From the NCBI GenBank assembly GCA_917880885.1, contig OU862919.1, positions 48,831,058 to 48,895,057 of the forward strand: 64,000 bases of DNA, in the 5' to 3' direction. This stretch comes from Limnephilus marmoratus. Lineage: Eukaryota; Arthropoda; Insecta; Trichoptera; Limnephilidae. Below are positions 1-64,000 of this stretch, one piece after another. The notes beneath the pieces were generated by a model that saw only the letters and a list, made by a program, of their open reading frames with translations, was not told the origin of the DNA and ran no database searches. The position numbers and the translations under genes were made by a program. How positions within the stretch are numbered: the first letter of the stretch is position 1; every line of letters begins with the position of its first letter.

Positions 1-164
1 TGAGATGTCTGAAAAGCACAGCGATGGAATCGCACTAATTTGAACGAGAGTGCAATAATTCTAACATGCATGCGTAATTTTTCCGTAGACTATCGGGAAA
101 TTCTGAAGCTGAAGTAAATCAACGCTGTGCTACAAATCATTCAGCTAGGAGAGAGATCATCATA

Positions 165-1304
165 GTGCTGCAACAACTGTTACATGAACATAATCAGTTG
201 ATCCAATTGTTCAAAGCAGCCTTAGATATGATGCCATCGGACGATCATAAAATAGTGATCAGAGCAGACAAAAGACCCGCAGGAGAGCGTGAGAGACGCT
301 TCAACGCACCAATGTTAAACGAAGTTGCCATTGTGGTTGTTGGAGAGAATATAGAGTCTCGCGACATTGTAATTAAACGACGTGATGGTGGCAACCTTCA
401 GCGTATTAGCGAAACACATCGGCGCACAAACGAGCATTAGAGGCACTCGATCGAACACTAAGAGATTTACATAGCAATCAGAACCTCTTCGGAGGCGCGA
501 TGATTCTACTGGAGGCTGGAGATTTTCGCCAAACGCTGCCAGTCATTTTCAGATCATTAACTGCTGATGAAATAAATGCTTGCTTGATGGCATCAAATTT
601 ATGAGCTACGTGAAAAATCTTAAGTAAGTTTTGCGGAAGTTTTTGCAAATGCATTATTAGACATTGGCAATGGGAAAATTCCTCTTTCCTAAATATTAGT
701 GTGAATTATAGAAACCATGCATGGTTGAGCAAACGAGCCATTTTAGCAGCGAAAAATAAGGATGTAGAAGATTAAAATATGAAATTCAGAGTCAAATTGA
801 TGGACAAATGCATTCATTTAAGTTGATCGATTCCATTATCGATCCAAATGAAGGAGTCAATTATCCTACTGAATTCCTAAATTCATTGAATTTGCCAAGA
901 TTACTGCCACACAATTTACAACTCAAGGTTGGCTCTGTGATAATTATGTTACGCAATCTAAATCAGCCAAAATTGTGCAATGGATCAAGACACGCTGTTA
1001 AAAAATGATGTAAAATTTGATTGAAGTTACTATAATCATAGGAAAATTCAAAGGCGAGAATGTGCTTATTCCCAAAATACCCCTAATGCCAACTGACTTT
1101 CCTTTTGAATTAAAACGTGTCCAGTTTTCAATGCGCCTTGCATTCGCAATGACAATTAATAAATCCCAAGGCCAATCGTTAGAAGTGTGTGGAATAAACC
1201 TTGAATTGCGGTGTTTTTCTCATGGGCAGTTAGTTGAACGTTGCGTTTTCGAGAGTCGGCAAACCATCGGCGCTATTTGTTTTCTATCTAGAAGGAAAAA
1301 CTAA
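165..1304 (+). pseudogene. Helitron Rep/helicase remnant
   Basis: Fragments of the Helitron protein in order. 165-420 resembles the Helitron-like N-terminal domain, with a conserved stretch around an ERRFNAP motif. About 424-600 enters the Pif1-type helicase and includes a GDFRQTLPVI box. 808-1008 contains a YPTEFLNSL block. 1017-1304 holds the C-terminal helicase block with AMTINKSQGQS. The helicase unwinds DNA during rolling-circle transposition. Between the first two blocks most of the Rep catalytic region and the ATPase Walker motifs are missing, so this is a deletion derivative. Stops and frameshifts separate the remaining blocks. Family assignment is confident from motif order and the matching 3' terminus; activity is excluded. 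Confidence 0.85.
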
Positions 1305-1593
1305 AAATGTTGTACATTACGAGGCATTGCAATAGTTATGATCGAATTATTACATTGTAATTTTATTTCATTTTATGGTCGTATTGTAAACGAAAGATTT
1401 TGTCTTATTTTTTGTGATTAAGTACGTAAATCTTTCGATATATGGAATTATTGATAATCCAACTGATTTGAATTTACCGGAAGTGTTACATTTCCTTAGT
1501 CCGCGAATATACACCACCCGTGTGAAGCCGAGGTGAGCATGAATAGTACAAGTCTTTCGGGAATTTCTAATAAAATAACGAAAATAAATATAT

Positions 1594-1622
1594 GGCGGTA
1601 CGAAGTTCGCCGGGTCAGCTAG
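1594..1622 (+). other. Helitron 3' terminal hairpin and CTAG end
   Basis: GGCG...CGCC stem with a 10-nt loop, then eight bases and CTAG; the next base is T. This is the transposition terminator arrangement of Helitrons and fixes the element's right boundary. Confidence 0.85.
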
Positions 1623-2200
1623 TTTATTAATATAAATGCGCCAATTATGATCTAGCTTATTATACTAAAACAATAGACAGCCTCGAATTTCATAAGATTA
1701 ATGAATGCATTGAAAATCAAAGATCTTGTTTTTACAAATTGGTGATGAAAAATAAAAACAATGAAACAACAGGAAAAACCGGTCACTGCAATGTCATTGA
1801 CATTATCATAACCTCCTCCCATAAATGAACTAATACCCCTCCTCCTCTCTCTCGTTCTCTCGTAAAAGACGCAATACGTAATAGGTATAAAAAAAGATCA
1901 ACAGAGGTCTGTGTCATTTGTTTATTATTTATGAGGCCCGGCTTCCCACATTTCCACCGATTTATTACATATTTTCCTTAAATATCTTAAGTTTTTAAGC
2001 TCTTAAAAAATATATTTTATTCTTGAATAGTATCTTTAGGTACATTCCCCACGCCGAAACGGCAATTAGGTATATGAAATTCCCTCGATAGAAAAAATGC
2101 AAAGTAAATATTATAAACACGTTTTTTCAGTTATTTTATGAAAAATTCACAGTGTTTCTTGTAAATGCTATTTTAAACATTCCCCACGAGATTTTAAACG
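1623..2200. other. AT-rich spacer without recognisable feature
   Basis: No convincing coding frame or terminal repeat is visible. It contains short CT-rich and A-rich tracts only. Confidence 0.5.
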
Positions 2201-2218
2201 AGTCGTGTTTTATTAAAC

Positions 2219-2690
2219 ACTAGCTGGTACACGGCATGCGTTGCTATGCCATTTAATAAAGAAATGGTTTCTCCCTGCGTGTCCTTTCCCATTAGTCCCG
2301 TTCCCCTTCCACCTCCCCTTCCTCTCCTTCGTCCCCTTCCCCTCTCGCATTCCCACTCCACCTCCTCCACCTTCCCTCTCTCCACTCCACTCACCCCCTT
2401 ACCCCGTCCCGCGAACCTAATTCCCGAGTTCCCCTCCCCCCTCCTACATTCCATGCATTCAGTCTCAGTATATTTAATTTTCAATCGGCTTGCGTGCCAC
2501 ATACTGCAATTTTTTAATACAAATTTCATAATGCCAGAGCTCACCAGTAGTTTTATACAAACCTTTTCCTGATAATAATGAACACAAAAACAAAATAATT
2601 ATCCAATTTGGTGCGGTCGTTCAGAAGTTATGCGCGTACATACATTTCGGCGATTCATTTTTATTTATATAGAAGATAGAAGATAGAAGA
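2219..2690 (+). repeat. Degenerate dispersed repeat with CT-rich core
   Basis: Starts near an ACTAGCTGG motif, runs through a 150-bp pyrimidine tract (about 2270-2450) and ends in a TTGGTGCGGTCGTTCAG segment followed by a GAAGATA microsatellite. This layout is common for old non-autonomous insect repeats. A piece (TTTCTCCCTGCGTGTCCTTT) recurs at 28791-28810. Frames open through the CT tract on both strands only because stops are rare there. The exact superfamily is not decided. Confidence 0.5.
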
Positions 2691-2938
2691 AGAAGATAGA
2701 TTTTCACAATTTTTCGCTTAAATTTTATCGTTTTTAATATTGGCGTGCTCCTTCTAACATTCGTTTACTTCTAACATTCGTAACATTCGTATGACGTATT
2801 CTCTTCTTCTTCTTATTTTTGAGCGGATACTACCGGGCCTTAATGCCCGTTTTAGGGGCTTTTACATAAGAATAGTAAAAATTATACCGTATTTCTTGTA
2901 TAGAACTGTCTCAGTAACAATATTTTATATTTGTTTAA

Positions 2939-3505
2939 GAGGGTATAACCAGAGAAAACCAGAAATATGTCATTTTTAAATCAGATATTAGACTATTGAC
3001 TCTTTTCCACAAAAGATTTTGTATTATACAATACCCATTTGATATCATATAATAATGCAGTAAAATAAATCAATACATTATCTGGTAAACGTATGATTCA
3101 GAATTTTAATTTTAGTTTAAATAAAATCATTAAAAAATATATACGTACATGTGTTTCTTGAAGAAAATTGGTCCGTTTCTGTATTTATTTGCGCACTTAC
3201 AAACAAATATATTTTAGTTTTTTTTTTTACATTCTTATTTTGCTTAGACATTATTGAAAAATGATAAATACTTATTTATCATTTTTGGTCAAAAAATAAT
3301 CACAAAAAGTACATAATTTTAATAGTTTTATCATCACGCCTTTCAGAATTTTTGGATGTAGGTATAAATTAAAGTAAATTTGGAATGAAATAAAATCGAT
3401 ATTGAGTTATAATTTTAAAAAGCTGGTACGGAGAATAATTAATCTTTCTCAGTACGATCGTAAGAACATCTTTCGACGAAATGTGGATTTTCGGCCGCTG
3501 GCTGG
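2939..3505 (+). repeat. TTAA-flanked dispersed repeat, copy 1
   Basis: This interval resembles 30297-31018 in the same orientation: both start GAGGG right after TTAA and share blocks around ATTTTTAAATCA, TTTTCCACAAAA and a late TCGAYGAAAT block. TTAA occurs at 2935-2938 and 3506-3509. TTAA duplication is known for piggyBac, but I see no convincing terminal inverted repeat, so the class is open. Confidence 0.5.
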
Positions 3506-3519
3506 TTAAAAGATGTACA

Positions 3520-3717
3520 CTGACTTGGTATAATTATTTCACTCCGTTTGTATTCTGGGCAGGGAGGAATACATACGGTAGTTAGTCCCAGAATTGCTGC
3601 ACTAAAATAAATCCCGATTTCTAGTATTATGTATTGAGACCCGGAAGTTTATCAATGCTAGCAATATCGGACTAGCAACTACATAATATAAAATTGTATA
3701 TAGAAATACCAAGTCAG
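3520..3717. mobile_element. Small TA-flanked inverted-repeat element (mariner-like MITE)
   Basis: Begins CTGACTTGGTAT and ends ATACCAAGTCAG, a perfect 12-bp terminal inverted repeat enclosing 174 bp. TA follows the right end (3718-3719) and lies two bases before the left end (3516-3517), so a Tc1/mariner-type MITE is likely but not certain. There is no coding capacity. Confidence 0.55.
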
Positions 3718-4080
3718 TAAAAAAAGAGTGCTGTAGTGGTAAACATAATTGCTGGAATATCCATTTTAAAATTTAGTAATCGTAAGAATTTGTTTAGTAT
3801 TCTTTCAACAGCTAGTACATGAATATTTATAATGCGGGTTCCAGATCCAGATTGGAGAATTGTACTCAAGTTAACTTCTAACAAAGGCAAAATATAACAT
3901 TTTAATACACTTTTTTATTGTAATATAAAAAATATGAATTATATAAATACATGTATACGAATATTTTACAAAATATTATATTAAATGTCGTTTTTGATCA
4001 TGTATACCTTATTGTGGCTGATAAGGGAGCCACAATTCTTACTTAGGTTGTAAGTTTATAATATGTTTTGTATAAAATAT
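3718..4080. other. AT-rich 3' flank of a LINE relic
   Basis: On the minus strand this follows the RT fragment at 4081-4640 and looks like its 3' UTR. It contains a short direct repeat of GTGGCT / GGGAGCC type at about 4014-4036. No gene is seen. Confidence 0.4.
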
Positions 4081-4640
4081 TTACTTTTTTTGTAAGTTTT
4101 TTTTGAAAAATTGTTTAATTTTATTTATTCGTTCTGATTGGTTGATAATACAGCATAATTCAGAAGGGAGGTTATTATAGCTTTTTATGGATTGGAAAAT
4201 ATAATGATTTTGCATTTGAGTTGTTTTAAAATTAGGTGTTATTACACCAATAAACAATAATTGCTTTCCAATAAACTTTATATTGTTAAAATTTCTAGTT
4301 AGCCTAGTTATAAATCCTAACATTTTAAGCCCTTGTTAGAGAATTCCGTTGTAGTTAACAAATGAAAGATTTGGTTGAAAAGTGATGCCTAAGTCTTTAA
4401 TTTGTGTTAATGTCTCAAGAGCATTGTTGTCAATGTTGTAATTAAAGATTACTGAATTTTTTATTCGACATTTTGAGATATTTAAGAAAAGTCTATTCTC
4501 ATTACAACCAAATTAACAATTTGTTGATATTATCTTGAAGAATGTTACAATGGTAAATATTTTGAATAATTCTAAAAATGTTGAGGTCATCAGCAAAAAG
4601 TAACATAAAAACATCAAGAAATATTTTTGATTTTCAGATT
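4081..4640 (-). pseudogene. Non-LTR retrotransposon RT, C-terminal fragment (Jockey/CR1-like)
   Basis: Minus-strand frames give the catalytic box LLFADDLNIF near 4582-4611, then an LQDNINKL block, a KDLGITFQP block near 4370-4400, and a C-terminal 80-residue tail (4081-4323) with YNNLPSE. These are in the order found in the palm, thumb and C-terminal part of Jockey/CR1-type reverse transcriptases. The enzyme would copy LINE RNA at a nicked target. Frameshifts split the domains and everything N-terminal of the palm is missing, so it is a 5'-truncated dead copy. Clade assignment within the Jockey superfamily is inference. Confidence 0.75.
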
Positions 4641-5318
4641 TGTATTTTTGCGTGCCAGATTAGGTGTTTAAGTTTCTTCTTCATTTTTAAAGCCGCAGAT
4701 ACACATGTCATGCTGGTACCTAACTGCCTCAAAATCATGCCAATAACGGTCTTCAGCGTACAAGTGGCATGTGTATCATATCGCTGCTAGTAACTCGTAT
4801 GCTAGTAGCTCGCATGTCATTAAATCGCACGCTGTTTGATTTTTCGTGCGCCAATGGCACGCGCTCTGCCATTATTTATTGGTATTTTCGCGATCAAAAT
4901 TGCTCGGTGTGGCGATGAAGACTCCGAACTAGCGATGTGTCGGTTCAGCTGGAATGGGCTCCTGAACTCGGGCTCTTCGCAGGAAACGGATCCTACACCT
5001 GCTCCTTTTTCAAATCGACTACTCCCAGAGAACCCGGTCCCAGGGCTAGAACCCAAACCCGTAACTCGGAGCCGGAACCCGAATGCCTCCACCGACGTCC
5101 CCGTATTCGCGGTACGAGCCACTCGCGTTCTTGTACGGGTTCGAATTCTTGTGCGATACTTTGTGCACAACGTCAATAAGTAGAGAATCTGTTATATCGG
5201 TATAATTTATGGATCACAAAATCAACAGTAACTAAAGTCCGGTACCTAGTACACCCCTGAAATGGACCAGTCCAACTTGCCTCAAAACAAAAAGAGTTGA
5301 TCCTCTAAGGCTTTAAGG
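4641..5318. other. Gene-free segment with a GC-richer block
   Basis: Contains an imperfect inverted repeat around 4691-4785 (GATACACATG versus CATGTGTATC) that may be a small MITE. A GC-richer block at 4900-5180 has recurrent GGGTTC/GAACCC words and is open on both strands. No domain is recognisable, so I do not call a gene. Confidence 0.4.
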
Positions 5319-5651
5319 CAGCGTTTCTTAACCTTTTTCAGCCACGGACTCCTAGAAAATCAAGCACAATTTTTAAGGACCCCCAAAAAAATCAACAATA
5401 AATTCCGAGCCATTTTTGAAGTAAAAAATTCTTTAGCACGGTTTTGATTTGAAACTCGATGAAACGAAAAATAGTGACACTAAAAAGAGGCAAACACATA
5501 CATCCATAGGATTTAGCCTATGAGAGAATGAGATAGTATAATCAGTCTCCTCTTTGTGCGGTGCTTCGTGGCCTATCGGTATCCTCTTTGTGCGGTGCTC
5601 GTAGCCTCCCCAGTCTTGTCTACATTAGTTTTCTGAATATTTCACTTCTGC

Positions 5652-5693
5652 CTTACCGCTCGACAATGACGGCCGGCGTGGTCGAGCGGTAAG
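5652..5693. repeat. 13-bp inverted repeat at the SINE head
   Basis: CTTACCGCTCGAC (5652-5664) is the exact reverse complement of GTCGAGCGGTAAG (5681-5693), which spans the A box of the SINE. The spacer is 16 bases. Confidence 0.8.
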
Positions 5694-6080
5694 ACTCTTA
5701 ACTCGCAATCCGAAGGTCGCAGAATCTAATCCCGGCGTGGCAAATAAATTTTATTTGATTAATTTGTGTTATTTCACAATTAATTAATTAAAAATAATAT
5801 AGTGTATTTGCGGCACGTTCCAGAGTTGAAGATTCTTTCAGTATCGCCCTAGTGTAAGACCATCATTAAGAATTGAAACGTTGCTTGAAATGGCTTTATC
5901 CGTGTTTGGTGACCAGATCTGAATAGCCAGGTACTTCCCCACCTTCCTCTTCACCATCTCCTTCCCCTTCCCACTACCTTCAGCCTCACAACATACCCCA
6001 ATTGGGGATGCCGTAGTCTCACTGGCTCCAGACGGGAGCAGTTGCGACCCTTGTGCTGTATTCATATAAATAAAAAAAAA
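5671..6080 (+). mobile_element. tRNA-derived SINE, copy 1
   Basis: About 400 bp, repeated on the opposite strand at 60316-60727. The head is tRNA-like with a pol III A box TGGTCGAGCGG at about 5679-5689. The B box is diverged here but intact in the other copy. A unique body follows, with an AATTGGGGATGCC block, and the tail is A-rich. SINEs are transcribed by RNA polymerase III and mobilised by a partner LINE. The open frame inside the body (5838-6065, minus) is not a gene. Confidence 0.8.
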
Positions 6081-6133
6081 TAATAAATAAAACTTCTATC
6101 GCCCGTGAATTGCATGCTCTGGTTTTTAACAGC

Positions 6134-6482
6134 CAGTGGCGTAGCTAGCATGAGTGGTACCCGGGGCGGATGTCACCCCCCCCCCCCCCCCGCCCTATTA
6201 AAGTTGAAAACGCTAATTTCGACTTCATAAAATTGGTCCATCCTGGGGGGGCTACAGAATTTCAGATTTATCCACAAATATAGGCTATGTTCGCCTATAA
6301 AAAGACCTAGACACAAAATTCGGGACATTCCACGAGGAACATATGACAGAAAATAACAGACCGTGTTCATGTATACAATACTTTGGTGACAATATCCTTC
6401 GTGAATTTTTTCCCAAGGTCGAGTGTCACCCCCCTGTCGGGTGGCACCCGGGGCGGACCGCCCCCCCCTCGCTACGCTACTG
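6134..6482 (+). mobile_element. hAT MITE, family M1, copy 1
   Basis: 349 bp, starting CAGTGGCGTAGCTAGC and ending GCTACGCTACTG. Subterminal G/C runs include CCCGGGGCGG. Flanks TTAACAGC (6126-6133) and ACAACAGC (6483-6490) agree at 6 of 8 positions, fitting an aged hAT 8-bp duplication. The same family occurs at 33656-34060 and, longer and inverted, at 56329-58228. Confidence 0.85.
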
Positions 6483-6517
6483 ACAACAGCAACACCAACA
6501 TTTAGATTAATTAACGG

Positions 6518-6871
6518 TTAATTACTGCGAAGTTTGGTGTTTTTTGCAACTAAATTAGTGATATTCGGGTTGATGTAGCTAATCTCAAATCGGATTCCAC
6601 TAACCTGTAATCTGTTTCTGTGTTTGTTTTAAATATAAACAAGAGCAGAGAATGCCTTTTCACAGAGGAATGTGGTTGAGAAAAGCAGTAAATGTTTCAG
6701 TGCTTCTTCTGATATTTCCTTATAATCTTTCTTTACGTTCACCCAAAAACCTGATAAAGAGGCTTCTTTGAAATTACGTTTCAAAGGTGAATCACAAGAT
6801 CTTCTATTAACTGGTTTTCCAGTGCTGTTGTCAAGCCAGTAATATCTGTGTTGAAAGAGTCTAATATACAA
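6518..6871 (-). pseudogene. hAT transposase C-terminal dimerisation fragment (ZBED5-like)
   Basis: Minus strand from 6871: a block with FWVNVKKDYKEIS, then LLLFSTTFLCEKAFSAL, an in-frame TAA, then NKHRNRLQVS and YINPNI down to a stop at 6518. This is the order of the hAT family C-terminal dimerisation region of ZBED5/SCAND3-type transposases (FPTTYLCEKGFS...KYRNRL in relatives). It belongs to the hAT element at 5319-7010. The catalytic RNase H-fold is absent and one stop interrupts the remnant, so it is non-functional. Family assignment is strong. Confidence 0.82.
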
Positions 6872-7018
6872 TTTTTATTTGGGTCGGTTACTGGAAAATA
6901 ATCTGAAACGAGGACGCGTAGCGATTACGAGACTTTTAGTAGCATTTATTTATTATTGTTAAATGGTCCAAAGATGAGTCTGCCCGCGGACCACGGATTA
7001 AGATGCACTGCTCTAAGG

Positions 7019-7469
7019 CTCCAAGGATTAAGACGAGTCCACTTATATTCAGGGGTAAACCATTACTGATAATTTCAACAAAGTAATAAAATATAAACAA
7101 AAACATGACGGTAGAGAAACAAAAGAAACACACCCAGAGACAGATAGTTCCAGATAAATAGTAGTTTTGAGCACAATTAAAATATAAACTTACACTTATT
7201 ATTTTAAGAAACTAGGGTGTCTATTATAATCGAAAAGTTTTGTTATGACGAAAAATAACACAAAATTGTGGAGAAATTCTCCCTAATAGAATTTGTAGGG
7301 TAAAGCCCACTCAAAAACTGCACTCAGGCACAAATTTAAGCAAAAAACACGCACTATTCCACTATGAAACGATAATAAAAAGGAAGTAAAGAGCAACAAC
7401 ACGTAAGCAGAAGTGACCAAAATGAATCCAATGAATCACTCCGAGTTCGCAAAATGCATTGGTACTGAC
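7019..7469. other. Gene-free spacer
   Basis: AT-rich, with no domain, repeat or terminal structure that I can support. Confidence 0.5.
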
Positions 7470-7602
7470 CAGTGGCGGCTCGTGACTTTCGGGTGTGTTA
7501 GAGTGCTGATATTTAAAAAAAAAGTATTATTGATGTTGCTGTAGCCGAAAAAAAATTAAAATTTAGTTTGGCTGTGCACCGCAAGGAATTCTTGAAAAAT
7601 CT
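7470..7602 (+). mobile_element. hAT MITE, family M2, truncated
   Basis: Starts CAGTGGCGGCTCGTGACTTT exactly like the full copy at 58968-59256 and carries an internal GAAAAATCTTCAT block also found there. It has lost the right end near 7603, where the next repeat begins. Confidence 0.75.
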
Positions 7603-7607
7603 TCATT

Positions 7608-7845
7608 GATTCGCGGGTGGAAGGGGTAATGAGCATGCTCATTTATGAGCATGTGTGTCACTACCATAATGCTACGAACACACATGCTCACTAGTAGCAT
7701 GCTCTCTTGCTACTAATGAACAAATGATATTTGAGCTTGATCACAAATCAACCGGCTTGCTCATTGACTCATTGCGGGCTTGCTCATTGACTCGCGGGTG
7801 GAAGGGGTAATGAGCATGTTCATTTATGAGCATGTGTGTCAGTAC
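7608..7845 (+). repeat. 57-bp direct repeats 181 bp apart
   Basis: 7608-7664 and 7789-7845 are nearly identical (GGAAGGGGTAATGAGCATG core). The DNA between them is rich in GAGCATG/CATGCTC and TTGCTCATTGACTC words, indicating a decayed tandem array. Confidence 0.85.
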
Positions 7846-9335
7846 TTGCGACTCCGGAATCACTCTTATTTTCTCACTCGGGTGCAGAATGAACCCAGGT
7901 GGATCTGAAATTAAAGCTAGTGTCACATATAGCGTTAAAAGTGCGAACACTTATCTGTTGTACCGTCATACTACGCTATCAAATATTTCTTCCAATAGCA
8001 AGAGAGGGAGTCAGTTGAATTAGAGAGTTGCCGCGAAATATCATTTCTTTGTACTGGATCTGTTAACTTGGCAGCTGTCATCCGCATGTTTACGCAGCTC
8101 CGTAATTAAAATGACTCCCTCTCCTGTTTACGGTGGAGAGGGAGTCGCATAACTTTTCGCATATCGCCTCAGCAGCGATTACGGAATATAAGTTTAAACT
8201 TCGAGCACATCATCTGCTTAGGTGTGACAGGTCTGTATGGGATTGTATGGCGAGCGTTATTGTGCGTGCGATGATCTTTTATCTTTTCTAGCCGGAACCA
8301 AACATATTGGTTGACGAAAACATTTTTCAAAAAGAAAAAGAATTATCTCGTAGTCAAAAGATAGCAAGAAGCATTGCTTTTTACCTTTTGTTAGTCTGCA
8401 CGGAGCAAATTTGCCTTCCAGCAAGTTGGCCATCAACCAGGACAAGACGCGTGAATACCCCGGATTTTAGGGCCCAGAACCTGGACATGTTTTAAACATA
8501 GTCAGTGTAATAAAAACAGTTAAAAATGTCATAAATCACCTTTTTATTTATTTTTAAATTAAATTTAGTCATCTTTTATCATCATTATAAATGTACCTAA
8601 CAAAACAGAATCTTATTACAGTTTATTACAAATTGTTTTAATAATCAGTTAGAATTTTTTTATTCTTAAAATAAAACACAAATTATTAATATACTCTGTT
8701 ATGAAAACAAAACCTTATTAAAATATTAAGCCTAACAAAATTCAATTAAATTTTCAAACAAAAATCTTAAAAGTACTGAGACCATTTTAGTATTCAGTCT
8801 TACAATTTTTGAGGTAAGTCTTTAACTCAATAATAATTGTATCTTTAAATTTTTATCAGCAGTCATTCAAACAACAAAATATCTCTTAATGTAATGTGAA
8901 CTAAATTCAGTCTTCTTGAATCTTAAGCAACAAAACTGAACCTTTTTTTATGTTTAGACTTACTGTAATATAAGTTACATTATTATTTTTTTTAAGCATA
9001 AAAAAATCAAAAACTATACTCATTTATTTCACCTTAAAGTTTTAATCAACACATCAACAGCCATATTGTAAATTTATTTAACGTTATAAAAACAATCATA
9101 ACTTTAACTACAAAAATGAAAAGAAATTATTGCACTCATAAGTACATCATTTGATTAGCCTTTTTTACTATTCAGTTTTTTTGTATTTACCACCGTTTCC
9201 GATAGCTTTTAGAATATCTTCCCTTTTTAAAAGGAATTTGTAAAAATTAATGCAGCTGTATTCTTGAAAATGGAATTTAATTTTAATTAAAGATAAATGA
9301 AACAATGTTACTTTGTTTGAACCACTTTTATATTG
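7846..9335. other. Long gene-free AT-rich segment
   Basis: Apart from the hairpin at 8113-8146 I see no feature. From 8520 it is very AT-rich, with only short spurious frames. A segment at 8410-8500 (GTTGGCCATC, CCCCGGATTTTAG) weakly resembles the reversed end at 9420-9515, so this may be the interior of one old element. Confidence 0.4.
8113..8146. repeat. 12-bp perfect hairpin
   Basis: GACTCCCTCTCC, a 10-nt loop, then GGAGAGGGAGTC. The right-arm word also appears at about 8001-8011. Confidence 0.8.
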
Positions 9336-9378
9336 GCTTAAAACCTACCGGTTTCAGAACGACCGTTCCTTCCTCAGG
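9336..9378 (-). ncRNA. Hammerhead-ribozyme-like remnant
   Basis: On the minus strand the order is CTGAGGA (9371-9377, matching the CUGANGA box), a short GAAC-GGTC-GTTC hairpin in the helix II position, GAAA (9352-9355), then ACC-GGTA-GGT as a 3-bp helix III. Minimal hammerheads of this form are known from Penelope-like elements. I could not find a helix I pairing, and helix II has an unpaired base, so this is a degenerate relic or chance resemblance. Confidence 0.25.
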
Positions 9379-9419
9379 GCAAACGTTTGACTTTAAATTT
9401 TAAGACTTTAATTTTTTTT

Positions 9420-9515
9420 TAAACCCAGACATCTAATGAAACCCCACCCGGACGCTCCCCGGACGCCCTCTAAACTAGGACAAATCCGGGGAAACCCGGA
9501 CGGATGGCAACCCTA
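9420..9515. other. Possible DNA-transposon terminus
   Basis: Reads inward on the minus strand as CTAGGGTTGCCATCCGTCC followed by CCGGG-rich words, similar to the ends of some hAT repeats. No partner with a convincing target duplication was found. Confidence 0.3.
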
Positions 9516-9722
9516 GCTCCAACGTTACTTACTAGCTGGGCATTATATTTTATTGCAATTTCATTATTATTCATTATGTCACAAAATTTCAAAGGTATAA
9601 TATACCTATAAGTAATTCTAATTTTGAGATCAGTGGGTATTTATGTATATTGCAATGAAAAAATATTCTTTTACTTTGATGCCTTTTTAATTTTTTACAA
9701 AAAATGTAGGTTATACAGCTTT

Positions 9723-9925
9723 AGGGCCTTCGCTCATGAAGAAACTGAAATGAATCAATCACTGAAATGATGCAATCACCAAAATTATTCGAAAACTTGA
9801 CAGCTCGTGAGCCGCTACCATGGCAACCTGTTAACAATGCAACTGAAGTGCGACTGCCGCACTACCAGCAGTGCTGGTGCGTCGGCAACTGGTTTCATTT
9901 CAGTTTCTCCATAAACGAAGGCCCT
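9723..9925. mobile_element. Palindromic MITE, unclassified
   Basis: 203 bp. The left arm (AGGGCCTTCGCTCATG, then GAAGAAACTGAAATGA) matches the reverse complement of the right arm over about 30 bases with few changes. No clear target duplication, so no superfamily call. Confidence 0.7.
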
Positions 9926-10021
9926 CACATTACCACAATGAGTTATATTTTTAGTATTGCCATTTAAACAACAGCGGCGCCCTTCTGTTTTCTACTTTTA
10001 TTAGACAAACTGTACACATTA

Positions 10022-10595
10022 TAATTTTTAAAATATCAATTTTTTCATGCAAAGTTTTAAAAATGGCTCACTTAAAGTTTTTTTCAACCAAAATTACTGA
10101 TAATAACAAAAAAAACACAAACGCAAATATTTCATTACACAAATGTATCATTAACATTAGGGAACGTACCCATACTACGTGATCAACTTTTTGCAATTAC
10201 CTGACCTGTGACCAAAAACCTAAGCCCGCCGCGCGCCGCTCATTTGTACCAAGCGTGACATTTTGAAGACTCCCCCTCCCCTAAACGTGTCACGTAGTAT
10301 GGGTATGTTCCCTTACCGTCACCTCACTTTTTATCGTTTCATGTAAAAATAATTAATAAAAAATGTATAAAGTTTAATAATTTTCTCTCAAATTGCTTTC
10401 GGAAACTTTGGTTTCATGAATGTGTACATTTTAATTTTGTATGGAATATTTCTGAACATATCCGAAAACAAAAAAACTGTTTTTAAAGGTGATAAATTAA
10501 GCTTTCAAATTTTATTATTAGAACTACACATATAACTTTTAAATATATTTTTTTTAATGCAAACATAAGAAAGTTTTAAAAATGGCTCAATTTAC
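10022..10595 (+). repeat. Dispersed/tandem repeat family E, first unit and start of second
   Basis: The words GTTTTAAAAATGGCTCA, ACAAATGTATCATTAAC, TTTCATGTAAAAATAA and GTGTACATTTTAATT occur in that order here. The order starts again at about 10540, is interrupted by the hAT nest at 10596, and resumes at 28378. It is therefore a tandem pair with a period near 0.5 kb. A further copy lies inverted at 58840-59540. No coding capacity; class unknown. Confidence 0.7.
10160..10312. mobile_element. PIF/Harbinger-type MITE, 153 bp
   Basis: Starts GGGAACGTACCCATACTACG and ends with its near-perfect complement (CGTAGTATGGGTATGTTCCC). TTA flanks both sides (10157-10159 and 10313-10315). GGG termini and a TTA duplication are the Harbinger signature. 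Confidence 0.85.
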
Positions 10596-11017
10596 CAGTA
10601 GCGTAACTATACCATCTGAGGCCCGTGTCAAATTCATCGAATGGGGCCCCCCTAGTAAAAATCGTCACGTTATAATTGAATTTTAATAAATCACTTAAGA
10701 AGTTAACAGTATTACTAATATTGTGTGCATTTTCCTTAAATATTCAATATTTTATTTTCAAAGGCAAAATGTCATCATTTCTAAAGCCCGGAATAATTTT
10801 AGGCGACTTTTTTATTTTTTTTTTCAGTCTCCCCTTCCAGTGGCGGCCAGCTCTAAGGTGAGGAGAGTGCCGCACTCCCAAAATTTCTGGAAATCTAAAA
10901 AATAAAGTTAAAGTAAAAAATTAAAGTAATCTAAAAAAAGATACTTATTTCCGACACGCCTCCTCACAGTTCACAATATACACTCGGTTGTAATGCATAC
11001 ATCATAGTACCTATAGG

Positions 11018-11623
11018 CAGTGGCGGACTAAGCCCGTCAGAGGCCCGGGGCGGCAAAGCTGAATGAGGCCCCCCCCCTAGTTTAAAAAGTTGATGTAATT
11101 TTACAAGATTTTTATTCAGTTCACACGGGCCTCTGGTCCTGGGGGACCTTCAAGCGCCTCCGCGTTCCCTTGATCAAATCCTAAACAAGGCTTTAATGCA
11201 CCAGGGCACTGTAATCATTACTAGCACTATATCATTTTTTTTCGTTTTCTAAAAGATGCATTCGTTAATAATGCTATCACCCAAAGTTTCAAGGAAATTC
11301 TAAGAAAATTTAAAGAAAGTTTAAACAGTTTGTATGATGAATTATCCTTCAGCAAAACTTTCAAAGTTTTGAGTTTAAAGTTTTGCTGAGGGATGATTCA
11401 ACATACACACTGTTTCAAACGGTCTCACGTAAAATGCTGTAAAAAACATTTGGTGAGAGCTTTGTTAACTTCAGAAAATGAAATGAAAAAAATAATTACA
11501 AACATTTTTTTACAGTGTCCTGGTGCCTTAAATCATTGTTTAGGATTTGATCAAAGAAACATGGTGGTGTTTGGAGGCCCCCGGGGACAAGGGGCCACCC
11601 CTTACGCCGTTAGTCCGCCACTG
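11018..11623. repeat. Foldback hAT MITE unit inside level 3
   Basis: The left arm (11018 to about 11365) is a long imperfect inverted copy of the right arm (about 11367-11623), ending GTTAGTCCGCCACTG. The right arm is repeated at 12590-12879. This suggests that two foldback units were joined in the moved element. Confidence 0.75.
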
Positions 11624-12183
11624 AATCTTTTTAATTACTTACCTAATTTATTACTATCTTTGTTATCGGTAATGATAAGATAGCCTTCAGCAAAGGGCCT
11701 AAGATATTAAAAAAATGTGAAGTGCAATACGTAAGTGAAACTGGAACTAAAACTGTACAGACATTGGAAAGATTAGTAGCAGTAATTTTATTTTAAAAAT
11801 TGTAAAGTACCGGTTCAGGCTGAATTTATTTATTCCTATTTTATATGTATATGATGATGTTTGTATGGGTCCTCCCAACCCCAAACCACCTCTTAGGTAC
11901 TAAGCATATTTTAAAAGCACCAGGACACAAAAAAAAATTGACACTTTTTATTTCATATTCTAATTGCATTTGTTGATAATGCTTTCACCAAATTCCTAAA
12001 ATTGACGGAGATACAGCATCTTATATGAAACCGTTTTAAACAGTTTGTACGTTGAATTATCCTTCAGCAAAACTTTGAACGCGTTTTTCTAAAAACTACG
12101 TTTTTCAACCTGGTTGACAACATATTAGAAAAACTATACATCTTATTTGCATGCACCATTCACCAAGTCTTAAACAGTTCGAT

Positions 12184-12538
12184 AATCCAGTCACTATAGC
12201 CATTACATTATCCATAAGACGTGTTAGCAACTGCCTAGGGGCACCTACCCGATGCGGGTGGTCCCGAGACGTGCATTGCCTAGGGGCCCCGACATGTTTG
12301 AGCCGGCCCTGGCAGGGCCGTATTTCCCATAAGGCAGTGTAGGCCACCGCCTTCGAAAATCCAGTCACTATAGCCAGGGCCGTAATATCCATAAGAAGTG
12401 TAGGCAACTCCCTAGTAGCCCCGCATCGGGCAGGGGCCCCTAGGGTAGGGGCCACGCATCGGCTAGGGGCCCCTATGGTAAAGGGGTAGGTGCATTGAGG
12501 AGAGGCCCCGACAAGTTTAATCCGGCTCTGACTATGAT
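12184..12538. repeat. Cluster of small CAGGGCC-ended hAT MITE fragments
   Basis: The word AATCCAGTCACTATAGCC occurs at 12184-12201 and 12358-12375. A 156-bp unit runs from CAGGGCCGTAATATCC (12375) to TTTAATCCGGCTCTG (12530). It is flanked by ACTATAGC and ACTATGAT, which differ only by transitions. Neighbouring partial units end GAGCCGGCCCTG (12312) and start CAGGGCCGTATTTCCC. The region carries repeated TAGGGGCCCCTA words. Confidence 0.6.
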
Positions 12539-12887
12539 ACCAGCCGAGGAAAATTTACCATAAAAAATAGAAAATAAAATTCATTCAAAAATAAAACGCA
12601 TTCAAAATTTTCTGAAGGATAATTCAATATACAAACTGTTCCAAACGGTTTCACATAAAATGCTGTATCTCCGTCAATTTTTCGAATTTCCTTAAAAAAA
12701 TTGGTGAGAGCGTTCTTAACAAGTGCATCCATCAAAAATGAAATAAAAATTACATTTTTTTTTTACAGTGGTGTCTTAAAGCCTTGTTTAGGGTTTGATT
12801 AAGGGAACATGGAGGCGTTTGGGGGCCCCCCAAGATTGGGGGCCCGGGGCGGACCGCCCCCCCCCTTAGACCGCCATTGCCTATAGG

Positions 12888-14760
12888 TGCCTGCTGGACT
12901 GCGCGCGTAACAAAGCAGATCGTTGTGTGCTTATCTTCAGACTGGTGGTTCACTTTGCAAATCGATCACAGGATTTGCAAGAGTTCTTCCATAATTCTTT
13001 ATGAGCCAAAATCGTAGGTAGGTTGAATGCTTTGCAAATTTTACGAAATTGAGGACGGCGCTCGAAAAATTTGCACCACATCAAAAGGAACGGTTCGTTC
13101 TGTAGCATGTTAAACGGGGACACGTTTGTGTCATATTATTATCCATATTGTGTGTTTGCGCCATTCAATGTATTTATGAATTTAGCTGAAATAACTGCTT
13201 ATTCCATTTCCTAATTTCTTACCCAGTTCCTACCATATGTTCCTATTTACAATACATCCCACGCCAAGACGAAATAAAATAGCTTCGTTCTTTTTTGCTG
13301 TGCTTTTGTTTTTACTTGTCACCACGCTATCCGATTTGAGAGTTCTTCGCAGTTTGCAATTGCCGTGTATAATTATTGTTTGGCCCGCACCACGGTAATT
13401 GCCAAAGTTCCGATGTGAATATACCGCCGCTGCATTACTTGCATATCGCTTTAATTTTGATCGTGTTGTGAACTTTTCATCACGCCGCCGTCGCCTGTGA
13501 ATCTTACTACGTATGTACGTTCGCCCGCCACTGAAGCTTCAACCGCCAGTGAACTGTGTTATAACGACTAAAGAGAACTATAGAATTGTTACATATAAGG
13601 ACTACAGAACCAGCGGCAAATGACCCTTCAAAAGTGGACTCGGTAAGTCTTGGCTGAATAACCCTTTTCCTATCCTTTGGGCAGTTTTTTTCAGTGTAAA
13701 TGTTGTTGTAAGACTCACCACTGCGACTCACCACTGCGACTCGCATCGCACCCGCTCTGCGAACGAAAATAAAATTGATTTGCGCAACCATTGTGTCTTT
13801 ATTTTAATGTCTACTCATTTTCATTCAATGTGTTTCATAACGCTTAATAGGATCTCGATAGGTTTGTTCTGATTCACGTACGAAGACCAGAATTCAAACC
13901 TATTGGTGAATTTCGCACACTGGGTACTTATTTTGGCTGATAATTGCCGGTGTCAACCGTTGTTAAGGAGCCAAAACAAGTGTTTGTTTTTCGTCAGTCT
14001 TCCCATCGTAACGCAGCTGTCAACATTACCGTTCATATCGTGACAAGCTATCGTGATTCGTATAGTGAATTTACCGCCGGTAATTCATTCCCATCGCATA
14101 AGAACCAAATAACGATTGCCTGTGGACCATCCAGAAACAGCCAATCGATCACGAGGGACCCACAAACCGGGCAAGATTGCCATCAAATTATCGTAAGTCC
14201 CTCTGTGAAATACCTTTGTATTTGTTTCAGTAAACGTATCCTATCGAGATCCACAGGTATTCACTCGTATAGAGTGAGCATTCACTTAACCCTTGTAAGG
14301 TAGTGCCATCAACGCGCTCATCTTACACAATGTTTTACTCAGCATCGACAACGACAGCGTAACAACATAAACAATGCGGGTATTTGTTATGAAAGTATAT
14401 ATATTCATTCGAGTTTCGGAGCGATGGGAAGACTTTCGGATGTGTGATAAACTGAATTTTTTTTCGATTTTCTGAACTCGATTTTCGTGCCAGAGTATCT
14501 CCATACAATTTTCTGGATAACTTTAAATTAAGGAATGAACTCTTATTGAATTTGAATTAACGATCGCGGCGACTTTACAAATACTGATGGATCGATATTT
14601 ATTTTATAACTATTTTTCTCTTCTTTAACAATGTATTGCATGCACCCAGAGACAATGGAGGATCGACCTAATTTACAAATAGGTATGATTTTTTTCATAA
14701 TTGAATTTATTTTAATTAGAGTAGGTAGGTCCAAGTTTTATGAGATATCTCTATGGGATG
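12888..14760. other. Interior of the level-2 hAT, no gene recognised
   Basis: About 1.9 kb with moderate GC. Open frames up to 119 codons exist (for example 13944-14303) but show no domain. A hAT-like end (CCCGCCACTG) occurs at about 13526-13535 without a partner that I can prove. Confidence 0.45.
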
Positions 14761-14819
14761 TGTGGGATTGCACTCACCTCCCCACATCCTAAAATAAAGA
14801 CTATTATTATTATTATTAT
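14735..14819 (+). repeat. Non-LTR 3' tail with (ATT)n, target of the BEL insertion
   Basis: CACATCCTAAAATAAAGAC followed by (ATT)n resembles a LINE 3' end with a simple-repeat tail. The BEL element inserted inside the ATT tract. Confidence 0.45.
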
Positions 14820-15236
14820 TGTTAAAAAGAGTGAAGGCTACTGCCATCTAGCGGCGTATTTTTTGTAGCTTATTGTTAGTTGATATTGCATTTTACAGAT
14901 TAGCGACGTGAGACGAAACTAAAATGGAATGTCAGACGGTAAAGTAGATTTCTTTTATATCGTATAATAACTGACACAAGCTTGTTTTGTTTACGTTGAT
15001 AGTATTGGAAAATATTATTATAAATAGTCTGCGTTTCTAGTTTAAAGCTCTCTTAATTCGTGGATCTCCTGTAAACAGCTAGCATTGTCTAGCAAGTGGT
15101 CAAAGTGACCAAATTTAGTGTTTTGTCGGGTCGGGACAAATTTTAACAATGTGCATGTGAATAAAACCAAAGGAATTCCTCCTTGAATCCAGATGTTTTT
15201 ACTTGACGTCCTTCGGCTGATTACCAATTTTTAACA
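14820..15236 (+). repeat. BEL/Pao 5' LTR
   Basis: 417 bp with TG...CA ends. Promoter and polyadenylation signals should lie here; AATAAA occurs at 15160-15165. It differs from the 3' LTR at four sites, all in the last 110 bp. Confidence 0.95.
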
Positions 15237-15239
15237 TAA

Positions 15240-15257
15240 TGGTCCTTACGAGCGGAT
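15240..15257 (+). other. Putative tRNA primer-binding site
   Basis: TGGTCCTTACGAGCGGAT begins three bases after the 5' LTR and has the expected TGG start. The priming tRNA is not identified. Confidence 0.5.
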
Positions 15258-15690
15258 GAAAGCAAGGTCCTTCCAGCCGCAGATACCTTACGAACGGATG
15301 AAGGCATCAAAGGAATTACCGGAATGAACCAGCGAGCTATATAATAAAAAAACCAGAAGGATGAAAACATGAACCACGAAGAATCAAAAGATAAGTATCC
15401 CTGCCATCCTTTCACAATTATTCATTGAATTCCTGTTCAAACAAGCGCTATTTTTTGTGTGTCGATGTACTTATTTTAAAAACAAAAAATTAACTACCCT
15501 CAGTGTAAAATGCAAGTCATGCAAATTTATTTTAGGTTAATTGTTTAGAAGATAATTATTGTAAGATTCTCTCATTGTTCATAGCTTGAATTGGCTATTA
15601 CTGTTTTCTACGCGATTATTGCACAGAAATTATTTTTGAAGGAACATTTTTAGCATTTTTTTTTTGTGTTGAATTATTGTCAAATTAAAA

Positions 15691-16201
15691 ATGGATAATT
15701 TAAAATCGTTGATTAACAAACGAGGAGTGTTGAAAGGTAAACTCACGAGATTTGCGGATTCATTAAACGCATTATCAGTTAACAAAATTAAAATTCGCTA
15801 TGCGAGAATTGAAAAAATAATTGATTATTCGAAGAGATACAAGAACAAATCGAAAGTCTTCCGGATTCCAACGAAATTGATAATAATTTGCAAAGGGAGA
15901 ATTTTGAAAATCAATATTATTCAATCTTGGCGACTGCTAAAGGAGCAATTCAGTCTGTAGAGACTCCCAAATTAGAAATCAAGTTACCCAACCTTCAGTT
16001 ACGAGAATTCAACGGAGATCCTAAAAATTGGATTAATTTTCTAGAAACATTTAAGACACTAGTTCATAACAATACTGCCTTAAGCAATGTACAGAAGTTT
16101 TATTATCTGCAATCCTGTTTAAAGGGGAATGCAGCAAAGATAATCGCCAATTTCGAGGTGTCAGACCTGAATTATATATCGGCTTTTGAATTGTTGCAGC
16201 A
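15691..16201 (+). pseudogene. gag: BEL/Pao Gag, N-terminal part (interrupted)
   Basis: The Gag start is chosen at ATG 15691, about 450 bp after the LTR. The first 45 codons read in one frame. A one-base loss near 15824 moves the reading to the frame of 15888-16205, where a PKLEIKLPNLQLREFNGD block of the BEL Gag (DUF1759 region) is clear. The frame then hits the R1-clade insertion at 16202 and resumes at 22513. Gag would assemble virus-like particles. The frameshift and insertion make this copy inactive. Confidence 0.85.
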
Positions 16202-16758
16202 TTGAAGTACCCACCACTGTCCCACCCCGGTATAGGCAACTTATGGTCGCCCCTTCGGAGTTCTCGCAAGAATCTAATTTTTTTGAATAAATGGCTCTAC
16301 TTTTAATGTAACGAATCTGGACCTTCAATGTCCCCTCATACTGTGTTAGGTGGCGGTATGCGGGCGCGCCTACAGGACTGTACTGTAATGGTCAATCTCT
16401 ACAATTCTAAAGCCCATGGAGGTGTCAATGCAAAAGCAGTGAACCTCATGGACAGTCAAACAAGTTATTAGTAACATCAACAAATAAATAAAGTAATCAA
16501 AAATGACAGCAGCCGTCATGAGTAATTAGCTCATGACAGCGGGAGACATGACCATACATAATCCGGCGGGCGGCACCGAGCACTGTACGTTAAAAAGAAG
16601 GAAACAAAAGTAAAATAACATATATACAGATAAGAACCGGTGTCACCGCAACCTGGCTGCCGGCAGTCCCCGAGACAGTGAAGCAGGCTGATTGACCGGC
16701 CTCCCCACAACCGGCAGCGTCGTCCTTAAGCCAGCTAGCCGGTGGTGCCTAGACGACA
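16202..16758 (-). repeat. R1-clade 3' UTR tandem unit, terminal copy
   Basis: 557 bp, starting TTGAAGTACCCACCACTG on the plus strand and directly repeated at 16759-17308. It is the extreme 3' end of the element and abuts the target duplication. Confidence 0.92.
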
Positions 16759-17308
16759 TTGAAGTACCCACCACTGTCCCACCCCGGTATAGGCAACGTA
16801 TGGTCGCCCCTTCGGAGTTCTCACAAGAATCTAATTTTTTGAATAAACGGCTCTACATTTAATGTAACGAATCTAGACCTTCAATGTCCCCTCATACTGT
16901 GTTAGGTGGCGGTATGCGGTCGCGCCTACAGGACTGTACTGTAATGGTCATTTCTACAATTCTAAAGCCCATGGAGGTAGTCACCGCCAAAGCAGTGAGC
17001 CTCGTGGACAGTCAAACAAGTGGTTAGTAACATCGACATAAAAAAGTAAAATGAACAAAATAGACAGCAGCCGTCATGAGTAATCAGCTCATGACAGCGA
17101 AAGACCATACGCAATCCAGCGGGCGGCACCGAGTACTGTTCATAAAAAAAAGCAACAAAAGTAAAATAACATTTGTACAGAGTAGAACTGATGTTACCGC
17201 AAACTGGCTACCGGCGGTCCCCGAGACAGTGAAGGAGGCTGATTGTCCGGCCTCCCGACAACCGGCAGCGTCGTCCGTAAGCCAGCTAGCCGGTGGTGCC
17301 TAGACGAG
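16759..17308 (-). repeat. R1-clade 3' UTR tandem unit, inner copy
   Basis: About 550 bp, clearly the same as 16202-16758 with scattered substitutions and small indels. Together they double the 3' UTR. Confidence 0.92.
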
Positions 17309-17398
17309 AGTAATTGGAAATCATAGAAGAAGACCCTAGGGAGAGAAGTGCCTAGACGACAGTAAGTGGAAAACATGAAGAAGACCCTAGGGAGAGAA
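17296..17398 (-). repeat. 51/52-bp tandem pair in R1-clade 3' UTR
   Basis: 17296-17347 and 17348-17398 share GTGCCTAGACGASAGTAAK and AAGAAGACCCTAGGGAGAGA. The same segment is recognisable in the related relic at about 31560-31710. Confidence 0.88.
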
Positions 17399-17997
17399 GC
17401 GTCGGGTCGCCGGAGGCGGGACGGACAGCTTTCGGATGTCGTTCAGCCTTCTCCCCAGCCTCTTCATGTCACGGGGTGTGGCGCGGCAAACAGGTGCAGC
17501 TCCACCAGTTCTAGAAGACCGGCCATGGTACGTAGACGGGGACACGGTCCAGGGTCCAACCCCTTATATGGGGAGAAGGACGGTACAAAAACGAACAACG
17601 GAGTTCAGTTCTCATAGTACAGCATAACTGAAAAGAAATGTATATGTATAAGCGTAGAAAACCGCAAAACATAAAAAATAAATAAACAAGAGCGTGTGGG
17701 AGTCATCGCTAGGCGTTTAATTGCACCAAAAAACGAAAAATAAATCATAAGCATGTAAAGTAAAGAAAACATAAAATAAACATGAGCGTTGAATAACGCA
17801 GGGCCTGTGTAATCCAGAAAAAAAATAAACATAAAAATGTAAAAGCATAAAAAACATAAAATGTAAATGCAAACAATAAACATAAAAATGAAAAAAAAAA
17901 AAATAAAACTGTACATCCTGGGCAGAGTTTGTAAAAGAATAGAAGCAAGAAAAGTCAGTGGTAAGTCAGGAACAAGTACACCTGGTGTCAAAATCTA
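17399..17997 (-). other. R1-clade 3' UTR, ORF2-proximal part
   Basis: Non-coding on the sense strand. 17640-17930 is A-rich on the plus strand with many ATAAA words (T-rich in the sense RNA). The open frames here are compositional. Confidence 0.7.
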
Positions 17998-20900
17998 CTA
18001 ATCAGCGACTCTAAGCTCAGGCCATCTCTCAACCCAGATCCTTGTAAAGTTCCTCAGGCACTCGAAATTCGTCTTGTTCGAAACCAGATCAGTGTTCCAC
18101 ACTGGTCTGATTGGTACGTCCAAACCATCGAGCATTTCCTCTCTTGCGTCCGTCATTATCTCACACTGCCACAGAATGTGCTCCGCCGACTGGTTCGTGC
18201 ACCCGCAGGCGCAGTTGGGGTGAGGGGACAGGGAGAGGGCGTGAAGTCTCCCCCTGAATTCCCCGTGGCCGGATAGAAGCTGGGTGATGTGGTGGTCCAA
18301 CTTGAGAAAGACCCCTTCCATTCTGACTTTAACTGATGGGAAGAAGGAGAAAGTCCATCTTCCCTTATTCGTTCTATCCCAACGGACCTGCCACTCTTGG
18401 AGCGACAGATCCCGCATTTGACGAAGCAGCCCAGGGAGAGTCCCCGGCCCGCCCGGTGTCAGAACAACGCCTAGGTGAGTGGCCGGGGTTCCTCTGGTTA
18501 ATTTCTGCTTAGTGAGGACTTCCCTGATTTCCAGATCGATTGGCAAAATGCCAGCCAAAACGGGTAAAGCGTCCGAAGCAACGGTTCTATACGCACCAGA
18601 GAGTGCCAGCAAGGGGGTTCGTTGGCCTCGCCTGAGAGCTAAGAGAATCAGCGAATTGTCCAGGCGGTGCTCCCACACAGAGGCGGCATACGAGACTTGC
18701 GCCACGTACACGCACCTATATAGCGTTCGCAGAGCCGGATTACGCAATCCCCACTCAGCTGTGGAGAGTCTCCTCAGCTTCAAGAAGAGAGCCTGTGCCT
18801 TGCTGGATACTTCTTTGACGTGAGCCAGAAAAGAGGACGATCGATCTAGAGTAACTCCTAAATATTTCACTGTTTCAAAAAAGCGGATGTTAGAATCTCC
18901 CATTCTGATGGTAGGATTTCTTGCTCTACTGAGAGAGCCCTTCATCAGGAGGCCCTTGGTCTTATGGGGAGCGAAGGTCATCTTGTTTCTTTCACCCCAG
19001 TCCAGGAACATCTGCAAACCTTCACTGCCTTTACTCTCCACTTCCTTTCTGCTGTCCCCAGCGACCAGATACAACTTATCATCAGCGTAGTCGACAGCGA
19101 TACATCCTTCAGGCAAGGGTAACCTGGAGGAGTCGTCAAAGGTGATGTTCCACAGGTCGGGTCCAAGGATGGAGCCCTGCGGGCATCCCATGTCGGCTTC
19201 CCTCTGGATACAAAACTCACCGAAACTGATCGTAATCGTACGATCAGAAAGGTAGTCATCGATGGCTTGGAACAGTAAGTTGGAACACCGCCTGTTTTTC
19301 ACCTTTGTACGTATCATTGCCCACCAGGCGTGATCGAAGGCACCAGTGATATCGAGGAATATTGCAACTACATACCTCTTTGGGCAAGCCTTCACCCATT
19401 CAAGCGCATACGACAGGGCGTGCACCGTGGATTTCCCGGGGACGAAACCGAACTGGAGGTCACTGGCCGGGGACAAGGTTTGACGGAGCCGCTCCCTCAG
19501 TAATTTCTCCAGGATCTTGCCTAAAACGGGAAGCAGCGTTATCGGCCGGTAGGCCTTGATGTCGGTGAGTGGTTTATCGTTCCCCTTAGGTATAATCCGG
19601 AGCACGCCACGCTTCCACTCAGAGGGGAAAACTCCCCTCCTCAAGCACGTGTCCATCACCTGGAAGAGCTCCTCCTTGGCGTGGACCCAAACTTGCTTCG
19701 CTATTACGCCATTGAGCCTGTCATGCCCTGGTGCCTTCTTAGGACCCAAACCCTTAATTATCACATCAATTTCTGCCTTAGTGACTCTAATGAAGTTATC
19801 CTCTTGGGCGAGGACTCTAGGTGGCAGCCGTGACAGATTTCTTATCTGTTTATGGTGGTCACTTTCCCCAATTACTGATTCTACAGGAACTAACTCACCC
19901 AATAGTGTTTCGAGTGTGGAGGCCACATCCACTGTCTCAGCGTTCCTCCCATCTGTTATCCCAATTACTGTTGACAAATATCGGTCAGAACCTTTCCCGG
20001 ATTTTTCAATCGCGCTGTGGATTTCCCACGGGTTGGCGTTACCCACGTTTTTAACCCAATTATGCCAAGCAGCTCGTTTCGCTAGGAGAACAGCCCGTTT
20101 GAAGGCCGACCTGGCAGATCTGAGGCCCGCCTGAAGTGCAACCCTCTCCTCCTCCGTACAGCCGCCACTCCTGGACAGCCCCAGCGCCCTGTAGGCCCTC
20201 TTGTAGGCCCCCTTCAGCGAAGTCAGCTCAGGTGACCACCACGGCGTCCTAATACTAGTCTTTGGGTTTAATCTTCCCAAAGACGAGTTGGCAGCAGATA
20301 CAACCGCCCTATTAAAAAAATTCCCCAAATTATCCGGATCAGTAGCTGCTACGTGGTGAAAATCCCTTAGCGTATCTCGTAGCGCTTCCCCAAAGTTATC
20401 CCAGTTCGCCCTAGTGGTGTTGAAGTTCCAGGAGGATCTTGGAGCTTCAGTTTTATTTACACCAACCGTAAAAGTGATTAACCTATGATCCGAATTTATT
20501 GCGCACTCATGGACTGTCCAATTTGAAATCCTGGTCGCAACAGATCCAGAGCAAAGAGTTAGATCAATGTTGCTCTCACCATGTATGTTCGAAAAGGTAC
20601 AAAAAGAACTCTGTTCATTAATAATGCTAAGACCTTGCGCGGCAATCAGGTCCTCAACGGCGTCTGAACGTTCCGTGCTACGATCACTAGTATCGAACCA
20701 TAATGGTGAGCGTGCGTTAAAGTCACCTCCGATAACTATGTTACGGCCTTTAAGCGCGTTGAGTGCGCGCGTCAGACTCAGGATGTGGGGTCCAACCGGG
20801 TTCCCAAATTTAAAGTAAACTGAGATCAAGAAGATCTCAGTATCGCCAAATCTAATACATACACAGGTTTGGTACTCATCAGAAAAACCAGCCAGAAGGA

Positions 20901-21129
20901 GGGGACTGATCAAGGAGGTGTTGATCAGGACTCCCGCCCCTGGAGAGCGGCCAACTTCGAGTACCGCACCCGGAAAATTAATTGGGGTCTTACCTTCCCA
21001 GGTGTACTGTTCCTGAATGAGCAAAATGTCAATGTTGAGGTCAGACATGACCCTCAGCACCTCCAGCGTGGCCATCCGGGATCTCTGGAGGTTAATCTGA
21101 CCTAGGGAGAGGGGATTAGGACGAGCCAT
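17998..21129 (-). CDS. R1-clade ORF2: APE endonuclease and reverse transcriptase
   Basis: 1043 codons without interruption, the usual length for R1-type ORF2. Residues 1-230 are an AP-endonuclease-like domain with QINLQRSR, an IQEQ glutamate, GGDFNARSPLW and a catalytic SDHR box. The reverse transcriptase spans about residues 420-720. It has YRPITLLPVLGKILEKLL, FLDITGAFDHAWW, GCPQGSILGPDLWN and the catalytic DYADD. The C-terminal third ends with a zinc knuckle beginning CACGC and continuing to H and C (about residues 985-1005). The enzyme nicks the target and primes cDNA synthesis there. All catalytic motifs are present, so this is potentially functional and the best-preserved gene in the window. 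The GCPQGSILGP and DYADD forms favour R1 over Jockey. Confidence 0.95.
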   Translation of the reverse strand: MARPNPLSLGQINLQRSRMATLEVLRVMSDLNIDILLIQEQYTWEGKTPINFPGAVLEVGRSPGAGVLINTSLISPLLLAGFSDEYQTCVCIRFGDTEIFLISVYFKFGNPVGPHILSLTRALNALKGRNIVIGGDFNARSPLWFDTSDRSTERSDAVEDLIAAQGLSIINEQSSFCTFSNIHGESNIDLTLCSGSVATRISNWTVHECAINSDHRLITFTVGVNKTEAPRSSWNFNTTRANWDNFGEALRDTLRDFHHVAATDPDNLGNFFNRAVVSAANSSLGRLNPKTSIRTPWWSPELTSLKGAYKRAYRALGLSRSGGCTEEERVALQAGLRSARSAFKRAVLLAKRAAWHNWVKNVGNANPWEIHSAIEKSGKGSDRYLSTVIGITDGRNAETVDVASTLETLLGELVPVESVIGESDHHKQIRNLSRLPPRVLAQEDNFIRVTKAEIDVIIKGLGPKKAPGHDRLNGVIAKQVWVHAKEELFQVMDTCLRRGVFPSEWKRGVLRIIPKGNDKPLTDIKAYRPITLLPVLGKILEKLLRERLRQTLSPASDLQFGFVPGKSTVHALSYALEWVKACPKRYVVAIFLDITGAFDHAWWAMIRTKVKNRRCSNLLFQAIDDYLSDRTITISFGEFCIQREADMGCPQGSILGPDLWNITFDDSSRLPLPEGCIAVDYADDKLYLVAGDSRKEVESKGSEGLQMFLDWGERNKMTFAPHKTKGLLMKGSLSRARNPTIRMGDSNIRFFETVKYLGVTLDRSSSFLAHVKEVSSKAQALFLKLRRLSTAEWGLRNPALRTLYRCVYVAQVSYAASVWEHRLDNSLILLALRRGQRTPLLALSGAYRTVASDALPVLAGILPIDLEIREVLTKQKLTRGTPATHLGVVLTPGGPGTLPGLLRQMRDLSLQEWQVRWDRTNKGRWTFSFFPSVKVRMEGVFLKLDHHITQLLSGHGEFRGRLHALSLSPHPNCACGCTNQSAEHILWQCEIMTDAREEMLDGLDVPIRPVWNTDLVSNKTNFECLRNFTRIWVERWPELRVAD

Positions 21130-22497
21130 AATCAGTCATACGGAAGGCTGCTTCCACTGCTGCTTTTTGGGCCGGGCAGTCCCTATCACCCGTCGGGTGA
21201 TCCGCCGGCTTCTTAAAGCGCGTACAAGTAGCGCAGACAGCGGGATGTGCCTTCTTGGGGCAAGTCTCAAGGTCGTGCCCCAAAGCGGCGCAGTGGCGGC
21301 ACGATACTTGGTCTTGAGAGCAACTCTTCGATATGTGACCATATTGGTGACACTTGAAGCAACGAATGGCTCCTGTATAATCCCGTACGCGGCAAGCAGT
21401 CCAGCCAAGGAAGCACATCCCGCTGTCCAGTAGTACCTTTCTGGCGGCCGGATGGCACGTCAGAACCATATTCATGGTCGGATTATCCCTCTTCCCAAAG
21501 AGGGAGACCCGCCTCATCGTACGAAGATGGTCTTCCATACTCAGGGTTGTCTGCCCATCAAGGTTGTTGCTGTATATCTCCGTGAATAGGGCTTGGTCCG
21601 ATGCTGGTTCCCCCTTCGGAACATTGTACACGACGATTTTAGGCAAACGTCCCAATGGGGTGACCATTTTAAGGCCGCTGGCTGCCAGTTTGGATCCAGC
21701 CTTTAAGATATTATCTAGGTCCTTCTTCCCTTTCGCTTGAAGGGCCATGCCTGCGCCTTTAATCTTCCTAGTCCGTACGATTTGAAAGTCATCTACCCTT
21801 GGGTTGATGACCTTTTCGAGGTCTTTCTGGGTACCTTCCGATGTTTTCCCTTCAGGAGTATCCGGATAGACGAGAATAGTCAATGGTTTAGGAGGGATGG
21901 GGCGTTCATAACCATTAATTAAGACTTTCTTTGAGTTCGGCAAGCCGGCAGCAGCACTTGCGTAGGATCTCAATTGAGGTTCCTGGATTACTGGTGGGCG
22001 CACCTTAATAACAGAGTCCAGCTTCTGGTTCAAGCTGGACTGGGCGTTAAGCATTTGGTCGATAGTGGAGCTCTTGGTGGTCATAGTATTTAGATCCAGC
22101 ATCAAGTTAGTAATATCATTCATTAAGTCGTCCAAAATAACGTTGAGGGCACTCTTGTCAGTCTTATTCAATTTGTTCGTACCGTCCATGACAATCATAC
22201 GTATTTTATGGCACTTCTCCATAGCTGGTATCACCCTTTTTGAGGATTCTACAAGACTCTTCAGGCTATTAGGAGAGTCAAGCCGTTGTCTCTTCTTACT
22301 TCCTTGGATGGGGGTTGGGGGGTGAATGCCGATAATGGCTGCCCCACTGGTGCCAGGTATTGGTACGCCTGTTGTCTCGACGTGTATAACGCGCTCAACC
22401 TCCATTTCCGAGTCCGTATCAGAACCAAGGTCGGTAGTTTTGACTTTGTCGGTAGTCTTTCTTAGCTTCCTTTTACTCTTGGGAGGATCCCCCTCGG
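21116..22497 (-). CDS. R1-clade ORF1 (Gag-like, CCHC knuckles)
   Basis: RNA-binding ORF1 protein of the R1-clade element. The open frame extends upstream into antisense BEL DNA to 22648, but element sequence starts at 22499. The first in-element Met is at 22405, so either translation starts there or the element is 5'-truncated. The N-terminal part is Lys/Ser rich and acidic. A helical middle follows. The C-terminus carries two CX2CX4HX4C knuckles (CFKCHQYGHISKSC and CRHCAALGHDLETC) and a third CATC...HPTGDRDC cluster, as usual in R1/Jockey ORF1. The stop at 21116-21118 overlaps the ORF2 start by 14 bases, which implies reinitiation or frameshifting to make ORF2. No internal stop. Confidence 0.88.
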
Positions 22498-22512
22498 TCA
22501 ATTGTTGCAGCA

Positions 22513-24752
22513 GAGGTTTGCAAATTTGCGAACTACCGTACAAAGACACATCCAAGCTCTGTTTCAACCTAAAGAGATGAAACATGAGGATCCAGTAGCC
22601 ATGCGTTATCTGATTGATGAAACCAATGCAAATCTCAAAGCGTTGCAAAATTTAGGCTTGAAAATCGAACAATGGGATGCTTTAATTATATACGTAATTT
22701 CTAATAAATTGGATGCAAGTTCTAGAAAGCATTGGGAACAAACCCCATTGCAGGATGAGCTACCTACATTACACGAATTTCTTAAATGTTTGACCTCGCG
22801 TGCGCAAGTTTTGGAATTAATGTTAAATTCAGATTCGAAAAAAATTCCTACCTACCCGAAAGCAAATGGTAGCAACAATAATCCCAAAAAGGAATCGGTA
22901 TTTTTAGCTGCTACCCACAATAATTGTATTTGTTGTAATGACAAAGGGCATAAAATATATTTTTGTAAAAAAAATTTAAAATTAAATTCAGGAGAAAGAG
23001 CCAACGCAATAAGGAGGTACCGTGCCTGCTTCAAATGTTTGAGGTTAGGACATACGGCCCCATATTGCAAAATTAATTTAAAATGCAAGCATTGTGATAG
23101 CGAGAGCCACAATACGTTATTGCACAGGGAGATGCATCCGAGCGATGACTCCATGAATAAAGGTGAAGATCACCCCGGAGGTGACTGCCAAATGGATGCT
23201 GAACGAGTTTCAGTATCAAACCATTCAGCCTTAGCGAAGGCTGAAAAAACAATTTTATTGTCGACTGCTATCAATGGGGTGGTAGGTCACAATAATAAAG
23301 TGCATGAGGCAAGAGTCCTAATTGACTCTGGAGCTCAAGCCAATTTTATGTGCGAAAGGTTCGCAATGAAGTTAAATTTGAGATGCGAAAATATAAACAA
23401 GCCTGTGTTAGGTATACACAACAATGTTACCCATATAAAGAAGCGTGTTGCGATAAAAATGAAATCTCTGAGGACAAATTATAATCAAAATATCACTTGT
23501 CTAATATTGCAGGAAATAACCACAAACCTACCCCAAGCAACAGTGGCCAGAAAAGATTTTAAGCTGCCGCCGGGATTACAAATGGCGGACCCAAATTTCA
23601 ACGTAGCGGCGCCTATTGATATCCTGTTAGGCGCTGAGAGCTTTTGGGATATACTACAAGATGATCGGCTGAGATTGGATACCGGACCTACTCTTCAGAG
23701 GACTGAATTAGGCTGGGTTATATCGGGCCCGATCAACATTCATCAGAAAAAAAGGCCAGTACCGCAATTTTGTAGTTTATCAATAAACACATTATCTAAT
23801 CAAATAGAAAAATTTTGGAAAATGGAGGAGGTGAATCCTGCGAGATTTCAAAATCACGAGGAGAAGGCGTGTGAAGCGGATTTCGTCGCCACGCACTCTA
23901 GAGAGAGCGATGGTAGATACGTTGTAAGTCTGCCGCGCCGCCCGTGTGTGAGTCAACTTGGTGACTCGTTAAACACAGCGGAAAAAAGATTTAAGAACCT
24001 AGAAAAGAAATTTTTAATAAATCCTGAATTGAAATTGCAATATGTACAATTTATGCAAGAATATGAACAACTAGGTCATATGGAGTTATGTGATAAATGG
24101 AGAGGGGATGAGCAATCCTATTTTTTGCCGCATCACGCGGTCATTAAAGAAGCTAGCACCACGACGAAGGTGCGTGTAGTGTTTGATGGTTCGGCAAAGA
24201 CGTCGACCGGAATATCCCTGAACGATGCTCTGATGGTGGGAGCTGTCATTCAAAAGGACTTATACAGCCATTTATTACGTTTCAGAATACATCGATACGT
24301 CATGACTGCGGACATCGAAAAAATGTACCGTCAAATCAACGTATGCGCAGAGGATCGCAGCCTTCAGAAGATTGTATGGCGCGAATCACAAGAAGAGAAA
24401 CTCCGCCATTACAAATTGAAGACCGTTAAATATGGGCTGGGACCTTCCTCCTTCCTAGCAACGAGATGTCTTCGACAAATCGGTATGGATAATCAAGTTA
24501 ATTTCCCAGTAGCAAGTCAAGTCATAGAAAATGATTTTTATATGGACGATCTATTGACTGGAGGGGATGACTTGGAAGTTTGTTTCAAGTTAAAGAAGCA
24601 AATAAGTGATATCTTGCTGTCCGCAGGGATGACCCTGAGGAAGTGGAGATCAAATATTTTGGAATTGTCATCTGGGCGGAGCCAAGGTGAAATTGCCAAA
24701 CAGGGCAATTGTGAAAAAATGATCACTGCCAATTCCAAGAATGAAAAATACT
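22513..24752 (+). pseudogene. pol: BEL/Pao Gag C-terminus, protease and reverse transcriptase
   Basis: Continues the Gag frame after the R1-clade insertion. The DUF1759-type Gag region runs to about 22840. Two zinc-binding segments follow (CICCNDKGHKIYFC and CFKCLRLGHTAPYC, with CKHCDSESH after). The aspartic protease has VLIDSGAQANFM near 23318-23353. The RT has RVVFDGSAKT, TADIEKMYRQI and the catalytic FYMDD near 24535-24549. This order (Gag, PR, RT) is the Pao/BEL polyprotein. The frame ends at a stop at 24758-24760, while the adjacent reading frame carries on from about 24750, showing a small indel. RT motifs look intact. Confidence 0.93.
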
Positions 24753-26622
24753 TGAATTAATTTGGAACAATGAATTAGATTACCTGTCATATGAAATTAC
24801 AAAGCCGTCGGGTAAAACTAAGATTAAGCGTCAATTATTATTGTGCATAGCTTCCACCTTTGATCCAACGCAGTGGCGGCAAGTATCATCATCAGTAAAT
24901 GCAGCGGATATACTGTCCCGAGGTACCACAGCTGAAAGGTTAACCAAAGCTTCAATATGGTGGAAGGGGCCAAGCTGGTTGACGGAAGATGTCAGCACTT
25001 GGTCAGTATCCAAGATGTCATGTTTGGATCCCCCGGAAATAAAAAGTAAAAATGTACTACTGGTAACGGATACTCAAGAATGGGATATTTTCGAAAAATT
25101 CTCATCGCTAACCAAATTAAAAAGAGTAATCGCTCAAGCGTTAAGATTTATAAATAATTGTCGCAACCCTAAGGATAAAACGTATGGCAATTTAACTGTC
25201 TCCGAGCTGGAAGCAGCTTTAAAATGTCTACTGAAATCATCGCAAGAACATTCCTTCAAAAGAGAATTGAAGGACCTAAAGAAGCATGGGTTAGTAAACA
25301 AAAACAGTAGATTGAAAGCTCTCAATCCCTGTTTAATGGAAGGTTTAATTTGTGCAAGTGGACGATTAAAATTAGCTACTTATTTATCGCATCATCAAAG
25401 GCACCCTGTAATATTACCACCGTCACATAAACTAACTGAACTTATTATACGTAATTATCATTATGAACATTTACATGCAGGTCCCCAAGCGCTGTTATCG
25501 GAAATACGCTTGAAATATTGGCCGATATTTGGGAGAAACACTGTTAAGCGTATCCTACATAAGTGTGTTGTATGTTTTAGATACCGACCTCAGGTTTGCC
25601 GGCAGATCATGGGAGACCTTCCAGTTGAGAGAATCACTCCCAGTCTACCGTTCTCTGTCACAGGGGTCGACTTTGCCGGACCGATAGACACGAAGGCTGG
25701 AGCGCTGAGAAAATCTCCGCTCATTAAATCGTATCTTTGCATATTTGTTTGTTTTTCTACCAAAGCGGTTCATTTGGAACTCGTAACAGATTTGTCAAGC
25801 GATGCTTTTTTAAATTGTTTAAAGAGGTTCATTGCCCGTAGGGGTCAACCGGAAAAAATATTTTCTGACAATGCAACCACTTTCAGAGGAGCTTCCAATA
25901 AGCTCAAAGAACTATATGCCAGTCTAAGATTGAACAATGACAAAATCCATAGGTTTTTAGCTGATAAGGGAATATCTTGGAGTTTCATACCGCCTAGGAC
26001 GCCGAACCACGGGGGGCTGTGGGAGGCCGCCGTCAAGTCCACCAAGTTTCATTTATATCGAATTACTAAAAATAACCCATTGCAGTTTGAATTATTATAT
26101 ACTTTGCTTTGTCAGATAGAGGCTTGTTTGAACTCCCGTCCCTTAACTTCCCTGTCTGATGACGTAGACGACCTTCTCCTTCTAACCCCCAACCATTTCC
26201 TCATGGGCAGGGATGCTTCGGTTATTCCCGAGTTGGATGTCCGCGAGCACCCGGAGAACAGACTAAGCAAATATCAAAAATTAAACGCTCTAATTCAAAA
26301 TTTCTGGTTCAGATGGAAACGAGATTACCTTGCTGAGCTGCAAAAACGGACCAAATGGCAGGCCAACAACCAAAAGGCCATAAAGAAGGACGATCTGGTA
26401 ATCCTGATGGAAGACAATCTGCCTCCTGCATTATGGAAGATGGCGCGCATATTAACTACTCATCCAGGCCCGGATGGAGTAGTGAGGGTAGTTACCCTCA
26501 AAACAGCACAATGCACTTTTGTGAGACCCATCACAAAAATATGTTTGATGCCAATAGAATCAAACTTGGATCCAAATTTCCCGACCCGGCAAACCACTGA
26601 CCTTCCCAAGGTCACAGCCTAA
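24753..26622 (+). pseudogene. pol: BEL/Pao Pol C-terminal part: RT tail and integrase
   Basis: Shifted frame from about 24750. It reads up to an IASTFDP motif, then jumps at about 24867 directly to WRQVSSSVNAADILSRGT. In relatives those two motifs are separated by the connection and RNase H domains, so roughly 200 or more codons have been deleted. The integrase zinc-binding H2C2 region follows (NYHYEHLHAG...CVVCFRY). The catalytic core has TGVDFAGPI, a SDN box (IFSDNATTFRG) and NHGGLWEAAVKS, giving D, D and E. The C-terminal DUF5641 region ends at 26620. The integrase itself appears complete. Confidence 0.92.
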
Positions 26623-27332
26623 CTGCAATTAGGGCTGAACCGATGCAACCAAACCACATCAATAATTATGGAGCATCGGTATTGGTGTTGTTGACACCAC
26701 TGTATCCAGCCTGAAGCCACTGGGGCTTCAAGTCAACAACCGCAAGATGATCATCCTCGCTGCAGATCTATTGGTACTATCTGCTTACCAGGGCACGGCC
26801 GCCCCTTAATTTATGATGATCTACCCAAATGATGACGTACAGAAGTACATGCTGATGTACTTTTCTAAAACGATAACCACCCTGGACAAGATGGCCGAGT
26901 AGTCTACCCGGTGAAGTGTTCATTCGGTTTTTTGGCAGTGCCATGCCAGTGAAAGTTAATGAACTGATAATCAGTCAACAGCGAACTAATAATGTATTGC
27001 TATTTGTGAATTGGTGTTAGTTAAAAAAAATATAATTGAAGTGAAAATTCTTCATAGAGACAATGAGACATTATTGATTTGTCAATTTTACAAAATTATT
27101 ATTAATGTTGTGATTTTATTATTTTATTATTTTATTTTTTGCATGATTTTTTAGAAATTTATAAATTTTTTAGGTTATTTTAATTGTTGGTTAGGTTCCC
27201 GGACCCTTCAAATTTAGATAGTTACACATCTTGTAAATTTTTAGTATATTGTGTGTAGATTTAGGAATTTGTAGTTTGATTTTTAATTTCAAAAAAACTT
27301 ATTGTTTTTTTGTTATTCCCCGCCGGGCAGTA
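26623..27332 (+). other. BEL/Pao 3' untranslated region
   Basis: About 700 bp, non-coding, AT-rich in its second half, ending at the polypurine-tract position before the 3' LTR. It has no env-like frame. Confidence 0.8.
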
Positions 27333-27749
27333 TGTTAAAAAGAGTGAAGGCTACTGCCATCTAGCGGCGTATTTTTTGTAGCTTATTGTTAGTTGATATT
27401 GCATTTTACAGATTAGCGACGTGAGACGAAACTAAAATGGAATGTCAGACGGTAAAGTAGATTTCTTTTATATCGTATAATAACTGACACAAGCTTGTTT
27501 TGTTTACGTTGATAGTATTGGAAAATATTATTATAAATAGTCTGCGTTTCTAGTTTAAAGCTCTCTTAATTCGTGGATCTCCTGTAAACAGCTAGCATTG
27601 TCTAGCAAGTGGTCAAAGTGACCAAATTTAGTGTTTTGTCGGGTAGGGACAAATTGTAACAATGTGCATGTGAATAAAACCAAAGGAATTCCTCCTTGAA
27701 TCCAGATGTTTTTACTTGAAGTCCTTCGGCTGATTACCAATTTATAACA
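27333..27749 (+). repeat. BEL/Pao 3' LTR
   Basis: 417 bp, the same length as the 5' LTR. It is preceded by CCCCGCCGGGCAGTA. A clean purine run is lacking, so the polypurine tract is atypical. Confidence 0.95.
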
Positions 27750-27803
27750 ATTATTTTAGCGCACCACCCATTCTTATGAGCACCAGCCGCCACTGTCCCC
27801 TTC

Positions 27804-28377
27804 CTCTTCCTTTTTCGCTCCCACTTACATATTTTCTAGAACTAGATAATAATAACATCTAACTTTCAAAATTAACTTTACTTTGCCTCTAATTGCAGGT
27901 TCAATAAAATAAAAACTAGGAAATATCAAAGATACAAATGACCAATTGTCATAACGATCAAACAAAGAATGCGTAGAGCCCTATAGAAATCCGGGATTCC
28001 CCTTACACCATGCATCGCTAGTCTGCCAGCGCCATGAAAAAAGTGCTTTCTTGCTTAAAAAAAAGCGGAAATACCCCGAGCGTCACTAGCTCGTCCGCGC
28101 CACCAAAGTACCGCGATAAAAAATTAAGCAATCAATGGATGGGTTCAATGGTTGACATTTTTTTCTTATGAATGCGTTCAAATCTTAATAATTTATTTGA
28201 ATTTGTACACGGTCTAACTTAAATTGATTTTATTTTTACATAAAATTTATAATTTTTATTAAATTTTGTTAAAAATGTTAGGTTACTTCTAAGCTCGCGG
28301 CCTCTCGGGCCAGGGCTCCGGCCTCCACGGCGCCCGTGGCATTCTGCCAGCCCTGCCACCCTTTAGTTACGCCTCTG
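27804..28377. other. Right remnant of the outer hAT
   Basis: Own sequence of the level-1 hAT. It is AT-rich, then GC-rich near its terminus, with a GGCGCC-containing subterminal palindrome at about 28315-28345. No coding frame. Confidence 0.5.
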
Positions 28378-28650
28378 CACCTTACCTTTTTTCTAATATA
28401 AATTACTGATATAAAAAAAAAAAAAAAAATACATACATGTTTTATTAAACAAATGTATCATTAACGTTGTCATTATCTTATTTTGTTGTCGTTTCATGTA
28501 AAAATAAAATTAATAAAAAAATCATGAAATGTTATAAATTTTCCTCAAATTGCATTCGGAAACTTTGTTTTCGTAGATGTGTACATTTTAATTGATTTTA
28601 TTACATTATTAATTAAAAAATATATTAATTTAAATTCTGCCACTTTTTAT
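28378..28650 (+). repeat. Family E repeat, continuation of second unit
   Basis: Resumes the sequence cut at 10595. It shares ACAAATGTATCATTAACGTT, TTTCATGTAAAAATAA, TCCTCAAATTGC and GTGTACATTTTAATT with 10130-10440. A long A tract is present at about 28412-28429. Confidence 0.7.
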
Positions 28651-28780
28651 TTTTATTTAGTAACTAATTAACCCGACATACGTTGTCCTGTCTTAGCTAT
28701 GAATATTCAATTTGAGCTGGAATAAATAATAATAAAGAAACTTATTTCAAAAACATATTGTTTATTGTAATGCTTTTTGA

Positions 28781-28826
28781 TACAATTGTTTCTCCCTGCG
28801 TGTCCTTTCCTATTCATCCCGTTCTA
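28781..28826 (+). repeat. Short relic of the 2219-2690 repeat
   Basis: Shares a nearly identical stretch of about 40 bases with 2262-2305, around CTCCCTGCGTGTCC. It abuts the left edge of the gypsy relic. Confidence 0.5.
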
Positions 28827-28835
28827 ACTATTGAG

Positions 28836-31443
28836 TTATTCTTTAAATTCTTTTGAAACAAATTGACGTCCATTGTCACAGATGACAGTACGTCGTGGCA
28901 CACCATTGACAAGAAAGATGTCGTCTTCTAATTTTTTTATTATGCTTTTGCAGTGCCATTGCGCAGTGGAAATAACCATGTGAATTAAAAAAAAAACATC
29001 TACACACAACAGGATAACGGTAAAACCCGAGTAGCTCCGAGGTAAAGGACCTACTAAATTTATCAACAACATTTGCAGGGATCTTGTGACTTTTTTCGGG
29101 TTTGAAGAGAATCCGTTAGGTTAGGCTGTACTTATTTTGTGTACCTTACTGACGGCACAATGACTCACAAATTGTTTAACGTCCCTGTACATATTAGGCC
29201 AATGGTAATGCAATTGTAACTTTTATATGTTTTAAATACTCCAGGATGACAAATGACAAGCTCGTGAAGACTCGTGTAGATTAGCAAAGATTACCTGTTT
29301 TTTTCCTGAGGAACCAACTTCTTTCAGGCAGTGTTATAGCACAGAGCCAGACGAGTTTTGGTGTGACGAAACAATTCATTATTGCATATTTGAAAGATTT
29401 AAAATCGGTGTGGGAATTCTTGGCACCCTTTACAAGCATTCAAATACACCATGTATCCGGCGAATAGTCAGAATCTACGCCCGATAATACGGCAAGGTCC
29501 ATTCGTGAGAGCACGTCTGGTACAACATGCTATGTCCCTTTACGATTAACAACTTCAAAGTAAAATTGTGAGAGACGAGAACTCCACCGTGCAAGACGAC
29601 CACTATGGTTAAACAAGTACCCCCAGACATTTCAAACTCGATTGGTCAGTAACAACCGTGAAATGTGCCCCTTCTATGTACGGTCTAAAGTGAGTTACTG
29701 CGTCTAATACAGCTAGGAGTTCCCGTTCAGTGATGCCGTAATTCCGTTCATGAAAGTTTAAGCATCGTGAGTAATATGCGATGGGAAGCCCCTGCCCGTC
29801 TACGTTTTGAACTAAAACTCCGCCGATACCTGCAGAACTCGCGTCACAGTGGCTAGAGAAAGAATTGGTGAAATCTGGGCAACTTAAAACTGGAACCGTT
29901 GTCAGTGCGCGTTTTAAATCATTTAAAGCAGTTTCAGCCTCCAGAGACCACACAAAATTGCTGATTGGTTCTTAGGTATCAGTGAGTTTAGCTCAGAGAG
30001 GCAGTTGTGCCTGAATATCCTTTAATAAATCTTTTAAAGTATCCGCATAAATCAATAAAAGCCTGAATTTGTTTCGTGTTTTTCGGAATTGGAAAATTTG
30101 TAATGCTTTCATTTTTCACTGGATCCGTACGGAGACCTTGCGAATCTACATACCAAATAACCTTAGTATTTAAGTTTGGCTTTGCAGGACTCAGATTTTT
30201 TTAGGTTAAGGGTGAGACCTGCGTCTCGCAAACGTTCATTTACAGTTTTACACGGTTCAATAGATTTAAATGTGAGTCTAAGTCTTCGGATATTAAGAGG
30301 GAATAATCAGACAAAACTGGAAATACGTCATTTTTAAATCAAATTTTAGACGTATAGACTATTTTCCACAAAAAATTATAAATTGATTACGAAAGACTGT
30401 TCTTTTAGCTAGCAAACATTTGTTTTCAATTTTGAAAAAAAAAATATTATTTTTAGTAGAATAAGGTTTTACCGTAGGTCGTTGGCAGATTTGTTAAATT
30501 TTCAAAGTGAATTTTGTATGATACAACACACATTTCAAATCATATAATCATGGAGTATTATAAATAAATATATTAACTAGTTTAATAATTAAAATATGTT
30601 ACAAAATTTTAATTTTAGTTCAAATAAAATCATTAAAAAAAATCCTGAGCACGTATTTATGACGAAAATTTCTCTGTTTTTTCTATTTACGGTCTTACAA
30701 ATTAATATATTTCAGATGTTTTTACACATTTATTTTGCTTAGACATTATTGAAAAATTATGAATATCTACTTACGATCAAAAAATAATTATAAAAATTAT
30801 ATAAATATTAATATTTTTTACATCACGTGTTTGAGCATATTTGGTTGCCAACTCGAACACTAATATTCGAAGCCATTACCCGTTTGAACGCGGAAAGCGA
30901 TAAGACGTGTCCGCGGCTCTCTTCTAAGCAATATTAGCTGAAATCGTAAGGCGATTAACAGGATGGCAGAGCGCTGCGTTCGATGAAATTGGAATAATTG
31001 TTCGCTGGTCATTCGCTTTTAAGATTAAATCATCCAAATAGCAAAAGGAATTATCATCAAATTCTGGACCAAAAAGTGCATCTGCTAATCTTTAAAACTC
31101 ACTAGGGGCGTTTTTTAGTCCGAAAAGCATCCGGGTGAATTCAAATAAACCACGTCCAGGAACGACAAAGGCCATCTTCTCGCAAGAGTCCTCATCCAAA
31201 GCAATTTTCCAAAAGGCCTTAGAAAGGTCTATAGAAGAATATATCTGGCACCACCTAGCTTGTTCAGAATACGTGATATGTATGGCAAAGGATACGCGTC
31301 GCAGACCGTGACATAATTAATCTTACGTGAGTCTAAGCAAAATTGACCTGTTCCATCTTTCATGTCCGCCATGACATACAGTACAGTTCCCTAAATATCG
31401 AGCGTGAGACAAAAACTAAACCACGTTTTTGTAATTTCCGATA
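28836..31443 (-). pseudogene. pol: Ty3/gypsy Pol relic (RT, RNase H, integrase)
   Basis: Minus strand, high to low coordinates. RT has FCLDSRKIN near 31340, a degraded SIDLSKAFWKI, LFGLKNAP and the catalytic CYLDDL near 31030. An inserted repeat (30297-31018) then splits the sequence just after YLDDLIL. RT resumes with RLRDAGLTLNLKKSE. RNase H lies at 29609-29953, with SHCDASSAGIGGVLVQ and YYSRCLNFHERNYGITERE. The integrase core is at 28836-29072, with NLVGPLPRS and VICDNGRQF. Many stops and shifts are present; gag, protease and LTRs are not seen. It is an old copy distinct from the provirus at 39-56 kb. Confidence 0.85.
30297..31018 (+). repeat. TTAA-flanked dispersed repeat, copy 2, inside gypsy RT
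   Basis: 722 bp related to 2939-3505. TTAA at 30293-30296 and 31019-31022 flanks it. Removing the repeat with one TTAA restores a continuous RT frame with the usual spacing after YLDD. The duplication could be up to 6 bp (TTAAGA). It has no terminal inverted repeat that I can see. Confidence 0.65.
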
Positions 31444-32104
31444 ATCCCCATTAGCGGGGGGGCTGACCTCGTCCCTGTTTACAACAACTAGCGACGTCGA
31501 CCCGGAGCGGCGCTCTCACAGACCACCCGTGCTACCCCTGGGTACAGTTGTGGGTGTGAGGGATGATTGAACGAGCTAGGGGACCTTCCGCCCTACCTCC
31601 GATAACCCGACGCTTATCTCCTTAGGGTCTTCAGGTTTCTAATCCTCCAATTCCCAACTACTCACTCGTCAAGGCACCACCGGGAGGTCGGCTTAGGGGC
31701 GCGGAATCCGAACCTCGTACCCGGCCAGCCTGATCGCCGACACACTCTCAACAGGACTGCCAGGTGAAACGTGTCGCACCGCCTCCGACCCTGGACTTGA
31801 ACACATGAAACCTAGTTGATATCATTTTTATTTTATGTATTTGTTTGTTTTGTGCACCAAAGAGGCAGGGTAGCAAACCGCCTACTTTTCGTTTTATTTC
31901 TACCCTTTCCCTATGAAGATTTCGAAGTAAGGTATTCCCTTCATTTTTAATACTAACACTTGTACATAGCAAGCACTTACATGCATAATTTTGGAGGCGG
32001 GTATGGGTACCGCCGCCCAAGGAACTTTTATTGGATAACCAACACTTCTGCCATAGGTCACCCCAAGTGGTTCACTACGTTTGGTGATTTAGCAGGGGCG
32101 CTCG
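31444..32104 (+). repeat. 3' UTR of a second, diverged R1-clade element
   Basis: GC-rich at first. The stretch CGACGCTTATCTCCTTAGGG with CACTCGTCAAGGCACCACCG matches, in sense orientation, the 3' UTR of the R1-clade element at 16202-17420 (read on its minus strand). A later GGCGGGTATGGGTACCGCC region also has a counterpart there. The copy is 5'-truncated with no ORF. Confidence 0.6.
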
Positions 32105-32318
32105 GGTTCATGGGGTGAGGTTTGTCTAGGTCTTGGAGGCGGATGACTAGGACACACTGAACCCTAATTCCTATCCACCCCTTAAACTCTTTTGCTTCCC
32201 AGAACTCTCCTTCCTTTCCTTAAAAAAAACCCTCCACACAGCATCCCCAAAGATGACGTAGGCCCTGTGGGAAATTATTTTCTTCAGGGCCTCCTGTGTG
32301 GAGCTCATGTAAAAAAAA
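32105..32318 (+). repeat. Retroposon 3' end with conserved hairpin, copy 1
   Basis: Shares TTCATGGGGTGAGGTTTGTC at the start and a terminal stem with 62246-62592. CTCCACACAG pairs with CTGTGTGGAG, and an inner AGGCCCTG pairs with CAGGGCCT. An A run follows. A 3' stem-loop next to poly(A) is a known LINE/SINE RT recognition layout. Confidence 0.7.
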
Positions 32319-32534
32319 TACTGCTTCACAACAACGTATGCGGGGACTATGGAGGTCTAATTTCATTTATTTAAATGTAGAACCGTTTTAAAAAAAAAAT
32401 AGAATGTGTAATTCACACACGATATAAGTGAAACTTGGAAGTCGCTAGATGTCGCTTTCTTTTGCCTGTTTATTTTAAAGTGGTTTGAATTTGGATATTG
32501 ATTTACAAAAATAAAAATGTTAATATTTTTTGGA
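32319..32534 (-). other. Probable body of the SINE at 32535-32620
   Basis: AT-rich sequence 3' of the tRNA-like head on the minus strand, with A/T runs. Its end is not defined and no gene is seen. Confidence 0.4.
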
Positions 32535-32620
32535 TTTCGTAGGATTCGAACCTCCTTCCGCCGAATTTCTCTGGCCGCTGATTTTTGCGACGCACTATAC
32601 CGCTGCGCTATGGGACGCGC
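32535..32620 (-). repeat. tRNA-derived SINE head, second SINE family
   Basis: Minus strand: A box TAGCGCAGCGG (32600-32610) and B box GGTTCGAATCC (32542-32552) both match the pol III consensus. The D and T stems can form, but the acceptor stem cannot, so it is not a working tRNA gene. Confidence 0.7.
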
Positions 32621-32835
32621 TCAGCGAGGCGCGAATTTACGCATTACATTCGGCAAATGTGCGCAGACCTGTTTTATATCTCAACCAATAGGAGCCTTGA
32701 GCGTAGTTTGATGCTTCGCAGGTGCCGTAGTGCGTCACTTCCTTTTCATCCGAATTTGAAATCACTCTACCCGGGCTAGGGAAGTTACACTTAAAAAATC
32801 CTTGCAAGAGCCTTAAAGGGGTAACCATCTGTTAC

Positions 32836-33022
32836 GTTTTTAGATTTTCACAGCCAAAAGTATTTTCGTTATTTGTTTTTGGGGTGTCATGCCGTGTTGC
32901 GCTACCTCCTTCTTTAGCCAACGTTTCTAACAGCGTTGCTGCAACACTGTCCGAAACGTTGACCAAAGAAGGAGGTGGCGCAACACGGCATAACACCCCA
33001 AAAACAAATAACGAAAAGTTAA
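32836..33022. mobile_element. Foldback element with 65-bp arms and 14-bp flanking repeats
   Basis: Arms 32863-32927 and 32953-33017 are near-perfect inverted copies (TTATTTGTTTTTGGGGTG start) with a 25-bp loop. Identical 14-bp repeats TAACCATCTGTTAC flank it at 32822-32835 and 33023-33036. Superfamily unknown. Confidence 0.75.
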
Positions 33023-33036
33023 TAACCATCTGTTAC

Positions 33037-33249
33037 CAGGGCGGGTAAGTGGTGGGTCCTCCATAGTCTGCCAATACACGTCCCGGTGTCTTAATAAAGA
33101 CAAACTGGTTTCTTATGAAATGTCCTAGAAGTTCCCTTGGTATTATGATTATCGGAATTATAAGAAGACGAAGAAGGTTTATATGAGTCGTAATCAACAT
33201 TTGTGTGACCGAAGTTACGCCCAGCATGACTATTTTATGTCCGGTTTCA
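33037..33249. other. Spacer, nothing recognised
   Basis: Short AT-rich segment between the foldback and the R4/Dong-like copy. The spurious open frames have no domain. Confidence 0.5.
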
Positions 33250-33655
33250 ATCGTTCCCGAAGGAAAAACTTAACCCTTTCACGCACTTTTCCACAAATGA
33301 TCACCTAGTCAATCCACGTAATGCATTTGCAGTATATAAGTATAATAAATACAAAATAATACAAGAACAACATGTCAGACCAAATGAGAAAATAATTCAC
33401 CGACTCCAGATATTTTTATATCAGAGGGTTCGGCTCTGTGGAACTCCTAATTGGATCTATAAATCCTACTGATCCCTCAATATAAATATTTAAAAAATCT
33501 TTTGTAATCCAACATGTATTTAAAATGATAGATTTTTGCATTTTTATATAAAAAATTCTTTGACAAATCTAATATGCCTAAATTTTGAATGAGAGAGCTA
33601 GGTATAATGCCAGTAGCCGAAATAACAAATGATAATATTTTTATAGTCTGAGAAT

Positions 33656-34060
33656 CAGTGGCATAGCAAGCATGGGTGGTACCCGGGGCGGATGTCACCC
33701 ACAGGGACGTGGTGTCACACTCCCCCCCTTATTAAAGTTGACTTGAGAAAAAATTCAAAACGCTAATTTCGACTTCATAAAATTGGTCCATCCTGGGAGG
33801 GTGGGAGGGGGGGAGTGGCTAGAGAATTTCAGTTTCCTCTACAAATATAGACTATATTCGCCTATAAAAAGACCTAGACACAAAATTCGGGGCACTCCAC
33901 GGGGAACATATGAAAGAAAATAACAGACCGTGTTCATGTATTACAATACTTTGGTGACAATATCCTTGTTTTTTTTTCCACGGTTGAGTGTCACCCCCCT
34001 GACGGGTGGCACCCGGGGCGCCCACCTCCCCCCCCCCCCCCCACCCCCGCTACGCCACTG
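33656..34060 (+). mobile_element. hAT MITE, family M1, copy 2
   Basis: 405 bp, start CAGTGGCATAGCAAGC, end GCTACGCCACTG. Perfect 8-bp duplication CTGAGAAT at 33648-33655 and 34061-34068. The other R4/Dong copy shows the empty site (CCGAGAAT near 36698). Confidence 0.95.
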
Positions 34061-34217
34061 CTGAGAATGCCAAATTCTTTTAATCTCATTTCCTAAATCT
34101 TATTTTTTCAGAAACAGATTTTTGAATATTATAGGAATTTGGAATAGCTACATCAATGATATAAGTTTTTTTTTAAATTTTGTCATGTAAAACCATGTCA
34201 GGTCTATTATGACTAAT

Positions 34218-35056
34218 AGGCCACTTACATCACATTTTTAAAAAAAAAAATCCGGTTTAGGCAAATATTCTAAGACATTCTGTATTTTTTTTTTTTTAAT
34301 CGTATTTTTGAAACCCTGGGGATTTTTTGAAAATTTCAAACCGAAAAATCAGACCATCTTTTATAAACCGGAAAGACGGGACATAATTTTATAGGTGTGA
34401 AAAAACGATAATTACATAGCCGAAAATCATTTAAAAAAAAGAACGTTTTCCACACGAATGGCACAGGAGAATAACGAGGCATACCAAAAATATTACATCT
34501 CATAAATATTATTTTCCTTGATCCATCTTATTGATCATAAATCATTATAATGTACAGCGTCTATATTACTAAATTCAATGTAATATACTTGAACTTGTAA
34601 ATTGTAATAATAATAAGAATATTATAAAATTTTATTTGGTTAAAATCAGCACCATAATCATTATACCTCTAAAACATGTACCGACATCATCTTCACGTTC
34701 TGAAGAGAACCCCGTACCCATTAATTGTACGGGGTTCTCTTCAGAACATCTGTCAAAAAATCAAACCAAATGATAAGTTCGCAGAGAACAAACAATAAAT
34801 CTAGTGAACGAATTCAAAAATTCGCCTGAAATCAAAGTGATGCCATATAAAAAAATAAATCAGTGTGGAATTTTATAAAATTTATAGGAACATTTTCGGC
34901 GACGGGACATTTTCATGTAGTGACGTCACGAGCCCAAATAATGGATTTATTTATTAAAAAATAAAAAAAAACTGTCTAACATTTTCGTAATCTTAGTAAA
35001 AAAACTCTATCAACACGATTTTTTCCAAGTCGTTATGAAGTCCATGCAAGTGGCCT
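34218..35056. mobile_element. DNA element with AT target duplication (ISL2EU-like?)
   Basis: 839 bp, starting AGGCCACTTACAT and ending ATGCAAGTGGCCT (inverted repeat with one change). AT flanks both ends. Excising it with one AT gives exactly the sequence of the uninterrupted R4/Dong copy (near 36864). A 2-bp AT duplication is reported for ISL2EU-type Harbinger relatives; assignment is inference. No transposase. Confidence 0.75.
34697..34747. repeat. Perfect 21-bp inverted repeat
   Basis: Arms 34697-34717 and 34727-34747 (GTTCTGAAGAGAACCCCGTA core) are exact complements with a 9-bp loop, inside the 839-bp element. Such stability stands out in decayed AT-rich DNA. Confidence 0.92.
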
Positions 35057-35133
35057 ATTGTTCTGTCCGTAAGTATAGTTTTATCATAATATATTTTATA
35101 AAATTCATTTTCTAAAAATGAATTTGGTTCGTA

Positions 35134-35656
35134 ATACGAACCACCAATGTCACTCCAAGACGAACTCGAACTTACTTTGATTAGTATGAAGAGAAGAGTT
35201 GGAGATCAACAGCCCAACAACCTACGAGTAGATCTGGCAATATGAGCAACCTTGAGGTTTTGATAAAGAATAAAATGAATTAATGTTTAAACTTATGATG
35301 CTTATTGTTCAAGAATATTGTTTATCGTGTGAAAGTTATTATTTAAATTTATGTTGTTGTGTTAATTTATGTCTTATCTTATTCTTTGCCAATTTATGAC
35401 TTAAACTTTACCTATGTCTAACTAAAGGTAGGTATATTAATAAACCATTTAAAAGTCCCAAAGAACTTGTTTGATTAGGTATAAATTTAAAACTCTAAAA
35501 ACACGGTTGGTGGATCGAGGTATTAAGTCTTTATGAGCATTGATTAGATATCGTCCACCCTGCTGGATCCCGCAAATACCTGGATCCAGCGGGACTAAGA
35601 TTGTTCAGTCCCGCAAATACCTGGATTGACATGGTCTTGCGGGATTGCATTCCCTA
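35134..35656. mobile_element. Unclassified 523-bp insertion in R4/Dong copy 1
   Basis: Flanked by GTTCGTA at 35127-35133 and 35657-35663; the R4/Dong sequence joins across it. It contains CCCGCAAATACCTGGAT twice (about 35569 and 35611) and related GCGGGA words. No TG...CA ends, so a solo LTR is not supported. Confidence 0.6.
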
Positions 35657-35676
35657 GTTCGTATTCATAATATGGT

Positions 35677-36228
35677 ACTATATTACGGCATTCAATCAAG
35701 TTATGTTTAATTACAAAACTTTGGTGGATAATTTATTATTATAAATAATCCACCAAATTATTATAAATCATTACCAAACTTTGGTGGATGGATTATTATA
35801 AATAATTATTATATTATTTATAATAATCCATCCACCATAATTATTATATTATTTATAATAATCCATCCACCAAAATTTGGTAATGATTTATAATAATTTG
35901 GTGGATTATTTATAATAATAAATTATCCACCAAAGTTTTGTAATTAAACATAACTTGATTGACTGCCGTAATATAGTATCCACCAAAGTTTGGTAATGAT
36001 TTATAATAATTTGGTGGATTATTTATAATAATAAATTATCCACCAAAGTTTTGTAATTAAACATAACTTGATTGACTGCCGTAATATAGTATTAATAATA
36101 TAGTATTACGGCAGTCAATCAAGTTATGTTTAATTACAAAACTTTGGTGGATAATTTATTATTATAAATAATCCACCAAATTATTATAAATCATTACCAA
36201 ACTTTGGTGGATGGATTATTATAAATAT
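35677..36228. repeat. Forward-reverse-reverse-forward foldback array
   Basis: A unit of about 130 bp, from TACTATATTACGGC through two TTTGGTGGAT blocks, occurs as F (35677-35807), R (35850-35979), R (35980-36092, shortened) and F (36098-36226). Copies are almost identical. The unit comes from the R4/Dong coding region (compare 36950-37000) plus a small TTTGGTGGAT palindrome. Confidence 0.9.
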
Positions 36229-36272
36229 TTTATTACGCACCAGATTTAAATGTCCGGGTTAAATTTTCCCCC

Positions 36273-36300
36273 AAAAAAAAAAAAAAAAAAAAAAAAAAAA
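36273..36300 (+). repeat. Poly(A) tract
   Basis: About 28 consecutive A residues on the plus strand, directly abutting the 3' end of the minus-strand R4/Dong copy 2. It is not that element's own tail, because it would be poly(T) on the sense strand. It may be the tail of a plus-strand retrocopy to the left. Confidence 0.7.
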
Positions 36301-38660
36301 GAAGGAAAAACTAAACCCTTTCATACACTTCCCCAAATGATCATCTAGTGAATCCACGTTATGTAATTGCACTATATAAGTATTATAAATACAAAACAAT
36401 ACAAGAACAACATGTCAACCTACTAGAGACCAAATGGGAATATAATTCACCGACTCCAGATATTTTCATATCAGAGGGTTCGGCTCTGTGGCATTTCTAA
36501 TTGAACCTATAAATCCTACTGATCCCTCAATATAAATATTTAAAAAATCTTTTGTAATCCTACATGTATTTAAAATTACTGCTTTTTGCATTTTTATATA
36601 CAAATTCTTTGACAAATCTAATATGCTTAAATTTTGAATCAGATTCCTAGGTATTATGCCAGTGGCCGAAATAACAAATGGTAATATTTTTATAGTCCGA
36701 GAATGCCAAATTCTTTTAATCTCATTTCCTAAATCTGTGTATTTTCTAATTTTTTCAGAAACAGTTTTTTGAATATTACAGGAATTTGGAATAGCTACAT
36801 CAATGATATAAGTTATTTTTTTAATTTTGTCATGTAAAACTATATCAGGTCTATTATGACTAATTGTTCTGTCTGTTAGTATAGTTTTATCATAATATAT
36901 TTTATAAAATTCATTTTCTATAAATGAATTTGGTTCATATTCATAATAAGGTACTACATTACGGCAATCAATCAAGTTATGTTTAATTACCAAACTTTGG
37001 TGAATTATTTTTAAAACCTGATTGTGCCTAAATGTATACTCGGAAGGCGCTAATATAGAACATCCCGATATAATATGTTCTATAGTTTCGGGAAAAGCCA
37101 AAAATTTTCTACATAAATCATCAATTTGATTTATATCTTTGATTATATGCTTTCTATAATTTTTAGTATTAATGACTCTATCTTGAATTGCAAGCATAAA
37201 TCCTTCTATTTCTGCGCTCAACTCTCCAATACTCAACCATTTGTTTGACGAAAGTTTGTCAACATACGTTTGGTTGAGATAATTGAAGTGTTTTGCGTGA
37301 ATAATTTTATTTGACCAGGAATCTAATAATTCCTGGTTAGTATTTATAAGAATGTTGGCATTCTCGTCATATAAATTTAAAGGTGTAATATTTCTATCTG
37401 CCTTGCAAATTATTTTGTGCATTTCTGAGCTATTAGCTTTCCTATGGAAAAAAATTTCTAAGCATTTCTACCTGATTGTGTTTCAAAGATGTTATTTTGA
37501 CTACACCTCTACCTCCTAAATTTCTAGGTAAATTAATTCGTTCTATAGCTGAATTTGGATGATGGCAATTAAATTTTGTTAACGTAGTTCTAATTAATCG
37601 TTCTAAACTATCTAAATCTGTATTTAATTATGCCAAATGAGTACGTTAGTAGAGGTATTGCCCAAGTATTTATTGCTTTTACTAAATTTTTAGCAGATAG
37701 ATTGCATTTTAAAATTTTTCTGATCCTAGTTTGAAATTTAATCCTAATATCATTTTTAATACTAGTGTGATCTAATCTATTCGATTGCGGGTATCCTAAA
37801 TATTTATAAACCTCATCCCTTTTCATACTTTGAATTTTGAAATTTCTAAATATACCCTCGTCTCCATCTACAATTTTGCCTTTCTCTATATGGATAGTTT
37901 TACATTTATCTAAACCAAAAGTCATTTTAATATCATCTGAAAAAATTTTAACTACCTTAATCATTTTCTCTAAATTTGATTCAGAATTTGAAAATAATTT
38001 TATATCATCCATATATAATAGATGTGAAACTATACTACTCTCTCTTGTATTACCCTTAATTTTTATTCCAAACTTGCTTTTAATTAACATTTTAGAAAGG
38101 GGATTCAATGCTAAGCAAAACCAAAGAGGGCTCAATGAGTCTCCTTGAAAAATCCCTCTTTTTATTGAAATGCCCGGTACTACTATTTTCTTACCTTTTA
38201 AATTAACTAGCAAATCTGTATTCCAAAAGGACATAATATTTTTCAAAAAGCTAATTATAATTGGGTTAACTTTATATATTTTTAATATTTTGATCAGCCA
38301 CGAGTGCGGGACACTATCAAAAGCTTTTTGATAATCTATATAACAAGTATGTAAATTACGCTTTTGATTTTGAATTTGTTTTAAAATTACAGAATCAATA
38401 ACTAACTGTTCTTTACATCCCATATGTTTTCTGCGACAACCTTTTTGTTGTTCAGATAAAATATTTTTTTCATCCAAATGAGTATATATTAAATCTGTCA
38501 AGCAAGAGGTTAAAATTTTGTATATTGTCGGTAGACATGTAATGGGTCTATATTGAGAGGGATTATTAATATGTTCGCTTTTAGGCAACATATAAGTAAT
38601 GCCCTTAGTTAGAAAATTAGGAAAATTTTGAGGTTCTCTGACAAGTTTTGAAAGATTTTT
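36301..38660 (-). pseudogene. R4/Dong-type non-LTR retrotransposon, copy 2
   Basis: Minus strand, 5'-truncated near 38660 at an (ATT)n stretch. The RT (38591-37608) has YRPITCLPTIYK, an EQQKGCRRK..GCKEQL block typical of R4/Dong relatives, DYQKAFDSVPH, IFQGDSLSPLWF and the catalytic LLYMDD. The frame then shifts near 37620 and 37450. The C-terminal part (37422-36466) has a zinc region, HIISGCS, RHN, and a restriction-like endonuclease with RPDIVLHD and IIDVAIP. The endonuclease would cut the target and RT prime from the nick. Two frameshifts kill this copy, but the domains are otherwise complete. The R4/Dong clade is favoured by the RT and C-terminal endonuclease pairing. Confidence 0.9.
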
Positions 38661-38885
38661 TTATTATTATATTTATCATTTACTTATTATTATTATTATT
38701 ATTGTTATATGATTTTCTAAAAGTATTCTGGGTATAACCAGAGGCGTCTATAAGTACTGGTATTATTACTTTGAAATGTTTTATGGGTAGGCACAAATCT
38801 CTCCGCCTTATTAGTACTATAGTGCACGTCTAATTTCTTTGAAAATTATGAAGATGTTGCAAATTCCTCTGGTGGTGATGCGTAC
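38661..38885. other. AT-rich junction with (ATT)n
   Basis: Simple repeats at 38661-38705, then unique sequence up to the LTR. Nothing coding. Confidence 0.5.
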
Positions 38886-39348
38886 TGTTGTGATCCCACT
38901 TCTGATACCAATGGTGAATTTGTGTGTCAGTAATATCTAGATTTTTAAGCTCCTTCTGATGTTTGGTAGATGTTGTAGGTGAAGAGGCAGCTTTTCCAGG
39001 ATTTTCATCAGGATGAACACAATAAGTAAAACGTTTAAAATGTAATCAAAGTTTATTTAAATTTCTACAATTAAGACAATTTGAAAGTACAATGATGTTA
39101 GTTTAACAACGAAGAGACAAATTACAATGATTTATTCGTTGTATGGGCTTAAATACTATTCAATTCTTTGGTGGTTTCAAATGTTGTTCTTTTAAGATAT
39201 GTGATAAATAATATTTTAAGTTTTACTGGGATGTGGTTCTAGTCTCATCCTCTTGTGTCATCAAATGCATAGTTACAAGTCTAATTAAATTAGGTCATAG
39301 TGTGAGGTAATGCATGCTAGGTACATTGGTATATTGGGGTTCATTACA
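38886..39348 (-). repeat. Gypsy/errantivirus-like LTR, left copy
   Basis: Homologous to 55249-55770 in the same orientation. On the minus strand it ends GGATCACAACA. Shared words include TTGGTAGATGTTGTAGGTGA, TCGTTGTATGGGCTTAAATA and TTTTACTGGGATGTGGTTCT on the plus strand. The orientation makes this the 3' LTR of a minus-strand element. Confidence 0.75.
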
Positions 39349-39925
39349 TTTTATTTTTTATAAGACATGATTCAGAATGATTAATTTCTATAAAAGAATG
39401 ATTAAATTCTATACAGTAGAATGATTAATTTCTATGAATGCAGAATGATTAACGTCTATTAATTATAATGATTTTTCTATAGAGTAGAATGATTTACATC
39501 TATAGTAGAAAAATGATTAATATCTTATCATATATTGATTAATATCTAAGCGCTTTATATTGTCAATTGAAATATACATAGATATATTTTTTCATATACC
39601 TATGTATTTTAATGTCGATGGGTAAGATACACTCATGCATTTTATTTTTCATTTTATATAGACATATTATATAAGTACATGATGTTATACATTTTTTAAT
39701 GGTTTTTAAAGTCAATGTGTAAGAAATACTCATGCATTTTTTAATGTCGATGGGTATATGATATATATCGATATACTCGTGCATTTTCCGGTAACCAAAG
39801 ACTTAATATTTTTCGAACAATACTCGAAGTTTAACATGAGTCTAGTCTTAATACTTGGTTTTACATGACGATAAGAAATATTTGAAGTGAATCAACTCTA
39901 GAGAGTTTTAACATGATTTCACTAT
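39349..39925. other. Non-coding segment next to the left LTR
   Basis: AT-rich. It holds the 22-bp array and the ACTCATGCATTTT repeats. No gene. Confidence 0.55.
39371..39556 (+). repeat. Tandem array of about 22-bp units
   Basis: Seven to eight diverged units around AGAATGATTAATTTCTAT, between the left LTR and the inverted interior. Three copies of a GTCGATGGGTA..ACTCATGCATTTT motif follow at 39611-39790. Confidence 0.8.
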
Positions 39926-40025
39926 TATTTTTTCAATCATAATACATACTCTTTGGTATAGTATTTTCAAGGATTAAGAAATCTTTTAGTTTTCAACCTT
40001 TGCGATAGGATTTTAATATTTTTAT
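39926..40025 (+). repeat. Inverted duplicate X, left copy
   Basis: Reads TTTCAATCATAATACATACT through GTTTTCAACCTTTGCGA; the reverse complement is at 54190-54290. It directly precedes the right-pointing gag fragment. Confidence 0.85.
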
Positions 40026-40352
40026 AAAGGGCAATTCAACTTGTCCAAGAAAATCAAAAACAAGTGTTATTGTTCTATATTCTGTCTCAACTAACGTACT
40101 GGGCGCAGACGGTATGTTCAAATAAGGTTATTGAAAAATTTGATCAGCTTAAATAAGTTCTTAAACTTAATTTTGGAGAGTCAAAAAGCCAAACGCACCT
40201 GCTTATTGAATTACAGAGCTGCAAGCAAAAACACGGGGAAGACATAGCATCTTTTATGTTTAAAATCGTAACTTGTGTAAAGAAATTAAAAACTTCGATT
40301 AATCATTCAACAATTAACAGGAACGAATTAGAAGGAAGATATGCAAATATTA
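40026..40352 (+). pseudogene. gag: Gypsy/errantivirus-like Gag fragment, right-pointing
   Basis: Frames encode the middle of a gypsy-type Gag, with an FYILSQLT block near 40080 and an ELQSCKQK block near 40205. The first 125 bp or so are also present inverted at 54350-54512. The start of Gag is absent here. A Jockey/CR1 insertion interrupts the gene at about 40353, and the rest lies at 44264-44719. One stop is visible near 40151. Confidence 0.75.
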
Positions 40353-40395
40353 ATGATTTATTATTTATTATTTTATTTTATTATTATTATTGTGC

Positions 40396-40647
40396 AACAG
40401 AATAATTCCAATTACAGTACAATTTAGTTACCCTATCAGCATTTAGGCAAGTGACTCTTCAACAATATTTTAAGGCATATAAAGAACAGTCACTTACATC
40501 CAAATGGTTTGCAATTTCATTTAACATCACCACTCCCCTCGTCATGCTATGCTTTGCCAAGACGTCTGTTCTGCCGTTCGGTACTTTAAATAAGTCATGA
40601 TGTCGACTTCGGCTGTAGTGGTCTGGTACATATAAATCATAGCATCC
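40396..40647 (-). other. 3' UTR of the Jockey/CR1-type element
   Basis: Non-coding sequence between the RT stop and the TAA-type tail. Confidence 0.6.
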
Positions 40648-42004
40648 CTAGAGAAATGGGCTATCGATGAAATTGTTCCAAATTTTGAAAGACAAAATAG
40701 CAAGACTTGCTTTCCGTCTAGTTTCTAGACTCACAGAGTCAGTTTCCTCAAGTAAGTCAATATGGTGCATGAACCTTGGATAGGTTTCATGCTTCCGCAT
40801 ATAAACATACCTGAGGAATTTCTTCTGGATTTGCTCTAACATATCAATGTACTTCTGGTGGTACGGTGCCCAAACATCGCTCGCATACTCCAGCTTGCTT
40901 CTCAGTATGCCATCAAATAACGCTAGCATAGCTTCTTGGTTATCAAACTGCTTACAAGTCCTTATGATGAACCCAAGAAGTTTGTAGCAAGACTGAGTGA
41001 GCTGCGATATATGGCAAGAGAATGTCAGTTCGGGATCAAAGACGACACCAAGATCCTTCACGGATTTTACACGTGATAACGTTTCGCATTTTATTTTATA
41101 ATCGTAAACTATAATGTTTTTACAACGAGTGAAGGACATTGTGACACATTTCTTTGTATTAAAATCTAATTTGTTAGCCAACGACCATTCAGATAATGCA
41201 TCTAGATCAGTTTGCATTTTAAAGCAATCTTGTTGGCAGCTTATTTCCATCATAATTTTAAGGTCATCAGCAAATAGTAGACATTTGCCGTTCTTAACAT
41301 AGTTTTGGATGTCATCTATAAGTATTAAAAACAACATAGGTCCGAGGTTAGACCCTTGAGGAATTCCAGGTTGCGCTTGGAAATTTTTTGAATTATGTCC
41401 ATTTACCGAAACAAATTGGCTTCTGGATTTTAAATACGATGAGAAAAAGTTCAGTGTTGGTAGATCGAAGCCTATTTTAAACATTTTCCTCAAAAGTATA
41501 TCATGGTTAACACGGTCAAATGCTTTGGCAAAGTTGGTGTAAACTACATCTGTTTGGTGCCTCGAGTCTAAACTGGTGGCTACCAACCGCGAAAAATTAA
41601 GAAGATTTGTGATTGTTGATTTCTTTGGAAGGAAACCGTGTTGATTTTCACCAATGAATGGCGCAATCAGGTGACTTAATTTATCACAAATCAATTTTTC
41701 AAAAAGTTTGGGCAGCGCTGATAATACAGCTACCGGTCTGTAGTTTTTGACGTCTGTCTTACCTCCAGCCTTGAAAATAGGACTGACTCTGGTCAGTTTC
41801 CATATTTGGGGGAACGTAGAAGTCAAAATACTAGAGTTAAATATATAACAAAGGGCTTCACTCAGGGCCGTAGCTAGAGTTGAATTTAAGATAGGGCAGC
41901 GGTAATTACAGGTAGGGCGCAAGTAAAATGATCTGATGTGGGTCGGGCGGGGGAGGGGGCGGGGGCTCTGGGCGGCACTTTTAAGGGGCAGCAAAATTTC
42001 ACAA

Positions 42005-42687
42005 TAACTAACTAACTAACTAACCATCACGCCGTTTACCCGCAGGGGTAGGCAGAGAGGACGGACCGCCAAACAACTCGGTCTTGGCACACACTCTTTG
42101 CCTCACTCACATTCATACATCGTCTCATACATACTCTTCTATTATTCCGACTTTTGACATGGCCCGTCTCAAGTGTCTGATTCACTTGATCGTGCCATGT
42201 CTTCCTCGGGCGTCCCCGACTTCTTCTACCATTCACATTTGCATCATATATTCTTTTTACACTACTTTCTTCGCTCATTCGCTCTACGTGCCCAAACCAT
42301 CTGAGGGTCCCTTTCTTAATTTTGCTCATTATACTTACATCAGCCTTACATTCTTTGCGGATATCCACATTTCTAACATGATCATACATGGTTTTACCAC
42401 ATATACGTCTCAGGGATCTCATTTCAACAGCATTCAGTTTACTTTCATCCTTCCTCTGCCAGTTCCATGCCTCACTGCCATACATCAGGGTAGGTACCAG
42501 GACTCCATTGTGGACTACTAGCTTCGCTTTTTTTGACAGTTTTTTATTAGCGCCAACAGCATTCAGTCCTCCATCAATGGAGTTACCGGCATTTACCCTT
42601 CTTTCAATATCTCTATCAGCCTTCCCATCTCTCGTAAACATACTACCCAGATAAACAAACTCATCCACCTGCTCCAAGTATTCATCA
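42005..42687 (-). mobile_element. RTE-type LINE 3' fragment inside the hAT
   Basis: 683 bp, 5'-truncated, with a GTTA tetranucleotide tail (42005-42024 on the plus strand as TAAC). Flanks TTCACAA (41998-42004 and 42688-42694) are a 7-bp duplication. Confidence 0.85.
42036..42687 (-). pseudogene. RTE-like RT C-terminal domain
   Basis: Uninterrupted C-terminal piece of an insect endonuclease-reverse transcriptase, with YLGSMFTRDGKADRDIERR, PTLMYGSEAWNW, RWFGHVERMSE, GRRSRGRPRKTWHDQV and a DRVVWRSVLSAYPCG end. The catalytic RT palm and the endonuclease are missing because the insertion is 5'-truncated. No internal stops, so it arrived recently. The few codons upstream of 42687 in the open frame belong to the hAT. 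Confidence 0.88.
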
Positions 42688-42694
42688 TTCACAA

Positions 42695-43868
42695 ATTAAA
42701 ATTTTAATCACTTCTTTCTTATTTTTGTTCCATATATGATTCAGACCATTTGAAATGGGTACGGAATTTTTCATTACTTATTCTGTGAAAACCTGGGGAA
42801 TCCCCTTTCGTCAAATGAATATATTATAATAATGTCATTATGATAACTGCAGCGACTAGAAACACCATCCGGGTCGAATTTTGTTTTGCGCTTGGATTTT
42901 TTATGAGTAATATTCAGTGAGAATGATTGAGAGAGGTTCGTGGGCGATGCGCGACATTTCTAAGAAAGTTTCATGGATCGTCACGTGTTCCAATTGATCA
43001 TCAAACCATCCATGTGTTCCAAGTACAAAAGTAAGAGGAAAACCATTTTCTTGTTCTGGGTGTAGTATCTGAGCTTTAGCCGAGGACTTAGCAGATTAAC
43101 TCCTGGTTTAAAACCAGTTTCATGTTCCGAATGATCTGTCAAAATTCCAGTAGCGGATTAATCTGCTGACACATTTCGAAGAAAACCGTTCTTATATTTC
43201 GAGTGGAGTTAAAAAATTCGTAATTCGTAGGAAAACCACACTACGCATTTTATGAGAGTAATACTAATTAAATCTGTGGACATGTAAGCAGATTCACCCT
43301 TAATTTAAAATCAGTTTTGTGATCAGAATGTAAATTTCCAGTTGTGGATTCATCTGCTGACACATTTTGAAGGAAAACGTTCTCTCATTCGAAGTGAATT
43401 GGAGGTTATCCACCACATACCCGCCCGGTGTAAGCAACAGAAGGTTACTATTTAACAAGGACCCTCTATTTTTTATAGAACAACCCTACAATTATAATTA
43501 ACTAAAATTAGACCCCATATTGTCCCTAGGGATTGGTTTATTTTTGACTCAACCGTTGAATAACATCCCCAAACTGTTTGGGAATCCCCCCTAAGCAGTG
43601 ATTGCAACGCACAGTCTCTCACCACTTACTTCAATTCCATCTATGGGCAGAATAAAGAATTGATATAATATGATTCGGTTAATTCGAAGCTGTTTAGTTA
43701 GATGTCACTACGCTACACTAATAGGTAGTATTTTTTTAATCATGTCAAACAATGAACAAACAGTTTACTAGTATATTATCATAATCGATGGTATTTCTTA
43801 AGGTAGGGCACAGGCATTTTAAGGTAGGGCATTGCCCCCTAATGCCCCCCCCCCTAGCTATGGCCCTG
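42695..43868. other. Non-coding interior of hAT family H copy 1
   Basis: AT-rich, with partial duplications such as GATTAAYCTGCTGACACATTT (about 43150 and 43340). No transposase frame. The right end is a C/G-rich subterminal block. Confidence 0.6.
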
Positions 43869-44263
43869 GCTTCACTTATCATTGGTGCTATGCTAATGAT
43901 AATACTGGAAGGAATTCCATCCGGTCCTATAGCCTTGTCTGTCTTCAGCTTACGGCTTAAGGCTTCTATCTCTTTCGGATTAGTTAATCCAAGAGATATG
44001 TCACCTAAGTTCCACGGAATTTCTGTTTTCGTAAATTCCTTACTGAGATCCGGGGTTTTACTATCATATACAGACCGAAAGTAGTCTGCGAACATCTGAA
44101 AAATAGATTCTGAATCTGTTATAAATTCGTCTCCATTCTTCAGGCCATTATGCGACCTGGAGTTTGCTTTCTGTATTTTATGAAATCCCTGAAACATTTG
44201 ACATCGCCTTTAATCCCGTCCTGAATTCTTTTTAAATATTACTGTTTAGTAACGGCAATGTCT

Positions 44264-44719
44264 TTTTTGAGCTCTACAAACTTTTATTTTGGTACACACT
44301 CAAAAATTTCTGAACATCTAAGGGCACGGATGCCTAAAAATCTAAACGAAGCATTTCAAATAGCACTAGAAGAAGAAAGATTAATGTCACTTCTTAATAG
44401 TACCCAGAGATTTAACTTAAAACATTGTAAACATTGCAATAAAGATGGACATACAAGTGTAAATTGTTATAAAAGAAATAATAAAAATCCAAATAAAGTG
44501 TATAACTTTATACCACGCAATAAGACTTTTGATAAAAAGAAAAACCTTATCTTTCCTGAATGTTCATTTTGTAAAAAAAAGGGACATCTAATAGACAATT
44601 GTTTCTTGGAAGATCCAAGTAAGAAAATCAATTTTAGAAGAGGAACTCCCTCAAACTCTCATGCGATCAATCATTTAAACTCTTGCGGATCCACGTCGTG
44701 CATCGCGACGCTGGAATAG
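44264..44719 (+). pseudogene. gag: Gypsy/errantivirus-like Gag C-terminus
   Basis: Resumes Gag after the Jockey/CR1 insertion, with a ISEHLRARMP block and an EEER stretch. Two CX2CX4HX4C nucleocapsid knuckles follow (CKHCNKDGHTSVNC near 44430 and CSFCKKKGHLIDNC near 44560). The frame stops at 44717-44719, and protease begins in another frame at about 44736. It packages genomic RNA in relatives. Split and not functional. Confidence 0.85.
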
Positions 44720-44735
44720 AGAACATGACCGACCG

Positions 44736-45137
44736 ATGCCAAACCAAATATTTCAACTAACTAACCCTACTAATCCCTATGTACAAGATGGTTATGATAT
44801 GTACTATAAAATATGTGTAGTGGAAATTAATAGAGAAAGTTTATTAAACCTGCCGTTTGTTAAAATACCGTTTGGTAATAATAAAAAATGTAGTCTCTTA
44901 ATAGACACAGGTGCGGCAATATCACTTATAAAAAGAAATATTCTCTATAAAAATAGTGCTCGTGAAATAAACATAAATAATAAACTAAAAGTTCAAGGAA
45001 TCGGAGAAACCGAGTCCGCCTGCAAAACAGACGGAACCATTGAACTTAAATTTCATGAAAATATAAATCACGTTTTTCACGTTATATCCAACATCAACGT
45101 AGAATATGATGGGATATTAGGAAATGATGAAAAATAA
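44736..45137 (+). pseudogene. pol: Gypsy/errantivirus-like protease
   Basis: Retropepsin-type aspartic protease with a LLIDTGAAISLI active-site motif near 44894-44929, ending with an YDGILGNDE block, as in Ty3/gypsy Pol. The frame stops at 45135, while the following codons to 45410 continue in shifted frames. The catalytic Asp is present. Confidence 0.85.
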
Positions 45138-45409
45138 AACTAAAATTAATTATGAAACAAATCAATTAATTCTTTTAAATAAAATAACAATTGACGTGCA
45201 TAACAGAATTGTTCTATACACGCTTCAACCAAGATCAGAGACATTTCTGAAAGTCAAAGTAAAAAAATAAAGATATCAAAGAAGGTATTTTATTAGACTT
45301 TGAAGTAATTAAAGGAGTGAAATTTTCTAACACACTCACTAATGTAGTCGAAGATGGGAGAGCATTAAATCGATATTAAATACAACAGAAAAAAACTATT
45401 AAGATTCAT

Positions 45410-46377
45410 ATGCTAGAAATAACTCTTTCCCCATTCGACTTGCCACAATCTATTTGTGCTATAACTGAACAAAAAATTATAAACCCTGGGCGTGTAGATT
45501 CAATAAAAAATCTAATTGGAACAAATCATCTTAACAATGAAGAATTAAAATCGTTGATAAAAACATGCGAACAATATGCTGATATATTCTTTATGGAAGG
45601 CGATGACCTTAACGCAACAAACGCGATAAAACATAAAATTGCGACCACAAATAACATTCCAATATTTACCAAAACTTATCGTTTCCCGGAAATACACAAA
45701 CAAGAGGTTAACCGACAAATTGATAAGATGTTAAAACAAAAAATATTTAGACCTTCTAATGGTCCTTATTCGTCACCTATATGGGTGGTCCCAAAAAAAT
45801 GGACGTAAGTAACGAAAGGAAGTGGAGGATAGTCATTGACTACAAAAAATCAAATGATGTCACAATTGGAGACGCATATCCCGTACCTAATATAATTTAA
45901 ATATTAGATCAGCTAGGAAACTCTAAATACTTTTCAGTATTAGATTTAGCTAATGGATTCTTTCAAATAAAGGTGGAAGAACAATATAGTGATAAAACAG
46001 CATTTACTGTCCCATCAAGTCATTATCGATATGAAAGAATGCTCTTCGGATTAAAAAACAGCCCTGCAACTTTTCAAAAATTAATGGACATTGTGTTATC
46101 AGGATTACAAGGAGTAAACTGCTTTGTATATCTAGACGATATAGTTATCTATGATAATTCTTTAGAAGATCATGATATAAAACTGAAATCGATATTCTCA
46201 AAATTAAGGGAATACAATCTAAAAATTCAACCAGATAAGTGCGAATTTCTTCAAAAGGAAGTTACCTATCCTGGACACATAATCACTGATCAAGGAGTTA
46301 GTCCAAACCCCGAGAAGATCAAAACTGTATCAGATTCCCAGCACCTAGAAACCCCAAAGAAGTCAAACAATTCTTAG
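45410..46377 (+). pseudogene. pol: Gypsy/errantivirus-like reverse transcriptase
   Basis: N-terminal RT region at 45410-45808 (PSNGPYSSPIWVVPKK), a frame break near 45800, then the palm: WRIVIDYKK, an in-frame TAA near 45898, FSVLDLANGFFQI, LFGLKNSPATFQKLM and the catalytic FVYLDDIVIY near 46120. It then ends at another shift near 46377. At least two frame breaks and one stop make it inactive, although all active-site residues remain. Confidence 0.9.
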
Positions 46378-47017
46378 GACTGGTAGGATACTATAGAAAA
46401 TTTATAGATGACTTTGCTAAGATCTCTAAACCTTTAACATCACTTCTAAAAAAGACATTAATTTTGACTGGACAGAAAATCACCAAACGCATTCGAAAAT
46501 TGGTAAAATAAACTAATAACAGCACCTGTATTACAATAAGTACTCAGACTTTTCTAAACCGTTTGTTTTGACCGCAGACGATTCCAACCATGCGATAGCC
46601 GGAATATTATCACAAGGAGAAATCGGAAAAGATTTACCTATTTGTTACGTATCTAGAACACTAAACTCAGCAGAAGGAAATTATAATACCACAGAAAAGG
46701 AATTATTGGCTGTTGTATGGTTGGTGAATCACTTTCGACCATATATTTATGGAAGAACATTCATCATAGTAACTGACCACAAACCATTATTAACTTGGTT
46801 ATTTAATGCGAAAGATCCAGGTTCAAAATTAGTTAGATGGAGATTAAAATTAGAAGAATATTCCCATGAAATTCAATACAAACCAGAAGTATTCAATTCA
46901 AATGCTGATTGCTTTTCACGCATACCAGTAAACACGTATACAACGAAGTTAGATATGACGTACAAAACCTTCTTAGAAAAGCATAACAAATTAGCTTTAG
47001 ATGATGTAATAAATTAA
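46378..47017 (+). pseudogene. pol: Gypsy/errantivirus-like RT connection and RNase H
   Basis: The connection region near 46380-46420 (GYYRKFIDDFAKISKPL) is followed by a shift. RNase H at 46568-47017 has TADDSNHAIAGILSQ, YVSRTLNSAEGNYNTTEKE and a FIIVTDHKPLLTW block. It removes template RNA in relatives. Catalytic acidic positions appear present. Confidence 0.88.
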
Positions 47018-47276
47018 CGAGTATGACGACAACTTTTTAAAATCAAAGGATAAACATATCGCATACCTGACATCAATTGACCTTGATGACTGTGTACCTT
47101 ATTGTTCTGATATTATTCATCAGTCCAATGACCAAGAAGCTTTCAAGATAAGCAACCACTAACTTTATCAGACAAAAACCGCAAAAGGAAAAACTAAAAT
47201 TTACTTTTATATTTTTATAAATGTAAACCACTATGATAAACCATCATATCCTGATGTATTTATCGCTTTTAAGAAT
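47018..47276 (+). other. Linker between RNase H and integrase
   Basis: Frames are broken here. It corresponds to the spacer region of gypsy Pol. Confidence 0.5.
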
Positions 47277-47797
47277 TTGAAATCTAAATTGATTAATAAA
47301 AAAATAAAAGAATTTTCATTATCGGACTTAACTGATTTATTTAACCACATAAACTGTGACAAACTGAAACAAATGTTGTCATACATACGAGTATTTCATA
47401 AATCAGATATAATAATCAACATGTATAGGAATAAAATCCAGAATGCTGAAGTCAATGATATCCCTAGAATACTCTTTGAGAATCATGACTCACCATTAAC
47501 AGCAGGACATTTAGGATTCCATAAAATGCATAATCGCATTAGGAACCAATATACCTGGAAAAATATGAAAAATTTATTGAAGATTATATAAACATTGTTC
47601 CCGATGTCAAATAATACGGCACCCATGATAATAACATTAACATCTAGAGAACCTTTTGAAAGACTAACTCTAGATATAGTAGGTCCGTTACCTGAAACAA
47701 AAGATGGAAACAAATTCATACTTATATTTCAAGATGACTTGACCAAATTCAGTCAAGCTTATGCAATTAAAAATGCAACTGCAAAAGAAACAGCTAA

Positions 47798-48740
47798 CAC
47801 ATATATGTTTTTAAGAGCGGAGACGGTTTACATATATATAGTTCCCGTGAGCCCTTAAGCCATAGACTCATTGTGCTATCTCCTATTTTACCTCATTCCT
47901 TTGACAACCCAGTCCCTTTTATAAAGTTCACCAGGATTGTCATTGGAAATGAAGTTATGTCTAATTCTGGTTCGACAATGTGTCTTCCCAGGTCTCATTT
48001 CCCCTCTTCACTCCTCCTTAGTTCCCCTAAGGCTCCACGGTGGAGAGTTCACCTCCCCTTGGTTCCCTAAAGGCCCCACAAGGGAAGAGTCCACTCCACC
48101 TTGGTTCCCTAAAGGCCCCACAAGGGAAGAGTCCACTCCACCTTGGTTCCCCATGGGCCCCAGGAGGGAAGAGGACTTTATCTCTCCTCGTCACTCCTCC
48201 TTGGTTCCCCTAAAGGCCCCACAGGGGAAGAGTTGACAGAGATGGCCTCATTTCTCCTCTTCACTCCTAAATGGTTTCCTGAAGGCCCCACATGGTTCCA
48301 CAAAGGCCCTGAACTGGAAGAGTGCCCTTCCCCTTGGTTCCCTGAAGGCCTCACCAAGGGAAGATTTCATGGAGGTGGCCTCAGCTCACCTATCCATGGT
48401 TTCTCCTCTTGGTTCCTCCTACTTGCCCCAGGAAGGAAGTCCACAGAGGTGGCCTCAGCACTCCTAGGTTCCCAAAAGGCCCCTAGTTTTCGAATGGTTC
48501 AATTTTTTGTCCCATGAGTTACCAGGGTAATAGAAGGTCCACTCCAGCAGAGCCCCGATTGCTGGAGTAAGGTCTAGATACTCCGAGATGCGACCTTGTT
48601 TCTCGGAGGCACCGTTTGTGACACTGTTCCCCAGGACATTCAGCCTGAGGACGGTAGCTCACACCTTGGCTTGGGATGGCTATTGCAGGTTTGTGTTTCC
48701 ACTCCCTCAGCGATGGGTTCGCCACACTCCCTACGCTGAG
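47798..48740 (-). mobile_element. Composite VNTR retroposon (family D), copy 1
   Basis: 943 bp, flanked by AACAGCTAA at 47789-47797 and 48741-48749. Read on the minus strand it has a unique head (about 48740-48490), a block of diverged 40-55 bp tandem units (about 48490-48010), a unique tail (about 48010-47830) and an A-rich end. No coding; frames across the VNTR are open by composition. The same architecture occurs at 49879-50868. Confidence 0.85.
48010..48490 (-). repeat. VNTR block of family D, copy 1
   Basis: Around ten units with a TTGGTTCCCTAAAGGCCCCA core followed by CAAGGGAAGAG, interspersed with CTCCTCTTCACTCC words on the plus strand. Units vary in length and sequence. Confidence 0.88.
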
Positions 48741-49047
48741 AACAGCTAATAACTTCATAACTTTTGTCTCATATTTTGGTATACCAAAATCGATATTAAC
48801 AGATCAAGGACAAAATTTTGTATCATCACTTCTCACCAAAGTGACTAAATTATTAAATGCCAAACACAGGACTTTAACCCCCCATCACCCTATGACTAAT
48901 GGAGCCATAGAGAGGAGCCATGCTACTTTGAAAGATTACCTTAAACATTATGTGAATCAAGATCATACTGATTGGGATAAATATTTGAATCTCACTAGGA
49001 TTAGTTATAATTCCAACATTCACTCTATAACAAAGTTCACCCCTTAA

Positions 49048-49084
49048 AACCATATCATGAAAGTAAATAAACAATTTCTTTCAG
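49048..49084 (+). promoter_or_regulatory. Possible env splice-acceptor region
   Basis: A pyrimidine run and AG (TTTCTTTCAG, AG at 49083-49084) lie just before the env-like frame. Errantiviral env is made from a spliced RNA, so this may be its acceptor. Position-based inference only. Confidence 0.3.
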
Positions 49085-49878
49085 ATGGATTGCCACATTA
49101 CTTGTAATACCTACACAGGGCAACCACATCGAGGTTATTAAAAATGGTAGTGGATTATTATATGATACTCTTGGAACAGCAAAAATCTACAGCGACTACT
49201 GGACCTTAGTAACATTCCAAGATTCTTCGAAACTGATACCTCATCATATAAAAATAATGGAAGTATATGAAAGAACTAACACTGCTTGTATAAAAATAGT
49301 TATACATGAATTGGGAAATCATTGTAAAACATCGCTTTCATCAATAAATTCGGAACTAAATGATATAGATTTCAAATTAGGCGCGATAACTCACTTAATT
49401 CGAAATTCAAACCCAGAAGAAAACCTTGCAGTAAAACGAGGATGGTTTGACGGAATTGGACATATATTTAAAACCATATTTGGTACATTAGACTCGAAAG
49501 ATGCTACATATTACGATGAAGCAATCTCAAAAGTAATTAAAGACGACAACCATATTGTCCATGTTAATAGATCAAACACAAATAGTAAAATCAACTATTA
49601 TCAACTTTAACAATACTGTTAACAAATTCAATACGAAAGAACTTCTATTGAACAGAAATCTGCCAAAAATCCAAGAATTTCTGAAGAATGTTCAAGAAGC
49701 TAACGAGAGAACGGAAGCAAACATTATTCTAATAAGTCAAATAAACCTATTGCGAGATGTGACTGCGAACTTAAGAGTTGAAAATATAATTAACTCTATC
49801 ATGTTCAGCAAAAACAACACACTGTATCCAGGACTAATAACTCCAACAAGGAAGTATAAAGAGTTGAATAAGAATATT

Positions 49879-50868
49879 ATTATTTTTTTTTTAAATAATC
49901 GGAGATGGTTTACATATATATATATAGTTCCCGTGAGCACTTATGCCATAAACCCATTGTACTATCTCCCATTTTACCTCATTCCTTTGACAGTAACCCA
50001 GTCCCTTTCATAAAGTTCACTAGGATTGTCATTGGAAATGAAGCTATATCTTCTGGTTCGACAATGTGTCTTCCCAGGTCTCATTTCCCCTCTTCACTCC
50101 TCCTTGGTTCCCTGAAGGCCCCACGACGGAAGAGGGCTTCATCTCTCCTCTCCACTCCTTAGTTCCCCGAAGGTTCCACGACGGAGAGTCCACCTCCCCT
50201 TGGTTCCCTAAAGGCCCCACAAGGGAAGAGTTCACTCCACCTTGGTTCCCCGAGGGCCCCAGGAGGGAAGAGAACTTCATCTCTCCTCCTTGGTTCCTTA
50301 AAGGCCCCACAGAGGAAGAGTTCACCAAGTTCGTTTCTCCTCTTCACTCCTGCATGGTTCCTCGAAGGCCCTCGAAGGGAAGAGGACATCATCTCTCCAC
50401 TTCACTCCTCCTAGGTTCCACAAAGGCCCCGCGCTGGAAGGGTGCCCTTCCCCTTGGCTCCTTGAAGGCCCCACAAGGGAAGAGTTCATGGAGGTGGCCT
50501 CAGCTCACCTCTCCACGGTTTCTCCTCCTGGTTCCTCCTACGGCCCCAGTAAGGAAATCCACAGAGGTGGCCTCAGCACTCCTAGGTTCCCAAAAGGTCC
50601 CTAGTTTTCGAATGGTCCAATTTTTTTTGTCCCACGAGTTACCAGGGAAATAGAAGGTCCACTCCAGCAGAGCCCTGAATGCTGGAGTGGACCTGGAGTG
50701 AGGTCTAAATACTCCGAGATGCGACTCGTTTCTCGGAGACACCGTTGGTGACACTGTTCCCCAGGACATTCAGCCTGAGCACGGTAGCTCACACCTTGGC
50801 TTGGGATGGCTATTGCAGGTTTGTGTTTCCACTCCCTGAGCGATGGGTTCGCCATACTCCCTACGCTT
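49879..50868 (-). mobile_element. Composite VNTR retroposon (family D), copy 2
   Basis: 990 bp. Flanks AATAAGAATATT (49867-49878) and AATAAGAACATT (50869-50880) are a 12-bp duplication with one change. On the minus strand: head with AAGCCAAGGTGTGAGCTACC, VNTR, tail with ATATATGTAAACC, then an A-rich end (T10 at about 49882-49892 on the plus strand). The element sits in env. Confidence 0.87.
50095..50610 (-). repeat. VNTR block of family D, copy 2
   Basis: Ten or so units with GGTTCCYYRAAGGCCCCAC on the plus strand. Order and number of units differ from copy 1, showing expansion or contraction. The 195-codon open frame across it is not a gene. Confidence 0.88.
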
Positions 50869-51062
50869 AATAAGAACATTAAGTATCAAACACAAGGAAG
50901 ACAATTACCAGCTCCCTTGACACATAATATACACATTATCATAGAAACCGCAACTTTGACTTCATACTATATAAAACACCAAGTGGTAATTATTATCTCG
51001 ATTCCGTTAACGCAGATACAAGAGTATAATCTTTATAAAGTTATACCTTTACCAATACCGTA

Positions 51063-52854
51063 CAGGACCGTAGCCAGAGTTGAATTTAAGATAGGGCAGC
51101 GGTAATTACAGGTAGGGCGCAAGGAAAAATGTAACTTGATCTGATCTGGTGAATCGATTTTCGTCGTACATGTGTAAGGCAATACTTAATTGGATGATCA
51201 AAACATTTAGTTATTTAACAATGATAAAGGATTACCTTGTGTTCTTTCACCACGTAGATAATAAGTATTTGTACACAAGGTAATTCTTGATCATTGCTAA
51301 CAATGAACTTCAGAAAAGTAGCGGCAGCATCAATGGCTTTTCATTTATGATTTATATTAGATACCAAACATAATTTGAAAATACAGAATAAAAACAAAAT
51401 TAAAAATAAGAAAAAGTCCTTCCTTAAAACAATCGAATTCTTCGATTCCACATATCATTAAAAATATGAAGTACTTCATTTAGATCAACTGACTTAGTTT
51501 TTTTCTTTTCAAAGGCTGGAAACACCGTGCCTGCCATTCTTCCGTGACCCATTGATAGCCTATGAGGTCTATTGATTGCAATCAATGTTGAAAACATAGA
51601 TTTGCACACAGCAGTGCTGCAGCCTATTGTCGCCGCAGATGCAAAAAGTTCATACATATCTCTAAACGCCTCTCTCTGCCTGAACAAATCTTGCATTGTG
51701 CTTACGTTTTATCCTCGCGACGACTCAAATAAGCTTTGACTACAGGAGCCTCTTCTAGAGATAGAATTGTAAGATCTGAAAAATTTGTTGAAATCGTGAA
51801 TTGGAGATAAATAAATTACAGGCAGCAGAAGTTTTGTTTAAGTTTTTTTAAACTTACCAAAATTTTTCAAAGGTACCATTTTGTCTACAACCAACTCAAC
51901 GAGACTCACTATAGAATTCAGAAGATTGTCGTTGTCGGAAAACCTTCTTTGTAATTCAGCAATTAGTATGTCCAACGTTTCGAAATACTCAGATTTAAAG
52001 GACTGAGTGTTCTGATCTTCTATATTTTGTCTTTCTGACGAATACGAAGTCATAATCATCCATCCGATTTGATTTTTTGACTTGTCTCTTTTGCGCCTGG
52101 GCCCTACTTTCGGAATTTTCACTTGTATATTGATTAGCTTTTTCTAAAATGTTATGATTTAGTGTTTAAATGTTTGATTAGTTTAGTTAAAGGAAACTGA
52201 TCCAGTGTTTCTTTGTGTTATTATCGATTGCCTTGAGTTTTTAATTTTTCTAAATTCGTTAATGTGTCTGCTTATGAGAATTTTTATAATGTTTCAAATA
52301 ATTTATTGGGATAACGAGTTAATGGAGTAGGTCAGTTGGTCACGAGTTAGTAGAGTGCCAGATAGACAAATGGCCTTGAACTTCCTTTAAAAAATATCGG
52401 GTCGTTTTTCGTAGTTAAGTTGATGACACTGATACAAACCGTTTAGTACGAAGAAGGCCCGAAGATATCGATCTAGGGATTGGTTTATTTATGACTCAAC
52501 CGTTTAATAGCATCCCCAAACTGTTTGGGAATTCCCCGTAAGCAGTGTACACAATGCGCGCACCACTTACACTAACCACTACTTACTTCAATTCCATCTA
52601 TGTGCAGAATAAAGAATTAGAATGATATGATTCCTTGGTTAATTCAAAGTTGTTTAGTTAGATGTCACTAATAGGTAGTATTTTTTTTCAATCATATCAA
52701 TCTATGAACAAACAGTTTACTAGTATATTATCATAGTCGATGATATTTCTTAAAGTAGGACATTTAAGTATTTATTATATTTCTTAGTATTTTAAGGTAG
52801 GGCATTTCCCCATAATGCCCCCCCCCCCCTCCCCCCCCCGTAGCTACGGCCATG
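51063..52854 (-). mobile_element. hAT element family H, copy 2, with transposase remains
   Basis: 1792 bp, start CAGGACCGTAGCC, end GTAGCTACGGCCATG. Flanks ATACCGTA (51055-51062) and CTACCGCA (52855-52862) match at 6 of 8. The first 50 bp are almost identical to copy 1 at 41863. Transposase debris lies on the minus strand. Confidence 0.85.
51424..52122 (-). pseudogene. hAT transposase remnant (family H)
   Basis: Two minus-strand blocks. 52122-51838 has a YFETLDILIAELQRRF segment of the RNase H-fold insertion region. 51696-51424 has GCSTAVCKSMFSTLIAINRP and RRIRLF, the C-terminal hAT dimerisation region. The order is correct, but the catalytic DDE core is deleted and the two blocks are in different frames separated by non-coding DNA. 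This identifies family H as hAT; the other copy is non-autonomous. Confidence 0.78.
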
Positions 52855-52996
52855 CTACCGCATAACCACAAGAATCCTGTAATATTTTCACTTATTCAGA
52901 ACGGATTTAATTACGTTGGAATTACAAAATTAAAATTGACCTATATAAGAATTAACAATATAGATAAATGTAAACTTATTATCAATAGACAATATA

Positions 52997-53405
52997 CAAG
53001 GTGTCCGGAAACTCGTAGTACAAGCGGGAAACTGGAGACTCCACATCACATTTGGAGTCGATTTTGTGGTATAACTTTTTTGATTTGAGCTTTCGTTTTC
53101 GAGTAAATCGGGTCCGAAGTTGGATTTTTTTGGTTAAATTTAAAAAAATTGTTCACTAGGGGGTTCATTTCAGCTATGTAATGTCTTATAAAATGCATCG
53201 AAGGGTAAACCGGGCTCAAAAGTTTTTTTAACCCTTTAGTTGGACCCTTAAGTTTTTTTAACCCTTTAGTTAACCCTTTGGAAAAATAGAAAAAAAAAAT
53301 ATTAAAATCGAAATGCTGAGATCGAAAAAAATAATGTTTTTGGGTTCTCTACGTGATGTAGATTCACCAGTTTCCCGCTTGTACTACGAGTTTCCGGACA
53401 CGTTG
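52997..53405. mobile_element. Mariner-like MITE
   Basis: 409 bp, start CAAGGTGTCCGGAAACTCGT. The right end is its near-exact complement over about 39 bp (CAACGTGTCCGG inverted). TA flanks both sides (52995-52996, 53406-53407). It is inserted in the env relic. Confidence 0.8.
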
Positions 53406-53437
53406 TAGGTATATGCAAAGAAGAAAACGTTTACTTA

Positions 53438-53853
53438 GGGGCCGGTCAAGTATTACATAATGCACTTGGGGGGGGGATCTTGTGAAACATTACTGTGCGT
53501 TACGAGGGGGGGGGGGGGTTCGAACAACGCGTTACGTAACATGTTTTTCTTTATTTAGATAAAAAAAACTAGGGAATTAAAATCTTCCAAGTTGGTAACC
53601 CTTTTCGTTCTCGAGATCTCTTGTTTTATTTATTACCGCAAACACAATTAAAACAAGAAAAAAGGTATTTAAGCGACTTTCCAGTACTTTGCGCAACTTA
53701 ATTGTGACTTTCAGGTAATAATTGTCACTTGGGTATTACACAACGTTTAGGGGGGGGGGGGGAGGACACGGAAAAACATTACGGCGCATTACATGGGGGG
53801 GAAGGGGGTCAAAAATCTTCAAAAATTGCATTATGTAATACTTGAACGCCCCC
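53438..53853. mobile_element. PIF/Harbinger-type MITE, 416 bp
   Basis: Starts GGGGCCGGTCAAGTATTACA and ends TGTAATACTTGAACGCCCCC, with TTA on both sides (53435-53437, 53854-53856). It has G-run subterminal blocks. The env relic continues beyond. Confidence 0.85.
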
Positions 53854-53930
53854 TTAACAGAAGATAACGCTATTTTCGAATCAAAAATTTTAGGAAACAG
53901 TCTGTCTAAAATACCCAAAGATACTATTTG

Positions 53931-54189
53931 ACCATGTTTATTAAATGAATGTATTTTTCTATTATAAAAAAGGGTATATAAACAAAATATAAAGGGTATA
54001 TATAAAAAAGAAATTGTAAAACATACTATTTTACCAATGTTTATTGGATGTATGTATTTTCTATCATAAAAAGCCATTATGTATTTAGTGTACTTAAAAG
54101 GCTTATTAAATAAATATGTTATAAATTATAAAACATATTATTGTGCAATAGTAAATAATTATTGTACCATTTTGCAAATATATGGAAAT
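53931..54189. other. AT-rich segment after env
   Basis: Contains direct repeats of a TATTTTCTATYATAAAAA type (53950, 54053) and GGGTATATA words. No gene. Confidence 0.5.
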
Positions 54190-54340
54190 AAAAATATTAA
54201 AATCCCCTCGCAAAGGTTGAAAACTAAAAGACTTCTTAATCCTTGAAAATACTATACCATAAGAGTATGTGTTATGATTGAAAAAACAATCTTGGAATCA
54301 TGTTACATAACTCTTATGGTAAAGTATTTTCAAGGATAGA
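54190..54340 (-). repeat. Inverted duplicate X, right copy, with palindromic 95-bp core
   Basis: 54190-54290 is the reverse complement of 39926-40025. 54241-54335 is itself a near palindrome: CCTTGAAAATACTATACCAT at the left is answered by ATGGTAAAGTATTTTCAAGG at the right. This could be a small MITE. Confidence 0.82.
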
Positions 54341-54349
54341 AATTTTTTT

Positions 54350-54626
54350 AGCTGATCAAAATTTTCAATAACCTTGTTTGAACATGCCGTATGCGCCCTA
54401 TCAACGCCTTCTGGAAAATCCAGAAGTCGTTTGCCCTATCCGTTAGTTGAGACAGAATATAGAATAATAACACTTTTTTTTTATTTTCTTGGACAAGTTG
54501 AATTGCCCTTTTGCAGTTTAATAAAAATGGTGTTAACTTATCCCTATTTCTATCGAATGGGGTAATAAACTTCATTAAAATGGATAAACTAGCTTCCCTC
54601 CCTTTAACGGCGGAGTCGGCTACCAT
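54350..54626 (-). pseudogene. gag: Gypsy/errantivirus-like Gag N-terminus, left-pointing
   Basis: The start ATG (54624-54626) follows a leader of about 600 bp from the PBS. It encodes the first part of Gag with an FYILSQLTDRA block. Its last 160 bp duplicate, inverted, the start of the fragment at 40026. The frame shifts near 54430 and ends at the junction with X (54350). It is therefore the missing Gag N-terminus of the provirus, pointing the opposite way from the rest. Confidence 0.75.
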
Positions 54627-55230
54627 TTAGATTTTTTTTTAATTTAATTTCCTTTGAAATTAAAGTTAATAAAGGTTTTATAATAATAATTTAATATATT
54701 TCAGTAGTTATTAAAATTTTCTTAATAATTTTAAATTTGAATTGATAGTGATTTTAATAACTTTAATAAATTTAATTTGAGTTGATAATGATTTTAATTA
54801 TCTTAGTAAATTTAATTTAAGTTGATAATCGCAATTATTTTATTTTTATTCATCTGATGTTGAGTGATGTTGACTGATGTTGATGTTTAAATACAAGCAG
54901 TACGATATAGATTTTTTATCGTGTCCGCGGACACCTTCTTCTATTGTGGGTACTTTACTTGTTAGTTGAGAAATAACTTACAGTCGTGTAATTGGGTGCA
55001 TTCCCGAGAGCTGTTTCTTTGGAGAGGTGATCACTCCCTCCAAGGTAGATCTCGTGTCAGGTCCTTTGTATATTAGGTCTGGAGACTTCGATTCAGGGGC
55101 TGCAACATGTAGTTGTAGTCCTCTTAAAAGCATCTGCTTCGATTTGAAGATCAGCTGGAGTCCAGTGATCCTAGGATGTTGACTTCGGCTTATTGATCTT
55201 CAGGTTAATCGATGATTTTGTTTGATGTTA
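54627..55230 (-). other. Leader region between PBS and Gag
   Basis: Untranslated leader of the left-pointing provirus end. It contains TTGAATTGATAGTGATTTTA-type tandem words at 54735-54835 on the plus strand. No gene. Confidence 0.55.
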
Positions 55231-55247
55231 TCCCACTTCTGACACCA
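55231..55247 (-). other. Putative tRNA primer-binding site
   Basis: On the minus strand TGGTGTCAGAAGTGGGA begins one base after the LTR end. It starts with TGG and resembles PBSs of other insect gypsy elements. A near duplicate (TTGGTGTCAAAAGTAGGAT) forms the LTR end. Confidence 0.65.
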
Positions 55248-55248
55248 A

Positions 55249-55770
55249 TGTTGTGATCCTACTTTTGACACCAACATTGAATTTGTGTAAGTCAGTAAGC
55301 TCTAGATTTTTAAGCTCCTTCTTCAATGGCCTTCTGACGTTTGGTAGATGTTGTAGGTGAAAAGGCAGCTTTTCCGGGATTTTCTTCATGATGAATGCAC
55401 ATAATAACTAAGATGTTTAGAATGTAATCAAAGTTTATTTAAAAGTTTTGATATTTAGTATTTCTACAATTAAGACAAGTTGAAAGTACAATGACGTTAG
55501 TTTAACAACGAACAGACGAATGACAATGGTTTATTCGTTGTATGGGCTTAAATACTATTCAATCCATTGTTTGACTCAAATCAATGGTGGTGGTTTCAAA
55601 TGTTGTTCTTTTAAGATTTGTGGTTAATAATATTTTAAGTTTTACTGGGATGTGGTTCTAGTCTCATCCTGTTATTTCATCAAATGCGTAGTTACATGCT
55701 TAATTAAATTATGTCATAATGTGAGGTAATGCATGCCAGGTACATTGGTATATTGGTATATTGTTACTCT
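55249..55770 (-). repeat. Gypsy/errantivirus-like LTR, right copy
   Basis: 5' LTR of a minus-strand element, ending GGATCACAACA next to the PBS. It is diverged from 38886-39348 by substitutions and small insertions, indicating an old provirus. The outer (right) boundary is approximate. Confidence 0.75.
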
Positions 55771-56328
55771 AAGTTACCTGCATAAGTTGTCAATTGCTCA
55801 AATGTAAAGATATCTCTAGAAACTAACACATAAGTTAGTATACATTGGTAACAAAGCCTTCTTTGCTAGCCGCAGAAGTTCCTGCTCGGGAATTTTTGCT
55901 TCAGCATATTATTTAACGTCTTAATCCTTAGAGAAAACTCCAGTATGGACATACCTTTCGGTTGTGTCATATTGAAGAGTTTTACAGTCATTTTGAAGGA
56001 CATTTGCCTCAAATTGACTGATTAGAAGTTTTGACAGCTCGTCCCACTTCAACTCTTGATGATAAATAAACCTAAATCAAGCAGTGCCAGGCCGTCCAGA
56101 AGATCAAGGAAAACGCGTACCTATAAGATTCTCATGATTAAAATTTTTGGTTCTACATTATTAAGGGAAATTCTCTTACGCTAGATTTGCAGTCATATTT
56201 TATATCTACACTGGTGGAGGGTGATTTCCTATAAATAATTTTGGTGTGTTTAATAATTGTAGGGTTCTTATCAGTCTTGATGTCTGTTTCAGAATCCTAC
56301 GAATCTGTGTTACATTAATACTTGAACG
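55771..56328. other. Spacer, nothing recognised
   Basis: No domain or repeat that I can support. The sequence resumes at 58237 beyond the hAT. Confidence 0.5.
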
Positions 56329-58228
56329 CAGTAGCGTAGCGAGGGGGGGGCGGGTGGGCGGACCGCCCCGGGTGCCACCCGAGGGGGGGGTGACACTCGA
56401 ACGGAAATGGAAAAAAAAATTACGAAAGTGCAAAATTGCCACAAAAAATATTTTACATGTGAACACTGACTGTTATTTAGCTCGGTTGGTCGGGGATTCC
56501 CGAAAAAATGTTTTATTTTATATTTTCGTTCCTAGCTCGAAGCATTGCTCGATCGGGGATTTCCCCGAAATATTCATAGTGTAATTCTAATTTCGTTCGT
56601 ATATTGTGATTGACGTAAACTTGTGAAGTGAATTGTTATCTATTGGCTGATGTGAATTAATTGTTATTCTATTAGCGTTTTTATTAGTGCTGAAAGATCA
56701 TTTAAAAAAAAACAAGGTAAGTGGATTTGATAGTTCACTTTTATAATAGACGCAAAACTTGAATACAATAAACCAGATTCGATTGATAACTGATCTGCAT
56801 GTTTTTTTCGGTTTTATATTGTTTTGTCTACATGAAAAAATATTTAAGGAATAATAAGTAATTCGGAGGATTTCAAAAAACGTTTTTTAAGAATTCGAAA
56901 TATGCGTTGTGAATTTGTTGACGAAGCGCTATTTACACCGATTATGAAGTCAACTGCCGACAGTATTTACACCAAACGATTAGCTGCTTACACTGTGGTA
57001 GTTTCATAAGCTAAGGTGATTCGCCTACCAAATGTAAAAGCGCCCTCAGATATCGATCAGCTGTCGATTATTTGGATGAGAGGTCACCTTCGCATTGCTA
57101 GAGCTGTAAATCATAATACCTAAATTATTTTATCCAATATTAGATTGGGTATTATCCTAAATCTAGTTTTATGGTTACTAAAAATAAAGATTCTGTATAT
57201 TTTTAATAATTTAACTATGTACATGTAAAAGTATAATTGATAAACTAGTAATCCTTAAATCAGATTTTTGCCTAACTTTGATTTTAACAAGTCCTAACTT
57301 TGAAAAATAAAACGTTTTTTGGTTGGCGACGTTACGTGAGTATGGCGTCTTGACGGTGTATTTATTCGTTGACCCGGCCTATACTAATTTCACATTTTTC
57401 CAAATTTAAGTTAAGGGTTTGTAAGAATGTAAGAATGTTTGCTGTGTAAGAATCCAAAAGCTTGAATAAAAGTTACACACGGAACAAGCAAATGGTTTTC
57501 CTCCGAATTTTGAAGCATATGGGGTGCAACTCAAATTTAGAGCTCATCTCAAAACTGGTATCAATTTAAGATTAAATCTGGATTTGGTAACTCGTTTTAA
57601 TTAAAACTACACTCGTAACATGAAAATGGTTTTCCTTCAATATTTGCAGCAAATAGTCTGAAACTTTCGTATCCTGCAACTCGGGGAATATCTTACAACG
57701 GTGGAACTCGTGAATGGTTTCCTTCGAAATGGGTCCGCAGATGAACAGAGTTTCAAATGAAATTTCAAACGAAACCATTTTCGAGTTCCACGTGCAAGAT
57801 TTTAAAGTTGCGTACTATGTGCTGCAAAGATCGAAGAAAAACCATTTGTGTGGACTGCGTGCATTAATAATTAAAGCTGGGGACTCACACCTTTACTATT
57901 TCACAATTGAAATTTTATCGTTACACTCAGAACACAAAACTGGGTTTAACTTTATTAAGGGTTGTTAAAATTATATTTTCACCCCGGCAAATGATTTTCC
58001 TCAGAATTGACGAGTTGAACAGTGATTGACGGGAACCCGTGAAGGGAATTATTACTTAATGATTGTTAAAAATTTAATTTATTCTGTTAGTGTTTTTAAA
58101 ACTGTTTTTATATTTAAGAAGGTCGAAATTTGTGTTTTGAATTTCTCAAAGTAAATTTTAACAGGGGGGGGGGGGGGGTGACACCACGTTTTCCGCCCCG
58201 GGTGCCACCCATGCTAGCTACGCCACTG
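56329..58228 (-). mobile_element. hAT element, family M1, long copy
   Basis: 1900 bp with perfect duplication CTTGAACG (56321-56328, 58229-58236). Ends CAGTAGCGTAGCGAG and GCTAGCTACGCCACTG plus the CCGCCCCGGGTGCCACC blocks mark it as the longer, inverted relative of 6134-6482 and 33656-34060. The interior holds TTCGAAATGGGTCC, GTTTCGAAC-like and AACCATTT/AAATGGTT repeats in both directions, but no transposase. Confidence 0.93.
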
Positions 58229-58269
58229 CTTGAACGCCCCTAAATAGTTAAATAGTGTGGTGAGTGGAC

Positions 58270-58360
58270 CTGATATTGCAGATGCATTATCAGGTCTTTG
58301 TTGAAAAATATTGGTGGGATGTTATCTGGGCCTGCAGATTTGTTAGGGTGAAGGTAAATG
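58270..58360 (-). pseudogene. Short LINE RT fragment
   Basis: The minus strand reads HPNKSAGPDNIPP, the conserved start of the non-LTR RT finger region, then decays. It was interrupted by, or lies next to, the 1.9-kb hAT. Too short for a clade. Confidence 0.45.
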
Positions 58361-58839
58361 ATTGTATTTAAGCATGATCCTGTGTAATGTGTAATGAAGT
58401 AGTTCTGTAAATATCATATAAGTATTATGATGATTTGACAACCAGGCAGGTTGTTCTGTATCTTTTACGTTAGCCTAACGCATGTTAATTGGTGTTAAAT
58501 GAATCGCATGTAATATACATAACAGGAGTGACAGTGAAGAAAAAGTTAAAGTTCCGATGATACACGTTACGCACGGCCGATTTAACGCAGAATATAGGTA
58601 CAGAATAACCCCACAGTTCTAGAAAATTCGAAAAAATGGGTTTATTTAAATTGAAATAGCTTTAACCCCTCGGGCTAATTTGTTCACTTTTCGGAACAAC
58701 TCACAAAGGTATCATGGAAATCGTTGTCTCCCTCACTATTATAGTGAGGAGTAAGATATAAATAGTGTTAGAAAGAGAAAATAAACATGCATTATTTTCA
58801 AATCTAAAAGTTAACAAGAATAACAATAATTAACAAAAA
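58361..58839. other. Spacer, nothing recognised
   Basis: AT-rich, with no coding or repeat structure. Confidence 0.5.
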
Positions 58840-59540
58840 AAGAAGTAAAATGTACACCTTTAAGAAACCAAAGTTTTGGATCGTAATTTGATATAAAATA
58901 ATTAAACTTTGGTAATTTTTTTATTAATTATTTTTACACGGAATGACAAAAAAAGTGGGGTGACAATCAGTGGCGGCTCGTGACTTTTGGGTGTGCTAGG
59001 ATGCTAATATAAAAAAATGGCATCATGGATGTTGTCGTATGCGAAAAATATTTTTTTTTTTTCAAAAATCGGTGTTTTGTATGAAGATTTTTCAGGAAAT
59101 CGGTGCGGCGCACCGCCAAACTGAAACTTTCTGAAATTTTTCATACCAAAAACTGATTTTCAAAAAAAAAACAAAAATTTTTTTCAGCTACATCAATAAA
59201 ACCATTTTTTTAAATATCAGCACTCTAGCACACCTAAAAGTCACGAGCCGCCACTGGTGACAATAATGTTTGTAATACATATGTCTAATAAAATATGTAT
59301 GTTTTTTTCATTGTCAGTAGGTAAAAGTTTTGTTTGAAAAACCATAAGATGAGCCATTTTAAAAACTGTTTTATGTTTGCATGCCAAATTTTTAAACTTC
59401 AAAAATTATGTTCATTTCTATTAATTACAAAATTTGAAAACGTATTCTATCAACTTTCAAAAACAGTTTTTAGTTTTTGGATATGTTCAGAAATATTTCA
59501 TTTATTTGGATTTTATTGCAAAGTGGAAATATCTTGACCC
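58840..59540 (-). repeat. Family E repeat, inverted copy, split by a MITE
   Basis: On the minus strand it carries TGTAAAAATAATTAATAAAA, AAACTTTGGTTTC, GTGTACATTTTA, ATATTTCTGAACATATCC and AAAATGGCTCA, the words of 10022-10595. The MITE at 58968-59256 sits near its GTCAC block. Confidence 0.7.
58968..59256. mobile_element. hAT MITE, family M2, complete
   Basis: 289 bp and palindromic: CAGTGGCGGCTCGTGACTTT at the start and its complement at the end. The inverted arms run about 45 bp and continue imperfectly. Perfect duplication GTGACAAT at 58960-58967 and 59257-59264. Confidence 0.95.
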
Positions 59541-59639
59541 TCTGACAAAATACGGTTGGCCTGAGGGGTTAATAAGGCTTCTACAATTTACAAATCGGTG
59601 TTATTTAAATTGAATTAACTTACGCTTCCTTTTACTTTA

Positions 59640-59711
59640 TTTTCACCATTTCTCTTCTATTTTTTTAGGGGAGACGCAGCCCCCCCTGCCTCATTGCACA
59701 AACCGCCACTG
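59640..59711. other. hAT-like right terminus
   Basis: Reads inward on the minus strand CAGTGGCGGTTTGTGCAATG then a G-rich run. The matching left end was not found. Confidence 0.4.
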
Positions 59712-59719
59712 ATACTTGG

Positions 59720-59762
59720 TACAGGGTGTATCAGGATAGTTATTGTACAGGGTGTATCAGGA
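59720..59762 (+). repeat. TACAGGGTGTATCAGGA tandem pair
   Basis: 17-bp words at 59720-59736 and 59746-59762. TACAGGGTGT is typical of Tc1/mariner-like ends, so one element end may have been duplicated. Confidence 0.55.
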
Positions 59763-60310
59763 CGTGTCTGACAAACTGTGATTTAAAAAAAATTGTGCAG
59801 ATGGCATTATGGTCTCCTGTGATTTTTTTTCTTTTTTAAGTCGTCCTGAAGACTTTATTCAGCAGTAGATAGATACTTACCGTCAATATAAACTATATGA
59901 ATCCACTTCGCTCTTCTGAATGCCGGGGACTCTAGAGCTGCCGGTACACATTGTGAACATTTTTAGCGCCAAGATCTTTTGATGTGTGCTTGAAAAACTG
60001 ATAAAATCGGTTGGTCGGCCAATGTTGGTGGTCAACATACACCAAGTGGTCCTGTATTCCTTCGACCAGCACATTGGCCCAACATTATTACATACAATCT
60101 TTAATAATAATACTTGGATGATTTATGATATGCATAGTGCTGTGTTGTGAAAAAAATCTAATGCTCTATCGTATGAATATCCATAATGGCATCTCTAATA
60201 ACATGTTCTCCTAATGATGTCCCCTGCGTGCAAACTGATCTAAACAAACAATAAAAATCAGTGTTAATATCAATTGACCTCCCAGGTAAGAATGGTACTA
60301 TATATTTTCT
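59763..60310. other. Unidentified segment
   Basis: A minus-strand stretch (about 60080-59890) reads protein-like text in two frames (a VDHQHWPTNRFYQFF block and later an FRRAKWIHIVYIDG block). I cannot match it to a family; it is probably an old transposon coding relic. Confidence 0.3.
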
Positions 60311-60315
60311 GCCTT

Positions 60316-60727
60316 TTTTTTTTTACAGTGTATACCGCACAAGAATCTTAACTGCTCCCGTCAGGAGCCAGTGAGACTATGGCATCCCCAATTGGGGTAT
60401 GTTGTGAGGCTGAAGGTAGTGGGGAGGGGAAGGAGGTGGGGAAGAGGAAGGTTGGGAAGTACCTGGCTATTCAGATCTGGTCACCAAACACGGCTAAAGC
60501 CATTTTCAAGCAACGTTTCAATTCTGAATGGTGGTCTTACACCAGGGCGATACTGATAGTATCTTCCACTCTGGAACATGCCGCAAATATACTATATATT
60601 ATTTTTAATGAATTAATTGTGAAATAACACAAATTAATCAAATAAAATTTATTTGCGCATGCCGGGTTCGAACCCGCGACCTCCGGATTGTGACTCAAGA
60701 GTCTTACCCACTGGACTACGGAGGTCA
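60316..60727 (-). mobile_element. tRNA-derived SINE, copy 2
   Basis: Minus-strand counterpart of 5671-6080. A box TAGTCCAGTGG and B box GGTTCGAACCC match pol III consensus (B box at about 60665-60675). The body is shared with copy 1. The tail is poly(A) (T run at 60317-60329 on the plus strand). This copy is better preserved and defines the head as tRNA-like. Confidence 0.88.
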
Positions 60728-60729
60728 TC

Positions 60730-61660
60730 ATACACACAAATAAAAAAATATATATTTATGTATATGTAGCATCACAACGCATTGTACAAATAGTTTGGTA
60801 TCAGCGATCAACTAACCGGTAGATGCAATTTTTTAGCCATAAGTTGTTACAATGGTTTGTTATAAATGTAGTTAGAAATAAGATTGTAGAAATATGTTAT
60901 AAATTTATACAGGGCCCTTGAGGTGATTTTTCACAAAAACGGCGCTATACAAATCATCCAGCTATTATTATTGAGGGAACGAACTCCAGTGTCGGTAGAG
61001 ACAGGAGATGAATGAAAAACGGGCAGTCGATGTTGTGAGTCGAAGTCTTTATTTGTTGCTACGTAGCAAATGGTCAGATGGTGTAGATACGAGTAGTAGA
61101 CTGAGTGCAGACTGAAGTGGCGTTGGCAGTGATGCACTGAGGTGATGTTGATGATGAAGGTCAGTGATGCTGTGGCGGTGAAGAACACAGATCTTCAGGG
61201 AGCCAGCATGTTGCTCTTTGGCCAGGCAGACGCAGTGAACGGCGTATTCCATATGAGGCGAAAAGTATCTCTAAACTGTAGGTACGTCGCAAACCATGTG
61301 AGATGCGAGATAATGTTCCTCGAAGGTTGTTGGCGCACCGGCACAGGTTCCGGCAGTGAGTCGCCATGGGTCTGGGCGGTTGCCGATTACCGCACTGGAG
61401 CGCGTCGTTATCAATGTCATTACTATTTCTCTGGTCATAGCTATTCATTATCCTGATTGGCATTCCAGTCAGTATTTACATTCTCCTAAAATAAATCATG
61501 ACTTTTGACTGTAGCATCCCTTAATCGTTCATAAATTGACCACGAGTTTGGTATTTATGTAAATAATTTAAATTGCAACTCTCGGAACAACTAAACCTTC
61601 TACACATAGATCGAATAATCAGTGTTGAGGTGACCTACACATACTTAGGTTTGTGTGTAT
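60730..61660. other. LINE 3' tail and unidentified GC-richer block
   Basis: 60900-60973 has GGGCCCTTGAGGTG, AACGGCGCTATACAAAT and ATTATTATT, like an insect Jockey-type 3' end. 60975-61460 is GC-richer with open frames on both strands and no domain. It may be an LTR or UTR of an unrecognised element. Confidence 0.4.
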
Positions 61661-61662
61661 CG

Positions 61663-62079
61663 GTGTAATTGATGAGATTTTTCTACCTGACGGAGTATGG
61701 CTACTACCCGTGGTTCTATTCTACCGACTTTCTCCTGGGCATGCTCGGTACGAACCATCTACGGGTCAGAAGGGATGTGCTCATCGTAACACATTTCTTC
61801 AGACTGATTCGTGGATGGTTCGAAAACTTGGCTATCATGGAGAGCATTAGTTTCTATATTCCCGATGGTTATCTCCTTCACCGACAGCATAGACTGTTTT
61901 ACTTCCCGGCTTGCAGAACTAACTTGTCAATGGTCATGCCAGTCGAGAGAGCATTGTTGTTAAATAGAATCACTTCGAATATTGATATGTTTAACATCAA
62001 TGAAGCACAATTTACACGGCAAGCTTTGTTGCTTTTTTTTAAATCTGCTTATCTAACCTTAAATATTTTCTCTCTTTAA
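61663..62079 (+). pseudogene. LINE RT C-terminal fragment (Jockey/CR1-like)
   Basis: Plus-strand frame with RRDVLIVTHFFRLIRGW, a YIPDGYLLHRQHRLFYFP block and NRITSNIDMFNINEAQFTRQ. These match the C-terminal region of Jockey-superfamily proteins downstream of the palm. The catalytic domain is absent (5' truncation). It is followed by an AT-rich 3' UTR to about 62135 with an AATAAATTGAATTGAAT tail. No internal stop in the fragment. Confidence 0.75.
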
Positions 62080-62245
62080 AAAACGCTTTGAAATTTAAAT
62101 TTTGTAATTTTTTTAAATGAATAAATTGAATTGAATATGTACATATACACAAGGACATCTCTGTCATATGACAGAGATGTCCTTGCAAAACGTCACTGAG
62201 GAACAGCCTACTATGTTGCTTACCCATATTATTTTTATTATTTAT

Positions 62246-62592
62246 AAATTCATGGGGTGAGGTTTGTCCGGGTCTTGGCGGCGGATGCGTCTGCCCACCA
62301 GCTGCATGGCAGGCCGGATCGGGAGAGAATGGTTGAGGGAGTCCCTTTGACTTCTCCAGCAGTACTCTCTCGGAATATCGCCTTGCACCGCAGTGGGAGG
62401 GATGGATTCGTCTGTCATTCCTAGATACACTGACCTCCAGATTCCTACCCACCCCTAACACCCTTTTCCTTCCCAGAACTTATTCTCCTTCCCTAACCTA
62501 AAAAGACCCTCCACACATCATCCCCAAAGATGACATAGGCCCTGAGGGGAATATTTTACTCAGGGACTCCTGTGTGGAGCTAATGTAAAAAA
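62246..62592 (+). repeat. Retroposon 3' end with conserved hairpin, copy 2
   Basis: Longer version of 32105-32318, starting AATTCATGGGGTGAGGTTTG. It has a 120-bp interior missing from copy 1. It ends in a stem of CTCCACACA with TGTGTGGAG, an inner AGGCCCTGAG with CTCAGGGACT, and then A10. Confidence 0.75.
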
Positions 62593-62889
62593 AAAATCTA
62601 AAAGTTATTTTTATTAAATTAAAAACATTATTTTTTTTTCAATTTCAATGGGATCTTCCTTTCTGAAGTAGATTAAAAAGTTTGGAACATGCTATATGCA
62701 AACCATGCATCTATAAGAGTACTGTGATGACATCAACTCTCACTATGATACCTATTACTACTTTTTTCATTGCTATTTGTGTTTTTGTATAATATAACTA
62801 TTGAACATATGTGTATAGATCTTGAATTTGTTTCATTGATGATATAATACTTTTGACACTTTTTACAACATTTTGTATTTTGATTTTTG
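62593..62889. other. AT-rich spacer
   Basis: No gene or repeat supported. Confidence 0.5.
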
Positions 62890-63000
62890 TATTGTACAAA
62901 TTATAAATCTACATTTCTTTCTGTATTTCAATTCTTGAATAACTCATGTTGTGTTATGTACGCCACATAACCTGAAATAAAAAGCATTATTATTATAAAA
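62890..63000 (+). repeat. LINE-type 3' tail
   Basis: CCACATAACCTGAAATAAAA then GCATTATTATTATA, the form of an insect LINE 3' end with a simple-repeat tail. The body is not recognisable. Confidence 0.45.
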
Positions 63001-63730
63001 TAAAAGAGGGGACCAACAAACTAATAAGGATTGATTGAAAGCATCGCAAGCAGAAGTAATAATAATTACACTTGAAAATTTATTTCTCGAAATGCAAGCA
63101 TTACAATAGGCAATACATCTACTCTTACATTTAAAGCATTAGTGTTCAATGTGATGGAAATAAATACATGAAGAGAACGGGTCAATACAAATGTCTCTGC
63201 TATTAGAAAGCTAAAAGCCCAGATGTGACAAAATTTCAAAAATGTATTTTTTCATGTCAAGGGGTGTTTGTGTGATTTACTACAGAGGGATAAAGAATGT
63301 GGTCCTGGGACAATATTTAACAAATTAAACCTTCTTAAAAGATTGAAAGTCCGTTTTGTTTGTAAAAAACTTGAATCGTAGCAAGACAACCAAAATTCAA
63401 ATTTCAATTTTGCTGTTAAAAGTTTTATAGTTTGTTCAATAAATTCTAGTCGATTGCCTTATACATAAATAAAAAAATTTCACTCTTTAAGAGAAGACGA
63501 TAAACCCTACAGACCCTTCCATTAAAAAGGAAGTAATTCTGTCCCGGTTGTTAGCATTAAACTCGATCCGTTCGCTTACTAGTTGATATATAAAATATAG
63601 GCCACCTCAAAACACCTTCACCCTCAAAACCAACATAAAAATATACAAGCGAATTTACACATCATATTGTGGGGTAATAATTACTATGTATAACTAGGTA
63701 CAATGAAACCCTTTTAAGAAGTTTTCCTGC
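63001..63730. other. Spacer, nothing recognised
   Basis: AT-rich sequence with only short frames. Confidence 0.5.
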
Positions 63731-64000
63731 TTAACCCATTGGCCACAAACCCCGGCAGCTGCAGGGTGTGCAACTCAGGTACTTTAGCACAAACCCCGGC
63801 GCGCTGACGGGCTAGAGTAAGTCCGCCAAAAAACAGAAAACGAGCATGACGGTGACATTTTTTAATAAAATTTTAAATGCCGAAAGCTTTGTAGGTAATT
63901 AATCATTCATTTCGTTGAATTGGAAATAATATGTTTCTTATGTTTTTTCCCTGATATTTGTGTTCCAAGTTTTATACGCAGCCAGCCGCCATTTAATTTC
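63731..64000. other. Possible piggyBac-like end, cut by window edge
   Basis: TTAACCCATTGGCCACAAAC begins at about 63732, and the word CACAAACCCCGGC recurs at about 63788. TTAA followed by CC is the form of piggyBac termini. No partner is visible before the window ends. Confidence 0.3.

Follow-up and report, generated by a model that had tools for sequence, protein, structure and literature searches.

Evidence for a young, high-copy retroposon family with a VNTR core and SVA-like architecture in the caddisfly Limnephilus marmoratus

Why does a degenerate provirus of Limnephilus marmoratus carry two segments built to the same plan, about 2 kb apart and in one orientation? The initial annotation of the window (the whole 64-kb stretch of DNA that was analysed) read them as an SVA-like composite retroposon mobilised by a LINE, and kept a local segmental duplication or satellite as its null. 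Our analysis indicates that they very probably belong to a family of non-autonomous non-LTR retroposons that is young and present in high copy number. The element is ~0.96 kb long, consists of a head, a VNTR core, a tail and an ATTATT(T)-poly(A) end, and is very probably mobilised by a LINE. The features of the locus, including the target site duplications (TSDs), are the following, in window coordinates.

44258-51100, plus strand: degenerate gypsy/errantivirus-like provirus, host of both insertions (from open frames; extent approximate)
47789-47797, no strand: TSD of copy A, low-coordinate side, AACAGCTAA, 9 bp
47798-47817, minus strand: 3' terminal stretch of copy A, 20 nt, weakly A-rich, probably decayed
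47818-47989, minus strand: unique tail of copy A, sense end CTCCG (from alignment and landmarks)
47990-48477, minus strand: VNTR core of copy A, 488 bp, GC-rich units of ~42 bp
48478-48737, minus strand: unique head of copy A, sense start AGCGTAGGG
48738-48740, minus strand: 3 extra bases at the head/TSD junction of copy A
48741-48749, no strand: TSD of copy A, high-coordinate side
49867-49879, no strand: TSD of copy B, low-coordinate side, 13 bp, one mismatch to its partner
49880-49899, minus strand: 3' ATTATTT and A-rich tail of copy B
49900-50075, minus strand: unique tail of copy B (from alignment and landmarks)
50076-50595, minus strand: VNTR core of copy B, 520 bp
50596-50867, minus strand: unique head of copy B (from alignment and landmarks)
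50868, minus strand: 1 extra base at the head/TSD junction of copy B
50869-50881, no strand: TSD of copy B, high-coordinate side

Copies A (47818-48737) and B (49900-50867) share one layout on the minus strand. In the sense direction, the head (260 bp in A, 272 bp in B) is followed by the core (488 and 520 bp), the unique tail (172 and 176 bp) and a terminal stretch of 20 nt. Both copies start with AGCGTAGGG, and the unique tail ends in CTCCG. BLASTN aligns them end to end, core included, at 83% identity; over aligned bases the identity is 90.3%, a difference of 9.7%. The core consists in both of GC-rich units with a period of ~42 bp, whose number and order are not the same in A and B, as had been annotated for this pair. 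The alignment and the repeat period confirm the annotated order of head, GC-rich units and tail, and the head, put at about 250 bp, measures ~265 bp. The proposed A-rich end shows well in copy B, where the terminal 20 nt are ATTATTT followed by A's; in copy A it is weak. The intervals first given for the two copies, 47798-48740 and 49879-50868, correspond to the sequence enclosed by each TSD pair, with an accuracy of one base. The 9-bp TSD of copy A has no mismatch and was correctly called; the one given as 12 bp for copy B is in fact 13 bp with one mismatch. Random flank pairs scored equally well or better in 38/3000 (A) and 31/3000 (B) draws from the provirus, and in 11/3000 (A) and 5/3000 (B) draws from the whole window. 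Each window TSD taken alone is moderately significant and suggestive; it is the genome-wide copies that settle retroposition.

The domains around the two copies support the annotation of a single provirus, with integrase and env, hit twice about 2 kb apart in the same orientation. When the pieces were scanned separately, copy A was found between an integrase zinc-finger piece on its left and an rve piece (profile positions 58-102) on its right; the 75-aa piece directly to its left had no family match in the profile scan. Copy B is flanked by matches to the env-like Baculo_F profile, at positions 82-168 on the left and 264-327 on the right, and the 107-aa piece between the Baculo_F pieces is without a Baculo_F match. 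That profile coverage resumes across copy B fits a gene split by the insertion. Because their TSDs and their divergence from the young copies differ, the two insertions look independent and of different age. At 51215-51300 lies an inverted repeat of 28 bp with a 30-nt loop, 89% complementary; mir-876 matches there below threshold on both strands, and the repeat is perhaps a hairpin or a small MITE.

Does the element exist elsewhere in the genome? The assembly searched holds 1,629,871,801 bases in 67 contigs. With copy B as query there were 2840 first-look candidates, and all 40 that were scored match, spread over 21 contigs; once the window copy itself is set aside, 38 of the 39 scored copies are near full length, at 92-94% identity. 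Copy A gave 3264 candidates, of which 40 were scored, yielding 55 matching pieces. One 22-mer of the head occurs 677 times without mismatch and one 22-mer of the tail 398 times, with 0 occurrences for the reversed controls. The majority sequence has 961 bases, in line with an element length of ~0.96 kb. Most fetched copies have a common 5' start and end in CTCCG-ATTATT(T)-poly(A), with few exceptions (e.g., L030 and L044), and 0-5 extra bases stand between the TSD and the head at the 5' junction.

A first sample comprised 39 further copies, the best matches to copy B, and is biased to the subfamily and length of that copy. A TSD (score of at least 8) was found in 30 of the 38 copies scored, and in 8 of 300 controls with swapped flanks; L047, whose 3' end is missing, was left out. 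Of these 30 TSDs, 22 are without mismatch and 27 measure 11-13 bp, and across the fetched copies most lengths fall at 10-13 bp. A second sample was chosen against the best-match bias. It contained 20 tail-pattern loci, the first listed on C1-C2 minus the already fetched C1:76214497 (two of them, L053 and L054, overlap), and 10 head-pattern loci chosen on C1 for the absence of an exact tail 22-mer. The pattern is part of this element at all 20 tail-pattern loci (19 distinct) and all 10 head-pattern loci. After 7 of the 30 loci were dropped for absence of the head or the 3' end, TSDs were found in 19/23 copies, versus 5/506 swapped pairs. Copies below the TSD threshold number 8/38 in the first sample and 4/23 in the second. 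The genome search that the initial annotation had called for has thus revealed many dispersed copies with their own TSDs and A-rich tails.

The second sample also informs on truncation. Among the 19 distinct tail loci, 14 reach to within 5 nt of the 5' end, and the other five start later, at positions 11, 42, 253, 347 and 704. Judged by eye, the 5'-truncated copies L050 (from 11) and L059 (from 253) have kept their TSD, as probably has L053; the truncated L065 and L067 show none. Full length is the rule in this sample and truncation the exception. At the position shared by L053 and L054 (C1, ~36.752 Mb), a second tail fragment of 206 bp, 100% identical to the majority, lies 133 bp downstream of the copy, an arrangement that places two exact tail matches 338 bp apart.

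Insertions do not fall on random sites. The target site is T|WA in 21 of 30 cases, versus 48 of 300 simulated insertions; WA alone accounts for 28/30 observed and 125/300 simulated sites, and A occurs at -3 (three bases upstream) in 60% of observed sites versus 22% of simulated ones. The boundary rule extends the TSD into the A tail, so that A is barred at -1 and favoured after the site; the 300 simulated insertions, at random flank sites, used the same tails and the same rule. On this basis of 30 sites, the T|WA preference is real beyond the effect of the boundary rule, from which the motif could in part stem.

In the sampled copies the core is nearly constant in length. It could be measured in 64 of 71 rows, and in 52 of these it has 520-539 bp, mostly 524-525; seven copies lie between 464 and 641 bp, four reach 881-889 bp, and one core of 862 bp belongs to L054, which overlaps L053 and probably owes this value to the adjacent second tail. 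The copy-to-copy variation in VNTR length that had been anticipated therefore holds weakly, most copies being of one length. Five long copies (the four above and L061) have an identical junction, from position 534 to position 174, and five adjacent match pairs in the copy A genome search have the corresponding layout. The simplest reading is that the long class goes back to a single duplication of the 174-534 block, spread by source copies. In a tree of heads and tails (61 of 71 copies entered, L071 was dropped, 60 were used), the topology is star-like and the long-core copies are not grouped. The family has a central GC-rich VNTR with inherited repeat arrays.

How old is the family? The 39 copies differ from each other by 2.0% on average, and 28 of them by 3-9 substitutions from the 961-base majority. 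The mean distance from these copies is 4.2% for copy B and 9.0% for copy A, the 39 having been chosen by likeness to B. The family thus seems to have been active both over a long time and recently. The insertions of A and B are probably not of one date, copy A having probably entered the provirus earlier than copy B.

What kind of RNA could give rise to such copies? Rfam has no family at gathering score anywhere in the 64-kb window; at E up to 5, mir-4904 matches weakly inside the tail of copy A (E 4.3), which we take as chance, and in three genome copies no family appears even at E up to 10. Neither 7SL nor any other SRP RNA was matched in these searches of the window and the three copies, and in five loci ARAGORN predicts no tRNA. 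These results support the annotated head without tRNA, 5S or 7SL boxes. The sense strand of the majority has TTTT at position 265. Since TTTT tends to stop polymerase III and the element has no polymerase III gene relative in these searches, the element is probably transcribed by polymerase II, with its promoter located in the head. The majority sequence has neither AATAAA nor ATTAAA, and for this reason the poly(A) may be templated. A coding core was considered and rejected: the longest plus-strand frames, of 124 and 195 aa, are unlike between the copies, and the minus-strand frames are interrupted. In a protein search with the 195-aa frame, none of 258 candidates scored as a match with E up to 1. 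Compared with shuffled sequences, the head folds with a z of -3.4 in copy B and -1.8 in copy A (13/200 shuffles equally good), and the tail of copy B with a z of -3.0. Across 60 heads, 48 of 4614 pair cells are broken and 1 has a double change, so that covariation lends no support to the head fold. Exact-pattern scans of viral and prokaryote genome contigs and BLASTN against plasmids and phages, collections not expected to hold insect DNA, found nothing. A DNA transposon or Helitron was also rejected: the copies have their own TSDs and an A tail, and no inverted repeat of at least 20 nt joins their ends.

The rival explanations differ in the source they propose for the copies. The null of the initial annotation, a local segmental duplication or satellite, would account for the spacing of 2 kb between the two copies and for their common orientation. 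It is virtually out of the question: the TSDs and the divergence of the two copies differ, the copies scored with copy B lie on 21 contigs, and dispersed copies carrying their own TSDs refute it. We regard as unlikely, though less so than the other rivals, that the element is an internal-deletion derivative of an autonomous LINE, with the head as 5' UTR, the tail as 3' UTR and the VNTR as a leftover minisatellite. A LINE transcript would give copies with one fixed 5' start, some of them 5'-truncated, and with a 3' end of the poly(A) type, as here; and L058 (3058-5031), whose head runs nearly straight into the last 28 nt, indicates that internal loss can be tolerated. In this copy the core and most of the tail are absent and a transposon with terminal inverted repeats splits the copy; its outer 12-bp TSD and poly(A) are intact. 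Yet at each of the 20 tail (19 distinct) and 10 head loci, which represent 30 of 1075 pattern hits, the pattern belongs to this element, and no convincing similarity joins it to 12 loci of a Jockey-like LINE or to the rest of the window, where BLASTN found nothing beyond chance level, tail included. With 30 of the 1075 hits read, a rare autonomous relative may yet exist.

There are two further alternatives. A polymerase III SINE with a cryptic promoter in the head, its middle expanded by a minisatellite, would be compatible with the head size, the poly(A), the TSDs and the high copy number. It is quite improbable given the Rfam results (in the window no family reaches its gathering score, and three copies lack any match up to E = 10), ARAGORN hits in 0/5 loci and the sense TTTT at 265; for a SINE derived from tRNA, 5S or 7SL, the same observations led to rejection. 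Even less probable is that a host gene for a non-coding RNA, itself containing a repeat region, was retroposed en masse. Such processed pseudogenes would have one 5' start, poly(A) and TSDs, as seen here. The copy number of over 600, the divergence in several classes and the sublineage that carries a duplicated block speak instead for sources inside the family itself, and the analysis, aimed at the element, brought up no parent gene.

A LINE-mobilised non-autonomous retroposon family remains our preferred reading, and the annotated LINE-mediated retroposition is borne out by many copies, independent TSDs, poly(A) and 5' truncation. The copies have a common start, a common A-tailed 3' end, individual TSDs, a preferred site and some 5' truncation. 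Target-primed reverse transcription by a LINE that accepts poly(A) is an established process, and the present family could use it as follows. One source copy, or a few, would give rise to RNA, perhaps through RNA polymerase II acting at a promoter within the head, a step that we propose with less assurance than the others. The reverse transcriptase/endonuclease of a host LINE would then pick up the RNA via its poly(A) end and insert it by target-primed reverse transcription. The core would be copied together with its source; changes in repeat number would be occasional and would then spread as new source lineages, as may have happened with the duplicated 174-534 block. Copies A and B would have entered an already resident provirus independently, A probably before B.

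Which LINE could provide the machinery? The window contains at 40648-41994 a LINE that, from reading, we take to be of the Jockey clade. A search with this LINE gave 99,426 first-look candidates; 94 were scored, and 12 loci were read. Our leading candidate for the helper, possible if doubtful, is a Jockey-type LINE like this one. It resembles the retroposon in being young and abundant with an A-rich 3' end, and differs in coding for a reverse transcriptase and in having a 3' region that is not common to both: its end is A/AAT-rich, unlike that of the retroposon. Comparison of the retroposon with the 12 loci gave only short chance-level matches, with neither the 3' sequence nor that flanking the reverse transcriptase in common, and in this one LINE family examined we found no partner with the same 3' end or head. 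Other elements were seen in the window. Two long open frames, of 1043 and 510 aa, occupy 17998-22648 on the minus strand and are presumably ORF2 and ORF1 of an R1-clade LINE; they abut what we take, from reading, to be a BEL/Pao-like polyprotein (22502-26622, plus strand). A direct tandem duplication of ~560 bp, at 89% identity, covers 16200-17307. Just beyond a LINE-like ORF, 35865-36092 holds two tandem units of 113 bp, 99% alike, AT-rich and palindromic in look.

How does the family compare with known elements? Ordinary insect SINEs are non-coding, have poly(A) and TSDs and reach high copy numbers. The caddisfly element resembles them in its poly(A), TSDs, copy number and lack of visible coding capacity; it differs in its length of ~1 kb, in its VNTR core and in a head where no tRNA, 5S or 7SL relative was found. 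An insect VNTR composite retroposon was not found in the open-licence literature searched, and an unnamed entry in Repbase or Dfam is possible. Caddisfly transposable element studies describe SINEs as a minor class next to a large unclassified fraction (PMC8881205, PMC13045387); in Limnephilidae genomes the unclassified repeats stand at 26.02-33.79% (PMC13045387). The present family might give a name to part of these unclassified repeats.

The closest parallel is found in primates. SVA and its relatives end in poly(A), as the caddisfly family does, and the SVA family has a CCCTCT hexamer repeat at its 5' end; read directly, the 5' end of the caddisfly element lacks this hexamer and has AGCGTAGGG instead. 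The Alu-like (7SL-derived) 5' region and the SINE-R of SVA were not found either, the host is an insect and the core is nearly fixed in length in the sampled copies. The initial label "SVA-like" is therefore apt for the architecture; it does not extend to an Alu-like part, to the hexamer or to a provirus-derived tail, for which there is no evidence. PMC4432496 calls the VNTR composite retrotransposons (SVA/LAVA/PVA/FVA) specific to hominoid primates and reports a lower mobilisation of a human SVA once its VNTR is deleted. In the same paper, these elements are non-autonomous, with TSDs, a central GC-rich VNTR of 30-50 bp units and subfamily-specific arrays (PMC4432496), all of which have their likeness here; the subfamily-specific arrays resemble the long class with its shared junction. 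We suggest tentatively, and while leaning slightly to the contrary, that a VNTR composite retroposon arose in a caddisfly independently of primates, with SVA-like unit size, layout and arrays, that it was active until very recently or still is, and that RNAs parasitising LINE machinery can arrive repeatedly at a GC-rich tandem-repeat core as a solution. If so, the resemblance to SVA in unit size, layout and inherited arrays would mark the GC-rich tandem core as such a solution, and an unrelated insect family of the same layout would offer a second independent case in which to ask what the repeat core does. The caddisfly element is no member of the SVA family; it is a separately built element with an SVA-like architecture.
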